64,000 bases of DNA from Crambe crambe (lineage: Eukaryota > Porifera > Demospongiae > Poecilosclerida > Crambeidae). The position numbers were made by a program, and so were the translations under genes. Under the pieces are notes generated by a model. It did no database searches, was not told where the DNA came from, and saw nothing but the letters and a program-made list of their open reading frames with translations. The DNA is taken from contig OZ004595.1 of the NCBI GenBank assembly GCA_963924555.1, forward strand, positions 6,318,599 to 6,382,598, in the 5' to 3' direction. Of the stretch, positions 1 through 64,000 are shown piece after piece; positions within the stretch are counted from its first letter, which is position 1; every line of letters starts with the position of its first letter.

Positions 1-8
1 TAACAACT

Positions 9-82
9 GTGGGGGGGAGTGGCCATGGGGGAGTGGCCATGGGGGAGTGGCATAAAAAAGCTATGAGGGAGTGACATAGTGT
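9..82. repeat. Short G-rich imperfect tandem repeat
   Basis: Units built on GGGGAGTGGCCAT recur about every 14-16 bases and decay into GAGGGAGTGACATA. It lies just past the stop codon of the minus-strand gene that ends at 96. No function is suggested. Confidence 0.6.
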
Positions 83-95
83 ACTAATAATTTAT

Positions 96-2930
96 TTAGG
101 ACTCACCCATACTGGTCAGACTGGCTATGCTGGTTTTACTTCCCCCTCTGCCGCTGCTTCTCCTCATTTTGGTGAGAAAGGCACTTTTCTTTTTCGTTGA
201 CTTGTGAGACTCTCTGCTTCCTAGAGGCTGGGAGGAGTATCTCCTGCCAAAGACGGGAGTCATCTCCCGACCGTCATCATTCAGACTTGCTGATTCGACA
301 CTCATCTCCCTCTCCCAGTTCAGTCCGAGAGAAGAGGAGGAGATTCGATACTTGGAAGTCCTCTCAAAGTTACTTTCTGGTTCCTGGCTCATCCCCCCTT
401 GAGTAAAGGCCAGTTCAATGCTTGGATTCCGACGCAGGGAGAGGTTCACTTGCACACTTGCATCTGTCGTATCAACATTAGGACGAGATGACTTGAGGTT
501 ACGTAACAGGTCCCTTAGAGAGGAATTGGAAGACTTGACAGACATAAGCTCATCGCGTGTACGATCCAACTCCCCTTGGATACTCAGCAGGGATCCTTCT
601 TTGATATCCAGTTGAGTGCGAAGGTGGAGTGATCTCTCGGCAGCATCACGAGCTCGTTTCAGCAACTCCCACTTCTCTCTCTCAACCTTCTTTACCTCTT
701 TGGTGAGCTTCTTGATCTGTTCGTCTCTCTCCTTTGCCTCCCTCTCCTGCTGTCGCTGGAGACGAGCAACATCTTCCTCCTTGTCCCGCAACTTGATCTG
801 AAGTTCCTTCACCATCAGCGCAACTGATTCACTCATCCCTTCCGCTTTCAAATCCTCAAAAGAGAGTTGTGATTTCCTCACTTGCTGAGGAGGGGGAGAA
901 ATGACAGCTCTACTTTGGATGTGAATAGTCCTTCTGGTTGGCGACACAGGGACTTCATTGCTCTCTGACTGAGATGTAACTGTAACAGTATCTCGGGAAT
1001 TCATGCTTCCTTTCTGGGGCCTGTGTCTGTTGCCTGCTGTGCGTGACTGCACAGGAATGGATTTGATTTCAAGTTCTGAAGGCTCATTAGTTCCAGCGGG
1101 CTGTGTTTCCACCTGCACATTTGCTGGTGGCAGTGTGACTGTTTCCCTCACCTCTGAACTTAGGATCTTCTTGTTGGGTGTCAGCGAATCCGTTTCACCT
1201 TTCTGTTCTTCTTTGATTTGCTGTGTTGATTTGTCACTCTGAAAAGATAAGTCTCCTTTGACCTCGACCTCATCTTGAAGACGACCATTTTCTCCTTCTA
1301 TAGGTGGTCCCGGTTCAGAAGTAACACTGGATGGGCTGAGGAACTCATTATTCTCTGACACTTGCTCCATTGACTCTTCAATTTTCAGCTCTATTTTCAT
1401 TTCTTCACTCTTCTTTCCGATTCCTTGTGATTTCTTTTTCTCCTTTTCTCCATCTTCCAAAGACTGCCAAGTCCCCTCATGAAATTCAGCTTCCTCAGTG
1501 GCCATGTTTCTCATCTTCTTTGTCTTGTCCAGATGGTTGCCTGCAGTGATGGTGGGTTGATTATCACTGTCAGTTTTGACACCGTCATTGGTTGCAACTT
1601 TGCTCAACGCAGTGGACTCACTTGCATTCATCTTGCTTTCTTGCCATTTGATGTTTTGGAGTGTAGTCTCACCTTCCACAGCATCAACTGATGATTCATG
1701 ACTCACTGGAAGGAACACATTTTCTTTGGGCCCCCTGTTCACTCGAGGTGAGGAATTTTTTGGTCTTGTCAGTGAATAGCGTGTTTCTGACGGTGGAGCA
1801 GATACCGCTGAAGAATTATGTGTAGAAGGAATAGGTGATGAGGCTGAGCCAGCAGTAGGCAGAGCTGGTTTGTCCCCCATGGGTATGGGGGAATCATCCT
1901 TGTCCACAGAACTCTCTATCCCCCGACCAGCAACCACTGTGCTACTCAAATTCTCTATGCCCTGACCAGCAACAACTGTGCTATTCGAATTCTCTATGCC
2001 CCGACCAGCAACCACTGTGCTATTTGGTATACTCACTTCCATCACCTTATCATGAAAATTCTTCAAATCCACTTCAGCTGAAGGGAACTGAAGCTGCTCG
2101 TGATTAGACTTGCTTGCTGCAGTGGTCAACATGGCAGCAGGCAGAGGCTCCACTACAGGAGGTTCAAGCTGAAGTGAGTCTTTGGTAAATGAAGTGACCT
2201 CCACTTTGTGGTTCATTTGAGAACGACTGGGCGATGGAGGAGTGCGAGATGATTTTCCATGTTTGGAGCGAGGTTTTGGGGGAACTGGAGGAGGACTGGC
2301 AGAGGAGCAAGAAGATCTGCGAGAATGTGAGGCCACTGCACCTATCGGCATTCTCTCCATGGGAGACTGCATGGGAGTGACCGAGTTTTCACGACTACAG
2401 GAACCACTTCCAGCACTGAAGTAAGGGTACGTCTCTGGAGGTGCTGAGCTTCCCCTCTGAACTCCAGGTGAGTGTTCGATCTCATCCCTCGTCATCTGTC
2501 CATATATCATATCATCTGCTGTTCCATTGCTGAACTTGAAAGAGTAAGTCTTTATTTTGTCTGCAGACTTCCTAGGGCTCCTTGCACCAGGAGTGATCAC
2601 TCTGGACGACATAATACTCCTTTCCTCTGGATCTGAAGGCAAAGTAAAGGAGCGAGGTAGAGTACTTCTTCTCGACGAAAAGCTCTTGCTGCGACCTTGC
2701 TCATCGGATCCACTCTTTGCAGGGAGCCCATTTGGTTTCCTCTCCAAAGATCTATAGCCTTTTCTACTCTGTCTCCGCTCCAAATGCTCTGCACATCTGC
2801 GAACTTCGTCTTCCATACTCTCAATGAACTTTCTGTTTTTGGATCTCGATTCTGCAGACAATTCAGTGGGAGTTCGCTGTTGCACTGCTGCCATGGTTGC
2901 TTGGATGAGTTTTTGGTATGCAAAATACAC
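96..2930 (-). CDS. Unrecognised 944-residue low-complexity protein with C-terminal coiled coil
   Basis: A single uninterrupted frame of 944 codons, unusually long for this intron-rich region. I do not recognise the family. The first 700 residues are rich in Ser, Pro, Thr and charged residues and look disordered. They include the proline-rich stretch PPPVPPKPRSKHGK (around residue 215), which resembles an SH3-binding site, and three 13-residue tandem repeats around STVVAGRGIE. From about residue 710 to 830 there is a charged heptad-like region (LQIKLRDKEEDVARLQRQ onward), a likely coiled coil. The tail is basic and Ser-rich (KKKSAFLTKMRRSSGRG). Translation could start at the first Met (2930) or at the second in-frame Met, MAAVQQRTPTE (2894), which looks more like a natural N terminus. 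A cytoskeletal or scaffold role is a guess only. Confidence 0.75.
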   Translation of the reverse strand: MYFAYQKLIQATMAAVQQRTPTELSAESRSKNRKFIESMEDEVRRCAEHLERRQSRKGYRSLERKPNGLPAKSGSDEQGRSKSFSSRRSTLPRSFTLPSDPEERSIMSSRVITPGARSPRKSADKIKTYSFKFSNGTADDMIYGQMTRDEIEHSPGVQRGSSAPPETYPYFSAGSGSCSRENSVTPMQSPMERMPIGAVASHSRRSSCSSASPPPVPPKPRSKHGKSSRTPPSPSRSQMNHKVEVTSFTKDSLQLEPPVVEPLPAAMLTTAASKSNHEQLQFPSAEVDLKNFHDKVMEVSIPNSTVVAGRGIENSNSTVVAGQGIENLSSTVVAGRGIESSVDKDDSPIPMGDKPALPTAGSASSPIPSTHNSSAVSAPPSETRYSLTRPKNSSPRVNRGPKENVFLPVSHESSVDAVEGETTLQNIKWQESKMNASESTALSKVATNDGVKTDSDNQPTITAGNHLDKTKKMRNMATEEAEFHEGTWQSLEDGEKEKKKSQGIGKKSEEMKIELKIEESMEQVSENNEFLSPSSVTSEPGPPIEGENGRLQDEVEVKGDLSFQSDKSTQQIKEEQKGETDSLTPNKKILSSEVRETVTLPPANVQVETQPAGTNEPSELEIKSIPVQSRTAGNRHRPQKGSMNSRDTVTVTSQSESNEVPVSPTRRTIHIQSRAVISPPPQQVRKSQLSFEDLKAEGMSESVALMVKELQIKLRDKEEDVARLQRQQEREAKERDEQIKKLTKEVKKVEREKWELLKRARDAAERSLHLRTQLDIKEGSLLSIQGELDRTRDELMSVKSSNSSLRDLLRNLKSSRPNVDTTDASVQVNLSLRRNPSIELAFTQGGMSQEPESNFERTSKYRISSSSLGLNWEREMSVESASLNDDGREMTPVFGRRYSSQPLGSRESHKSTKKKSAFLTKMRRSSGRGGSKTSIASLTSMGES
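1910..2030 (-). repeat. Three-copy 39-bp coding repeat
   Basis: Three near-identical 13-residue units with the core STVVAGRGIE or STVVAGQGIE lie in tandem inside the 944-residue protein. The frame is preserved, so this is a coding minisatellite that may vary in copy number between individuals. Confidence 0.75.
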
Positions 2931-3201
2931 TTAGAAAACTATGCAGAAATAACTGGAATTGTTAAACTATCCCAACCGAATGTTTGTAGCTACTAATTAG
3001 CGAGCTAGTCTACAATAGTAAAGTTCTTTTTTTGCCTTTCTTTCGTCTTTAGCTTAACTCACAGCATAAGCTCATTGTACCAAATCTATATCCTGCTAGT
3101 TACTAACCAAGCATAAACTTTTTGTGTATTATGTGCGCGCTTGTGGGAGTTCTTGCAATCATAATGATATTCATGACAATGAATCTCATTAAATTAAGAC
3201 G
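2931..3201. promoter_or_regulatory. Shared intergenic space between divergent genes
   Basis: This 271-bp gap separates two genes transcribed away from each other, so it must hold both promoters or one bidirectional promoter. It is AT-rich and contains a GC-rich patch, TATGTGCGCGCTTGTGG, near 3129. I see no clear TATA box. Confidence 0.4.
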
Positions 3202-4401
3202 GTGCGCTTTAATTTGAATAGCCGGCAGATGGCCAGCAAATGTATTTTTTTAGAGTTGACATCTCTTTTCGCTCTGTGTTTCTGCGTGGTGGTTGCCTCT
3301 TCACTGGTACTCTTATCTTCTTTGCTATACTATAAAAAGCGTAGGAAAGGACTGATTAGATGGCAGGACACCTGGACCGGGTTGGAAAACAAGGGAGTAA
3401 TGTGTGCCTCTGACATTTCTACAAGCAAAGTGAGTAGTTCTACTACACGATGACCTTTCATTCAGTAGTACAACTCTTGCACAAACTACAACTTCAATAC
3501 AAGCATGTTTGGTAGGTTATACACTTCAGTAGGATTATTGATGACAGATGCACTTGACCACCAGGCAGCTGTCACACCACATATGCATGGTACTCTATTA
3601 TTATTATTAGCATTGTAGGAAATTGTGTTTAGTAGGAATTATTTATTTGCATTTGTTTTAGGTTAATTTTGACAGTAATGGTTTGGGAATTCAGCAATCT
3701 CTTCTGAACTTGAAGATTGGGGATTCAGGTGCAGGTGAGTGGTCATTTGATGTGAATAATAATGTCTTCCATCTTGTGATCTGTGTATAATAATGGAACT
3801 GATTTTCGCAGATCCTACAACACGCAATGGCTCGTGGCTCAGATCAGTAGAAGATCAGCAGTTGATATCCCTCCTTCAGCCCAAAAAATCCCTGGATGAG
3901 ACCATAACACAACGAAGAGGAGTAAGAGGCAAGTTCATTCTAACACCACCCCGACTGAAAGTAAGCAGCAACCACTCCATCAGTAATCACTCCATCAATA
4001 ATGATTGCTCCTTCACGAGTGATTCATTGGCTCCGTCCTGCTCAAACTCGAACTCTAACTCTAATGCATCCAGTTCCTCTTGTTACTATGGTGATGTTCT
4101 CAGTCTCATGAATGGACTCTCATTTGATGAACAAACAGGAAGAGCTACTCCCAGTGGGTCGTCTCAGGATCTTATTGCAAGGGACCATCATAACAGCAGA
4201 GCTCCCAGTGGTTATATCCCTCACACAAGGTTCAGGAATAGTAAATTTGTTCAAGTGCAGTGTTCTAAAAGAGACAGTGCAAAAAAGAAAGGTGCCACAG
4301 AGCAGAAAACTAGCTGCCGTCTCAACTTGCTTGGTATGGTGTTGGTGGCTAGTTTAACTTTCAATATCATTATTATTATCACGTATTTGTTTATGATTTA
4401 G
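3202..4401 (+). CDS. Predicted two-membrane-segment protein, unknown family
   Basis: Three exons join in frame: 3202-3429, 3662-3734 and 3812-4401, giving 296 residues. Donors are GTGAGT at both introns and acceptors are TTTTAG and TTCGCAG. The N terminus has a hydrophobic helix (LFALCFCVVVASSLVLLSSL) followed by a basic stop-transfer YYKKRRKG. A second hydrophobic segment (GMVLVASLTFNIIIIITYLF) forms the extreme C terminus. The middle is Ser/Asn-rich and probably disordered. The start could instead be the Met of MASKCIFLEL (about 3229), which would make the first helix a signal anchor. I do not recognise a family, and the function is unknown. Confidence 0.65.
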
Positions 4402-4479
4402 ACCATTTCAATTAATTTTATACTACCCGAATTTTACTCCAATTTGACACATGAATCAATTATTTTTCATTGAGGTAAT

Positions 4480-4570
4480 GCTTTCAGTAAAGGGTCGTCC
4501 AAAGATGTTTTGGTAAAGGATCGTCAGATTAGAGAACGCGTAATTTGAATCTGGTAAGGAACGTCCAAAA
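4480..4570. repeat. Dispersed repeat with GGTAAAGG cores
   Basis: Three copies of GTAAAGGGTCGTCC-like sequence are spaced about 25-40 bases apart upstream of the dehydratase gene. A similar three-core block occurs at about 21775-21865, suggesting a dispersed repeat family. Confidence 0.45.
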
Positions 4571-4645
4571 GAGTCCCTCTAGTATACTGTACTGCCGACC
4601 GGCCACGCACACAAATTCTCTCCTTGGCTATACCCCGACCTAAAA

Positions 4646-7600
4646 ATGGCTTCTGATTCTAAAAAGAGCAAGAAAACAGTAACAAAAGTAATAACTGCAG
4701 AAACTGAAAATTGCAGTTATGATAATTATGATTTGACCTTTGCCCCTCCCCTTTTTTAGTGGAGAAGTGGGACCCTCACAGGAGACCCCAAGGACGAGGC
4801 TCACTGGATCAAGAGGGTGAGTGAGAGGGTCCTCTATCACATCTCCCACTCCATATGATCTCATTTTCATATTACTTCCTGCAGTCTGCAGCTCGGGCTC
4901 ATCTCAGAGCTGCCGGATTTACAGACAAAGACTTCTCCAAACCGATCATCACCATAGCCTGTCCCTACAGTAATGCCCTCCCATGCAACAATCACTTCCA
5001 GTTAGTCACCCAGCTACTTAACTGAATGCATGAATGCAGGGAAATAAATTTAAGGGCTATTTCTAAATTTTGCTCATTATTAGAGAACTGGGGGAGATCA
5101 TTCGACTTGAAATTGAGAAGAAGGGAGGTAAGGAAAATTCTGTATCCCTGAAAAAAGTGAGCCATTTTTACAATTGATATCAGGTAAAGGGTTTATTTGT
5201 GGCACTCCTGTTGTTAGCGATTTGACAACAATGGTACGTTTAAAAATTTTTGTTATTATTTTAGGTAAGGGATTTATATGTGGGACTCCAGTGGTTAGTG
5301 ATGGAGAAACCATGGTAAGTATAGTCCTGTAGGTTTCTAAAGGAGGGCCTGAATAGAAATTTTGAAATCTTCATGTCAGTTGAGTCTCATCTCTCCTTTA
5401 GGGCTCCAATGGAATGCGCTACTCTCTTATCTCTCGTGATTGGGTTGCTGATTGTGTGGAGATAATGCATGAAGCATATAATGCTGTGAGTCACTTAACT
5501 GTCATCAATTCGAAACATTCCACCCATGTGATTATGTATCTGGTCATGTGACTGTGTAGGATGCAGTGATCGCTCTCGGAGGTTGTGACAAAACAGGTAT
5601 GTTACATGTACATGACATTATAACAGCATGTTATCATGCATGTAAATGGCTTCAGTTCCAGGTGTTGTCATGCCAATGGCCAGACTGAATGCTGTAAGAA
5701 TTGAACCAACAGAGGGTTAAATCATAAATCGTTGATCTTCGTTGCAGATTGGACTTTCCTTATATGGTGGTACCATTCTTCCCGGTTGCTACAAGAACAA
5801 GCAAGGAGAAGAGAAGTCGCTAGATGCTCAGAGCATTATGGAGGCCATAGGGTCATATGGCTCTGGATTGATGGACATAGAAGAATTGGGTGAGGTTGAG
5901 AGGTGTTCTCTGCCTGGATCTGGTTCCTGTGGTGAGTATCTATTGCAGCTGGCATTTCTACACTGGAGATGGAGATGGTCAAGGATATCATTCTTAGTGA
6001 TGTATTATTTCAGGTGGTATGTTCACTGCGAACACCATGTCTTCTGCTGTAGAGGCATTGGGAATGGCTTTACCTGGCAAGCATGCTGCACATTATGAAT
6101 CAACATTACTGCATCTTCCCACTAGGCACTGCCTCAGGAGCTGCTGTCACCCGTGACAACCAGCTCACCAGCAAGAAGAAACAGCAATGTGTAGCAGTGG
6201 TGGAGCAAGTCTTTGCTCTCTTGGAGAGCCAGATTCACACCAAGGAAATCATGACAAGAAAGGTGATCAAACTCCATCTCTTCTTCTCCATGTGAATTAA
6301 TACATGCCTACATGTACATAGGCTTTTGAGAATGCAATTACAGTTGTCATGGCATTGGGTGGTTCTACAAATAGTGTTCTTCATCTACTGGCACTTGCTA
6401 AGGAGTAAGCTGCATTTATTACAATCATAAAATTTTTAGTTTGTTTATTTGAATAGGGCTGGTGTTAATTTAAGAATCGAAGACTTTAATACTATCGGAG
6501 GTCGTGTACCATTGATAGCTAACCTCAAGCCACATGGCAAAGTATAAACTACGTGCCATTCACACTCTCTCCTTTATTGCTCAATATTTTTCAGTACCAC
6601 ATGGCTGACCTGGATGCCATAGGAGGAATTCCAGTGAGTACATCCTTCTGCTGTGACTCAACACTTAATTGAATCTCTTGATGACGTGTAGATAGTGATG
6701 AAGGAGCTGTTGAGTGCTGGATATCTCCATGGAGACTGCCTCACTGTGACTGGTCGTACTGTGGCAGAAAATCTCCAGGAAATCCCAGCCCTTGCTGACT
6801 TACCCAAACAGGTACACAATTAGGCCACATGATGCTGAAATACAAAAATATTTTGTCTCTCCTCTCCATATAAGGACATCATTTTCCCCCTTGCTGAGGC
6901 CTTGGCCCCTGCTGGTTGCCACATTAGTATCATAAAGGGCAGCCTGGCCTCTGACAGTGCTGTGTTGAAGCTGAGTGGAAAAACCATCAAACCCTTCACT
7001 GGTCCAGTGAGTCATAATGACAGGGGTATCAGTCTATTATGCTAATTTTTTGGCCCAAAAAGTTAATTATGCCTGTTTGACCACATTAGGCTCTAGCTTA
7101 ACGTTTGGAATATATTTGGTAACCCTTTGCCTATTATGCTAGGCCTGATGCTTGGGAGTACTGGCATAATAGGCTGGTCCCTAGTTCTCCTCCCCTCTGT
7201 ATAAGTTATATGATCCTTTATCACATACAGGCTATAGTGTTTGATGGTGAAGGTGCTGCTTACACAGCTGTCATGGAAGGACGCGTCAAACCAGGTCAGG
7301 TCATGGTCATCAGATATGAAGGCCCTCGGGGCAGGTAATGTACATGTATGTACATGTGCATGCATGCTGATCATATGACCATGACATGCAGTCCTGGGAT
7401 GCCGGAGATGTTGAGTCCAGGGGCAGCACTAGTGGGGGCTGGTCTCGGGAAGGAGGTGGCACTTGTGACAGATGGTCGGTTCAGCGGTGCCTCCCATGGG
7501 ATTATGATCGGTCATGTTAGCCCTGAGGCTTTCGATGGAGGCCCAATAGCTTTCGTCAAGGACGGAGACATGATCACTATTGATAATGTCAACAGACGAT

Positions 7601-7800
7601 TAGATTTGGTGAGGTGCAGAGTTTGTTAACTGATCTACTGTTACCCCCACATTTAATAGGATGTTAGCGTCGAGGAGCTGAACAAGCGTGCAAGAGCCTG
7701 GGAAATTCCAAAAGAGAAAGCGAGAGTCAAAGGTTTGCTAGCCAAGTACCGCCAACTTGTCTCCAGTGCTCACACCGGAGCTATAACCTTGCCAGAGTGA
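4646..7800 (+). CDS. ILVD: Dihydroxy-acid dehydratase (IlvD/Edd family), intron-rich
   Basis: Dihydroxy-acid dehydratase makes the 2-oxo acid precursors of valine and isoleucine using an iron-sulfur cluster and Mg2+. The start is ATG 4646 ([11 protein letters not shown]), and early exons are 4646-4678, 4760-4816, 4885-5000 and 5084-5127. Family hallmarks in order: [17 protein letters not shown] with the first cluster Cys; [35 protein letters not shown] with the conserved [31 protein letters not shown] with the third Cys; and [22 protein letters not shown] near the end. It ends LPE at TGA 7798-7800, about 590 residues, normal for the family. The arrangement resembles eukaryotic mitochondrial enzymes. 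No convincing targeting peptide is visible, although the Lys/Ser-rich start could act as one. Other sugar-acid dehydratases of the family remain possible. The numerous introns show that it is nuclear rather than bacterial contamination. Confidence 0.9.
5184..5233 (+). other. Alternative exon A of the dehydratase ([17 protein letters not shown])
   Basis: This 50-nt exon is flanked by acceptor TATCAG and donor GTACGT. It follows the phase-1 exon ending at 5127 and encodes [17 protein letters not shown]. It matches exon B at 5265 in length, phase and most of its sequence. It has Leu-Thr where exon B has the canonical Gly-Glu after VSD. Confidence 0.75.
5265..5314 (+). other. Alternative exon B of the dehydratase ([17 protein letters not shown])
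   Basis: This 50-nt exon is flanked by acceptor ATTTTAG and donor GTAAGT. It encodes the family-consensus segment with VSDGETM, continuing into GSNGMRYSL in the next exon. Only 31 nt (5234-5264) separate it from exon A. That is probably too short to be spliced as an intron, and including both exons (100 nt) would shift the frame. Confidence 0.8.
7129..7174. repeat. Hairpin-forming repeat in a dehydratase intron
   Basis: GCCTATTATGC at 7129-7139 and its exact complement GCATAATAGGC at 7164-7174 flank a 24-nt loop. A further TCTATTATGCTAA copy lies near 7033. It may be the remnant of an inverted-repeat element. Confidence 0.5.
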
Positions 7801-7924
7801 AGCTTTTAGGACAAAATTTCGTATTTCTAATTATTCGAATTTTTATAATAATTTTTAACGTGGCAACCCCGAAGAAGTGATGAAGTTCTTGTAGACTATG
7901 TAGAAATAGTTTAGGAGTAAAATA

Positions 7925-10900
7925 ATGAGTGAGCCGGAGAATCCAGTGGAGGAGGAGAGTGAGGTATCCGTTTCTCCGCCGCCTCCAGAGTCGCCCCCTC
8001 CACCACCTGAGTCTCCACCGCAGGAGTTGTCTGTCGACGAAGTAAGACAACCATTCCGACACACTTTACAGCTCTTTCAAGTACTATCTATTCCAATTAG
8101 ATGCGTAGGCGACGTTTGGAAAAGCTCTCTGGTCTTCCCCTGCGCTCTCGTTCAATACCGGCACAAACCACACCCACTCCCCCGCCCACCAAGACACTGC
8201 TTGCTGCATCTTCAAGCACAAGTGTACCTGATATCGTTTATACAGATGAAGTAATAATGGCTTCTAATCCAAAATCTTGTGATATTTTCTGTCACTACAG
8301 GTAGTAAGGATGGAAGTTGATTCTCCGAAGGGGCTGGGGGGAGGTGTGGTCACTCCAATAAAGACAGGAAGCAAGCGAACACACAGTGGAGAACTGGCAA
8401 GTTCCCCTCAGGGTAGGGCCCTCCCTTCACCGGACGAACCCAACAGCCTGCTTACTCTCATCAGTCAAATTTTCAAAGTGGCATTCACAGTAAGTGTATC
8501 ACTATTAATTTTACTGTCCTGAAGTAGCCATATGTGGACATTATTGGGACAGCCATTGTTGGAGGAAAAGCTTAAGTCCTGTGTTCTTTTATGGGCTAAA
8601 AACAATTAATCAGTCTATTTTTGTGCAGGAAAGTTTGGGAATTAACCCAGAAATGACAAGACTTCCTGAATTGACCAAAGCTTTCAGTAGCACTGGAGGA
8701 TCTTTGAAGCACAGAGATCTCATCTCACAAGCCATTCTGGAAAGGATTCTCATCTTCACTTTCCCGAGAGCAATGGAGGATGGGGCAGACCCTTCCAATG
8801 GATTCACTAATGAACTATTACCGGATAACATCACAACAACAGAAGAGTGGACAGGTGGGAGTGGTCCAAGCAGTCTCGGGAGTTTGAGTTTGTCTTTTCC
8901 CCAGCAAATGTCTTTGTCTAGTTCATCAGCTGGTGGATCAGGTAAATGGTGTTTCTGAATACAGTGGAACAATAGACAAGTTGGGGCCACTGAAATTGTC
9001 CTTTGTTGAGAGGTGTCCTAGTGGAACCTCCGAATAATAGACACTCTGTAAAAAAGGACAGCTCTCTGTACAGGACATTTGTGTTGCTGTCCCACCATCT
9101 CTGAATATTATGTATCCTTTACAGAGAGGTGTTCTTTATTTGGAGTGTCCATTATTCGGAGGTTCCACTGTAATTATGTTTTACTATTGTAGTTGATTGT
9201 ACTACCTCTTGTTCTGTGCAGTTGCTGGAACCCCACAGTCTAGCACCACACACCCCCGCTGTTCTGGAAAGGCAGGGGTGGGTGGGGCTGTCGCCTGGTT
9301 GGCGGACAGCTACGAGAGAGTCTCACAGGAGGAAAAATACAGCTCAAAGAAGATGGCTGGCCCAGAACGAAAAGCTGTGCTTTCTCTCTGCAAAAAGAGT
9401 TGCACTGCTCACTGTGCCCTCCTCCTCTCAGAGGTGGAGTATTTTGACTCCTCTCTTCCATCAGACTCTGAAATGTGAGGCCTGAAATTAATACCCCCCC
9501 CCCCCCCCCCCTCCCCCCAACTAAAAAATTCCTGCCATCATTATTGTCCTGACCTTTTTCATTGATCTCTAGTCCTTCTCCACTTCTTCCTTACCTGCTG
9601 GGAAATATCCATGGGTGTCGCTCCCTCCCTCCGGGCTTTCTCACAGATCTTCTCCTTCACTGCCATGACCAATCAACACAGGACGACAACCTTGTCCAAA
9701 AGGTGGGTGTCACCGTGTGGTTCTATGGGTGTGGTCCTTTAACTGGACATAATTTTCAGGTTTTCGAGGAGGTGTTGTATGGACTTCGAGAAACCACTTC
9801 CAAACTCTCTCTCATGGACGACAGAATTTGTGACAACTTTTTTGCCCTGGCAGAGTTGTGCGAGGTTTCTCCTGAGGGTTCAAAATTTCGTCCCTTCTGT
9901 AGCATGGTGGGTGTGCTGAGTAGTCACTATATAGTGGAGTTTATTTGTTTGTTTGTTTGTTTGTTTGTTTGTTTGTTTGTTTATTTGTTTGATTATTTTT
10001 AGTTGACTGCTGATAAGAGTTGGTTGCCGAATGACTCCTCATCGGGTCGAGGAGCTCAGCGAGACATGTTGCTCGGACCCTTTTTTTCTGTGTCTGGGTT
10101 GATGGAGGATTCGGCTGAAGTCAAGCGTCACTACATGTCCGGGGAAGTTGATCACCAGAGCCTGGCTACCATGCTCCAGCAAAGACTTAGCATCTGTAGG
10201 GTAAGGGGAAACAACCACATCATGATAGTGATAGAAAAGAATCTTTATCTTCTTGCAGCATGAACTGTATAAAATAACACATAGTGTTCTCAAGTGTCCA
10301 AGTACCCGTTCTGCTGAACTTGACTTCATTCAGAACTTCATTTCTGTCAACGCAAAGAAATCTCAGCTGCATGTAAGCCCCCTTAAGTTATTGCCAAGTC
10401 TAGCAGATAGACGATTCAAAGTATCCTTCTGGTTAAACTGGTTTGTCTACTGGTTAGACTGGTATGTCTACTGTTATGCAGGTGGAATCAAGGAAGTTTT
10501 CGTCTGATGCTACCCTGGTCAATCTCTTATCCGTTCTTCATCAACTCTCAGCCAAAGTTAAAGTTAAGACTGTATGTCCTGGCATGGCATGGCATGGCGT
10601 GATGTGGAATGTCAGACTGTGTTAATTGCATTAGTTGGTCTTCAAGTTTCCACCACTTTGGGATCCGAATAACATTCCCATGGTGCTACAATTTAATAAA
10701 TCATAGGACCTAATCTCTTTACAATTTAATCTGCCTCTCAGTCTCAAAGTAATTATGTGGCACATCCTTTATGGAATCTCAAAGTACTCTGTGTGTCTTC
10801 TTCATATTTTCCTGGAATGTATCACATTCTCTTTCGAGATAAGCCAAGCCCTACAATGTGTGGAGTGATATCCTATTTCATACCAGAATGATTACATACT

Positions 10901-13774
10901 TGGGATGTAGTCCAAGCCTTGATCAGAGTCTCTTGCCAGACACGTTATACATGCTTGTGGTATCACCTATCCCCTTAGTTCCCTACCCCTAGTCCCCCAC
11001 ACCTTCCCTTAGTTCCCACCTCTCCCTTTTTTTTATATTTGACTTGTATGATGTGTACAGGTGGATCCTCTGTATTTGCTCAGCTCATCATGCCGTCTCT
11101 CTCTCACACACGAAACACGCATCAAACTCTCCTCCAAGGAGTGCCAGAAGAACACCAAGCCCCTCCTTTCTCCTCCCAAGTTCCCCACTGAGTGCTTCTT
11201 GCTGACAGCCCACTGTTCCCACATCTGCTGGACCTCCCTAATCAGACGCCACCACTCCATCACCAGGGAAATCCGCTACTTCCACTCAGTTCTGGCCGGC
11301 ATGGAGGCTGAGAGAGCTCCTGAACCAGTCCGTGCATCATTCACTACACTATGTATGATTCTCATTTAGCTCTGATTCTCCATCCATGCATGCTTGCAGG
11401 CTATAAAGAAGATCAAGGATCGGATAAACCTGTGCCAGAAGCTACACAAGAATATGCTGGCTCTGATACTGGACCCTGACCTGCTACAGCAGAGCATGCA
11501 ATTCTACTGCTCTCTCTCTGAGTGGCTCATACTGCAAAGCACAGCCGGCCATGGGTGGGCATTATTTAGAGTAAAACATGGGATTATTATGAATCGTATG
11601 TGCCACACCCACATACTGCAGGATGACACTCCCACTGCCCAAACAGGTCCCCATACAGTTTGCAGCCATTCCAGAGTTCTGTGTGGAGTCCACTGCTGAC
11701 TTCATCTTGTTTTGCACAAGGTCAGTTTTATTGAGCTTTAGCCAATAATCTGAATTTTTACTCCTTTTATCGTCTTTTAGATTCAGTCCCATTATCCTTA
11801 ATGATCCGGGGTTCATCCACTTGGTGACCTTTATCCTCCTTGCTGTCTGCACACCATACTACTTCAATAACCCTTATCTACTCACCAAACTAATAGAGGT
11901 AAGTCCCTATTAATTAAGCATGTTATAACAGTATATTGTGTATAGGTTATCTTCATCATGACACCTGGTATCCAACCACGAGAACACGGATTACTGGACA
12001 TGTTCACTTCTCATCCTCTCACTCAACAACACCTGGTACCAGCACTCATGAAGGCATACATCGGTCAGGATATTGCATAATCTCATATAACTCTAATATA
12101 CATGTTTATGATATTCAGACTGTGAGGCTATGGGAGGCTCCAATGAGTTTTTCGACAAGTTCAGCGTACGATACCACGTTTCAGTCATCATCACACAACT
12201 GTGGCAACACCCTGCACATCATGCTGCCATGGTAACTGAAAGTGCCAACACGCAGGACAATTCAGACTTTATTCGATTCATTAACATGCTGATCAATGAT
12301 ACCACTTTTCTCCTGGACGAGAGTTTGGACGCTCTCAAGGCCATCCACGACACACAAGAGGCACAGAAGGACAAGGAAGCATGGAATAGTCAGCCAAAGG
12401 TCAGTCATAATGTCTACAGTGAAACCTCCGACACACTCTGAAAGAGGACAAACCTCTCAACAAAGGACAATCTAAAAGTACCTTTGCTCTAAAAGAGGAC
12501 AACCTCTCTACAAAGGACAAAAGACTATTCAGAGGTTGTATGTATGTGAGAATGAATATTGGGCCTATATGAAATAAATGATAGTTCAAACATTTTTATG
12601 ACTTTCTTTCTACATTCTTGGGATGAGATAGCTGGCAGTGAGTTGCAGGGCTTTTGGCAGCTGGTAGTGCAACCTGGGGTCTTGTGGTATTTGAGTATCG
12701 AGCTGATGCATCTCACAGATGAAAGTTGTGTTAACCAGTTTGTAGTGGTTAACTGGCTCACACACTATTAGCACAGGGGGTACTCACATAGTTACAAATA
12801 TTCAAGAGTCACTAACACCACATTAACACATGGGAGTTGAGTGTGAAAGGAGTATCACATCTCTCTTACAGGAACTTCAGGAGTCTCGCCTGCACCAGTT
12901 AGCAGAAGATGAGAGGCAGTGTCGTTCTTACCTCACCCTGACTACTGAGACCCTATCCACCTTTCACTATTTGACAGCAGAGATCAAGGAACCTTTTCTC
13001 CGACCGGAAATGTCTTCCAGAGTGGCCATTATGCTCAATTTCAACCTCCAGCAGCTCTGTGGCTCAAAATGCAGAGACTTGAAGGTAAATCATGTGACAG
13101 TATGCATTATTTAGGGATCTAACCTGGAATTCGTCTAAATTTTGGCAGGTTCAAAATCCTGAAAAGTATGGGTTTGACCCTAAAGCTTTGCTGAGTCAGC
13201 TGATAGACATCTACCTGCATTTGAGTGGGGATGTGTTAGCAAGAGCTGTGGCTGAGGACCAGCGCTCTTACAAGAAGGAGCTCTTTGACACTTGCATCAG
13301 GCTTCTGGAGAAAAATAGCATCAAAGAACGGGTGAGCTGAATTCGTCAGATAAAGAGTGTCGTAAATTAACGTGATGTGTGTTAATTTTTAGGAAAGTGT
13401 GGAACGGTTTATTGAGTTTGCTCAACTGGTTGAGGGCCATGCTGTTGAATCCATGAAAGAAGACATCATTTATGGTATCATTCCTGACGAGTTCAAAGGT
13501 ATTTCAAACAGCCAGAGTGATATTTCGAATGGAGCATCATTATCCATTACTTCCTTGCTTAGATCCACTTATGGACACGTTAATGAGTGACCCAGTTAGA
13601 CTGCCAAGTGGTATGGTCATGGATCGACCCATCATTATGAGACATTTATTAAACTCGAATCAGGATCCATTCAACAGGCAGACACTTACACTGGATATGC
13701 TTGAATCACTTCCTGATTTGAAGCAGAGAATAGAAGAGTGGAAACAACATAAAGAACAGACTGGATCCATATGA
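7925..13774 (+). CDS. UBE4B: Ubiquitin conjugation factor E4 B (UBE4B/Ufd2), U-box ligase
   Basis: UBE4B/Ufd2 extends ubiquitin chains and works with the p97/Cdc48 machinery. The N terminus has acidic and proline-rich sequence, then [15 protein letters not shown], matching the vertebrate DEIRRRRLARL motif. Exons found by phase: 7925-8041, 8101-8250, 8301-8489, 8629-8941, 9222-9474, 9573-9702, 9760-9906, 10003-10200, 10259-10372, 10482-10571, 11061 to about 11350, then further exons to the end. The Ufd2 core includes [36 protein letters not shown] and [19 protein letters not shown], close to the human protein. The last exons encode the U-box, with [17 protein letters not shown] and [15 protein letters not shown], ending at TGA 13772-13774. 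The join near 11352-11400 is unresolved: the obvious donor there gives the wrong phase. The introns hold a MITE and simple repeats. Confidence 0.93.
8962..9170. mobile_element. 209-bp MITE-like element with TA target duplication
   Basis: It begins CAGTGGAAC and ends GTTCCACTG, which are exact inverted termini, and it is bounded by TA at 8960-8961 and 9171-9172. The right end read in reverse, CAGTGGAACCTCCGAATAAT, is repeated internally at about 9018. No coding capacity. It sits in a UBE4B intron. The TA duplication and small size fit a non-autonomous Tc1/mariner-type element. Confidence 0.75.
9494..9518. repeat. Poly-C tract in a UBE4B intron
   Basis: Eighteen C, one T, then six C. On the opposite strand this is a long G run. 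It lies between the exons ending at 9474 and starting at 9573. Confidence 0.9.
9940..9992. repeat. (GTTT)n microsatellite in a UBE4B intron
   Basis: About twelve tandem GTTT units with two TTAT interruptions. They lie immediately before the acceptor at 10001-10002, where they replace the usual polypyrimidine tract. Confidence 0.9.
12412..12540. repeat. Degraded relative of the 8962-9170 element
   Basis: The left end TACAGTGAAACCTCCGA resembles the terminus of the element at 8962. The interior repeats AAAGAGGACAA and CAAAGGACAA, and the right end AGAGGTTG has lost its terminal bases. It is intronic in UBE4B. Confidence 0.55.
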
Positions 13775-14343
13775 TATAGCTATTTTTAGCAGGATAATTG
13801 TGTACAACATGAATCAGTACTGCATTTTATGTACATGGATTTGTAATGCGCGCGCACCTTTAATTTATTGAACTTACTTACGTCATGATTTCGCCCCCGC
13901 ACTTTTCAGAAATTAATTAGACCAGGTTCTTACCCGGTGCATGAGGCCGACAGCTCGAGTCTGTGTTCTGTTTTTGAACAGGAGCTCTGCAGAATATCCC
14001 CTTTTCGCTTTTCAACAGCTGATCCCCTTCCAACCCCCCCTGGAGGCTAGCCCCGAGGCTACCGGCAGCCGTTTCGTTCGAGGTAAGGCCCAAAGGCGTA
14101 CTAGCGAGCAGAGCGCATCCCTTATGGGTGTCATGGAGCAGTTTGTGAATCCGCTTATGCATTAGATTGTTTACTGTAGATTGAGGTCCCCCTTCCTGCC
14201 TGCAAACCCCATCTCTTTCTTATCACCTTGGAAAGAGAGCTTTAGCACTACCACCTCTCTCCAAAAGGAAGCAGCTGTGTCTGACAAGGCCACATTCCTT
14301 ATACAAACAAGTGCTGTGAGCTAGCTGAGGCAGATGTGCAAGA
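13775..14343. other. Intergenic region and probable 5' leader of the zinc-finger gene
   Basis: It contains the UBE4B 3' end and the promoter and leader of the next gene. A GC-rich stretch at 13845-14110 includes GCGCGCGCAC at 13849. Open frames across 13917-14165 on both strands show no family resemblance and were not called as genes. Confidence 0.4.
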
Positions 14344-17300
14344 ATGCCTAGGAGATACCTAGGGATCCGTCAGCGTTGTGTTTCAGCAGAAAGACTCAGC
14401 TTGGCCCTTGAAGAGGATCAAGAGAGACCCAGTGAGTTTTTAAAGCACTGTACCTCCTAAATTAACCACAAAGTCCCTGGTGATTAAATTCCAGTGTCAA
14501 AGTGCTGAATTGCTTCCTCGCCTGTGACTGCACAAGTTCAAAGGGAAGCCAAAAAAATGGGTATTCTTGGTATTGAAACTGGATAGTCGTTTAATTTAGT
14601 ACAGAGCATTCACAAGTTCAATACTAAGTGTCTCCTCAAACAAAGCAATTAACTGTGCAGTTAGAGCTAATAATAAGATAGTGCTCTCATCAAGAGTGTC
14701 CAGTAGTGATGTAGTAATGTCCTCCCTCCATATTAGCAAACCCCCGAGAGTAAGAGTGGAGCTCTAGGAATGCATTGGAAACCAAACACCCTCTTTTTTT
14801 TTTCTCCTCTGAACCTTCCATTCAATCTGTTTGAGTTTCTTTCATTAACAATTTTATTTATTGTCTCCTGTAAGCCACAGCTTCCTCTCATTTCTAAATC
14901 TTCACTTATTTAGCCCCCAAGTCTCACCCTTTTCATGGCCTCTTAACACCATCCCTTTCATTAGCATTTGTGCCCCACCCTCTAATTATACCTGCACTTC
15001 ATCTTGCCCCTCCCCTTTTATTAGCATTTATGCCCCACCCATTTTAATTACACCTTTTGTGACCCACTCCCATTAATCACTTGTACTATTTCCCTAGATA
15101 TCGATGAGATCATAGAATCTCAAGATCAGAAGTTGCAGGAGGTGAAGCGAAATGTGTTCAGTGGACTCTCTGTTCCCATTCGTCTGACAGCGGAACCTCC
15201 TGTCCTCCTCTCCGCCCTCTTCGACATTCCCTCCCCTGCTATCATCATCTCCACTCACTACAATGACCAGAAGCAATCTGTCATCCCTAACGGCACTGTG
15301 AGCTCATCCTCTGAAATCCTCCTCAGCGACCATTCCCAGGGGCCAACTGAAGCAGACATCGACTTCTCAAAGGCAGAGAACCTGTTTCTTCTGGAGGCTC
15401 CTATTGATGCTCGGAAAGACCACAACATGCTGAAACTAGCCTCCACCATCCCAAAGAGGACATTCATGAGTAGAATCCTTCGGAGGTACCCAATGAACCG
15501 GAAGCGCCTGGCATTTATCCAGCGACGACCCTTTACCCACAAATCAATGGAAATGATGGGTAACTTGATTGTGAGTGCAAAAGGAGGTGAGGCCAAGGAA
15601 GTGGCCATTTCCTGCCAAGTGTGTGGACAAAAATTTAGTCGTCAGCACCAGTTCCAGCGACACATTCTCACTCACCCCGACCCGGAAAATAAGAAGTTTC
15701 TATGCCAGATTTGTGGGAAGAGATTCAATAGAGCCGACCATCTCAATAGGCATGCTATTCTTCACGGAGAGGTCAAGGTTCAAAAGTGTTTGCTGTGTGG
15801 GGAAGAGTTTGACCGTGCATCTCATTTGGATCGACATCGGAGGAAGCACCATCCACCCGCTGGTCAGCAGCCATCCCAGACCCCACCCTCCACCCCCCAG
15901 ATGAAGTCCCCACCCTCCAGCAGTTTGCCCACGTCCCCCGGGTTTGATGGGTTCATGGCAAACATGATCAGCCCCCAAGCCCCTCCTGATCAGCAGGTAA
16001 GTACAGAAATAGTCACTAAAGAGGAATAGGAGGGTGTCTTTGCTGGTGGCAACTAGAAATCACAAAATTGATAAAGTGGGGGGTGGGGGTGTGCTGACTA
16101 CTGCACCATAATGTACTCAGATATAATGGTACCCATCTTTTGGGGGTATATGACAATGGCTAGAGATAGGTCCACATTCCAAAACAAACAAAGTAGAATT
16201 GTTGAGGGATCTGATGTGTTGACTTGTTGGAGGACGCATATCTCATGTCCATCCTGCCTGCCCTATTGCCCTCAATAAGAATATTTGAGAAGCCTACCAT
16301 ATGATGTCTAGCATCTCTCTCATGCAGATATGAATTATAAAAATTTTACTTTCAATTTCCACAGACTTCTGGACATAACCTCCATCTGCTTGCTGCCGTG
16401 GCAACTCCAGAAGGCCAGGCCATGCAACAGGGTGAGCTGTTTGAAGAGAATGGACCTCGGCTGGGGCAGATTATGGGAGGTGAGCAACAACAACAAGTCT
16501 CCTCGACAGAGGGAACAGAAACCTCCACTGCTGAGCCTGAGCGACCTTACCCATGCGAGGTATGTGGACACAAGTTCATCCGTGCCACTCATTTACGGAG
16601 GCACATGAGGATCCATACAGGGGAGAAGCCATTTGCGTGCCACATCTGTGGGCGTCGTTACGCCCGAGGGGATTATTTACGAGCACACATTCATGCCCAT
16701 CGCAGGGACAAGATTCACAAGTGCAAGCATTGTGGGGAAGTATTCCACGATCTCACTCGATTTGCAGATCACTGTCGTCTACTCCACAAAGATGTTGATG
16801 ATCAATTTGGGAATCCAAAGCCACCTCCCGAGAGCAGTCCCCCTCCTCCGAGCTTCTCCACGATGGAGCCTTCCCTGACCGTGGAGCAAGCTGCTGAAAT
16901 CACTGTCGTTCCTTCCTTAAACATGATGGACATTGGATCTTCTTCAGTCCCAATCACCTTGGTAACACTTCCTGAGCCTTCCGAACAGGAAATTGTTATT
17001 TCCTCAGTACAAATTCCTCCCACGCACTCTAATGCGTCCATGTTTAGCCACACCCTCCCCACTCCAAACCACACCCCCATGACATCCCCAGAGCTCCAAC
17101 TAGCCCAGTTGCAAGCTCTAGCAGCCCAGACAGACACTCATCTCCTGATTCAGAACGGACAGCTCCAAGTTTCAGATCCAGGAAATGAGGTCACAGTCTT
17201 GAGCCACTCCCCTCATGGGAAAGCCACGCCCATTTCATATAATATGGACTCGGTGACTCAGTATATATACACCAACAGTAGCAGTCTGAATAACAATGGG

Positions 17301-17366
17301 ACCACCAGTTACCCCACCCCTCAACCTTCTCCTAACCACCAAGATCACCCCCACCACTCTCATTAA
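14344..17366 (+). CDS. C2H2 zinc-finger protein with six fingers
   Basis: Three exons join in phase: 14344-14431 (MPRRYLGIRQRCVSAERL), 15098-15996 and 16365-17366, giving 662 residues. A first cluster of three C2H2 fingers lies at residues 200-280 (CQVCGQKFSRQHQFQRHILTH; CQICGKRFNRADHLNRH; CLLCGEEFDRASHLDRH). A second cluster of three lies at 390-470 (CEVCGHKFIRATHLRRHMRIH, then a TGEKPF linker, CHICGRRYARGDYLRAH and CKHCGEVFHDLTRFADH). The regions between and after the fingers are Ser/Pro/Thr-rich and probably act as regulatory or activation segments. It is a likely DNA-binding transcription factor. I cannot assign an orthologue, and linked finger arrays of this kind occur in many families. 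Confidence 0.88.
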
Positions 17367-17503
17367 AGATAAAAGACTCCTCCAAACTATGAATGAATGA
17401 ATGGTGTGATAAAATATTGCAATAGGTAACAATTTTATCACTGCCTTGTGTGTGACAATTTCTATTCCATTGTAGCAAGCAGTGTTATTATAGCTATCTT
17501 CAT

Positions 17504-17535
<32 letters not shown>

Positions 17536-18095
17536 CTACCTTCAATTTTTATCATTAGAGCTCTAATTATTTATGTCATTCTTTTTTTTTTCCTTCATAT
17601 TTCTATATTGAGACTTTTCTCAACATTTTCAGCTACAGATTTCTAATTAATGCTCATTGACCACTTTGGGAACAAATAATAGATCAGCGAACAAATTTTA
17701 GTTACATTTTGAATGATCACGCACACAAATACAATATGAAGAGAAGAAAATAACAATATACAACAAATAAATAGCATCAAATGCCATGGCAAGGGGGGAA
17801 AGTGTTTGATGCTGATAACATTGATTTGATATGTAAGGGAGTAAAGGTGCGGTGGTGTCCCAAATTAACTAAACATGTCTTTTTTATGATTACAGCTCAA
17901 ACTCTCCACATATACTCTATAGAATAAAGAAGAAGATTTGCCATTCCAGGAAGCCTGAAAAAATGTTTCTCTACTAAAAGGAGTAAAAATAGATGAAAAT
18001 GTAGTGACTGAAAATTTTGACTGTGTTGTTGTAATACTGGTAGGGGGTGTGGGGGGCAGTGCATTGTATATAAATCCAAAGCCCCACACATCTCA
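17367..18095. other. Convergent 3' region with poly-T tract
   Basis: This AT-rich space lies between two converging genes. It has a 28-nt T run at 17508-17535, a shorter T run near 17582, and AATAAA-like signals for the plus strand near 17766. I see no further gene. Confidence 0.5.
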
Positions 18096-19959
18096 TTATC
18101 CCTCCTCTGCACTTTCTTCATTGGCTTTGATGGCAGTGACGTGCTCGCAGATCTTCAAGGACGGGCCCAGCCTCAGTTTCAGTGTCATCAGCAGGTGGTG
18201 ATCCTTTACCAGACTGAGAGCCTTGCCATCAATTTCATGCTCTACAAAACGATCGAGGTACGCTTCATAGCCCAGAGAGGTGAGGAAATCACCCACATCC
18301 TCTACCGACCAATCATGAAGGGGGATTCCCGTGGGATGTGAGTAAGCTGCAATTACAGAGAAGTATACATAATGGTCTGGATTCCTACACAAGACTCATG
18401 ACACTTGATATAAATTTTCAGATAATCAAATGATGTACATGCTATTTTTGGGCACTGTAATTATCCATACAAATTTCAGGGGCAAAGCCATTAGTACTCG
18501 CAGACATACGTTCTAAGATGATGGGTCCACTTGTCTGTCTTTCCACCTTATTGGCACGCTGCAGGGAAGAGTTGGAGGGTCTTCCCACACCTCTCTTCTT
18601 CTTGCCAGACTGAGGCTAAACAGAATTAGAAAACACTATTAAAAAAACAACAAAAAATCCCTCCCCTTTCATGAAGTGGGAGGGGCACTTGGCTAACTTG
18701 GTTAAATGAGACATGGTGTGCTTTAATTCAAAAACCACATGTATGACAGGGGGAGGAGTGTGAATGATATGAGGGGGCAGGATGACTTACAGATTTAGAG
18801 GGTGTGTCTTGGTTCCCATAAAAAGCCATCTTGCGTCTTCTCTGGTCACGAACAGCTTGAGCCTGAGAAAAAAGAACAGGAGAGATGTCTAGAGACTTTG
18901 ACATGTGTGATGAGAGTGTTCCTGGAGGCAGTGAATAGAGAGTGGGCAAGGCTCAACATATTGAGCTATTCATACCCACCACCATAATAGCCTGTACACA
19001 CACAATGTGAACATGATTCAAAAATGTGTCACACTTCATTGCAACTAGCTTAATTATAGGGAGAACCTCATGATGAGCAATCCCACCTGCTTATTGGCCC
19101 CAGGTCTGAGGTGCCGAGATCGTGGATTCAGCAAGCCCTCACGGATGGACTTGGCAATTCCCTGCTCGTCTCTGCCGTAAGGATAGTACCTCTTCTCTGC
19201 ACTATAGCGCTTGCAACAGGTCAGACTACAAAACCTTCTTGATGGAGGAAGGAAGCGTTCCTTGTCCCCAACTATGTGACAAAATTCACAGCGAAGCTGT
19301 CCAGGTTGGAGTGGTTCATCGCTGGGGGATTCCTGAGAGCCTGAACCGTTCAAAGGGCCTGGGGGTGTCCCCGAGTTTGTATGATTTCGTGTTCTTTTTG
19401 AAGGAGCTTGCTTCTCCTTTCCATAGTCATCAGGAACAAAGGAAAGATGACCATTTTGCTGTTTGGAAGGAATAAATACATCACATGATTCACATGTGAT
19501 TATCACGTGACTTACTGGAAACGGACTTTTGCTGTCCTCGATGACGAAGCCATCTACTACATGATAGGCTTGCTCTGAGCTTTCATCTTTGTCGATGATG
19601 GTCACATCCAGAGGGGATGACCGGTCCATGGCAGGAGCAATGGGAACAGGACAGGAGAGGGAAGAGCCTAAAAAGGGGAGAAGTCGGCATACCAAAGGCA
19701 AAAAGCTAAAGGGAATAGGGGGGTACCCCCAACTGATGGGAGAAACCCTAATAACCATAGTGTCATTCGAAGGAATGCACTGGATGTGGTGAGAAAGATG
19801 GGGGTGGATTCTATGATCAGTGACATAAATCACATTCCATTCAGCACATCAAAAGAAGGTCAGTATTTGGTATACCGGGACAACACAACTTCCCCTTTGT
19901 GTTTGCTGCAATGAAACTAAAGATCCACTTACACAAACATAACAAGTTTGTGTTGCCAT
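18096..19959 (-). CDS. Polyhomeotic-like FCS zinc-finger and SAM-domain protein
   Basis: Read on the minus strand, exons encode an N-terminal region (MDRSSPLDVTIIDKDESSEQ), an FCS-type zinc finger (CEFCHIVGDKERFLPPSRRF, then CSLTCCKRYS), short basic linkers (GKKKRGVGRPSNSSLQRANK), and a C-terminal SAM domain (HDWSVEDVGDFLTSLGY, ending KLGPSLKI-like RLGPSLKICEHV). The order FCS finger, basic linker, C-terminal SAM is that of polyhomeotic (PHC) subunits of Polycomb repressive complex 1, although this protein is much shorter. SAM polymerisation and chromatin binding are family knowledge. A first mini-exon MATQTCYVC (19933-19959) with donor GTAAGTG is plausible, but its phase does not obviously fit the next exon, so a small exon may be missing or the start may be the internal Met near 19630. 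Other FCS/SAM proteins (SFMBT, L3MBTL) have MBT repeats, which are absent here. Confidence 0.75.
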
Positions 19960-20571
19960 GCTTCACCGACTTCATACTAGTCGCTTATCTTCCCTAAGGC
20001 AGATAGCATAATAATAAGCCATCCGCCATGTATCATGCGATAGGATGTGATATGCCACCTACACATCACATGATAACACAGGAGTCGCACACAGACTGAA
20101 ACATCGCAAAAGCTTGACTACACATAAAATGTGGTCATCCATGCAGTTTCAGACTCATAACATTGAATACATACTATAATGTATAAAATGTGTACATACA
20201 TACAGTCTTCACTTCATTAATTAAAGGGAAGTGACTATTTATGACATGAACACTTCTTGATTGTACCATAAACTATCACTTTAAAAAACCGTTCAGGTCG
20301 CTTCATGGGGCTTCTAACTGCATCCCTCCGTGCCCCCGTGCATTAGAATCAACTTACCCACTGATCTGCGAGTCTAAGAAGCTGCAGCTTTATGAAGCAA
20401 ACCCAATCGCAGGAATAACCCCAACCGGGCTTTGGAATCTAGTCTGGTTAATAACTGAGCATGCGCCGAAGATGAGAAGGCGTGGCCAAAACAGGTGTGC
20501 ATTAATTCGAAAAATAAATAATTACGGGTCTGGGTTTTCATTCATTACTGATGGTTTGTTAGGCTGATAAT
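19960..20571. promoter_or_regulatory. Divergent intergenic region
   Basis: This lies between the polyhomeotic-like gene (-) and COX6A (+), so both promoters should be here. ATGCGCCG near 20461 is a partial NRF-1-like core. The stretch at 20030-20280 is AT-rich and contains no recognisable gene. Confidence 0.35.
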
Positions 20572-21414
20572 ATGGCATTAAGGATTACAGGTTTACTCCG
20601 AAATGGTTCAAGATCTTGTAAGTTAGTACCTAATAGGTATTTAGCCGTGTCTGACGGGGAATGTATTATTACAGGGTGTCTTTACAGACAGAATATGTCT
20701 AGCTTCGTTGAAAAAATGGCAGCAGAAGAAGCGCATGCAGATTCAACTATGACCATGTGGAAAAGATTTGTAAGAGATCTGTTTCGATTATATAATGTGA
20801 TACATATGTTTTTTGTTTGATTCTCAGGCTCTCTTTGTATGTATTCCAGTTTGTGGCTACATGACTTGGAAATATGTCATAGGCATGTGACTGTCATGTG
20901 ATTAGTGAGGTGATTTAATGTCATTTTGTTATGCATAGTGGGAGAACATGAGGAGACCCCTGGTGATTATATCCCTTATTCCCACCTCCGCATCAGAAAT
21001 AAGGTCAAAATACTGAACTCTGAGGGAAAAAAAGACGAAAAAACTAAAAAAAATTTTTTTATTTGTTTCTACAGCCTTTTCCTTGGGGAGATGGTGATAC
21101 ATCTCTCATCCATAACCCTCACGTTAACCTGGGCCCTGAGAAACCTGAACCTGAAGAAGCAGAGGATGCCCCTAAAGAACGGGTAACACTAACTACCAAT
21201 AGGTTATGTGAGATACTGTATTTCCTCTTAACCAGGTATCTCCCTGATAATAGAGCCTTGCTAGAATCATCTTGGTAAAGATTTGTTTTTATTACTCCTG
21301 TAGTGGACTAAGTTGGAGAAATGGTGGATGGAGACCTTTTTTGATGATCCAGTGGAGAGGGACAGAGAGAGATGGGATCATCTGGCAAGGATGCAGAGAC
21401 GCAGAGAAGAATAG
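20572..21414 (+). CDS. COX6A: Cytochrome c oxidase subunit 6A with extended C terminus
   Basis: Subunit 6A is a single-span protein of mitochondrial complex IV. Exon 1 (20572-20769) gives a basic, Arg-rich leader typical of a mitochondrial targeting sequence and ends MWKRF. Exon 2 starts at 20828 with the membrane segment ALFVCIPVCGYMTW. Later exons give GEHEETPGDYIPYSHLRIRN and PFPWGDGDTSLIHNPHVN, the family signature. The last exon adds WTKLEKWWMETFFDDPVERD and ends RRREE at TAG 21412. Usual family members stop soon after the HNPHVN motif, so roughly 45 extra charged residues are unusual. Two donors would have to be weak GTC-type sites (GTCATA near 20875, GTCAAA near 21003), so those joins are uncertain. 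Confidence 0.85.
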
Positions 21415-21981
21415 TATCCTTCATCTTGTGGAATTTAGCTAATTTGTAAAACTTGTGCTATTGAGTAGTAATCACTGTCCCTTCCCTCCCTTTAGAGGAT
21501 GAATTGGTACTTCTGCCCCCTCACTAGTTTCCTGTCTAATATCAAAAAGATTGCTGACTTTACATGCTCTCCTTGACCTTGACTGCTTGAATCCAGCTTG
21601 AGAAAGAAGCACACTACAATAGAAAAACGAGTTCCCATGCAGCCCATGAACCTGTTTGCAGAGATGGACCGTGTACCATTCACTCGTAAAGACTCTGGTA
21701 TGGAGAACTGACTCCTCTGCAAAGAGTCGGCATTACTGTAGCACACAAAATCTTCTGTCAATTATAGGAATGTATTCGGTAAAGGGTAAATTCCAAGCGG
21801 TTTTATTTTTCGGTAAAGGGTCGAATTACCACAAGATTTTAATTTGGTAAGGGGTATATTGATCAAAAGTGAAGTACAAAAAATGAAGTACAAAAAGTTA
21901 AATTGGTGCAATTATTGTGCAACGAGGTGCATTTGATTGTTAAAGTCATAACACTGAATGTCTTGAGTGGGCATGGCATTG
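21415..21981. other. Convergent 3' region with GGTAAAGG repeat
   Basis: This lies between the COX6A stop and the stop of the dystrobrevin-like gene. It contains three GGTAAAGGGT or GGTAAGGGGT cores at about 21778, 21810 and 21847, related to those near 4487-4556. I see no further gene. Confidence 0.45.
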
Positions 21982-24900
21982 TTACCAGGCAACAGAGACC
22001 CTGCTGGTGTTATCACCAGGTGACATGGGGGGAAGGTGATCCAGATCTGTGGGTCGGTACTCGGCAAGGGGGTCGTGGTACTTGTGAGAAGGGCCGAGGT
22101 TTTCCTGGGAGCCATGAATAGTGGTGGTAGTGGCAGGGAGGGTGATGGGGTGGGGGCTGCGATGATAGACCTTCTTGTTCAGGAGAGGAGACTGTGACTG
22201 TGGCGAGTTCAGGTATGCTTCAGCTGGGAGGGAGTCGGCACGGGAATGGGCAGGGCCAACCAGTGGGGATATGGGACTAGGGGTCCGAATACCATTGCTA
22301 AGACACATGGACTTGATATGAAGGTTTTGAACCTGCATAAACGTTAGAATGATTAGTGTACATAGTAATATTGCAAGACTAACATTTCAACCTAATAACC
22401 TCCAAAAGAGAACAAACTCTACAAAGGACAAAAGGATGGATCCCAAGTATTCACCACTGTAGGTGAGTTCCTCAGACTTAATGCTCTCTCCTTACCTGTG
22501 AGATAAGTCCTTCGAGTTCCCCTGCCAACTGGTCTCTCTTGTTTGTCTGGTTAGAGAGTTCTCTCTCTAAGGCCACTTCCTGGTCCTGCAGCTGCCGAAG
22601 GGGTGGGGGGTTACTCTTGGGTAGCGTGGCGCTAGGACCGACATAGATCTTGTAGGAGGCCTTGGAAGAGCTGGGCAACCTTGCAGGCAATGTTCCACTA
22701 CCACCAGCTGGGAAATCGAAATCATTCATGAGAATATCCAACTCCATGCTTAGTCGCCTAGGAGAAAACACAACCATCATCAAATGAATTAAAACTCATA
22801 TACACCAAAGTTTCAAATGATGCTAGATAGCAAACTATTGGCCCCACTGAGGCTTCTGTTGAGGGTGATATTCAAGGGAGTGTCTGTCAAGGGGAAATAT
22901 TTTGCAAGTAGTTATAAAACTGTTTCTCCTTTATTAGGATTCCATCCATACTCGGCTCTAATCTATTGTGTCTGGCCCAGAAAAAGCTTCACAAAATGAG
23001 ATTGTAATGGAACACCAGAGAAAGAAATTTTGATTTGCTATTGAGAGTGCTTGTATCATCCCAGCTATTGTGATTTTATTGCCCAATTGTAAACACATTG
23101 CACAAGTCAATTGGGCACAGAAAAAAAGTCTACGATTGTCAAAATTTAACCACAAAAATGCAAGTAGGCTTAAAAAAGAATTGGATCTGTTTACGTTCAC
23201 TGATTAACATCAGAAATATCCCCTTGGGCAGCTGTTGTGCAACTGCTACAGACCACTGGCTTAGTCAAATTCCTGCAGCTACTATGTAATTCATGCAGAA
23301 AGTAAACAACTGAAGGGGGCAAACTTCAAACAACAGCATGACTTTAAATGACTCCAAATAAGTGTAATTCAACAGCTGGAACATCAAGGGACTAGAACCT
23401 TTCTGGATAAACCAGTTATTGCCGGACACCACTAAACAAAATTCCTTTCATACTTGTTAATCTCAGCCAGCTCCTCTTGACTCTGCTGGCACTGGTGAGA
23501 TGATTTTCCCTTCTGTGTTGGAACAGAATGGACCACCACCTTGCTGGCTCCATGTGACGGGGAGTCGTGGGGATCGGGACTGGGACTAGGGGCGTGATTG
23601 ACACTGAGTGGCTCTCCACTGTTAGCACTGCTCACAGTTCCCGTCTCATACTGGAACCGTGCCACGCCCCCACTGGAGGTGGAATCAGGGGAACCAGAAC
23701 TGTTGGTGCTGAGGCTGCCCTTCTTTTGGCGTCCCTCAGAGGAAGAGGGCGGGGCAGGGTGCTTCTGAGGAACAGGCTTAGAGATCTGGGCCCTCTTGGG
23801 GGAGGTATGTGGACTTCCTATTCTGATCATCGTGGGTTTATGGGCATGTCCATTTTCAAGCCTGCATGGAATGGAGAGAATTAAAATGTGAGCTGTGAAA
23901 TCCATAGAGAGATGGTGGCTGACATGGATACTTAAACAACAAGCAAACAAATGACCAGAATTCCTTACTGCCTAAAAGGAAAATACTTTGTTCTACTTGA
24001 ATGAGAAGGAAAGAAGCTCAAATGTGTTTTAGCATTTGATCTAGAAAGAAGCTATATATATGGATGCTCCAGTCCTTGTTAGAGCTGAAGGAAAGAAGCT
24101 CAGATGTGTAGGCTCTGCATGCTCTGGCCACTTCAGCTAGTCCTTAAAGTACTCTCCAATTAGAACACAAACAGATTCATTGTTGGCGATAAAACATCAT
24201 TTTTCAAGGCTGGCCATCCTCAATCATCATGTGAAATGCTACACTCCATAACTCATTCTCATGGTATCAATTTTCAATGATCATTTCATAACAACATCAA
24301 ACACTCAATCCCAACCAGTTAGCTCATACATGTTTGCTCAGCGATGCAGTCCCGAGCAACCAAAACTTAATTCCTTATAGGGGAAGTTGAAATATGATAT
24401 ATTGCAGCTAGTGATTGCCCACAGGCCGAATACTAGCTGACTTCTCTATCATCTGTTAATTGACCTAACGAGCAGCCAGAAACAATCTTTCCTGCATGTC
24501 TGTATGTGTGTATGTATGTGGGTGCGTCTATCAGTCTGTATGTACACACATACCCATTAGAAGAACTGTTCTGTTGAGAGTTGATGAGCCTATAAGAAAA
24601 CAGACAGTGACTCTTTTTAAGTCGATCAGTATATATGTATAAGGATTCTTTGGCCTTGAAGGTAAATATTAAGGCAATGGCCATGTTGATATGACTGAGA
24701 GCCATTAAAACACTCACACTTGGTTAGTCCCAGACCTTAAAATTGGCAGCTGGTAGGATCTAATCACTTAATTGATTGTTCAGTTCTCTGGACTTAATTG
24801 TACACCATAACAACCATGCCATCATAACAGCTGGTTCTCATGTCAGTAAATCATCAGTATATTATCAATAATCTGTCAGTAAACTATACTTTCATAGACC

Positions 24901-27900
24901 ATAGCTTTACCACTAATAAAATTAATTATTAGCTTTCCACTGACTAGAAGTGGCCACAATGAAGGAGCATGACCTAGAACAGCGAGACACTGTTCATTAT
25001 ATCCCAGACAAGCAGGTAGGGGTATGTTCTTCCCCCATAATAATAGGCATGTCGCAAAACCTAAACAATCCTTCCCTCCTTCTTCAGTGCTATAATGTGT
25101 ATTGGTTCATTTCCAAGACTGCATTGTGTAGCTGTAGTGCATTACTTACATATCAGTCAGAGCTTGCATAGATGAGTCAGGCTCGTCTGCCTTGCCAGAG
25201 CCAACACTACGAGAATGAGAAAAATATGCAGTCATCACATGAAGTAATCATCACATGCTTGCATTTACAATATTGGGCATAACCCCTTGTACGTAAAAAG
25301 TCATTAACCCCTTGCTTACCTGATCATAGACGTCCTTGGGGAGTTGAAGATGAAAGGGGTCTTGGGTTCGTTCCAGATGCGTCCCCCATGTGCACGTCCG
25401 TTCTGCCCGAGAAGGCGATGGTGCCAGGACTTGTGACCCTTGCTGGCACTGTTAAACTCCATCACTTGATGACTGGCTGTGTGCTTGCCAGTCACACGAC
25501 CTTTTAAGAAACACATCTACACAGAAAGAGAGAGAAGATGATGCTGTTTGAGGTCAGAGGATGTCAAGGAAATGTTTCATTCATAAGGAGTACTTATGGC
25601 TGTCTGAATAGAGAGAACCTTCCTCTCTTCAATGCACCTTCCCTCACTTCCTCCCCTTCCCTGTTTGAGGCAATTTTCACACAGCAAGGGACTAAACTTG
25701 ACCTGTTGATTGCCTCCAGGCATAAATATGTTCAGTTAAATAGGGTTCAAGTATAGGAAGCGACATACAAGTCAGTCAAAACCCATGATGAAGAAGGAGC
25801 CACATTAGTGCAGGCATGCACACACCAAACCTCTCCACTCCAACCCTATTCACAAGTACTAACATGAAGCCATTGCTATTTCATCCATTAGAGAAGTCCA
25901 GTGATTCTTCCTCTATGCCAGACACAACTAAGAGATTCACAGACACTCTAGATGTAAGAGTTCTCCACTGCTTCCTGCTCCGCACTCTTATCTCATGCTG
26001 AATTCAAACCTCCTGCTCTTTCCTGTCATGCAAATCAATCGAGGGTGCCTTTACTTTTTAATTGTGGACTATTTCCCCTAACTCATCCCACCCTTCCTCT
26101 CACTCATCCCCAGCCAAACTTCTCCCTGCCAAGATCCAGCACTTCACATACCATTCCACTACAACGACGAGGTGTGGAATTGACATCTAAAGCCAGATTG
26201 TTTGTAGCACTACATAAGGTGGTCTATTCATCATTTAATTAGCTCTGAAAAGGAAGCAATACCTGCCATTGAAGTACACCTTCTAAAGATCTTCTAATTT
26301 TGGCCTCAATTTCTACTCCACATCATAACATCAAATAGTACATGAATGAAGGATTTCTAGGACATGATTCCATGTGTAGCAATTTAACTGGGAATGTGAA
26401 ATTCCCCTATCTACCCACACCACCACACAATGTGATCTCACCTGGCAGAGGTTGAAGTTGTTGCATTGAGTGCATTGGTATCTAAGAAAACAAGGGGAAA
26501 ATATAATTATTATGCTGCAGGAGAAGAGACTAACTTACCGGAAAGCCACCAAAGGTTTTCGAGTGCAAACGGCACAACGCACGTGGTGCACAACTGCAAG
26601 TAAAAAGAACACACAGAACAGGCAAAGGTCATTGGATCTCTTGAGGTCAAGGGTTGAGAATTAATGGGGCGTGGAGGCACTGGAGTCATATAATCTCTCC
26701 TTTATATGAGGTCACCAAGGTTAATTTGCATACCTCTATCCATTGCAGGCATGCGGTGGTAGAGAGTGAGCCAGTTGAGGAAGGCAGGCCCAGGGAGAGT
26801 GGTAAAGAGTTTGGAGAATTCAAACTGAGAGAGCCACTGTCTCTTGATACCTCCATCCTGTTCCTCGTCCTCTATGTCCTCTGCAGAGCGCACAAACACC
26901 AGGCACTCCCGCCACACCTTCTCAGGGCCTTCAATCCTTGCGTAGAGTTCCTCCTGCAGTGTGCCTGCAAGCTAGAGAGAGAGAGAGAGAGCAGAGAGAA
27001 GAGAGTGAGGGAGTGCTGACGTATTGATTCGTGTTGACATACCTGTTGTGTGACAGTGCAGTAATATGCAATATCAGTAGATTCCATGGCTCCATTTGAG
27101 TTTGCCAAGACACTGAAAAGATCTGCAGAGAGAGAGAGCATTATGACAACAAAACACGACAAGAATCCCATCCATGGATGGATGGACTCTCTAAAATGAG
27201 CAAAAGTGCTTGGAATGTAGTTCCTGAAGTCTCTACCACAAGTTTCTCACAACTGCACAATATTTACAGCATTTTGACACACACCAGATTAGGAATGTAA
27301 TGATGTTAGCAGAAGCCTTCCATTCTTGGATACTGTAACACGACTTGTGGGAAAACATTCCAAGGGCTTCTGCAGATTATTAACCGATCCAGAAATTTAA
27401 GTGGATGTGGTTGAAATAGCCATGGTTTTAAGTTACTTATCCTTCCCTTTTCAATGGTTGGATACATGGCATGCACTCTTGGCCCTGAGGAACAGATAAG
27501 TGTCGTGTGATACTTGGCAAGCATATTTGCACACATTTGTGATTATTTACAACCACAGCTATTCAACCCAATAAATCATCGTAGTTTCAGTTTCTTTGAC
27601 TCACATCGTGCTTTCTCTGCAGATTTTGAGCCTGACAAGAGACAGAAGGTGATTTTGAGAGAGCCAGCGTCTATTTTCCCGCCAGTAGAAGACTTGTAGT
27701 TCATTTGTAGCCAGCTGGAGCACAGTTCCTCTGCTTCTTTGATCTCAGCCATCCCTAAGACAGGTCTGAGTTGGCGTAGACATGTGTACACCTCCGATAC
27801 TGCACTCAGGAGCTGGGACACTGGGACGGCCTCGTTGCGTAGCTTAGACTCCACCCCACTCATATGGAGAGCCTCTTGAATGGTAGCAATATCCAGGTGC

Positions 27901-28629
27901 CACACTGCACAGCACATTAAGTACATGTCCCTTGATTAATACTACGAAAGGTCATTCAAAAGGACTGCATTATTACGCTTTTAATAATATCAACCTCCAA
28001 GAACCAACAAAAGTACATTAATTTAAGGACATCAATCCTTGAAAGAGAGTAACTGAATACAACCTTCCAAACACTTCATTTGCCATGGAAACAAGTTTTG
28101 CTATTTGATATGAATGCAATCTTGCAATAGTACTGAATCCACTGCTATTTTAGCCATATTCACACCCATTATGAATACACTTGACAGCATATTTGAAGGT
28201 CTGCATCTCTTTAACAGCAGAGACACAGGGTCCCACTTCCCATGGAATACCTGAGGTTGCCTCACCCAGCTACCTATCCCACCACACACACACCAGCTGT
28301 CCACAAGTTCATACAGTGCATAGGTATATAGCTAGCTTGCTTACATAGAAAACTCTTCTGAAGTTTATGGAGCTTGAAGGCAATTCTGTACCTCTGATAT
28401 TGAATGTCATTCAAAGTAGCTGCAGAAAATGGAATAAGTACTGTAATTGTACACTATCTGCTGTTAGATAAATTGGTGTACAACCATTTTACCAGCTGCA
28501 TGGCTACATGCCTCAGGCATGCTGAGCTCAGCACATGTGCAGCTAGCAGTAGGCTCCTAAACTTTTAACTTGCTCTAACCCTTAGCCCTAATAGTTTAGC
28601 TCACCTAATCCACCTAGCAAAGTATTCAT
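21982..28629 (-). CDS. Dystrobrevin/dystrotelin-like protein (EF-hand-like region, ZZ finger, coiled coil)
   Basis: The family links the cytoskeleton to membrane glycoprotein complexes. A 25-nt first exon (28605-28629, MNTLLGGL) joins in phase to 28345-28419 (TLNDIQYQRYRIAFKLHKLQ) and then to WHLDIATIQEALHMSGVESK. This aligns with the start of dystrobrevin (STYRTACKLRFVQ, then IWNVIEAL). Next come ARYLFSVLANSNGAMESTD (EF-hand-like part) and a region ending FLNWLTLYHRMPAMDR. The ZZ zinc finger follows: VRCAVCTRKPLVAFRYQC, CNNFNLCQMC, then FLKGRVTGKHTASHQVMEF. A long Ser/Pro-rich linker and a short helix (QDQEVALERELSNQTNKRDQ) precede the C terminus, with the stop at 21982-21984. No spectrin repeats or WW domain are seen, so it is not full dystrophin. 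Small exons in 24.5-25.2 kb are less certain. Confidence 0.82.
22385..22450. repeat. Fragment of the GAGGACAA repeat family
   Basis: AACCTCCAAAAGAGAACAAA followed by CTCTACAAAGGACAAAAGG matches the interior of the elements near 9035 and 12420. It is intronic in the dystrobrevin-like gene. Confidence 0.45.
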
Positions 28630-29046
28630 CGTGGAAGTTTCTTTCTCAAAAACAATACGAGTTGATTGGAACAGATTTAACAATTGAGCTCAGTGAGTCA
28701 GTTCTTTGCAGTCTAAACGTTATATATAGACCTTTCTAGCTAGATATGAAGGAATACTTTTAACACGGGCTGCAATCCTTTATATCTGTTCTGTAGTCTC
28801 TTCTGTACTGCGCGCGTCACGGTGACAAGGTATGCTAGCTAGCTCAAGTGATTTAATAACCCGGAAGTGATCCGGAAGTCAATCAAGTGTACGTGTCTAA
28901 TGGATTTTTGTTAACCAGAGAGGTGATTGCTATGGTGATAGACCGTAAGGACATTAATGAGAACACAAAATAGGCAAAGGAGAGAGAGTGAGACTACTCC
29001 ATTGGTATGAGAAATATGAAAACAGCTACATTGAGCCTCTGGTTCA

Positions 29047-30815
29047 TCATCTTGTGCCATCTGTCTTTTCCATCTGGACTATTCTGAATTTGGTAGGAGA
29101 ATTTAATAATTAAGAAAAACTATAAACCACAACTGTTATTCCAACTATATTTGTGATTCTAATAATATTGGCCTGACATCACAGCAAGGATTTGAGGATA
29201 CGGTTTTAACTGGTCTGCAAATGCCCTCATCTCATTTCCAATGAGGTCTTGCCCTGAGGCTGTGATTACTGACAACTCCACAAGGTAGCGATCAGACACA
29301 GAGTGAGCACCTTCCAGATCTCCACTGTCCCCCGGCTATTGTGGGATGGGAGGGGCATATTATTGAGGTGAAAAAATACAATTGTGGCAATATTTGCTAC
29401 TCTTATAAGAGCCCACCTGAGCTCTATTTATAAACATGTGGTAGGAGAAGCTATACAACTCATCCAAAACAATTTAACTATTATCAATACAGGGCTGAAT
29501 CCAGACCGTCAGCCCTAACTGCATGCCTCACTGAAATGGCTGCTTGCCGGTACTTAATCAATCACTTGACATGCAACAGAGTGAGAAGCCCTGGTGCCAT
29601 TGTCCAGACAACACTCATTAGGGGGGTAGGGCTTGTGTGCCATCAACCAAGTAAGAATAGTACACTTCTCTATCAAGAGCTAATTTCCTCTGATGTGACT
29701 ACAAAAAAGCTCTGATCTATAAAAAAAATATGGCCTCACCAAATAACTACATTGTTTACTTGGTGCATCACATTTGAGGCATGCAGTCTTAAATAAAGAA
29801 TGGGGAGGGCTGTACATGTTTGATGGGTGCAGATAGGTACCTATAGTGTTCACTATACCATTAAGGATTGAGGAGGAGTGTAAAGATACCATAAGGTGGT
29901 GTGAACGGAGAGGGATAGGTAGTTCAATATACCATAAAGGGATACCATAATGGGTACAGATGGAGGGGTGTACATACCTATAGTTCACTATACCATAAAG
30001 GGGATACAAACACATGTTCAATAGAGCGCTTGCATGCATCCTTTTACCATGCCAACAGCAGCCATTCATAATAAATTGTGCACCAAAATGGATGCCATTG
30101 GCATGGTAAAAGGATGCATTGCAAACGCTTATAGATGAGAAAGGGTTTATTCCTGCACTGCACTGGTACAAGTATTATTACATGCTTGGACAGTGATAAT
30201 ACCTACCTGAAAGAGTTTAAAAACGGAGACTTTCATTTGGCCCTTCCTGAAGAGATAACCTTTGTAGAGTAATTCTGTTATGACTCTGAAGTACGTAACA
30301 TCATCAGTGTTGAAACCACATTTAATACATTACACTGACCACTTACACAAATCCTAGTTCCTTTAGGCATTCCTTGAGGTTGTGACTGCATGCAGTGACA
30401 ATACATGTCCTTATAGCTGCTGCTCTATTTGCATCACCAACATCCAGCTGTCCTGTGTAGATTAGGTGCCTGAAATAGGTAAGGCGTCGTCAGCATTAGA
30501 AATCCAATGTAGAACGAACACATATATATACCATGTACCATGGAGCATCAGGAGAATCCAGCGACTGTCTGACCTTTACCACAGTCATAGCATTTCCAGC
30601 ATCTGATAGACATAGAATAATTAAGCTGACTAAGGCGAGCATACAGCGTTACCTATCCTATAACACAATTCCCTGTCGAGAAAAGGGATCCCTCCACTCG
30701 TGGCGTAGTCACACAGACCTCGCAGTCTGTCTAGGAGAGAAGGTAATTCAGCTTCGGTGACACTGCCGAACAAAAGCTGTTCATTGTGTTGCTGACCAGA
30801 TTTGGCAGACATCAT
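29047..30815 (-). CDS. MED18: Mediator complex subunit 18
   Basis: MED18 is a head-module subunit of Mediator, which bridges activators and RNA polymerase II. Exons read on the minus strand: MSAKSGQQHNEQLLFGSVTE onward to LRGLCDYATSGG and FLDRELCYR; then DAGNAMTVVKVRQSLDSPDA with PWYM; then HLIYTGQLDVGDANRAAAIR; then VITELLYKGYLFRKGQMKV; then SDRYLVELSVITASGQDL and FADQLKP; and finally IVQMEKTDGTR before TGA 29047-29049. Each block lines up with human MED18 (RLRGLCD, GAPWHLRYLG, GHLFRKGIMK, YLVELSVVAPAGQD, LKPLVHLEKID). The total is about 205 residues, normal for the family. The final intron has a GTATCCTC donor. The long intron at about 29346-30200 holds repeats and a hairpin. Confidence 0.92.
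29815..30005. repeat. Imperfect tandem repeats in a MED18 intron
   Basis: Recurrent blocks combine CTATAGTTCACTATACCATA, TACCATAAAGGG and GGTACAGATGGAGGGGTG in loose tandem. The minus-strand open frame across them (29680-30171) is repeat-derived and was not called as a gene. Confidence 0.6.
30023..30130. repeat. Near-perfect long hairpin in a MED18 intron
   Basis: TGCATCCTTTTACCATGCCA, extended by one A (30035-30055), is exactly complementary to 30098-30118. Outside it, AGCGCTTGCA pairs with TGCAAACGCT with one mismatch and one bulge, giving a stem of about 31 bp with a loop of about 42 nt. It could be a small inverted-repeat transposon or a precursor-miRNA-like fold. Direction is unknown. 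Confidence 0.65.
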
Positions 30816-30847
30816 GTCGACACCTTACCAGATAAGTATCTTGGAAA

Positions 30848-30859
30848 TGCGCATGCGCA
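30848..30859. promoter_or_regulatory. NRF-1-like palindrome upstream of MED18
   Basis: TGCGCATGCGCA is a perfect 12-bp palindrome 33 bp upstream of the MED18 start codon. It matches the NRF-1/alpha-Pal consensus known from animal housekeeping promoters. Similar CATGCGC cores lie near other gene starts in this window. Confidence 0.6.
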
Positions 30860-31000
30860 ATTATTTATGTTATTTGTAATATTGAGTGATATGAGTCAGA
30901 TGATGCCGTCCACTGTAGGGTGGAGCATTGGTATTTACTACACTGTATCCCTAACATTATATGGCACCTCAAAACAAACAAAAAAAAAACAAAAAAAAAG

Positions 31001-34000
31001 TCATGGAGGGTTCTCTTCGTCCAGCTGGAGCCAGTCAAAAAATGGTTTGACAACCATGAGCGCATTCCCTTTGCCAAACTTCTCTGTCCCCTTGTCCCGC
31101 CATGTGTAAAAATCCTCCTCCTCCATAATCTCAAGGTTGTAAAGAATGTTAAACATTTCATCCAGTAACTCTGGAGGGAGGGAGGGTGGCAAAAATGTCA
31201 TCATCACCTTCAATTCAGTAACAGCTTACTTGGGGGATGTTTTAACTTTGCAACAGCTACTTGAAGACCATAAAGAACTTCCAAAGAATATTTGGCTCTC
31301 TTGCATTCTTTAATGACCCCACACCGTCTCTCAAACAAGTCCTTCTTGAAGATAGCACTGTCTCCTAAGCCTGAAAAGATCGGCACTCATTAATCATCAA
31401 TGAGATGGCAATATAACAAAATACATCACTCACACCAGATTTTTCTTGGCAAAGGCAATCAGATTGCTTATTACAAACCTGTGACTGTAGCAAAGACTAC
31501 ACTGAAGCCCAGACTCCTGATAAATCTTGCAGAGTTGAGATCATAGGACTTGAATTTCTGAATACAATGAAACAAGGCTCTGTGATGATGTTCAATAAAA
31601 TTGTGAATTGACTTACTTCTAATGAGGTCATGATATCTTTGTTGGTCTGATCAGATGATAACAATTCCTGCAGGCCTGCTATATGGTAAGGTGGTGTTTC
31701 TTCTGGCTGCAAGAAGCCAAGATTCTGTTTTGAGAAGAAGAGATAAGATGATTCATTCAACACCACCCAATTAAGTATCACCTGTCTCTCCAAAAATTCC
31801 CCCAAGTCCTCAGCCCTCATGCCGAGAGAGGCCCAGTCCAGTCGTGACTGGGTCCAAAGGTCTCTCACAGCTTCCTGTGACCCCAACTCACTCAAACACT
31901 GCCACAGCACCTTAGCCACCAAAACTGCTGCTTTCCCCGACTCCACCTAGAGAATGTCACATGACCAAAATTAATTCAGCTTAATTACAGGGGTTGACTC
32001 ACCAAGGAGGACCTGATGCTACCCAGCAAAGCGAAGTTGATGGTGGAGTGGGCCATGACAGGAGTGAGCACTTCCCCCAAGTAGTCCCAGATCTTGGGAA
32101 TGTCTATACTCATGTCATCGGCATACTCCAACACATCATTCAGCCTAAACATGCAGAGAAGTGGAGTCCAAACAAAAGAATCTTAATTGGATGGGACTTA
32201 CCCATCTAGAAACTGATAATGGGGAAGTATTTTCTCGTGAATTAGTTGTCTGAAGAGTCTTCCTGTACAGATCCTTTGTTCTGCTTTACGTTCCAACACA
32301 TGGTTGATGCCCTCCCTAACCACCATGTTCATCATTGCAGATAAACCCACTTCCTTCATATACTCCACAGCTTCCTGTATAATTTCCTGTCACATGATAT
32401 ATGTATATATAAAGGAACCACACCCACCTTTAGATCTGAATTAGTTACGAACTCTTCAATAATGGATATAGTCTTTCTCTGTACAGTTGCTTCATCAAGT
32501 TTGTCCTTTGTGGAAGGAGTAGGTTTTAAAATGGCCTGGGCAGGAGCATCTCTTGATGGAGGAGGATGGGCTAGAGGTGGGTGTGTCTGCTGAGTCTGGT
32601 TGGTGAACTTGCTCACTGTCATCAAAGCAGCTTCTTTCTCCGATTCCAGGGTAGTGTGGGATTGCTTCACCCCTGACCCTGATCCCTTCACAGGACCACG
32701 TCCTTCAGATTTCTTAGAACTAGACCTATTGGCAAATTTTTCAATTCTGAGGAAATTCTTCTCATTTAAGGAATGGATGGACCAACCTTCTCCCTTTACC
32801 CTTGTTCCATCCAGTGGGTCGGAGGCTGGTGTTAGGCCCCAGGGACATCTGCAGGCAGCAGTTTCATTCACCGCACATTCATTGACTCCACCCACTGAAA
32901 CTGCTTACCTGAGCACCACTTTTCTCCTTGGCACGTCTGCTGAGGAGACCTTGAAGTTTGCTATGATCCACCTTTTCCCTTTCCCTCTCCCTATCCCTAC
33001 GGTCTCTCTCAGGCTTCTGTGACCACTCGTCCTTGGAACCTCGCTTACCATCACGCCCACCCCCTCCTCGACCCATTACCATATTTAGGACTTGGTGTTG
33101 CTGTACCATCTCTTTCTCCGTCTCTTCCTGGAGTTTGCTCTCCCTCTCTCTTTCATCCTCAGACCCATGCTCATTGTCACACTCATCCTCTCCTCCCGTC
33201 CTCAATTCCTTTTCTTTCACCTCCTCTTCCTTGGCCTCGAGGCGAATCTAGCCAATCAGAAAACACACACATCACTTATCCCACATCATCGTTTCATCAT
33301 TCCCATTCCATCCCTATAATATTCCATTCCATTCTGACCTGGTCTATGGTCTTCAGCTGTTTATCCCGTTGTATAACACGAGGGACCCATTCATTATTTC
33401 TCAGCTCCTGCACATCTTGCAACATGAACTTGATGCGAGCAGGAATCTTCCCCTTCTTGATAATATCAGTGATACGCTTGAAGTAAGCATCCATTCGACT
33501 CTAGCAAAATAATATTAGCACAGGAACAATTTCCCTAGTGCAGAAATGTACAAATCACTCACTTTAGCCTCAGGCCTGTCCAAGTCCCTACCAGTGGTTT
33601 TTATCAGTCCAGCAAAACACTCCAACGACTCTTCATCTGAGGAGGACTTGAGAAGTCTAGTGATGCACTCATGCATAATAATCTCTGACAACATCTTCAG
33701 TTTGAAAAGTTCCCCTATGAATCTGATGTTGCCTAATGACCGCTTCCTCATCCTAGTCATCTGATTGGTCAGTTCTCCTTGCAGCTCAAGACGCTTCTCC
33801 TCCTGTTATGTCAGCATATTTGCTTTTCAAGACTAATCCATTATTATAACCACACCCCTCACCGTCTCAGCCTTCTCTATGGCTTCCTTCATGGTTTCAA
33901 TGGTCTCATCATCTTTCTTATCCTTCCCAAACTCCTGTTGCAACTTGGTGAGGAGCATTCGACGAAAGTTGGTGCTCTTTGTCTTGCCCTCCTCCTGAAC

Positions 34001-35861
34001 CCACTCCACTTTGATTGGACTCATAACCTTGCAGAGGTTTGCATATGCTATGCTGAAGTTTGGTTCTTCTAATGCCTGTGACATGAAAGACATAATATTA
34101 TGGTGAATTGAGGTGATACAAATATCCCATGACCTGACCTTTGTAAAAATCTTATCAATACATCCCTTGAGGTGTTCCTCTGTATTGATCTCGAGTCCAA
34201 GTGCCTGCTCTGCCAGAGCCTGGAACTTCTGAGGGGTCAGTTTGTTGAGTATCCCTTGGAACTTCTGGTAGAGTTCATCTGTCTTGATCTGTTCCTCTTC
34301 CATCTCAACTTGACTACACCCACCCAAGCTTCTTACCCGAAAACCACTTTTCTCCTTGGCACGCCTGCTGAAGAGACCTTGGAGTTTGCTCTGATCCACC
34401 TTTTCCCTCTCCTTCTCCCTATCCTTACGGTCTCTCTCAGGTTTCTGTGTCCTCCATTTTAGGACTTGATGTTGCTGTACCATCTCTTTCTCTTTCTCTT
34501 CCTCAGCCTTGGCCTCGATACGAATCTAGTCAGTTAGAAACACACTAATTCCCATTCCATTCCTATTTTCCTCTATTACAATATCAGATTTCCTGACCTG
34601 GTCTATGGTCTTCAGCTGTTTGTCCTGTCGTACACGAGGGACCCATTCATTATCTCTCAGTTCCTGCACATCTTGCAACATGAACTTGATCCGAGTAGAA
34701 ATCTTCCCCTTCTTGATGATGTCAGTGATACGCTTGAAGTAAGCATCGATTCGACTCTAGCAAACATCAGCAGAGTGTTGAGACACTTGACATGTGCACA
34801 GTGCAAACATGCCATTCCACTCACTTTATCTTCAGACTTGTCCAAGTCCCTGCCAGTGATCTTTATCAGCACTGTAAAACACTCCAGTGACTCATCATCT
34901 GAGGAGGACTTGAGAAGTCTAGTGATGCACTCGTGCATAACTATCTCCGACAACATCTTCAGTTTGAAAAATTCCCCTATGAATCTGAGGTTGCCTAATG
35001 ACCGCTTCCTCATCCTAGTCATCTGATTGGTCAGTTCTCCTTGCAGCTCAAGACATTTCTCCTCCTGTTAATGTCAGCATATTTGCTTTTTAAGACCAAT
35101 CCATTATTATAACCACACCCCTCACCGTCTCAGCCTTCTCTATGGCTTCCTTCATGGTTTCAATGGTCTCATCATCTTTCTTATCCTTCTCAAACTCCTG
35201 CTGGCATTTGGTGAGGAGCATTCGACGAAAGTTGTTGCTCTTTGTCTTGCCATCCTCCTGAACCCACTCCACTTTGATCGGACTCATAACTTTGCAGAGG
35301 TTTGCATATGCTATGGCATACAGAGGTTCATTCACTGCCTGTGATAGGCATGCAGATAAGAGTAGTTCAATACAGACAATAGAATAGCTGACTTTAGTGA
35401 AGATCATGTCAATGCATCCCTTGAGACGTTCCTCTGTATTGATCTCTAGTCCAAGTGCTTGCTCTACCAGAGCCTGGAACTTCTGAGGAGTCAATTTGTT
35501 GAGTATCCCTAAGAACTTCCGGTAGAGGAATTCAGTTGTCATGATCTGTTCCTTTTCCATCTCGACTAACCTCTCCTGAAAACGAGTCCAAGGAACTTCA
35601 GCTTTCTGTAACTCAACTCTTGCAGCCATGGCTGGTTGATGTGTTATGATCCTTGGCCTTCGACTTTGACAGTTTGACTAAGATTACAATCATATGAAGA
35701 TGACAGCTCATCTCATCCTGCTTCTATCAGAAATCCCATCCCTTCACCAACACCAACTTAAGATCATACTCCCAATATTCACTTACAGTGACTCCCTCTT
35801 TCATTGCGACTGGAATCTCAGGACTTCTGTACTGCTGCTGATCTGCTTCTAAACTCTCCAT
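31001..35861 (-). CDS. eIF4G paralogue A: two MIF4G domains, MA3 and W2; no eIF4E-binding motif
   Basis: eIF4G scaffolds eIF4A and eIF3 in translation initiation. The likely start is the in-frame ATG at 35861 in exon 35787-35869 (MESLEADQQQYRSPEIPVAM). The upstream exon at 36152-36249 ([10 protein letters not shown]) ends in the wrong phase because of an extra G at its donor. MIF4G domain 1 spans about 35697-34600 ([40 protein letters not shown]). The exon from about 34528 runs without a break from the post-MIF4G linker ([15 protein letters not shown]) into MIF4G domain 2 ([20 protein letters not shown]), which continues to about 33340. Then come a charged linker, the MA3 domain (about 32.5-32.0 kb) and the W2 domain (about 31.95-31.0 kb), ending WLQLDEENPP at 31001. 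The YDRDFLM exon of copies B and C is absent. Confidence 0.85.
33340..34430 (-). other. Second MIF4G domain of eIF4G paralogue A
   Basis: This is a complete second copy of the MIF4G exons: [53 protein letters not shown], then [19 protein letters not shown]. It is nearly identical to the first copy at 34600-35697. The second copy starts mid-exon, without the MAAKVEL-type beginning seen in the first domain and in copies B and C. Confidence 0.85.
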
Positions 35862-36151
35862 ATCCTTATCTGTATTTCATTAGTAACAATGGCCTGTTGC
35901 TAACAGTATTGGTTATGGTATTTCAGTTATCCAGACTAATTCAGTTATCTACCAGGTAAAATAATTTGTATCACTCACGAACAAAGTAAGTCATTCCATA
36001 TTAAACTCATTGGTCAGCCTTTTTCTGTTGCCTTTATCTGATCAAATAGCCAACAGTGCTATCAATATGCCATATGTCCAGAGAATGCTAGTCTCTCATT
36101 TTAAGCACTGAAATAATGGCATAGTGGACTCCATTCACCTCACTGTCTTAC

Positions 36152-36249
36152 CCAACTGGAGTATAGCTGTTGCTTTTTGACTTGCCTTGTGAAGGATCTT
36201 CTTTCTCCTGAGCAAGTGTCAGGGTCTCAGCTTCACTTTCCTCCGCCAT
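36152..36249 (-). other. 5' exon of eIF4G paralogue A, possible upstream ORF
   Basis: ATG at 36249 opens [20 protein letters not shown] and ends GTTGG before donor GTAAG. The equivalent copy B exon ends GTTG before GTAAG. The extra G in copy A puts a stop codon directly after the junction with the next exon. The exon would then act as 5' leader with a short upstream reading frame. Confidence 0.6.
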
Positions 36250-36319
36250 CTCCCTTTTGATTTGATGCTGCCCCTCTACTCTCTACGCTAAAATGAAGCC
36301 GCACAATTATAAGGTCGTA

Positions 36320-36485
36320 CAGAGGTTTTCAGGTTGGTTGACCAGTAGAATTTGCGCATGTGCAAAATAAATTCATGCGAGTAAAATATACTGTCATACA
36401 AATGCAATGGTCTTAAATTTAGCGAGCACGAATTTTAATTCTGCATTGTTGGCAAATTTTGTGTCAACCAACCTGAAAACCTCTG
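36320..36485. mobile_element. 166-bp MITE in the promoter of eIF4G paralogue A
   Basis: The two ends are exact inverted repeats of 23 bp, beginning CAGAGGTTTTCAGGTTGGTT. The element is flanked by TA at 36318-36319 and 36486-36487. The paralogous promoter of copy B (about 40550-40570) reads AAGGTCGTAAACACC with no insertion, an effectively empty site. No coding capacity. Tc1/mariner-type by TA duplication. Confidence 0.88.
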
Positions 36486-36647
36486 TAACACCACCGGCGC
36501 CCAATCTTCACGCATGCGCTCAATATAACTTCTATTCTGATGTGGTCACATGATCAGATCATATTGCCAACAAAAAATAGCTTTTGACCACCTCAAAATT
36601 CAAATGATAACAATAACAAAGAAGATAATAATCTAATAATCACATTA

Positions 36648-39600
36648 TCATGGAGGGTTCTCTCCGTCCAGCTGGAGCCAGTCAAAGAATGGTCTGACAA
36701 CCATGACTGCACTCCCTTTGCCAAACTTCTCTGTCCCCTTGTCCCGCCATGTATAGAAATCATCCTCTTCTATAATCTCAAGGTTGTAAAGAATGTTAAA
36801 CATTTCATCCAGCAACTCTGGAGGGAGGAAGGGTGGCAAAAATGTCATCATCACCTTCAATTCATAAATCAGTAACAGCTTACTTGGGGGGTGTTTTAAC
36901 TTTGCAACAGCTACTTGAAAACCATAAAGAACTTCCAAGGAATATTTGGCTCCCTTACATTCTTTAATGACCCCACACCGTCTCTCAAACAAGTCAGAAT
37001 TGAAGATAGCACCATCTCCTAAGCCTGAAAAGATCGGCACTTGTTAATCATCAATGAGATGGCAATATAACAAAATACATCACTCATACCAGATTTTTCT
37101 TGGCAAAGGAACTGACCAATCAGATTGCTTATTATTGTAATACAAACCTGTGACTGTAGCAAAGACTACACTAAAGGCCAGACTCCTGATAAATCTTGCA
37201 GAGTTGAGATCATAGGACTTGAATTTCTGAATACAATGAAACAAGGCTCTGTGATGATGTTCAATAAAATTGTGAATTGACTTACTTCTAATGAGGTCAT
37301 GATATCTTTGTTGGTCTGAACAGATGATAACAATTCCTGCAGATCTGCTATATGGTAAGGTGGTGTTTCTTCCAGCTGCAAGAAGCCAAGATTCTGTTTT
37401 GAAAAGAAGAGATAAGATGATTCATTCAACACCACCCAATTAAGTATCACCTGTCTCTCCAAAAATTCCCCCAAGTCCTCAGCCCTCATGCCGAGAGAGG
37501 CCCAGTCCAGTCGTGACTGGGTCCAAAGGTCTCTCACAGCTTCCTGTGACCCCAACTCACTCAAACACTGCCACAGCACCTTAGCCACCAAAACTGCTGC
37601 TTTCCCCGACTCCACCTAGAGAATGTCACATGACCAAACTTCAATTATAATTCCAGCTTGATTATAGGGGTTGACTCACCAGGGAGGACCTGATGCTACC
37701 CAGCAAAGCAAAATTGATGGTTGAGTGGGCCATGACAGGAGTGAGCACTTCCCCCAAGTAGTCCCAGATCTTGGGAATGTCTATACTCTTGTCCTCAGCA
37801 TACTCCAACACATCATTCAGTCTAAACACACAGAGAAGTGGAGTCAAACTCTGGTTGTACATTAATTGGAGGGACTTACCCATCTAGAAATTTATGTTGG
37901 GAAAGCACTTTCTCGTGAATTAGCTGTTTGAAGAGTCTTCCCGTAAAGGTCCTTTGTTCTGCTTTGTGTTCCAACACATGGTTGATGCCCTCCCTAACCA
38001 CCACGTTCATCATTGCAGATAAACTCATTTCCTTCACACACTCAACAGCTTCCTGTGAGCAAATAATCAACTTCTGGTCATATGATCGAATAACCACACC
38101 CACCTTTAGATCCGAATTAGTTACGAACTCTTCAATAATGGATATAGTCTTTCTCTGCACAGTTGCTTCATTGAGTTTGTCCTTTGTGGAAGGAGTAGGT
38201 TTTAAAATGGCCTGGGCAGGAGCATCTCTTGATGGAGGAGGATGGGCTGGAGGTGGGTGTGTCTGCGGAGTCTGGTTGGTGAACTTGCTCACTGTCATCA
38301 GAGCAGCTGATTCTGGGGTAGTGTGGGATCGCTTCACCCCTGACCCTGACCCCTTGTTCCCAGGACCACATCCTTCAGATTTCTTAGAATTAGACCTATT
38401 AGTCAAATTTTCAATTCTGAGGAAATTCTTCTCATTTAAGGAATGGATGGACCAACCTTCCTCCTTTACCTTTGTTCCATCCAGTGGGTCGGAGGCTGGT
38501 GTTAGGCCCCAGGGACATCTGCAGGCAGCAGTTAAAATCTGCACATTCATTGACTCCACCCACTCAAACTGCTTACCAGAGCACCACTTTTCTCCTTGGC
38601 ACGTCTGCTGAGGAGATCTTGAAGTTTGCTATGATCCACCTTTTCTCTCTCCCTCTCCCTACAGTCTCTTTCATCCTCCAACTGTTTGTCCTGTCGTACA
38701 CGAGGGACCCATTCATTATCTCTCAGCTCCTGCACGTCTTGCAACATGAACTTGATGCAAGCAGGAATCTTTCCCTTCTTGATAATGTCAGTGATACGCT
38801 TGAAGTAAGCATCCATTCGACTCTAGCAAAATAGAATTAATATTAGCACAGGAACAATTTCCCTAGTGCAGAAATGTATAAACAACTCACTTTAGCCTCA
38901 GGCTTGTCCAAGTCCTTGCCAGTGGTTTTTATCAGTCCAGCAAAACACTCCAATGACTCTTCATCTGAGGAGGACTTGAGAAGTCTAGTGATGCACTCAT
39001 GCATGATGGTCTCTGACAACATCTTCAGTTTAAAAAGTTCCCCTATGAATCTGATGTTGCCTAATGACCGCTTCCTCATCCTAGTCATCTGATTGGTCAG
39101 TTCTCCTTGCAGCTCAAGACACTTCTCCTCCTGTTATGTCAGCATATTTGCTTTTCAAGACCAATCAATTATTATAACCACACCCCTCACCGTCTCAGCC
39201 TTCTCTATGGCTTCCTTCATGGTTTCAATGATCTCATCATCTTTCTTATCCTTCTCAAACTCCTGCTGACATTTGGTGAGGAGCATTCGACGAAAGTTGG
39301 TGCTCTTTGTCTTGCCCTCCTCCTGAACCCACTCCACTTTGATTGGACTCATAACCTTGCAGAGGTTTGCATATGCTATGCTGAAGTTTGGTTCTTCTAA
39401 TGCCTGTGACATGAAAGACATATGGTGAATTGAGGTGATACAAATATCCCATGACCTGACCTTTGTAAAGATCTTGTCAATACATCCCTTGAGGCGCTCC
39501 TCTGTATTGATCTCGAGTCCAAGTGCTTGCTCTGCCAGAGCCTGGAACTTCTGACGAGTCAATTTGTTGAGTATCCCTTGGAACTTCCGGTAGAGTTCAG

Positions 39601-40488
39601 TTGTCCTGATCTGTTCCTCTTCCATCTCAATTAACCTCTCCTGAGCACGAGTCCAAGGAATTTTCCGTAACTCGACTTTTGCAGCCATGGCTGGTTGATG
39701 TGTTATGATTTTCTTGAACCCCGGCCCTCTCCGACCTGACTAAAATCAATAAAGTACATACCATCAACATTCAGTTATCCCTGCCTCCCTTTGTCCTCTA
39801 CCATCTATCTGTTCCCCTTCCCACAATCTCTTTACCCTGCGATTGTTGCTGGCCTGATTGCTGTCAAATCTATTCCCTCCTCCTCCACGTGATATATCAG
39901 CTGGCACCTCCAAGTCCTCGGGCTTCTCCTTGCACAACTCTTTGATACTCATTAGGAAGTCTCTATCGTATATTATTCGCTCTGCACACAACAGGAGAAT
40001 AACTATACTTGTGTGGAATCATAAAAATTGACACTTTTTCTATATTTCATTAGTAATAATGGCCTGTTGCTATTAAACAGTATTGGTTATGGTATTTCAG
40101 TTATCCAAACTAATTCAGTTATCTACCAGGTAAAAAGGTGTACTGATAATGGAACTCCCCCACTCATGAATGAAGGTAAGGTAAGGTGGGGAAATTATGA
40201 GGGTGGTCATTGATTGGGGTATCAACCATATTAAACTCATTGGTCAGCCTTTTTCCGTTGCCTTTATCTGATCAAACAGCCAACAGTGCTATCAATATGC
40301 CAGTATGTCCAGAGATCAATGCTAGTCTCTCATTTCAAGCACTGAAATGATGGCATAGTGGACTCCATTCACCTCACTGACTCTGTCTTACCAACTGGAG
40401 CATAGCTCTGTTGCTTTTTGACTTTGCCTTGTGAAGGATCTTTCTCCCGAGCAAGTGTCAGGGTCTCAGCTTCACTTTCCTCCGCCAT
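36648..40488 (-). CDS. eIF4G paralogue B: short N terminus, eIF4E-binding motif, one MIF4G, MA3, W2
   Basis: It starts at ATG 40488 ([20 protein letters not shown]). That exon ends in phase 1 at donor GTAAGAC and joins [20 protein letters not shown], where YDRDFLM (codons 39950-39970) fits the eIF4E-binding consensus YxxxxL plus a hydrophobic residue. A Gly-rich exon and [20 protein letters not shown] follow, then one MIF4G domain (39688-38700). The linker is internally shortened: RVRQDKQL runs straight into [18 protein letters not shown], fusing exons that are separate in copies A and C. MA3 (about 38.17-37.66 kb) and W2 (37.6-36.65 kb) follow, ending [10 protein letters not shown]. Compared with copy C it lacks the long N-terminal half that should bind PABP. 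Confidence 0.87.
39950..39970 (-). other. eIF4E-binding motif of paralogue B
   Basis: These codons read YDRDFLM, matching YxxxxL plus a hydrophobic residue. In family knowledge this helix docks on the dorsal face of eIF4E. Confidence 0.8.
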
Positions 40489-40795
40489 CTCCCTTTTGAT
40501 TTGATGCTGCCCCTCTGCTCTCTACGCTAAAATGAAGCCGCACAATTACGTTTACAAGGTCGTAAACACCGCTACCGCGTACCGCCCCGCGGCGCCCACC
40601 AACATTCACGCATGCGCTCGATCCAAAATAGTTAACAAAAGTTATGCTTACAATAATTATTTTATATTCTGATGTGGTGACATGATCAGATCATATTGCC
40701 AACAAAAATAGCCTTTGACCACATCAAAATTCTTGATGACCAATGATAACAATAACAGAAAAAAATCAATAAATAATAATCTAATAATCACACTA

Positions 40796-43700
40796 TCATG
40801 GAGGGTTCTCTCCGTCCAGCTGGAGCCAGTCAAAGAATGATCTGACAACCATGACTGCACTCCCTTTGCCAAAATTCTCTGTCCCCTTGTCCCGCCATGT
40901 GTAAAAATCATCCTCTTCTATAATCTCAAGGTTGTAAAGAATGTTAAACATTTCATCCAGTAACTCTGGAGGGAGGAAGGGTGGCAAAAATGTCATCACC
41001 TTTGATTCCTAAAGCAGTAACAGCTTACTTGGGGGATGTTTTAACTTTGCAACAGCTACTTGAAAACCATAAAGAACTTCCAAGGAATATTTGGCTCCCT
41101 TGCATTCTTTAATAACCTGACACCGTCTCTCAAACAAGTCCTTCTTGAAGATAGCACTGTCTCCCGAGCCTGAAAATATTGGCACTTCGATGAGATGACA
41201 ATATAATAATCTCCCCCAAAATACAAGAAAGCCAGATTTTTCTTGGCAAAGTGAATCATCAAGTCTTTGAACGCAAATGGCGCTCCTGGCTCCCCCCAGG
41301 ACCATGTCTGTCTGAGCGTTTGTTTCCCAAAGTGCACCCTGGTTGTGGGTTTCTTATCATTATAATACAAACCTGTGACTGTAGCAAAAACTACACTAAA
41401 GGCCAGACTCCTGATAAATCTTGCAGATTTGAGATCATAGGACTTGAATTTCTGAATACAATAAACAAGATGATGTTCAATAAAATTTTGAATTGACTTA
41501 CTTCTAATGAGGTCATGATATCTTTGTTGGTCTGATCAGATGATAACAATTCCTGCAGGCCTGCTATATGGTAAGGTGGTGTTTCTTCTGGCTGCAAGAA
41601 GCCAAGTTTCTGTGGAGGAAAAAGATAAGATGATTCATTCCAACACCACCCAATTAACCATTACCTGTCTCTCCAAAAATTCTCCCAAGTCCTCAGCCCT
41701 CATGCCGAGAGAGGCCCAGTCCAGTCGTGACTGGGTCCAAAGGTCTCTCACAGCTTCCTGTGACCCCAACTCACTCAAACACTGCCGCAGCACCTTAGCC
41801 ACCAAAACTGCTGCTTTCCCCGACTCCACCTAGAGAATGTCACATGACCAAACTTCAATTATAATTCCAGCTTATTTGACTCACCAGGGAGGACCTGATG
41901 CTACCCAGCAAAGCGAAGTTGATGGTGGAGTGGGCCATGACAGGAGTGAGCACTTCCCCCAAGTAGTCCCAGATCTTGGGAATGTCTATACTCATGTCAT
42001 CGGCATACTCCAACACATCATTCAGCCTAAATATGCATAGAAGTGGAGTCAAACCACATACTCTGATTGTACATTAATTGGAGGGACTTACCCATCTAGA
42101 AATTTATGTTCGGAAAGCACTTTCTCATGAATTAGCTGTTTGAAGAGTCTTCCCGTGCAGGTCCTTTGTTCTGCTTTGTGTTCCAACACATGGTTGATGC
42201 CCTCCCTAACCACCACATTCATCATTGCAGATAAACTCATTTCCTTCACACAGTCAACAGCTTCCTGTAAGCAAATAATTAACTTCCGGTCACATGATCA
42301 AGTAACCACACCCACCTTTAGATCCGAATTAGTTACGAACTCTTCAATAATGGATATAGTCTTTCTCTGCACAGTTGCTTCATTGAGTTTGTCCTTTGTG
42401 GAAGGAGTAGGTTTTAAAATGGCCTGGGCAGGAGCATCTCTTGATGGAGGTGGAGGTGGGTGTGTCTGCGGAGTCTGGTTGGTGAACTTGCTCACTGTCA
42501 TCAGAGCAGCTTCTTTCTCCGCTTCAGGGGTAGTGTGGGATCGCTTCACCCCTGACCCTGATCCCTTGTTCCCAGGACCACGTCCTTCAGATTTTTTCGA
42601 GTTACTGGTACTGGACCTATTAGGAAATTTTGTAAAGTTTTCTCATTTAAGGAATGGATAGACAGACCTTGCTGGCTTGGAAGACTTAGAGTCAGATTGT
42701 ACTGACGAAGTATTGGAGGACGCTCCTCCTTTACCCTTGTTCCATCCAGTGGGTCGGAGGCTGGTGTTAGGCCCCAGGGACATCTGCAGGCAGCAGTTAA
42801 AAATATCATTCACTGCACATTCATTGACTTCACCCACTAAAACTGCTTACCTGAGCACCACTTTTCTCCTTGGCACGTCTGCTGAGGAGACCTTGAAGTT
42901 TGCTATGATCCACCTTTTCCCTTTCCCTCTCCCTCTCCCTATCCCTACGGTCTCTCTCAGGCTTCTGTGACCACTCGTCCTTGGAACCTCGCTTACCATC
43001 ACGCCCACCCCCTCCTCGACCCATTCCCATATTTAGGACTTGATGTTGCTGTATCATCTCTTTCTCTTTCTCTTCCTCAGCCTTGGCCTCGATACGAATC
43101 TAGTCAGTTAGAAACACATCATCTAACCTTAACTCCCATTCCATCCCTATTTCCATTCCATTCTGACCTGGTCTATGGTCTTCAGCTGTTTGTCCTGTCG
43201 TACACGAGGGATCCATTCATTATCTCTCAGCTCCTGCACATCTTGCAACATGAACTTGATGCGAGCAGGAATCTTTCCCTTCTTGTTAATATCAGTGATA
43301 CGCTTGAAGTAAGCATCAATTCGACTCTAGCAAAATAGAATGAGCATTAACACGGGAGCAGCCAATTAGGATTTCCCAAAGTGGAATCTATTATAAATCA
43401 CTCACTTTAGCCTCAGGCTTGTCCAAGTCCTTGCCAGTGGTTTTTATCAGTCCAGCAAAACACTCCAGTGACTCTTCATCTGAGGTGGACTTGAGAAGTC
43501 TAGTGATGCACTCATGCATGATGGTCTCTGACAACATCTTCAGTTTAAAAAGTTCCCCTATGAATCTGATGTTGCCTAATGACCGCTTCCTCATCCTAGT
43601 CATCTGATTGGTCAGTTCTCCTTGCAGCTCAAGACGCTTCTCCTCCTGTTATGTCAGCATATTTGCTTTTCAAAACCAATCCATTATTATAACCACACCC

Positions 43701-46700
43701 CTCACCGTCTCAGCCTTCTCTATGGCTTCCTTCATGGTTTCAATGGTCTCATCATCTTTCTTATCCTTCTCAAACTCCTGCTGGCATTTGGTGAGGAGCA
43801 TTCGACGAAAGTTGGTGCTCTTTGTCTTGCCCTCTTCCTGAACCCACTCTACCTTGATTGGACTCATAACCTTGCAGAGGTTTGCATATGCTATGCTGAA
43901 GTTGGGTTCCTCTAATGCCTGTGACATGAAAGACATGGTGAATTGAGGTGATACAGATGATCCCACGACCTGACCTTTGTAAAGATCTTGTCAATGCATC
44001 CCTTGAGACGGTCTTCTGTATTGATCTCGAGTCCAAGTGCCTGCTCTGCCAGAGCCTGGAACTTCTGAGGAGTCAATTTGTTGAGTATCCCTTGGAACTT
44101 CCGGTAGAGTTCAGTTGTCCTGCTCTGTTCCTCTTCCATCTCAGTTAACCTCTCCTGAGCACGAATCCAAGGAACTTCAGCTTTCCGTAACTCGACTTTT
44201 GCAGCCATGGCTGGTTGATGTGTTATGATTTTCTTGGACTCAGACCCTCTTCGACTCGACTAAAATCAATAAAGTACATAACATCAACATCCAGCTGAAA
44301 TGATAGTTTTTTTTTCTGCCTCCCTTTGTTCTCTACCATCTATCTGTTCCCCTTCCTGCAATCTCTCTTTACCCTGCGACTGTCAAATCTATTCCCTCCT
44401 CCTCCTCCTCCTCCACGTAACACATCTGGCACCTCCAAGTCCTCAGGCTTCTCCTTGCACGACTCTCTGAAACTCATTAGGAAGTCTCTATCATATGTTG
44501 TCCGCTCTGTACAGAAGAATAGATAGCACATACACAACTATACTTGTGTGGAATCATAAAAATTTGACACTTTTTTTCCTGATCGTCACCAGTTTCAGTC
44601 CCATTAGCTCGACCACTCTGGGTTGTAGGATATGCCTCTTGAACTGGATTCTTGTAGTGGATATTCCTGTCTGTGTGACACTACGTGACAATACTTCGTT
44701 TTTTTTGGTTTGCAAATTACCACACTGGTTGATTCTTAGATTAGCAGACTATGCTTATGTGCCTATAGAGTTACCTACCCTTTCTCCATCTCAATAATGA
44801 GTCTAACTTACTATTGTCACCTATTACACCAGGTAGATTGGAGTTATATACTTGATGGCTGAGGATCCTCTCTCTCACACTTCTCAGTTCTTTGCACCAT
44901 GTGCTCTACTGCACATGTCATTCACTTGTAATTGTATTAGGTTGTGGTTAGCTTGTGTAGTATTGCATTTCTTTGGTTGTAGGCTTTACTTTTAGATTCC
45001 TGAGCAGTGATGAGCTAGCACTTTTTCATAATAGGTATTTGTTGACTATTAAATATACATAAGTTGTGTAGACAAATCTTAAAGCCTTTATCGACACAAT
45101 TTAAGCACTGCAGAGTATCATCTAGACACCATTGAGGCTGAAGTTGAAGCGTTCTAATCGCTACTGGCCGTGGAGTTGATGCAACTGATACACAGGCAGA
45201 TATACACACAGACTCGGTACTATAACCCTGAGATGCAATGAAGTTTAATGAAATACCCCATGAATGTTATTAGTGAGGACTAGTAAAGGATATGAAAGGG
45301 ACCCCACACACAGATTAGGTAATGAGGACTAGTGAAGGATATGAAAGGGACCCCACACACACATTAGGTATAATTATTACTGCCAGTTGTAGGTTAGACT
45401 ATTTGGCTGCGATCCATGACACAATCTTAACCCTTTGCCAACTTACCAGATACAGTAGCAGATCCAGTAGCTTTTCCTTTGTTTATCTTCCGAGGGTCCT
45501 TTTTGGGAGGTGCTGCGGTAGATCCTGTGGATGGTGCAATATTGGTCCCAGTAGTAGTGGTGGGCGTGGCAACACGTGGGGTGCTAGTTGGTGTGGGTGC
45601 AACATGAACAGTGTTAGTGGTTGGTGCAGTTGCCGTGGATACTCGTGTAGAGCTGATTGGTGCTGTGACTTGTGTGGAACTGGTCAATGTGACCAGAGCT
45701 GCTGAGTCAGCAATGTCCTCGTTAAAATTGTCCCTAATTGGAGGGGCTTCCTCCTTGTGATCACTCTTTGCTATTATGGGGGGAGTGCTAGTACCACTCA
45801 TCACTGGGGGGACGGTGGCAACAGTGACCATGCCCACTTGAGTGGTAACAGGGGGTGTGGCTACAGACTCCTCCGGTACAGTGGTTATAGACTCCTCTGG
45901 TACAGTGGTTACAGACTCATCTGGTACAGTGGCTGTGGGTGGGAGAGGAGAGCTATCCATTTCATATTGTACATCCTCTTCCTTCTCAGGAGACTCTGTC
46001 TCTGCTGATACTGGAGGAGACTCATCGCTAGACTCTGGAGGAGGTGGCAGTTGAACAGCCTCTTCATCTTCAACCACACCTACTTCCTTTAGTTCGACTT
46101 TGGCATCATCTTCATTTTCAACACTTGGCTCTGCTATTTCTGCTACACTCTCACTTTCATTATCCAACATGGAAGCAGCAGTAGTCGATGGAATAGGAGA
46201 AGATGAAGTCTTGCCTGAATCCTGCTCGACACCTAAACTGATGCCAGAGTCCAGGGTCTTGTTTGCCTCCTCCATCACTCCACTGCCACCAGAAGACAGT
46301 GGTCCAGTTTCCTCGGGCTCTTGCTCTCTTGTGATGCTATCAGGCAAACCAGTCTCCTTGATCTCTCCTTCTCCTCCTTCAACATCATGCGAGTCTATTT
46401 CTTCACTCTCTCCATCGACCGGTGTGGCCTCAGGTGGAGTTGACGATGATAACAGTTGATCACTCATACCCAAAATTGCTTGTTCTGATGTGCCGGTATC
46501 TATTGTTCCTGTGTTACTGTCACCTAAGCCTCCTTCAGCGACTGCTGGGACTCCGGAGGGAATCAAATTTTCCTCTACTTTAGCATCAGGACGAGTGATG
46601 ATAGCATTGGGTCTGATAGCCTGTCCACTCTCTTGCATTTCCTCTGCCAATGGATTTAGCGATGACTGGACCTTGCTCTTGAACTCACTGATTGTTGCAC

Positions 46701-47518
46701 TGAAAGATGTGGTAGAGGGAAGAGGGTGGGTTGTCGTTTCAATCGGTATCAAGGGAGGTGTGTCCTGGTTATTTCCATCTACTTTAACTTCACTTTTAGT
46801 GTTAGGATCTACGATCTTTATAGCACGCGAGCGTTGCTTTGGAGGGTGTTTAGCACGTTCAACTTGATCCTGTGGGTTGTACATCACAGGTGGATTAGCC
46901 ATCTGCCCTCTGATGGGCGGTATTGCATTCATTGTGGGATTCTGGTTCATCACCGGCACTCCTTGCGGCTGTGATAAGCCAAGATTGATGGGTTGCTGAG
47001 TGCTCTGACCTTGTGGGAACAACGTAGGCTGCAACTGCTGAGTGCTGAATGGTATCATAAAAGGCTGGGTTGCTGCCATGTTATGCTGTGGGAAAAATGG
47101 AGGATTTGCACGCATCAGAGCTGCCCCAGCCTGGTTGGTTGCCGGTGCTGGTGTGGAGAACATGGCCAGCTGAGGCTGGCCAAGTAAGACACGATTGCCA
47201 GCATGTATCTGCTAGTATAGGAAATGGGATAATAATCTTATTATGAAAGGTCAAAGGGCAGCACTCACATTGGGAACATAAGGAGGATTTTGGATTAATC
47301 CGGCAGCAGCATTAGGTTGAGAGGCACGACTTTTATACACTTGCGGTTTCCTTTGAGAGAATTTTACAGATGAAATACTGAGAATTGAGGTGGAAAGAAC
47401 ACACGACTTACTGATGATGAATATCTCCTCTTGGTCTTCCTCGGCCTGACTGGTGACGGGGAGGAATGTGGTTATGATTAGGCCCAGGATTGGGGTGTTG
47501 CGACTGCATAAAAGCCAT
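40796..47518 (-). CDS. EIF4G: Full-length eIF4G (paralogue C)
   Basis: The likely start is ATG 47518 ([16 protein letters not shown]). A long exon (about 45450-47206) encodes a Gln/Pro/Thr-rich N-terminal half that includes [17 protein letters not shown], resembling the conserved segment near the PABP-binding region of animal eIF4G. It ends in phase 1 and joins [20 protein letters not shown], which carries the eIF4E-binding motif at 44475-44495. Then come [18 protein letters not shown], a MIF4G domain (44208 to about 43170), a charged R/E/K linker, a short segment [18 protein letters not shown] like the human LGPGGRLSSWGKG region, MA3 (42.4-41.9 kb) and W2 (41.83-40.8 kb) ending [10 protein letters not shown]. 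It is the most complete of the three tandem genes and probably the ancestral one. The intron at 44.5-45.45 kb has a 49-bp direct duplication. Confidence 0.88.
44475..44495 (-). other. eIF4E-binding motif of full-length eIF4G
   Basis: These codons read YDRDFLM. The human eIF4G1 equivalent is YDREFLL. The position before the MIF4G domain is as expected. Confidence 0.85.
45273..45370. repeat. Two-copy 49-bp direct repeat
   Basis: Units beginning TGAGGACTAGT and ending ACACAGATTAGGTA or ACACACATTAGGTA follow each other directly, with only a few differences. It is intronic in eIF4G copy C. Confidence 0.85.
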
Positions 47519-48775
47519 AAATGGGTGGGGTCTGGGGCTCTTTATCAACTGCCCTGAAAACTTGGTCGAGTAGAATCAAAATATGAGCACTTGGAAGCCA
47601 GGGTGGTGAAGTCTTGATAAATATAAGATGTGTACTGCACATACAAAGATTTGCTTGGATATAAGGTACAAATTGCATGACAAATTGCTACTGGATGACA
47701 ATGAACCACCAACCTTCCAATAATGAGATAGATGTCAAAGAGTTGGGAACTCAACTACTAAATTATGACATGTTTAATGTTCTTGATTACATAGATCCAC
47801 TCCAGACGAAAAAGACTCTAGACTAAGGACTTATGTTAAGGTACACTTGCTCTCTCTGAACCATAAAATTGAAACCTGCTCTTCCTATCCTTAACCTAAA
47901 CAGAATGGCATGCTAAACACATGACCTACGTCTAGCTCTTTTATGTAGTACTTTGCATGCTATATATGTTGTGGGAAGAGGATTGCGCAATATTTCTGGC
48001 ATGGCATGACATAGCATAGCTTACTCTCACCATGTTGCTACTAAACTCAATCCTTCCAACAGAATGTGAAAAGGGCCAATATAACCATCTGATTAAAGTA
48101 CTTGAGTGGAGTGTGGATCTATTCAGAATGCACACGTTTTATCAACCATTTCCCAAACCAGTGGTTTGTACTAAATGTTAGTTCCTCACCAGTGTCCAGA
48201 CAAATCCGGTAGAGGGCAGAACACTAAGCCAGTGAGCCTAGCCCGTATATACCGCACCAGGACAGCTGCCAAGGTAGATTATAATGATACGTCGGCTGGC
48301 CTGAAAAGGTCCTTGTTCGGATAATGTCTAAACGGTCTCGAGCAAAACAGAAGGGGAAACAGAAGTAGAAGTCTCGTAACTTTCAGTGTGTAAATCTCTG
48401 AAGGTCGTAAGTCTTGAAAGTGTGTATCGCAGAAATGGGAATAATACAGTCGGTTGCCTTGGTGTACCGTGTTCTTTCAGAAGAGATAATCTCCACTAAT
48501 TCAGAATTAGCTACACTAGACCTCCACTATACTATAAATTACTCTTACTTAGTTAACTTATAGCTATTTTAAAAGTACTACAACGTTTCTGGTCTCAGAT
48601 TCGAAAAGATATTTTTGATGAGGTACCCAGTACCACTGGATATGCCAAGGAAGGGCAAAGGACAAACGTGGGTCTGCTCTAATTATCCGAAAATAAAACT
48701 TTGCTGTAAAATCGAAATTCTTTGTAATACACACAAAAAAAGAGGACAGACAGATGATAATGTTGGCCTTTGAAG
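47519..48775. other. Intergenic region upstream of the eIF4G array
   Basis: This should contain the promoter of the full-length eIF4G and the 3' end of the ORP gene. At 48325 a 14-codon basic frame (MSKRSRAKQKGKQK) appears, but nothing supports it as a gene. No other feature is recognised. Confidence 0.4.
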
Positions 48776-51700
48776 TCAAAAAATGTCAGGGCATTTTGAC
48801 CAGTCACCTCTCAGCTTGCAATCCCAGTACTTGCTGTTGAACTTATGATAAGATGTATTAGTGTCTGGGTCATGATAGAGATCAAACCAACTGCAGAAAA
48901 TATAACTTGGATGAGAGCGAGAGAGAGAGAGAGAGACTTACACTGGCTTCCATTTCTCTTCCCTTGCCTCTCTGAGCCTCCTTGCTGCTCGCTGTTTTTC
49001 CTCCAATCTGTATTTCTCACTTGATGCATCGTCCACAAGCCCATCTTCCAGCAATCGCTGATCACCCCTCTTCCGAGAGTCTGTTGGACAAGTAACACTC
49101 TCATCCTCTTCATTGAGTGTCATACTGAAGTGAGTGAACCCATACTGCCGTTCACAGTTGGGAACAGGTTCATGGGCTCGCCACAGTTCCTTGACACCCG
49201 TACCATCTGCACCAATCAATACACTGAATCATACACTTAGGCAAAAATGTTTAGCGTGATTCCACATTGCCATGTACCCACCCACCCACCTGGCTTCTTG
49301 CGATTCATTCCTTTATCCCAGGCTCCATGGAGCAGGTACTGGATCTCCCCATCCTTGTCCAGCACCTTCCCGTACAGCTCCCGATAACGCTCCTTGGCCT
49401 TGCTGTAGGGAACCCACGAGACCACTGCTTTGTCTCCTGTGTTATGACAAGTTACCACCACATCTGCTTCCTATATTTATAATACACATAGATTAGAGAT
49501 CTGTGTAACATTATATACTAAGAAATGCCATTTCAAAATGGAACTAACCATCACTCCTAAAAGAATTAGGGTGATTTCTAACTTGAACTTGCTTTCAAAG
49601 AGATGCCCCTTATAAAAGTTAATTATTCTTTCCTGTATCCCATCACAAATTTGCAACAAGATGCCAACAAGGACCGGGATTGTACATCAATAGAAGACAC
49701 TAAATGGCAATGAAAAGATCACCCGGCCCATCATCATTGACAGCTCTGCTCCACTATGAAATGCTTATCACAATTCAAAGATTGAACTCCATGCTAGGGT
49801 GTTTTAAGTATAATAATATTCATTATGCCATCACATGTTTCTTTAGCCAAATAGGGTGGCATTTTAGTATACTGGGGGAAAAGACTGCCACTGAATAGAG
49901 AAAGAGGCAATTTTCTACTCACATGGTCAGCCCAGAGAGAGCCGAGGATGAGGTTGTGGACAGTTGTGTGTGGTTTGTTCCACGAGTAATGGTAACCGTC
50001 ATCTTTGGACTGAAAGTGAACAATTCCATTGGGCTGAACTCGAACCCACTAGAAAAAGAAATGTGGTTTTGATCAATGAATGTTTACCTCAAGTGTAACC
50101 ACAAAGAGAATGGGTAAATGAGTTAGGAGATTCAGTTTGGATTAATGATATAGTAGACCCTACCATAAGCTCTCTACATGTACTTCACCTGTCCACGAAA
50201 CTTTATTTCCAATTTGTACTCCTCCCAGAAGATCCAATTGTCTGACTCAGCATGGAGGGCTGTAATTGGTGGGTGGTGACTCACCTGTTCCACCAGCACA
50301 CAATATTTCCCAGTATGGTTCACTAACTCGTATGTCTCCCCCAGCAGAGGGTTGAAGGGCTTGCTGTGTCTAAGTCATCCAGGATTGAAGAAAGAAATGG
50401 GCATAGGTGGGAGGGAGGGGTTAATTAATGTAATGAAAGGAGGTAAACTCTATTTACCTGGTTAAAGTGGTGACAAAAGAAGAACTTGAAACAGCTGCCA
50501 AATAAGCCAATCGCTTATGGATGGTGGTGGCAACTGTGTAAAATAAAATATTTCAAAACTAGTGGACAACACATTCCACAACTCACCTGCAGCTTTATGA
50601 AACAAGTCAATATACTCCAGGTCTTCCACCAGTCTCTGCAAACCAAAACAGAGAAGCCTTTTAAATACTCGCCACAATCCCCACAGTAATGCCACGATAT
50701 TCTACTATGCAATACATACACAGGAAGGAATAACAAGATGTATTGTGGCTGGTATTCCTTCATGTACATGTAGCGACACCTGTTCTTATAGGAACAGTCA
50801 CATGACTACATACCAAGATTCATAACTTTATAGGCACTAAAATCTATTAGTGGTAAATAAATATCATTACTCTGACATACCACACTGGGACCACATGTAT
50901 ATCATGACCTGATACACCTCACCTGAGTGAAAGAGAGAGGTTCGTTGAGATGAACTGGTAAAGCAATTTTGGTCACATCTTTCCCTATAAGGTTCTTTAA
51001 GATGCTGGTAAGAAAAAATAATGGATAAAAATTAAAAAAAAAAATGATTAAGTGCTAGTTACCTCCAGAGATTATAAGTACTCCTGTCTCTATGGATAGG
51101 GAGCTTGTTTCGGGGGTTCTTGGGTCTTGAACGTGTTGCTAAGGAAAGGTGGGGGAAAAAATGATAGACCATCAACATTAACCACAAGCCACATCCAGCT
51201 GTGATTATAAAATTCTTTGAAGAACCTTGAGCACATGTTACGTACATAGCACTTTGAAGAAATCACTAAAGCAGTCAGGATTGGAGATAGGCTGGGGGTC
51301 AGCAGTTTCCTCTGAGATTGCTGGTGGTGGTTTGTAACTAGGGACGCCACTTGGGACTAAGGAGAATAGATTCCCACTGAGTGTAGAGAGAGAAGAATCT
51401 TTACTGCGAACTATGGAATCAGTAATACACTGTTCCAATGGACTCTCCAAAGCATCTTCATACTGTAAACAAGTAATAATTAGTAGCCTTTAACAATAAT
51501 TTACGTCACCTGAGATATACACAAATCAGAAGTCATGGCTAGGGAGGGTTATACAGCTCACACTGGCTAGAGCTTAGAAGAGCTACTTTGCAGCTTTTTT
51601 TTTTTCTTTATAACTTTAGTGTCCAAATGGGCACAAGGCGAGCCAACTAGCCACTGGCTAATACTAAGGCTGCCTAAATAGCCTATTGCAACTGTTTATA

Positions 51701-51962
51701 TGTACTGGTTGTATTTTCACACATTTCCTCCATGCTGAATAACTGTACTATACATTCCATGGTCCAATACCTTCAAACTACATGCTATTAACTAGCAAGG
51801 AAGCTACTAGCTAGCCTCGTACCCAGGCTAGCCATGGCTATCTTGTCCCACGGTCGTATTGTAGTTGACTAAGACCACGCAATAAGGCGCGCTCACCTCA
51901 TCACTACTTGAAGAATCGTCTACACCATCTTCTTCTCTCCAGTTGGTTTCTGGAGCCTCCAT
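48776..51962 (-). CDS. Oxysterol-binding protein-related protein, ORP1/ORP2 type, short form
   Basis: ORPs move or sense sterols and phosphoinositides at membrane contact sites. The start is ATG 51962 (MEAPETNWREEDGVDDSSSS), followed by an acidic, Ser-rich region. The ligand-binding domain begins NKLPIHRDRSTYNLWRILKN and continues ALPVHLNEPLSFTQRLVEDL and KPFNPLLGETYEL. The family fingerprint EQVSHHPP is present (codons near 50275). WNKPHTTVHNLILGSLW and YGFTHFSMTLNE follow, and EEKQRAARRLREAREEKWKP near the end closely resembles human ORP1/ORP2. It ends CPDIF at TGA 48776-48778. No PH domain, ankyrin repeats or membrane segment are seen, as in ORP2. An FFAT motif is not obvious. Confidence 0.9.
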
Positions 51963-52341
51963 AGTTTACAAAGAAAGCGACATAACATGGCGCACGCGCA
52001 TGGAATTCTGGTGGACCCGGGGGGGGGCGGGGGCGGGGGGCGGATTCCAGGCCAGTCGAGTTCCATGTGTCAAGTTCTTAGTCCGGGGTCCGGGTTGGTT
52101 ATAAGTTAACTGTGCACAACCATCACTGTTGTGGAATGTTGAACCTGTCTATGTAGGCCTAAAATATTTGAGCCCTTTCTGGCCTTTATAACTAGCTGAC
52201 CGATGCGACGCGACCTTATCCATAAAGATAATCATAAATCATGGCATCATCAGGGACCAGCCCCACCCCTCGACCAAGATTTGAAGGCGAATTTTGCATC
52301 ATATTTGCTAGTTTAGTGACATGATCGTTCCGAGAAATTGA
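51963..52341. promoter_or_regulatory. Divergent promoter region with a long G-rich tract
   Basis: It separates the ORP gene (-) from the SRCR gene (+). Next to the ORP start are GCGCACGCGCATGG and, at 52019-52043, G runs of 9, 5, 6 and 2 broken by single C. That pattern could form a G-quadruplex on the plus strand. Confidence 0.6.
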
Positions 52342-53968
52342 ATGGATGCTCTCAAACTCTACATTCATGAATTGATATTCATGATAAGTCTCCTGCAACC
52401 AAGTGAAGGTGAGTCATTCTTTTTTCCTGGAAATGTTTTTAGTATGAATATCGTAATGATGGACTTGGTCTGGTTATCAGAAATCAATATACGCTTGGTG
52501 GGAGGACAAACCCCTTTTGAAGGTCGAGTAGAAGTCTTATATAATGGGTCCTGGGGAACAGTGTGTGATGACTTCTTCAACCCCCGTGATGGGATAGTAG
52601 TATGCAGAGAACTTGGCTACACTGGAGTGTTAGATGTGTTTACAACAGGTCATATGTTTAACACAATGCACCCTCCAAATATATGGTTGGACAATGTGCA
52701 CTGTCAAGGCAATGAGAGTGACTTATTCCAGTGCGAGCATGATGGAGTTGGAGTACACAATTGTGATCACAATGAAGATGTGGGTGTGAAATGTGGTAAG
52801 TCCATATCTCCAAATGATTGAGTGATATTTAGGACCTGTACTATTACACAGACAACAGCAGTGCTCAAGAAGAAGGAACCCTTCGTCTCGTACATGGCTC
52901 AGATTCATCAAATGGCATATTGCAGATATTTCACGATAGGTTTTGGGGCACGGTGTGCAATACTGGCTGGAGAGTGATTGAAGCTGAGGTTGTTTGCAGG
53001 CAGTTAGGTTTTGCTGGTAAGTTAAAGATGAACCTGGTATTACTGAAAGGTCACATTGTATGCTTATTATTGCATGCAATATGTATTGTGCATGTGATAC
53101 AAGTAGTAATAACAAAATTATTGTTTTGATCCACTACAGGTTCTTTGGGTTTAGTCCCAATATCGGATTATGCTGCTCCACTCAAAGGGCTGATATGGCT
53201 GGATCGTGTCCATTGCAATGGATCAGAGACTAGGCTAGACAGTTGCAATAACTCTGGCTGGTTCAATCGAGGGACGCAATGTTCACATAGTCAAACTGAT
53301 GTTGCCATAATGTGCAATAGTAAATTTATTTCTGTCATGCGTTACATTTTTCAATTGGAGTTTATATTTTTGTAGCTACAACTATTCAAGTATATCCATC
53401 ATCCAGCAGCACTTCAGTACAACTACAGTCATTGTCACTATCACCCAGCATTTCAGTGGTATCACCCAGCATTTCAGTGGCACCATCCGGTATTGTTGTA
53501 AGCGAAACAAATCACGTTATCACGCAGCCTACAAGGAGAAGTGAAATGTCAACCAAAAAATTAAAGCAGATCTTGATCCCTGTCATCGTCATTCTCTTCA
53601 TTGGAGCTGTTCTCACTGTGATCTTTGTTCTTCTCCTACATCATTACTATTCCCACAGGTATGAGTCACAGTCTGATAAAATACATAACAAAGCAGCCAT
53701 CGTTCTAAAGTCTAATTGGATTCATTTGATGCAATATATTATCTGCTCTACTTTCTCATTTAAAACATGATCAATGAGTTGGTTTTTGAGTTGGTTAAGT
53801 GTGTAAGGTACCATAAAGATGAGAATCTCAAATAACTGCCCCTCAATTTTACCCCCATCCCTGTATTATCTTAGATGCAGCTCAATGGTAACTTCAAATT
53901 CCATTCAGAAAATAGAAAAAACTGAATTAGAGTTGGCATTCAATGCTGAAATAACTGATCCGTTATGA
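52342..53968 (+). CDS. Membrane protein with two SRCR domains
   Basis: Exons join in phase. The first (52342 to about 52409) gives a weakly hydrophobic start, MDALKLYIHELIFMISLL, a possible signal peptide. SRCR domain 1 is INIRLVGGQTPFEGRVEV, YNGSWGTVCDDFF, VVCRELGYTG, WLDNVHCQGNESDLFQC. SRCR domain 2 is TLRLVHGSDSSNGILQIF, GTVCNTGWRVIEAEVVCRQL, IWLDRVHCNGSETRLDSC. A Ser/Thr stalk and a membrane helix (ILIPVIVILFIGAVLTVIFV) follow. The C terminus either continues to 53770 or, using donor GTATGAG near 53660, splices to an exon ending at TGA 53966-53968. Such receptors are abundant in sponges and often linked to recognition or immunity. The ligand is unknown. Confidence 0.87.
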
Positions 53969-54206
53969 TTGATGCTAATTGGCTGTAGCTTTGGGGCTAG
54001 CCAGTGACATTGCATTTTCATCCCAAAATTTTCAAGAAAGACACAATATTATGAAAATTTAAAAAAATATTTTCTTTTCAATGAAAGTCTACAATTATTA
54101 TTTCCATTTTCTCTCGTGTTCATGTAATATAAAATTAGTATAAATTAGTAAATACACCACACCACAATGACAACACAAAGATGTATAAAGAATCCAAACT
54201 TTAAGG

Positions 54207-57200
54207 TCATTTTTTTGCTCTTCTCCGCCCCTTTGATGATTTTCTAGACGTGGGAGTAGATTCTCCTGTACCAGCTGAGAAGATGGGTGGTTGTTGCTGT
54301 GGACTCTGAAACAATGACGATTGATTGCCACCAGAAAGAGTTCCACTTCCAAAACTGATTCCACTTCCAGGAGCAGCTGGACTCTGTCCAAAGATAAAGC
54401 TTTGGTTCTGGTTGAGGCCAGTGGTCGAGGAGGCACTGCTTTGTCCAAATTGAAACATAGGTTTATTGGCTGCTTGTGGATTTCCAAAAATCCCAGCAGG
54501 TTGATTATTATTACCAGGAAGGGTGTTTGTCTGACCAAAGTTGAAGGACATGGGATTAGAGGCTTTAGGCTGAGACTGAGTGCCATTGAAAATGTTTTGT
54601 GTCTGGGCAGTGAAGCCAAGAGAACCCGTCCCACCAAAAGCTCCAGCACCAGCACCTGGTTGCTGCTGAGGTTGTCCACCAAACTTGAACTGAGTAGTCA
54701 GCCCTCCATTCACAGAAGGTGCTTGTGTTCCTTGTGAGCCAAACAGAAGACTGGACTGACCAAGTGTCCCTGTAGTGGCGCTGGTGTTGTTGGCATTTTG
54801 AGAGCCAAAGTTGAAACTAAGGGACTTTGCACTGGAGTTGACGACAGCACCCGATGTTTGTGAGGGAACCTTGAAAATTGAAGCTTGGGTGCTAGGCTGT
54901 GCGGTGAAAATAGATGTTTGGTTTGAAGGCTGGGAAGTAAAGATCGAAGCTTGGGTAGCGACAGGTTGGGAAGTGAAATTCGAAGGTTGAGCGGTAGCTT
55001 GTAAGGCCTGGGAGTTAGCAAAGAGAGAGCCAGGCAATTTAAGTAGAGAGGACTGAGGGTTAGGCTGAAGAGCCTGTGGGTTAGAAGGTTTGGTGCCAGG
55101 CTGTGAAGTTTGGAGCGCTTGGAAGATGGGTGATTGAGCAATATTAGTTTGTGGAGGAGCTAGAAAGAGAGACGGTTTGGTGCTAGGTTGTGAGGCTTGG
55201 TTGAGAACAGAATTCAGCTGTGTGTTCAGTTGTGGAGTTGGGGCCAAAAGAGAGGCTTGTGTGCCTTGCTGTGAGGCACCTTTGAAGAGTGACAGAGATG
55301 GTTGAACATTGGCTTGTGTGACTTGCTGTGAGGCACCTTTGAAGAGTGATGAAGATGGTTGAGCTGGTTGAGCATTGGCTTGTGTGCCTTGCTGTGAGGC
55401 ACCTTTGAAGAGTGATAAAGATGGTTGAACATTGGCTTGTGTGCCTTGCTGTGAGGCACCTTTGAAGAGCGACGAAGATGATTGAGCATTGGCTTGTGTG
55501 CCTGACTCTGAGGCACCTTTGAAGAGTGACAGAGATGGTTGAGCATTAGACTGTGACAAAGAAGGATTTATCAGAGAAGGTTGTGTGGTAAGCTGAGAAG
55601 TTTGGTTGAAGAGGGAAGAAGCATTTCCAGTATTGAACATTGAAGAAGCAGGTGTTTGATTTGGCTGGGTGGTAGCAGGGACGTTGAAAGAAAATGAAGG
55701 TTTTCCAGACAAGTTTTGGTTTGATATGGAAGGATTAGCAGTTGAAGTAATAACGGCAGGTTGCGCTTGAGACAGATTAATGGTGGCATTGGAAGTTGCA
55801 GTCTTTGAACTAGCAGGTAACTGAAATAAACTTCCAGTCAGTGAGAGAGGATTTCCTTGAATGAGACCTGGCTGCTGAGTGGAGGCAGTAGTTGTGACAG
55901 CAGCAGCAGATGCAGTACAACTGGTGGAGCTGGCAATGGTTAGGGGAGGACTCGCAGTGGTAGTGGTGGCAGTGGCCTGGAGAGTTAGACCCCCTGATGA
56001 TGTAGTTTTTGCTGGTACAGGGAGGACTGGTTGAGTCGTTGGTGCAGAGAGGCCAGACTGAAGTGGATTGACCACTTGCCCAAATTGCAAGGAAGCAGTA
56101 GAAGTGACTTCAGCACTTGGCAATTTAGCGGAGTCTCCTTCCACAGGTGAGTTGGTCCCAGCATTTAAGGCAGGAAGGGAAGAAGGGAGGGGGTTAGCGA
56201 AAGCCGGGAGTGCGAAAGTGACAGTTTTTGTAGGTGGAGCTTTGCTGGTGGTTGCTATAGAGATGGTTGCTGAGACAGCAGAAGGTGTTTGTGTTGTAGG
56301 AAGTTGAGATGCTGTTGGTAGTGAAACGGCAGGAAGTTGAGATGACGTCACAGTGCTGGATTGTGAGGAGGTCTGAGTTACACCACTGTCTGTTTCATCA
56401 TCTGCCTCAAGAAATGCCTTCAGTTTGGCTGCTGTGGCCTCACGATCTTTCCTCAAATCTTCATGGGTCACAGAGTGAGAAGATGACAATGGTGATGGCT
56501 ACGCAACAAAACAAATCAATAAAGTGGCCACTTCAATCCCTGTGCACTTACTAGATGTGGTTTAGCTCCAGTGGCACAAAAGACAGGCACTTTCCTACGG
56601 AGGCTGTCCTTCTCCTTGGCTTCTTGTGAAGAAGTGAACACTGCCTTCAGGGCATGTAAAGACTCTTCTCTCTGCAAATTCAAAAATATGTAACCACACT
56701 CAGTCTCACTAATTATCACACACAGAGACCTCCTGGGAGACCTGATTTGATGTTACTTTGTACCTTCTTGCTTATTTCAGCTTGGTCAATCTTGATGGGT
56801 GGAGCTTGGATCCTGGGCAGAGTGTGGGTTCCTGACATATGTCCAGCATTGTGTGGGCTGCTCGTTATGGAAGGAATGCGTGAACCCTCCAGTATGATTT
56901 TATTAGATTCTTTTACTACACTGGTTTCTCTCTTTTGTTCTTTTTGGTCTCCCTTATCCTGGTTGTCTTGGACAACAGGCTCCACCTCACATTCCACATC
57001 AGGAAATGACAGCACGTTGCTGCACTCTCCCCCTCTGACCCTTGACCTCTTGGTGGGTGGAGAGACTGCGGTGGTAGCAAAGTGCGAGCGTTTTCTGTCG
57101 GCTGTAGTGACAGACTCTTGTGACACAGATACAGTCACACCACCAGTTCTGATAACAGAGAAAGAAAAACAAATCGAAAGTCTCATGGGTCACTAAGAAA

Positions 57201-58253
57201 ACCATTTCTTTTTATGTAGTACCTCAGACGTTTAGCAAGAGGAGGTGATAATATGGTAGAAGAAGAACTGGAGAGAACAGAAGTATTGCCTTCTGGAGCT
57301 GAAGTTGCCCACCTCTTTCTGGAATGTTGTCACATACATGAAACAGGTTACATACATGGATGATTTTCTGTCCTATGAAATATGCTTGGTAATAATATTA
57401 CCTCTTTTGTCGTAGAGCTGTCAAAATGACTTCTTTATCACATGGATTTGGAGGTGGATTTTCCTCCAGGCCATTAGAAACCTAACAATTGTAACATTAT
57501 CACTCCAACCATTACATCAAAGGAAATGCTTGACCACAAACCATTCCTTGAAGTGGCTCTTTTTCCTCCTCTCTTCCTCCTTTGTGCTTGACACCGGCTA
57601 ACTTGACAGTGGCTGGACTTGCCACTCCGTTCTTTAACAACCTTCCAACTCTTCCATGTCTTATTCCTGGGCCTTTCCGGGTGGCCAGTTGGACCAGGCT
57701 ACTGGGAGAGGCACTCTGTGACCTCCGAGAGTTAAGCATCTGTCGAAGAAGAGATGCCTGGGAAGGAGTTTTAGAGTATACAGATGCCTCTGTCCTTGGG
57801 CTAACAAATTGTGAGAAGTGACCATTTATTTTTCTGCTGGTGGTGGAGTCATTCGTTCCTTGATGGATACCCAGAAAGTGGTTCTTCTGGACAGCAGAGG
57901 ATGGGGAATACATCTGGTCTAGAACATCAGGATTTTGACGGGACATGTGGTAGTCCCCAACACTGGTATGGTAGTGGCCATGTGGTTTGTTGAGAGAAGA
58001 GGGGGAGGAAGAGGGATTGGAAAAATTGTGATTCATCAATGGCCGCTTTGCTGTGGTAGGGGACTCAACAGGACTACATGAATAAATTTATATGATTCAC
58101 TGTGGCCACTTCTTAGTATTTTTCTCACCTGAAACTTAGCTTTGCCTTGACAGCATTATTTTGACGCCAATTGTCCGGGGGAGGTGACTGAGACTGAACA
58201 GGAACTTGTTTATTGGTGGAGAATAACCAATTCGATAGATTTCTAAAAGTCAT
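54207..58253 (-). CDS. POM121-like FG-repeat nucleoporin without an N-terminal membrane segment
   Basis: The start is ATG 58253 (MTFRNLSNWLFSTNKQVPVQ), joining in phase to SPVESPTTAKRPLMNHNFSN. Basic Ser-rich exons follow, then NPCDKEVILTALRQKRKRW, which resembles the DPCAKETVLSALRERKKR region of POM121 as I remember it, then PLAKRLR, SPPTKRSRVRGG and DREATAAKLKAFLEADDE. The last large exon (54207 to about 56500) is a Gln/Ser/Thr-rich FG domain with GLFGS, SFNFG, FKFGG and FIFGQ motifs. It ends in the basic tail TSRKSSKGRRRAKK, like POM121's basic C terminus. FG repeats line the nuclear pore. Unlike vertebrate POM121, no membrane helix is visible at the N terminus. NUP153 is the main alternative, but no zinc fingers are present. 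Confidence 0.7.
55261..55554 (-). repeat. 57-bp coding minisatellite in the FG nucleoporin
   Basis: Five direct copies start at 55261, 55318, 55384, 55441 and 55498. Four spacings are 57, 66, 57 and 57 bp, all multiples of three. Each unit encodes about 19 residues around SLFKGASQQGTQANVQPS. Confidence 0.88.
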
Positions 58254-58709
58254 TTTCGACGGTATTGCTAGCTTGATAAACGATCCAAGGTCACATAACA
58301 CGGCCTCTTCTACTATAACACAAGTATTTAGTTGCAGAATAGATGTCCTCTTTTACCTATACGTAATCTGCTGCGTCAGCACTCTTTCAAAATCTGCACA
58401 TGTCATGCGCGCATGCTCAAACATTAGAGGCTTACGTCATCAAAATATACGTAAGCCTTACGTATACCGGGCATGCGCATTTCTCATGACCACAAGATCC
58501 AAAGTGAAATAAAAATGGCGGTGTGAATGGCGTCTGAGGAGACGGCGGGACATCGGTAGAATTCAGTTCTTGGGGATAACTTCAATGAGAAGACTCTGCC
58601 CGCTCTAATTGGCGACAGCGTAAGCTTGATAAAAGCTTATCTACTGTGAACTGAGGTGGTGAAATCTAGCTATAAACTCGCCCCTTTTTCCTCTCATTAC
58701 TCACTCTAT
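58254..58709. promoter_or_regulatory. Head-to-head promoter of the FG nucleoporin and cyclin L
   Basis: AGGCTTACGT (58428-58437) and its complement ACGTAAGCCT (58449-58458) form an inverted pair that contains TTACGTCA, a CRE/ATF-like core. A further CTTACGTATA follows. CATGCGCGCATG and GGCATGCGCATT nearby resemble NRF-1 sites. Confidence 0.5.
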
Positions 58710-61476
58710 ATGGATCCCATCCAGGATTTTACAAAAGTTCAGTTAACTCTTGATAATGTTATCATTCCAAATGAAAGACTACGGAATACCCCGTCCCTCA
58801 AAGATGGATGCCCGCATGAGTTGGAGGTCGACCTAAGAGTCATCGGGTGTGAATATATACAGACAGCTGGTGTCCTACTACGTCTTCCGCAAGTAGCCAT
58901 GGCGACAGCACAGGTTTTATTTCAGAGATTTTTTTACTCCAAGTCGCTTGTCAAGTACAATATGCTGGTGAGTGGTGTTGGTAGCTCTGTTTCTGTGATG
59001 AGTCAGTGTGTTCTGTTCTTTCCCCTATAGTATGTGGCAATGGCATGCATATATGCAGCAGCCAAGATAGAGGAGACTTGTCGGAGGATCAGAGATGTGG
59101 CTAATGTGTTTCATCACTTGAAACAAAAGCGAATGGGCAGGTACGTTTAGGCAATATATGTTTATGTTAGTTCCCAATCCTCAGCATTCTGAGGAGGAAA
59201 AGTTGATAATCAGTATGAAAAAGAAGCAGATTAACATATCCATGGTAAATTCAGTGTGCTGTGAATTCTTTCCTCCCCCATGATAATCTATCGGAAGTAG
59301 TATCTTGTGTGTCTGTCATTGCATGCCCTATGTACTTACCTTCCCCACCTCACCCCAGCAGCCACAGGGCTGGCCAGCAGACATAAGCCCTCTGCCCGCC
59401 CCCGCCCTCCAGGCTGGTTGGTGGTACTCACTCTCTACTTCCCCCCCTCTCTCTCTCTCTGTCAGAGATCTGGTAAGCTCTCTAGCCTGTTTCAGGGCAG
59501 TACTTGAAGTGTTTTGGCCACTTCAGTGCACACACTCACACAGAATCTTTTGTAATTTACTTCATTAAGAGGGGCGTACTCTTTATGGCTAGTCTGCATA
59601 TGAGTGTGAAGGCGCGAGTGTTTTTTTCTAACAGTGATTGACAGGTGAAGGACTTCTCTATGTAAGCAATCATTAACTTTTATATCAGACCATCATCTCG
59701 GATTAATATTTATAAGTCCCAATATTCTCTCTCCCTATGTATGTCCATGTCTATATTGAAGGCACTTCATTCATCTAATTACAGGATCATTCTCTTCAAT
59801 GAACATTGTTATCTCAACTGTACTAGTAGTAGCTGCATGCATTGAGGTTGTATAGCTGTTAGGAAGGTAGTTAGATAGCGTAGTTTGGTAGGTCAGTAGT
59901 GTAAGTGGATTCGCAACACACTGAATTTTAAGCTGCTGCTTCTTATCAGCTGAGTGGGTCTAAATCTAAAGTAGCTGGAACTGGATTAACAGGAATGCTA
60001 GATTACACATCGTCTCTCTCTCTCCTTAGACCTGTCGTACCAATGGAGTATATGGGCGAAGAATACTTCAAGCTGAAAGCTTCTATCATAAAATATGAGC
60101 GGTTTATCCTCAAGGTAGGTCTTCAAACAGTTTCTTTTTTTCTCTCGATGATGCAATATGTAAAATTTACCAGGACCTTGGCTTTGGTGTTCATGTCAAG
60201 CATCCACACAAGGCAAGAGTAAAAATCAACACACAAAGTCTTTTATGCTGTCTTTGTTTCTCCATGTAGTTGATCATTGCTTACCTACAAATTTTGGGAT
60301 TGGAAAAGAACACTTCACTTGCCCAGAAGGCTTGGTGAGTTGCTCGCTAGCTTTCATACTTCCTTTCAAAGGCTTCTTTTATATCCTGTACAGGAACTAC
60401 ATGAATGACGGTCTCAGAACTAACATATTTGTTCGGTTCCCACCTGAAACTATTGCTTGTTCGTGTATATTCCTATCAGCTAGACAGCTGAGGGTGAGTC
60501 TCTGGGTTAAATTCCCTCCCTGTTTAACTCCCTATACTGCTGCTGTTTCATTACAGATCGGTCTTCCTCAACGACCACCGTGGTGGACAGTCTTCGATGT
60601 CACATACGAGGATATTGAGGTTATAATAATTTTAAAAGACTTCATAGTATAATATCAGTTCTTTTTTATTCCACTTTAGGCCATTTCTTCTGAAATCATT
60701 GCTCTGTATCAGCGACCTCGAGTCTTCTTAGTGGACTTAGAAAAGAAATTGAATGTAATCAAGGAAGAATTCACAAAGAAGCACATAGAAATAAAAGAAG
60801 TTAATCTGAAGAAGATCTCCTCTGGTATTTCTGCTGGTATGTACTTGATGATGTGCTCTATTTGGAAAAATCATGCTATCTCTTTGTAGGATCATCTAGT
60901 TCAGCACTTTCTCCTGGAAGTGATGGAAAAGTGACAGAGAATGGGAAGGAGAAATCCTTATTTGAAAGTCCCCCTCCTTCTGCAGTCAAGTCCACCACAA
61001 AGCTGCAACCAAGTCCACTCGTCTCCTCCCAAAACCATTCCCAGAAAATCACGCCTACTAAAAATAACTCAATCTCTCCTGTGGCAAAGGGTAAATCTAG
61101 TTCCCGCCCTGTCTCGCCTCATCCCCTCGAACGAAAGAAAAGAAAACGCAGTCGCAGTCCTTCACATTCCCCCATTCTTGAAAAGAAGGCTCGTAATCCA
61201 GAACAACTCAAACCCATAATTAGTCCAATTAGAGTAGCTTCTAGAGTCGCTTCCAGTGGAGATAGCTTGTCTGATGGATCAGGATCTCCACGGCAGAATG
61301 GTGTCCCTAAGCAGTATCGCAGGAACAACAATAAACATAAGGAGAGTGTACATAAAACCAGGCGGAAAGAACACCGTCATCGCCATCATAAAGTTCATCA
61401 TCAAGAGCGCCATCATCACCGACATGGTTATGAACAACATCACTCAAAAATCCGAAGAACAGAATCAAACAGATAA
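58710..61476 (+). CDS. CCNL: Cyclin L
   Basis: Cyclin L partners CDK11 and acts in pre-mRNA splicing. The start is ATG 58710 ([20 protein letters not shown]). Exons: 58710-58967, 59031-59140, 60030-60114, 60174-60212, 60270-60334, then others to 61476. Cyclin-box signatures are [93 protein letters not shown] and [11 protein letters not shown], all close to human cyclin L1. The C terminus is Ser/Arg-like then His-rich ([34 protein letters not shown]), fitting nuclear-speckle localisation. The intron after 60212 uses a GC donor (AAG/GCAAGA). The second intron, about 890 bp, has CT-rich stretches and could hold an alternative exon. Confidence 0.93.
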
Positions 61477-61734
61477 CATTCTTGAGTGGCTGTATTGGAT
61501 CCAGCCAACCACATCTTTTTAATTTGAAATTTATTTATATTTCATGTCAAAAATGTTGGGATTTTAAATAATCATTGATGACCTTAAAGTGTATAGTAAC
61601 ACCTTGGACCTTTTCTTGTTGTTTAGTGGTTGGAATGTTGAGTGCTTTTTGGGATTCTGTGTTATGATGGGAACTATGTGTGTAGTCTGGCTGACTAGTG
61701 AAGTTGGCCTACATCTAGAATGGTAGAATGGTAC

Positions 61735-63937
61735 ATGGTGAAGTGGAAACTGATTCTCTCAGTAGTGCTTTTTGCTTTACTCATTGACGGTAACAGGAGT
61801 GATCCAGGTATGTACCTTTATGGTGCCTCTGACAAAATATAATCTGTGATGATAATTATTTATAGGTGATGAAGTTCCAAGTGAATTGCCACAGCCTTTC
61901 ATAGTACCTCTTCCTAAAGAATGCAGAATTTCTAATGATCTTCATGCCCACTTCTACAACCAAGGACAGTGTTCTCGACAATCCTGTCAAACTCAGTCTG
62001 GTCCTTGCAGCCAGTTTTGGAAATGTTGCTATGAAGTGGGAAAAACTTTCTCGGTTTCTTTCTCATGTTCCAACTCAAAGAGAAATCTTCTGGGACTGAC
62101 AGTGGTCACCTGTGAATGTCAGCCTTGTAATAAACTCCATGCCTACATCAGAGGAGAAGTATTATCATCTCTTAGCCGCCAACCTGTTGTGTTAGCTGCT
62201 GTTCTCTTAGGGACAGAGGTTGTGACTTTTACGGATCAGGATGGTAAGTTCTTTTTCGAGGTGACCACAATTGAGGGAGGTGTTAGTCTTCTTGTTCAAG
62301 AAGTTCGTCACAAACAAGTTCAAGTGGATATTGATCTGAGAAGGTCAACCATTAGGCGAGATGTGACAATCGTTATGGAATACATTGAAGAAGTGATAGT
62401 AGTTGAGAAAATTCAGCTTGGTATAAAGCTTGAGATGAATACTTCAGAAATGACAGGTATTAATGGATCCATTTTGGTACCTCGTAATTCTCTACTGGCT
62501 CCCCACAGTTACACTGTCTACCATGGTCCTGGTCATATCCTACAGTCTCTCTACCACATGGATTCACGTCCAGATTTCACTTCTGATGCCATACAGAGTA
62601 TGGTGTACAGTGACTCCAAAGGTGCTGATTTCTCCATACAATCTCATGTGCTTGGCTCCTTGAGAATAGTAGGAGAGACAGGACAAACTCTGAACCTCAA
62701 ACAAGGGTCACAAATAGTGATCAAAGTATCAATTTGGTTTGATGCAATTTTAGAAGCATCTCAAGTCAAAGGACTGCACATATTCACGTATTCCGACAGA
62801 GGATCGGATTGGAAGGACAATGGTAGAGTTCGTATTCTATCTATCCAGCAATTCAGCTATAGAACGTTAGTCACTCTACATGCCAAGTTGAGGAACTCCA
62901 ACCTGGTTTGGAGCATTGGATTCCCATCAAGAATTTCTTGTTACATCAAAGCAAAGGTCTTTCGCTTGCTCAGCAAGCAGGAACAGACTGATATCACAAT
63001 CCAGCTAGAACAGAGTATGGATAATTTGGACAGGCCAAGCTTTTACCTGACTTCGGCTAAGACAGCTGCCACAGGAGGTGTGTGTTTGCAGGCAGTGTGC
63101 AGTCTGGGGGGACTTGTGCACATCATGGATACTGGATTCGGGGGGAAGCTATACAGAGAAGCTATGTATCCTACCACAGAGCATGCTGTTATGATGGATA
63201 ACAACAGCCAAGTCATGTTTTATAATGTAGGCAAGAATCTGATAACAAATGTCTCCTCCACTCCCTATTATCAAACTCATGAACAATGCATTTCCAGTGG
63301 GCCTGAGAAAACTGGATTTTTTACATTTTTGATCAACTCTTCATCACTCAAGTTGAAGTACACTCCTTCCATATTGACTCCAATTGGCACTGTACTGACA
63401 AATAACTCTCTAGATAGTGGCAAATACTGCTACATCAAGGTAGCCATTTATGACTGTTCTCATTATGCTGACATCCAAGTTCTCAGCTATGCTCAGACCA
63501 ATCACTCTCATCTACTCTCCATGTCTGCAAAGACCCTCCCCCCTGCTGCTCTGGACAACCAGATTCAAGAGTTTGAAGATTGCTCACAGTCAGGGGTGGT
63601 GGAGTTGCGTGCTTCTTGTCTACAGTACTCGTGTGGCAGTGATGTGCACATCTCTATGACCATCAGAACAGCCGAAGAGATCCAGAAACCTGATGCCACG
63701 GGTGAGAGATGTCGATATTGGAGTTCCCATCCTAATTTGAGTGGGAGTATCCACCTGGCTCATTCTATGCAGTCGTTCCACCTTACGGACAGTGGAGTGG
63801 GTGATGGGAGTAGAGGTGGCTTGTATCATGCTGCCAGCAGGGGGTTGGCCATCCGCCAGTGTCAAGCAGGAGATGCAACCAGGCCTACAAAGGTCATGAA
63901 CCCTCACAAAGGGATAGCTGTCACGTTTACCTGTTGA
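61735..63937 (+). CDS. Secreted protein with Cys-rich start and carboxypeptidase-regulatory-like region
   Basis: Exon 1 (61735-61807) encodes a signal peptide, MVKWKLILSVVLFALLIDG, and joins in phase 1 to one long exon from 61866, giving 714 residues. The mature start is Cys-rich (QCSRQSCQTQSGPCSQFWKC; VTCECQPC). Next is a region like the carboxypeptidase-regulatory fold (AYIRGEVLSSLSRQPVVLAA; VTFTDQDGKFFFEVTT). Several beta-rich segments follow without recognised motifs. The stop is at 63935-63937 and there is no membrane helix near the C terminus, so it should be secreted. The layout recalls CILP or FAM171-type extracellular proteins, but I cannot assign it to either. Confidence 0.75.
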
Positions 63938-64000
63938 TATAATAGTGTGTATTAAATTAACTTTTTGTTAAAAGTCACCTGGTTACCATGGCAACCGAAC

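Follow-up and report, generated by a model that had tools for sequence, protein, structure and literature searches.

The analyzed window is a stretch of 64,000 nucleotides from the demosponge Crambe crambe (assembly GCA_963924555.1, contig OZ004595.1, positions 6,318,599 to 6,382,598), and window coordinates are used below unless a chromosome is named. A gene for a dihydroxy-acid dehydratase (DHAD) was found on the forward strand at positions 4646–7800. Read with the exon herein referred to as exon B, this gene has 19 coding exons and encodes 590 amino acids, and its spliced open reading frame contains no internal stop codons. The exon borders were placed by hand, using the sequence and the splice sites. 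The reading matches the family from approximately residue 31 onward in both profile and structure alignments; the least certain part of the model is the first exon with the start codon, which lies outside the homology cover. The assignment to the DHAD family, made in the initial annotation, is supported by profile scores above the cut-offs. Thus, the full-length match to TIGR00110 scores 628.0 bits for the B isoform and 624.1 bits for the isoform with exon A (cut-off 618.15), and the B isoform scores 699.6 on PRK00911 (cut-off 644). The solved structures with the best matches are likewise DHADs, of bacterial, fungal, and plant origin (6nte, 6ovt, 9ix7, 8ikz, and 5ym0). Among the matches listed for the 143-Mb genome, the locus is the sole gene of this kind (all 13 protein matches and all 3 PF00920 matches), and no second DHAD copy appears among them.

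The other introns of the gene (n = 17, not counting the intron across exon A) are 49–224 nt long. One of them, intron 10 (6077–6125, 49 nt), has a GC donor (CTG/GCAAGC) in place of GT. No Rfam match was found within positions 4500–8000. The next downstream gene looks like a ubiquitin elongation factor, with an exon at 11061–11330 matching the Pfam family Ufd2P_core (PF10408, E 3e-13). The reverse strand carries a single open frame of 944 amino acids at 96–2930, which includes a 39-nt coding tandem repeat in three copies at 1909–2024.

Between exon 4 (5084–5127; donor GAG/GTAAGG, score 7.63) and exon 6 (5402–5485) of the DHAD gene, both common to the two isoforms, lie two alternative exons on the same strand. 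Exon A occupies positions 5184–5233 and exon B positions 5265–5314, separated by a spacer (5234–5264, GTACGT...TTTTAG) that comprises the donor of A and the acceptor of B. Re-reading the sequence reproduced the coordinates first given for the pair, the length of 50 nt for each exon, their common phase, the 31-nt gap, and the two encoded peptides. Both exons begin in phase 1 and end in phase 0, and the GT/AG sites of both are intact. The two sequences share 37 of 50 bases and differ at 13, with no indels, and 15 of the 17 encoded residues are the same. The two exchanged residues are adjacent: codons 14 and 15 are TTG ACA (Leu100, Thr101) in exon A, at 5222–5227, and GGA GAA (Gly100, Glu101) in exon B, at 5303–5308. 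A degenerate pattern covering a portion of the peptide common to A and B has two sites in the window, namely exons A and B, and none in 100 shuffles.

The traits used as criteria for pairs of mutually exclusive exons, i.e., adjacency, similarity, length, and frame (PMC5740500), are all seen here: A and B are adjacent internal exons of similar sequence and length in a shared frame. A screen for tandem exons of equal length was carried out over 264 kb of chromosome, comprising the window and 200 kb adjoining it. On the forward strand it returned nine rows, eight of which are tandem repeats with 87–95% identity and the ninth the A/B pair; on the reverse strand it returned none. The reversed control gave five rows, including one diverged pair (73% identity in DNA, 65% in protein), and the complemented control gave two. 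Chance alone can therefore produce a diverged pair in a screen of this kind, and the case for A/B is based on homology to the family and not on the screen. Outside the window, at approximately C18 6160366–6162620, near-identical tandem exon-like repeats were observed, with DxNSNYMQYRDSQECLxAGI units about 162 nt apart, together with a 78-nt pair.

By path counting, 9 of the 13 differences between A and B are synonymous and the 4 non-synonymous ones all fall in codons 14 and 15; outside these codons, 8 of 8 differences are synonymous. Accordingly, pS is 0.76 (saturated) and pN is 0.10. The saturation of synonymous sites argues against both gene conversion and recent copying. In a simulation with 13 base differences (20,000 runs; copy A drifting neutrally, copy B accepting synonymous changes only), two or fewer amino-acid changes were obtained in 3 runs, and a stop codon appeared in 23% of runs. 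The coding score of exon A is 1.2 in its own frame and −8.57 and −9.41 in the others. Because few amino acids have changed despite synonymous saturation, long-standing conservation of exon A at the protein level is very probable, as is its translation.

For comparison of splice sites and intron lengths, a home-made gene model was trained on the same 264 kb; counts of donor-acceptor pairs over this region were too noisy to place an edge of intron length, and the model was used instead. It is a rough model that merges genes (31 genes, 758 introns), 7 of its 14 introns in the DHAD region agree with the manual ones, and its introns are predictions only. In total, 286 of the 758 introns passed a coding-support filter. 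Among the 164 supported introns of 45–200 nt, the acceptor of exon A ranks at the 18th percentile and its donor at the 7th, and those of exon B rank at the 89th and 71st percentiles, respectively. The gene model places B and not A. From the strong sites of B, the weak sites of A, and the choice made by the model we infer B as the default isoform, with A representing a minor or regulated variant. These same weak sites and the use of B alone by the model, as well as the closer agreement of B with the family at residue 100, would also suit a duplicate that is unused or nearly so, with all protein made from B. Such a history is unlikely, as it is hard to reconcile with the retention of 15 of 17 residues despite saturated synonymous divergence and with the lack of indels and stops and the intact splice dinucleotides in both exons.

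The supported introns (n = 286) include 12 shorter than 45 nt, 6 of 45–49 nt, and 80 of 50–69 nt. After an additional splice-site filter, 207 introns are left, the shortest being 27, 33, and 36 nt, followed by 47, 48, and 49 nt. The reversed control yielded 13 supported introns, none below 45 nt, and the complemented control 21, one of them below 45 nt. The apparent minimum for introns in this genome is therefore approximately 47–50 nt as modeled, and the 31-nt spacer apparently lies below it. Among 312 introns in ribosomal-protein genes of Amphimedon, the minimum length is 37 bp (PMC3412847). Steric exclusion is expected where the distance from donor to branch point is below about 50 nt (PMC5740500; PMC7969005); here the whole spacer measures 31 nt, the branch point of B being known only as a candidate motif. 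The tight spacing claimed earlier is thus borne out to the extent that 31 nt is under the length edge of an imperfect predictor. If A and B were instead joint cassette exons with the 31-nt intron spliced out, the three predicted introns with good sites below 47 nt (27, 33, and 36) could be cited as precedents, but the spacer is shorter than the lower edge of the predicted intron lengths and the joining shifts the frame to a stop; this arrangement is extremely unlikely.

Splicing of A to B leads to a frameshift and a TAA at 5463, and skipping of both exons leads to a TGA at 5437, both stops lying out of frame in exon 6. The composite of A, spacer, and B is 131 nt long, and retention of the spacer leaves its frame open, with no stop and 27 additional residues. 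The frame break that had been predicted for joint inclusion is thus correct for the spliced product but does not occur when the spacer is retained, so the frame alone fails to remove every product containing A and B. Non-functional combined inclusion, a trait of many exclusive pairs but not all, is accordingly seen for spliced joining, whereas the form with the retained spacer stays in frame.

Frequent retention of the spacer, making A, spacer, and B a single 131-nt exon, would agree with this open frame and with the prevalence of intron retention in the alternative splicing of Amphimedon (PMC4432959). The composite also scores 688.2 on PRK00911, above the cut-off of 644, but its score of 611.8 on TIGR00110 is under the cut-off of 618.15, its profile match is split into two stretches, and the metal-ligand segment would be duplicated. 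The coding score of the spacer is −3.14, which is weak evidence because 7 of the 19 real DHAD exons also have negative scores. On this modest evidence the composite protein looks non-functional, and regular use of the composite exon seems very improbable.

A candidate branch point for exon B was found within exon A. The sequence TTGAC (5222–5226) is the sole yTnAy motif in the 70 nt before the acceptor of B, lies about 40 nt from this acceptor, and arises from the two altered codons of exon A, TTG ACA. If it is used, the branch-point complex of B would adjoin the donor of A, as with the distant branch points of OGDH. Of 184 predicted introns, 119 carry such a motif at 14–50 nt, and the set yielded no clear consensus for the branch point; because a third of these introns have no yTnAy at that distance, TTGAC is a lead only. 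Exon A might accordingly have been kept partly as a splicing element, its Leu-Thr codons reflecting a role in RNA and not in the enzyme. The position and uniqueness of the motif and its origin in the altered codons fit such a role, as does the precedent of OGDH, where a branch point near the upstream donor is the mechanism (PMC7969005). The counts in predicted introns, however, show that the motif may well be unused, and amino-acid conservation across the rest of exon A would be left unexplained. As a replacement for an enzymatic role we give this little credence, though a splicing-element role of exon A can be compatible with mutual exclusion. RNA pairing as a means of steering the choice between A and B was considered and rejected: the best duplex between spacer and intron (−8.7 kcal/mol, P = 0.12) and the folding of the whole region (z = 0.22) are no better than those of shuffled sequences.

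Residues of the active site were located by alignment with AthDHAD, which is ungapped to query residue 136, so that sponge residue N corresponds to Ath N−1. The metal and Fe-S ligands are C67 (C66 in AthDHAD), D99 (D98), C140 (C139), D141 (D140), C217 (C211, after a five-residue gap), and E477 (E463), and K142 and S503 were located through the CDK and SGxx motifs. All residues checked for IlvD, i.e., three Fe-S cysteines, the Mg ligands, the CDK lysine, and the catalytic serine, are present. The five solved DHADs and the sponge protein have in common a match over the full length, the three Fe-S cysteines, D99, D141, E477, and the serine of the FSG motif. The sponge protein differs from them in having Glu or Thr and not Ile at residue 101 and FSGAS instead of FSGGT or FSGGS, and also in that KARI was not found in its genome.

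Asp99 is encoded in both exons and is followed by Gly-Glu in B and by Leu-Thr in A. In AthDHAD, the ligands include the equivalent Mg ligand Asp98, and residues 99–102 belong to the substrate-channel loop (PMC11528067). Replacement of the equivalent Asp by Ala leaves 0.04% and 0.23% of activity in two DHADs, and neither of the positions swapped here, 100 and 101, is mutated in the table that gives these values (PMC9314677). As the swapped residues directly follow the Mg2+-binding Asp99 in a loop lining the substrate channel, the two isoforms probably differ in substrate preference or activity.

Conservation at these positions was evaluated in the best 80 of 182 bacterial relatives from one scan (47–52% identity), a narrow sample that cannot represent the whole family. 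These relatives are mostly actinobacterial, many labelled Acidimicrobiia, with four flavobacteria and two records labelled Acidobacteria. All 80 have Asp at residue 99 and Ile at residue 101; at residue 100, 77 carry Gly and 3 carry Ala. Ile101 was also found in all five structure alignments listed, and both plant rows among them have Ala100. The replacement of a family-conserved Gly by Leu in exon A, as initially described, therefore holds for residue 100 in 77 of the 80 relatives, but Ala takes this place in three relatives and the two plant rows, and residue 101 changes as well, from Glu to Thr. Exon B is itself unusual, having Glu101 where 80 of 80 of the best relatives have Ile. Overall, the sponge protein departs from these 80 sequences at 55 of 236 columns with at least 95% conservation, FSGAS in place of FSGGT being one example. 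The pattern D-x-x-T-M-G-x-x-G-M was searched in 395 genomes from the side of Bacteroidota, the phylum of a Flavivirga genome, giving two matches with no significant similarity to DHADs (best E 0.009 and 0.057), and in three other genomes, giving none. A search of viral contigs for a relative gave six pattern stretches, none of which qualified.

The valine/isoleucine route was assessed by the presence of KARI in the same genome. An exon-by-exon search returned no matches and no candidates for PF01450 and no matches and one candidate below the threshold for PF07991 (controls 14/14 in both cases). PanB, which might use what DHAD produces, was likewise not found in the genome (controls 11/14). Such a search could overlook a finely split gene, yet it recovered DHAD in the same manner. 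Because KARI was not found, the sponge DHAD probably does not serve valine/isoleucine synthesis and looks orphaned. Glycerate, threonate, and xylonate are substrates of some DHADs (PMC9314677, Table 2), which suggests that the substrate here is perhaps another 2,3-dihydroxy or sugar acid. The nearest bacterial relatives of the protein, taken as the best 80 of 182 in one scan, come mostly from actinobacteria and share about 50% identity with it. The gene may have been acquired by transfer or kept by old retention.

The A/B pair is real and probably functional. The likely explanation for it is an ancient tandem exon duplication in the sponge DHAD gene, with the two copies used as mutually exclusive exons. 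Exon 4 would join either B, by default and through its strong sites, or A; once chosen, A would be spliced past B to exon 6. Splicing from A to B would be blocked, because 31 nt would not accommodate the donor and branch-point complexes at once, and a rare message with A spliced to B would be frameshifted and terminated at 5463. Both isoforms would keep the metal and Fe-S ligands, with Gly-Glu or Leu-Thr after Asp99. From these features we infer that exon A is transcribed, that the exclusivity operates in vivo and is regulated, and that the isoforms differ biochemically. Two observations from elsewhere count against exclusivity. Similar adjacent exons are frequently not spliced exclusively (PMC5740500). 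Exon skipping is also rare in the transcriptome of the sponge Amphimedon, where it and intron retention account for 1.8% and 45% of alternative splicing events, respectively, and mutually exclusive exons do not figure among the classes listed (PMC4432959).

The steric class of mutually exclusive exons is already well known. By analogy, the closest functional parallel is the coq-2 gene of Caenorhabditis elegans, likewise encoding a metabolic enzyme, in which exons 6a and 6e have equal length (134 nt) and occupy the same place (PMC7434440). In coq-2, two residues near the substrates are switched, and the choice of isoform sets which quinone is made (PMC7434440). The coq-2 case was confirmed by RNA and by exon removal (PMC7434440), whereas the sponge pair is known from genome sequence alone. 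The sponge pair also differs in belonging to another enzyme and another animal, in its shorter exons, and in the placement of the swapped residues, which are adjacent and follow a metal ligand. A second parallel is provided by exons 4a and 4b of vertebrate OGDH, also a metabolic enzyme with an ancient exon duplication, where exclusivity is enforced by branch points too near the donor of the upstream exon (PMC7969005). The intervening intron of OGDH is 118–131 nt long in birds and mammals, compared with 31 nt in the sponge, and its branch points have been mapped (PMC7969005), whereas the sponge pair shows a candidate motif only. No earlier report of the A/B pair or of a sponge DHAD was found among the titles and abstract openings covered, a scope that leaves out most subscription journals, and no sponge case is reported in the available part of PMC5896119.

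If confirmed by transcripts, the pair would be a clear case of splicing that retunes an enzyme active site in a sponge. It would belong to an animal group with very little exon skipping in one transcriptome study (PMC4432959) and would inform the question of when regulated exclusive splicing first appeared. It would also give a handle on the role of DHAD in an animal in which the preceding valine/isoleucine enzyme was not found, and the swap of two residues is small enough for a test by expression of both isoforms. A more far-reaching scenario, which we put forward only tentatively, is that the substrate of an orphan DHAD is switched by sterically exclusive splicing of two active-site residues, in a manner like that of coq-2 and arisen independently in a non-bilaterian, with one exon bearing the branch point of the other.

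The initial annotation described the gene as an animal one, which is consistent with the Wnt and silicatein-like genes present in the same genome. In total, 14 Wnt matches were found in the genome (controls 0/14), several of them near DHAD at C18:6.39 Mb; they form a cluster on the minus strand at approximately C18 6.389–6.396 Mb, just downstream of the window. Silicatein is a marker of demosponges, and the silicatein-like genes point to a sponge as the host. A silicatein-like motif has six exact matches at C15 872855–884857, and the reversed-pattern control has none. These matches form three divergent pairs repeated approximately every 5 kb, an arrangement that may reflect either true gene copies or a repeat in the assembly. 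Translation of two of these six loci gave, in both, CGASYAF followed by L-S-x-Q-N-I-I-D-C-S-G.
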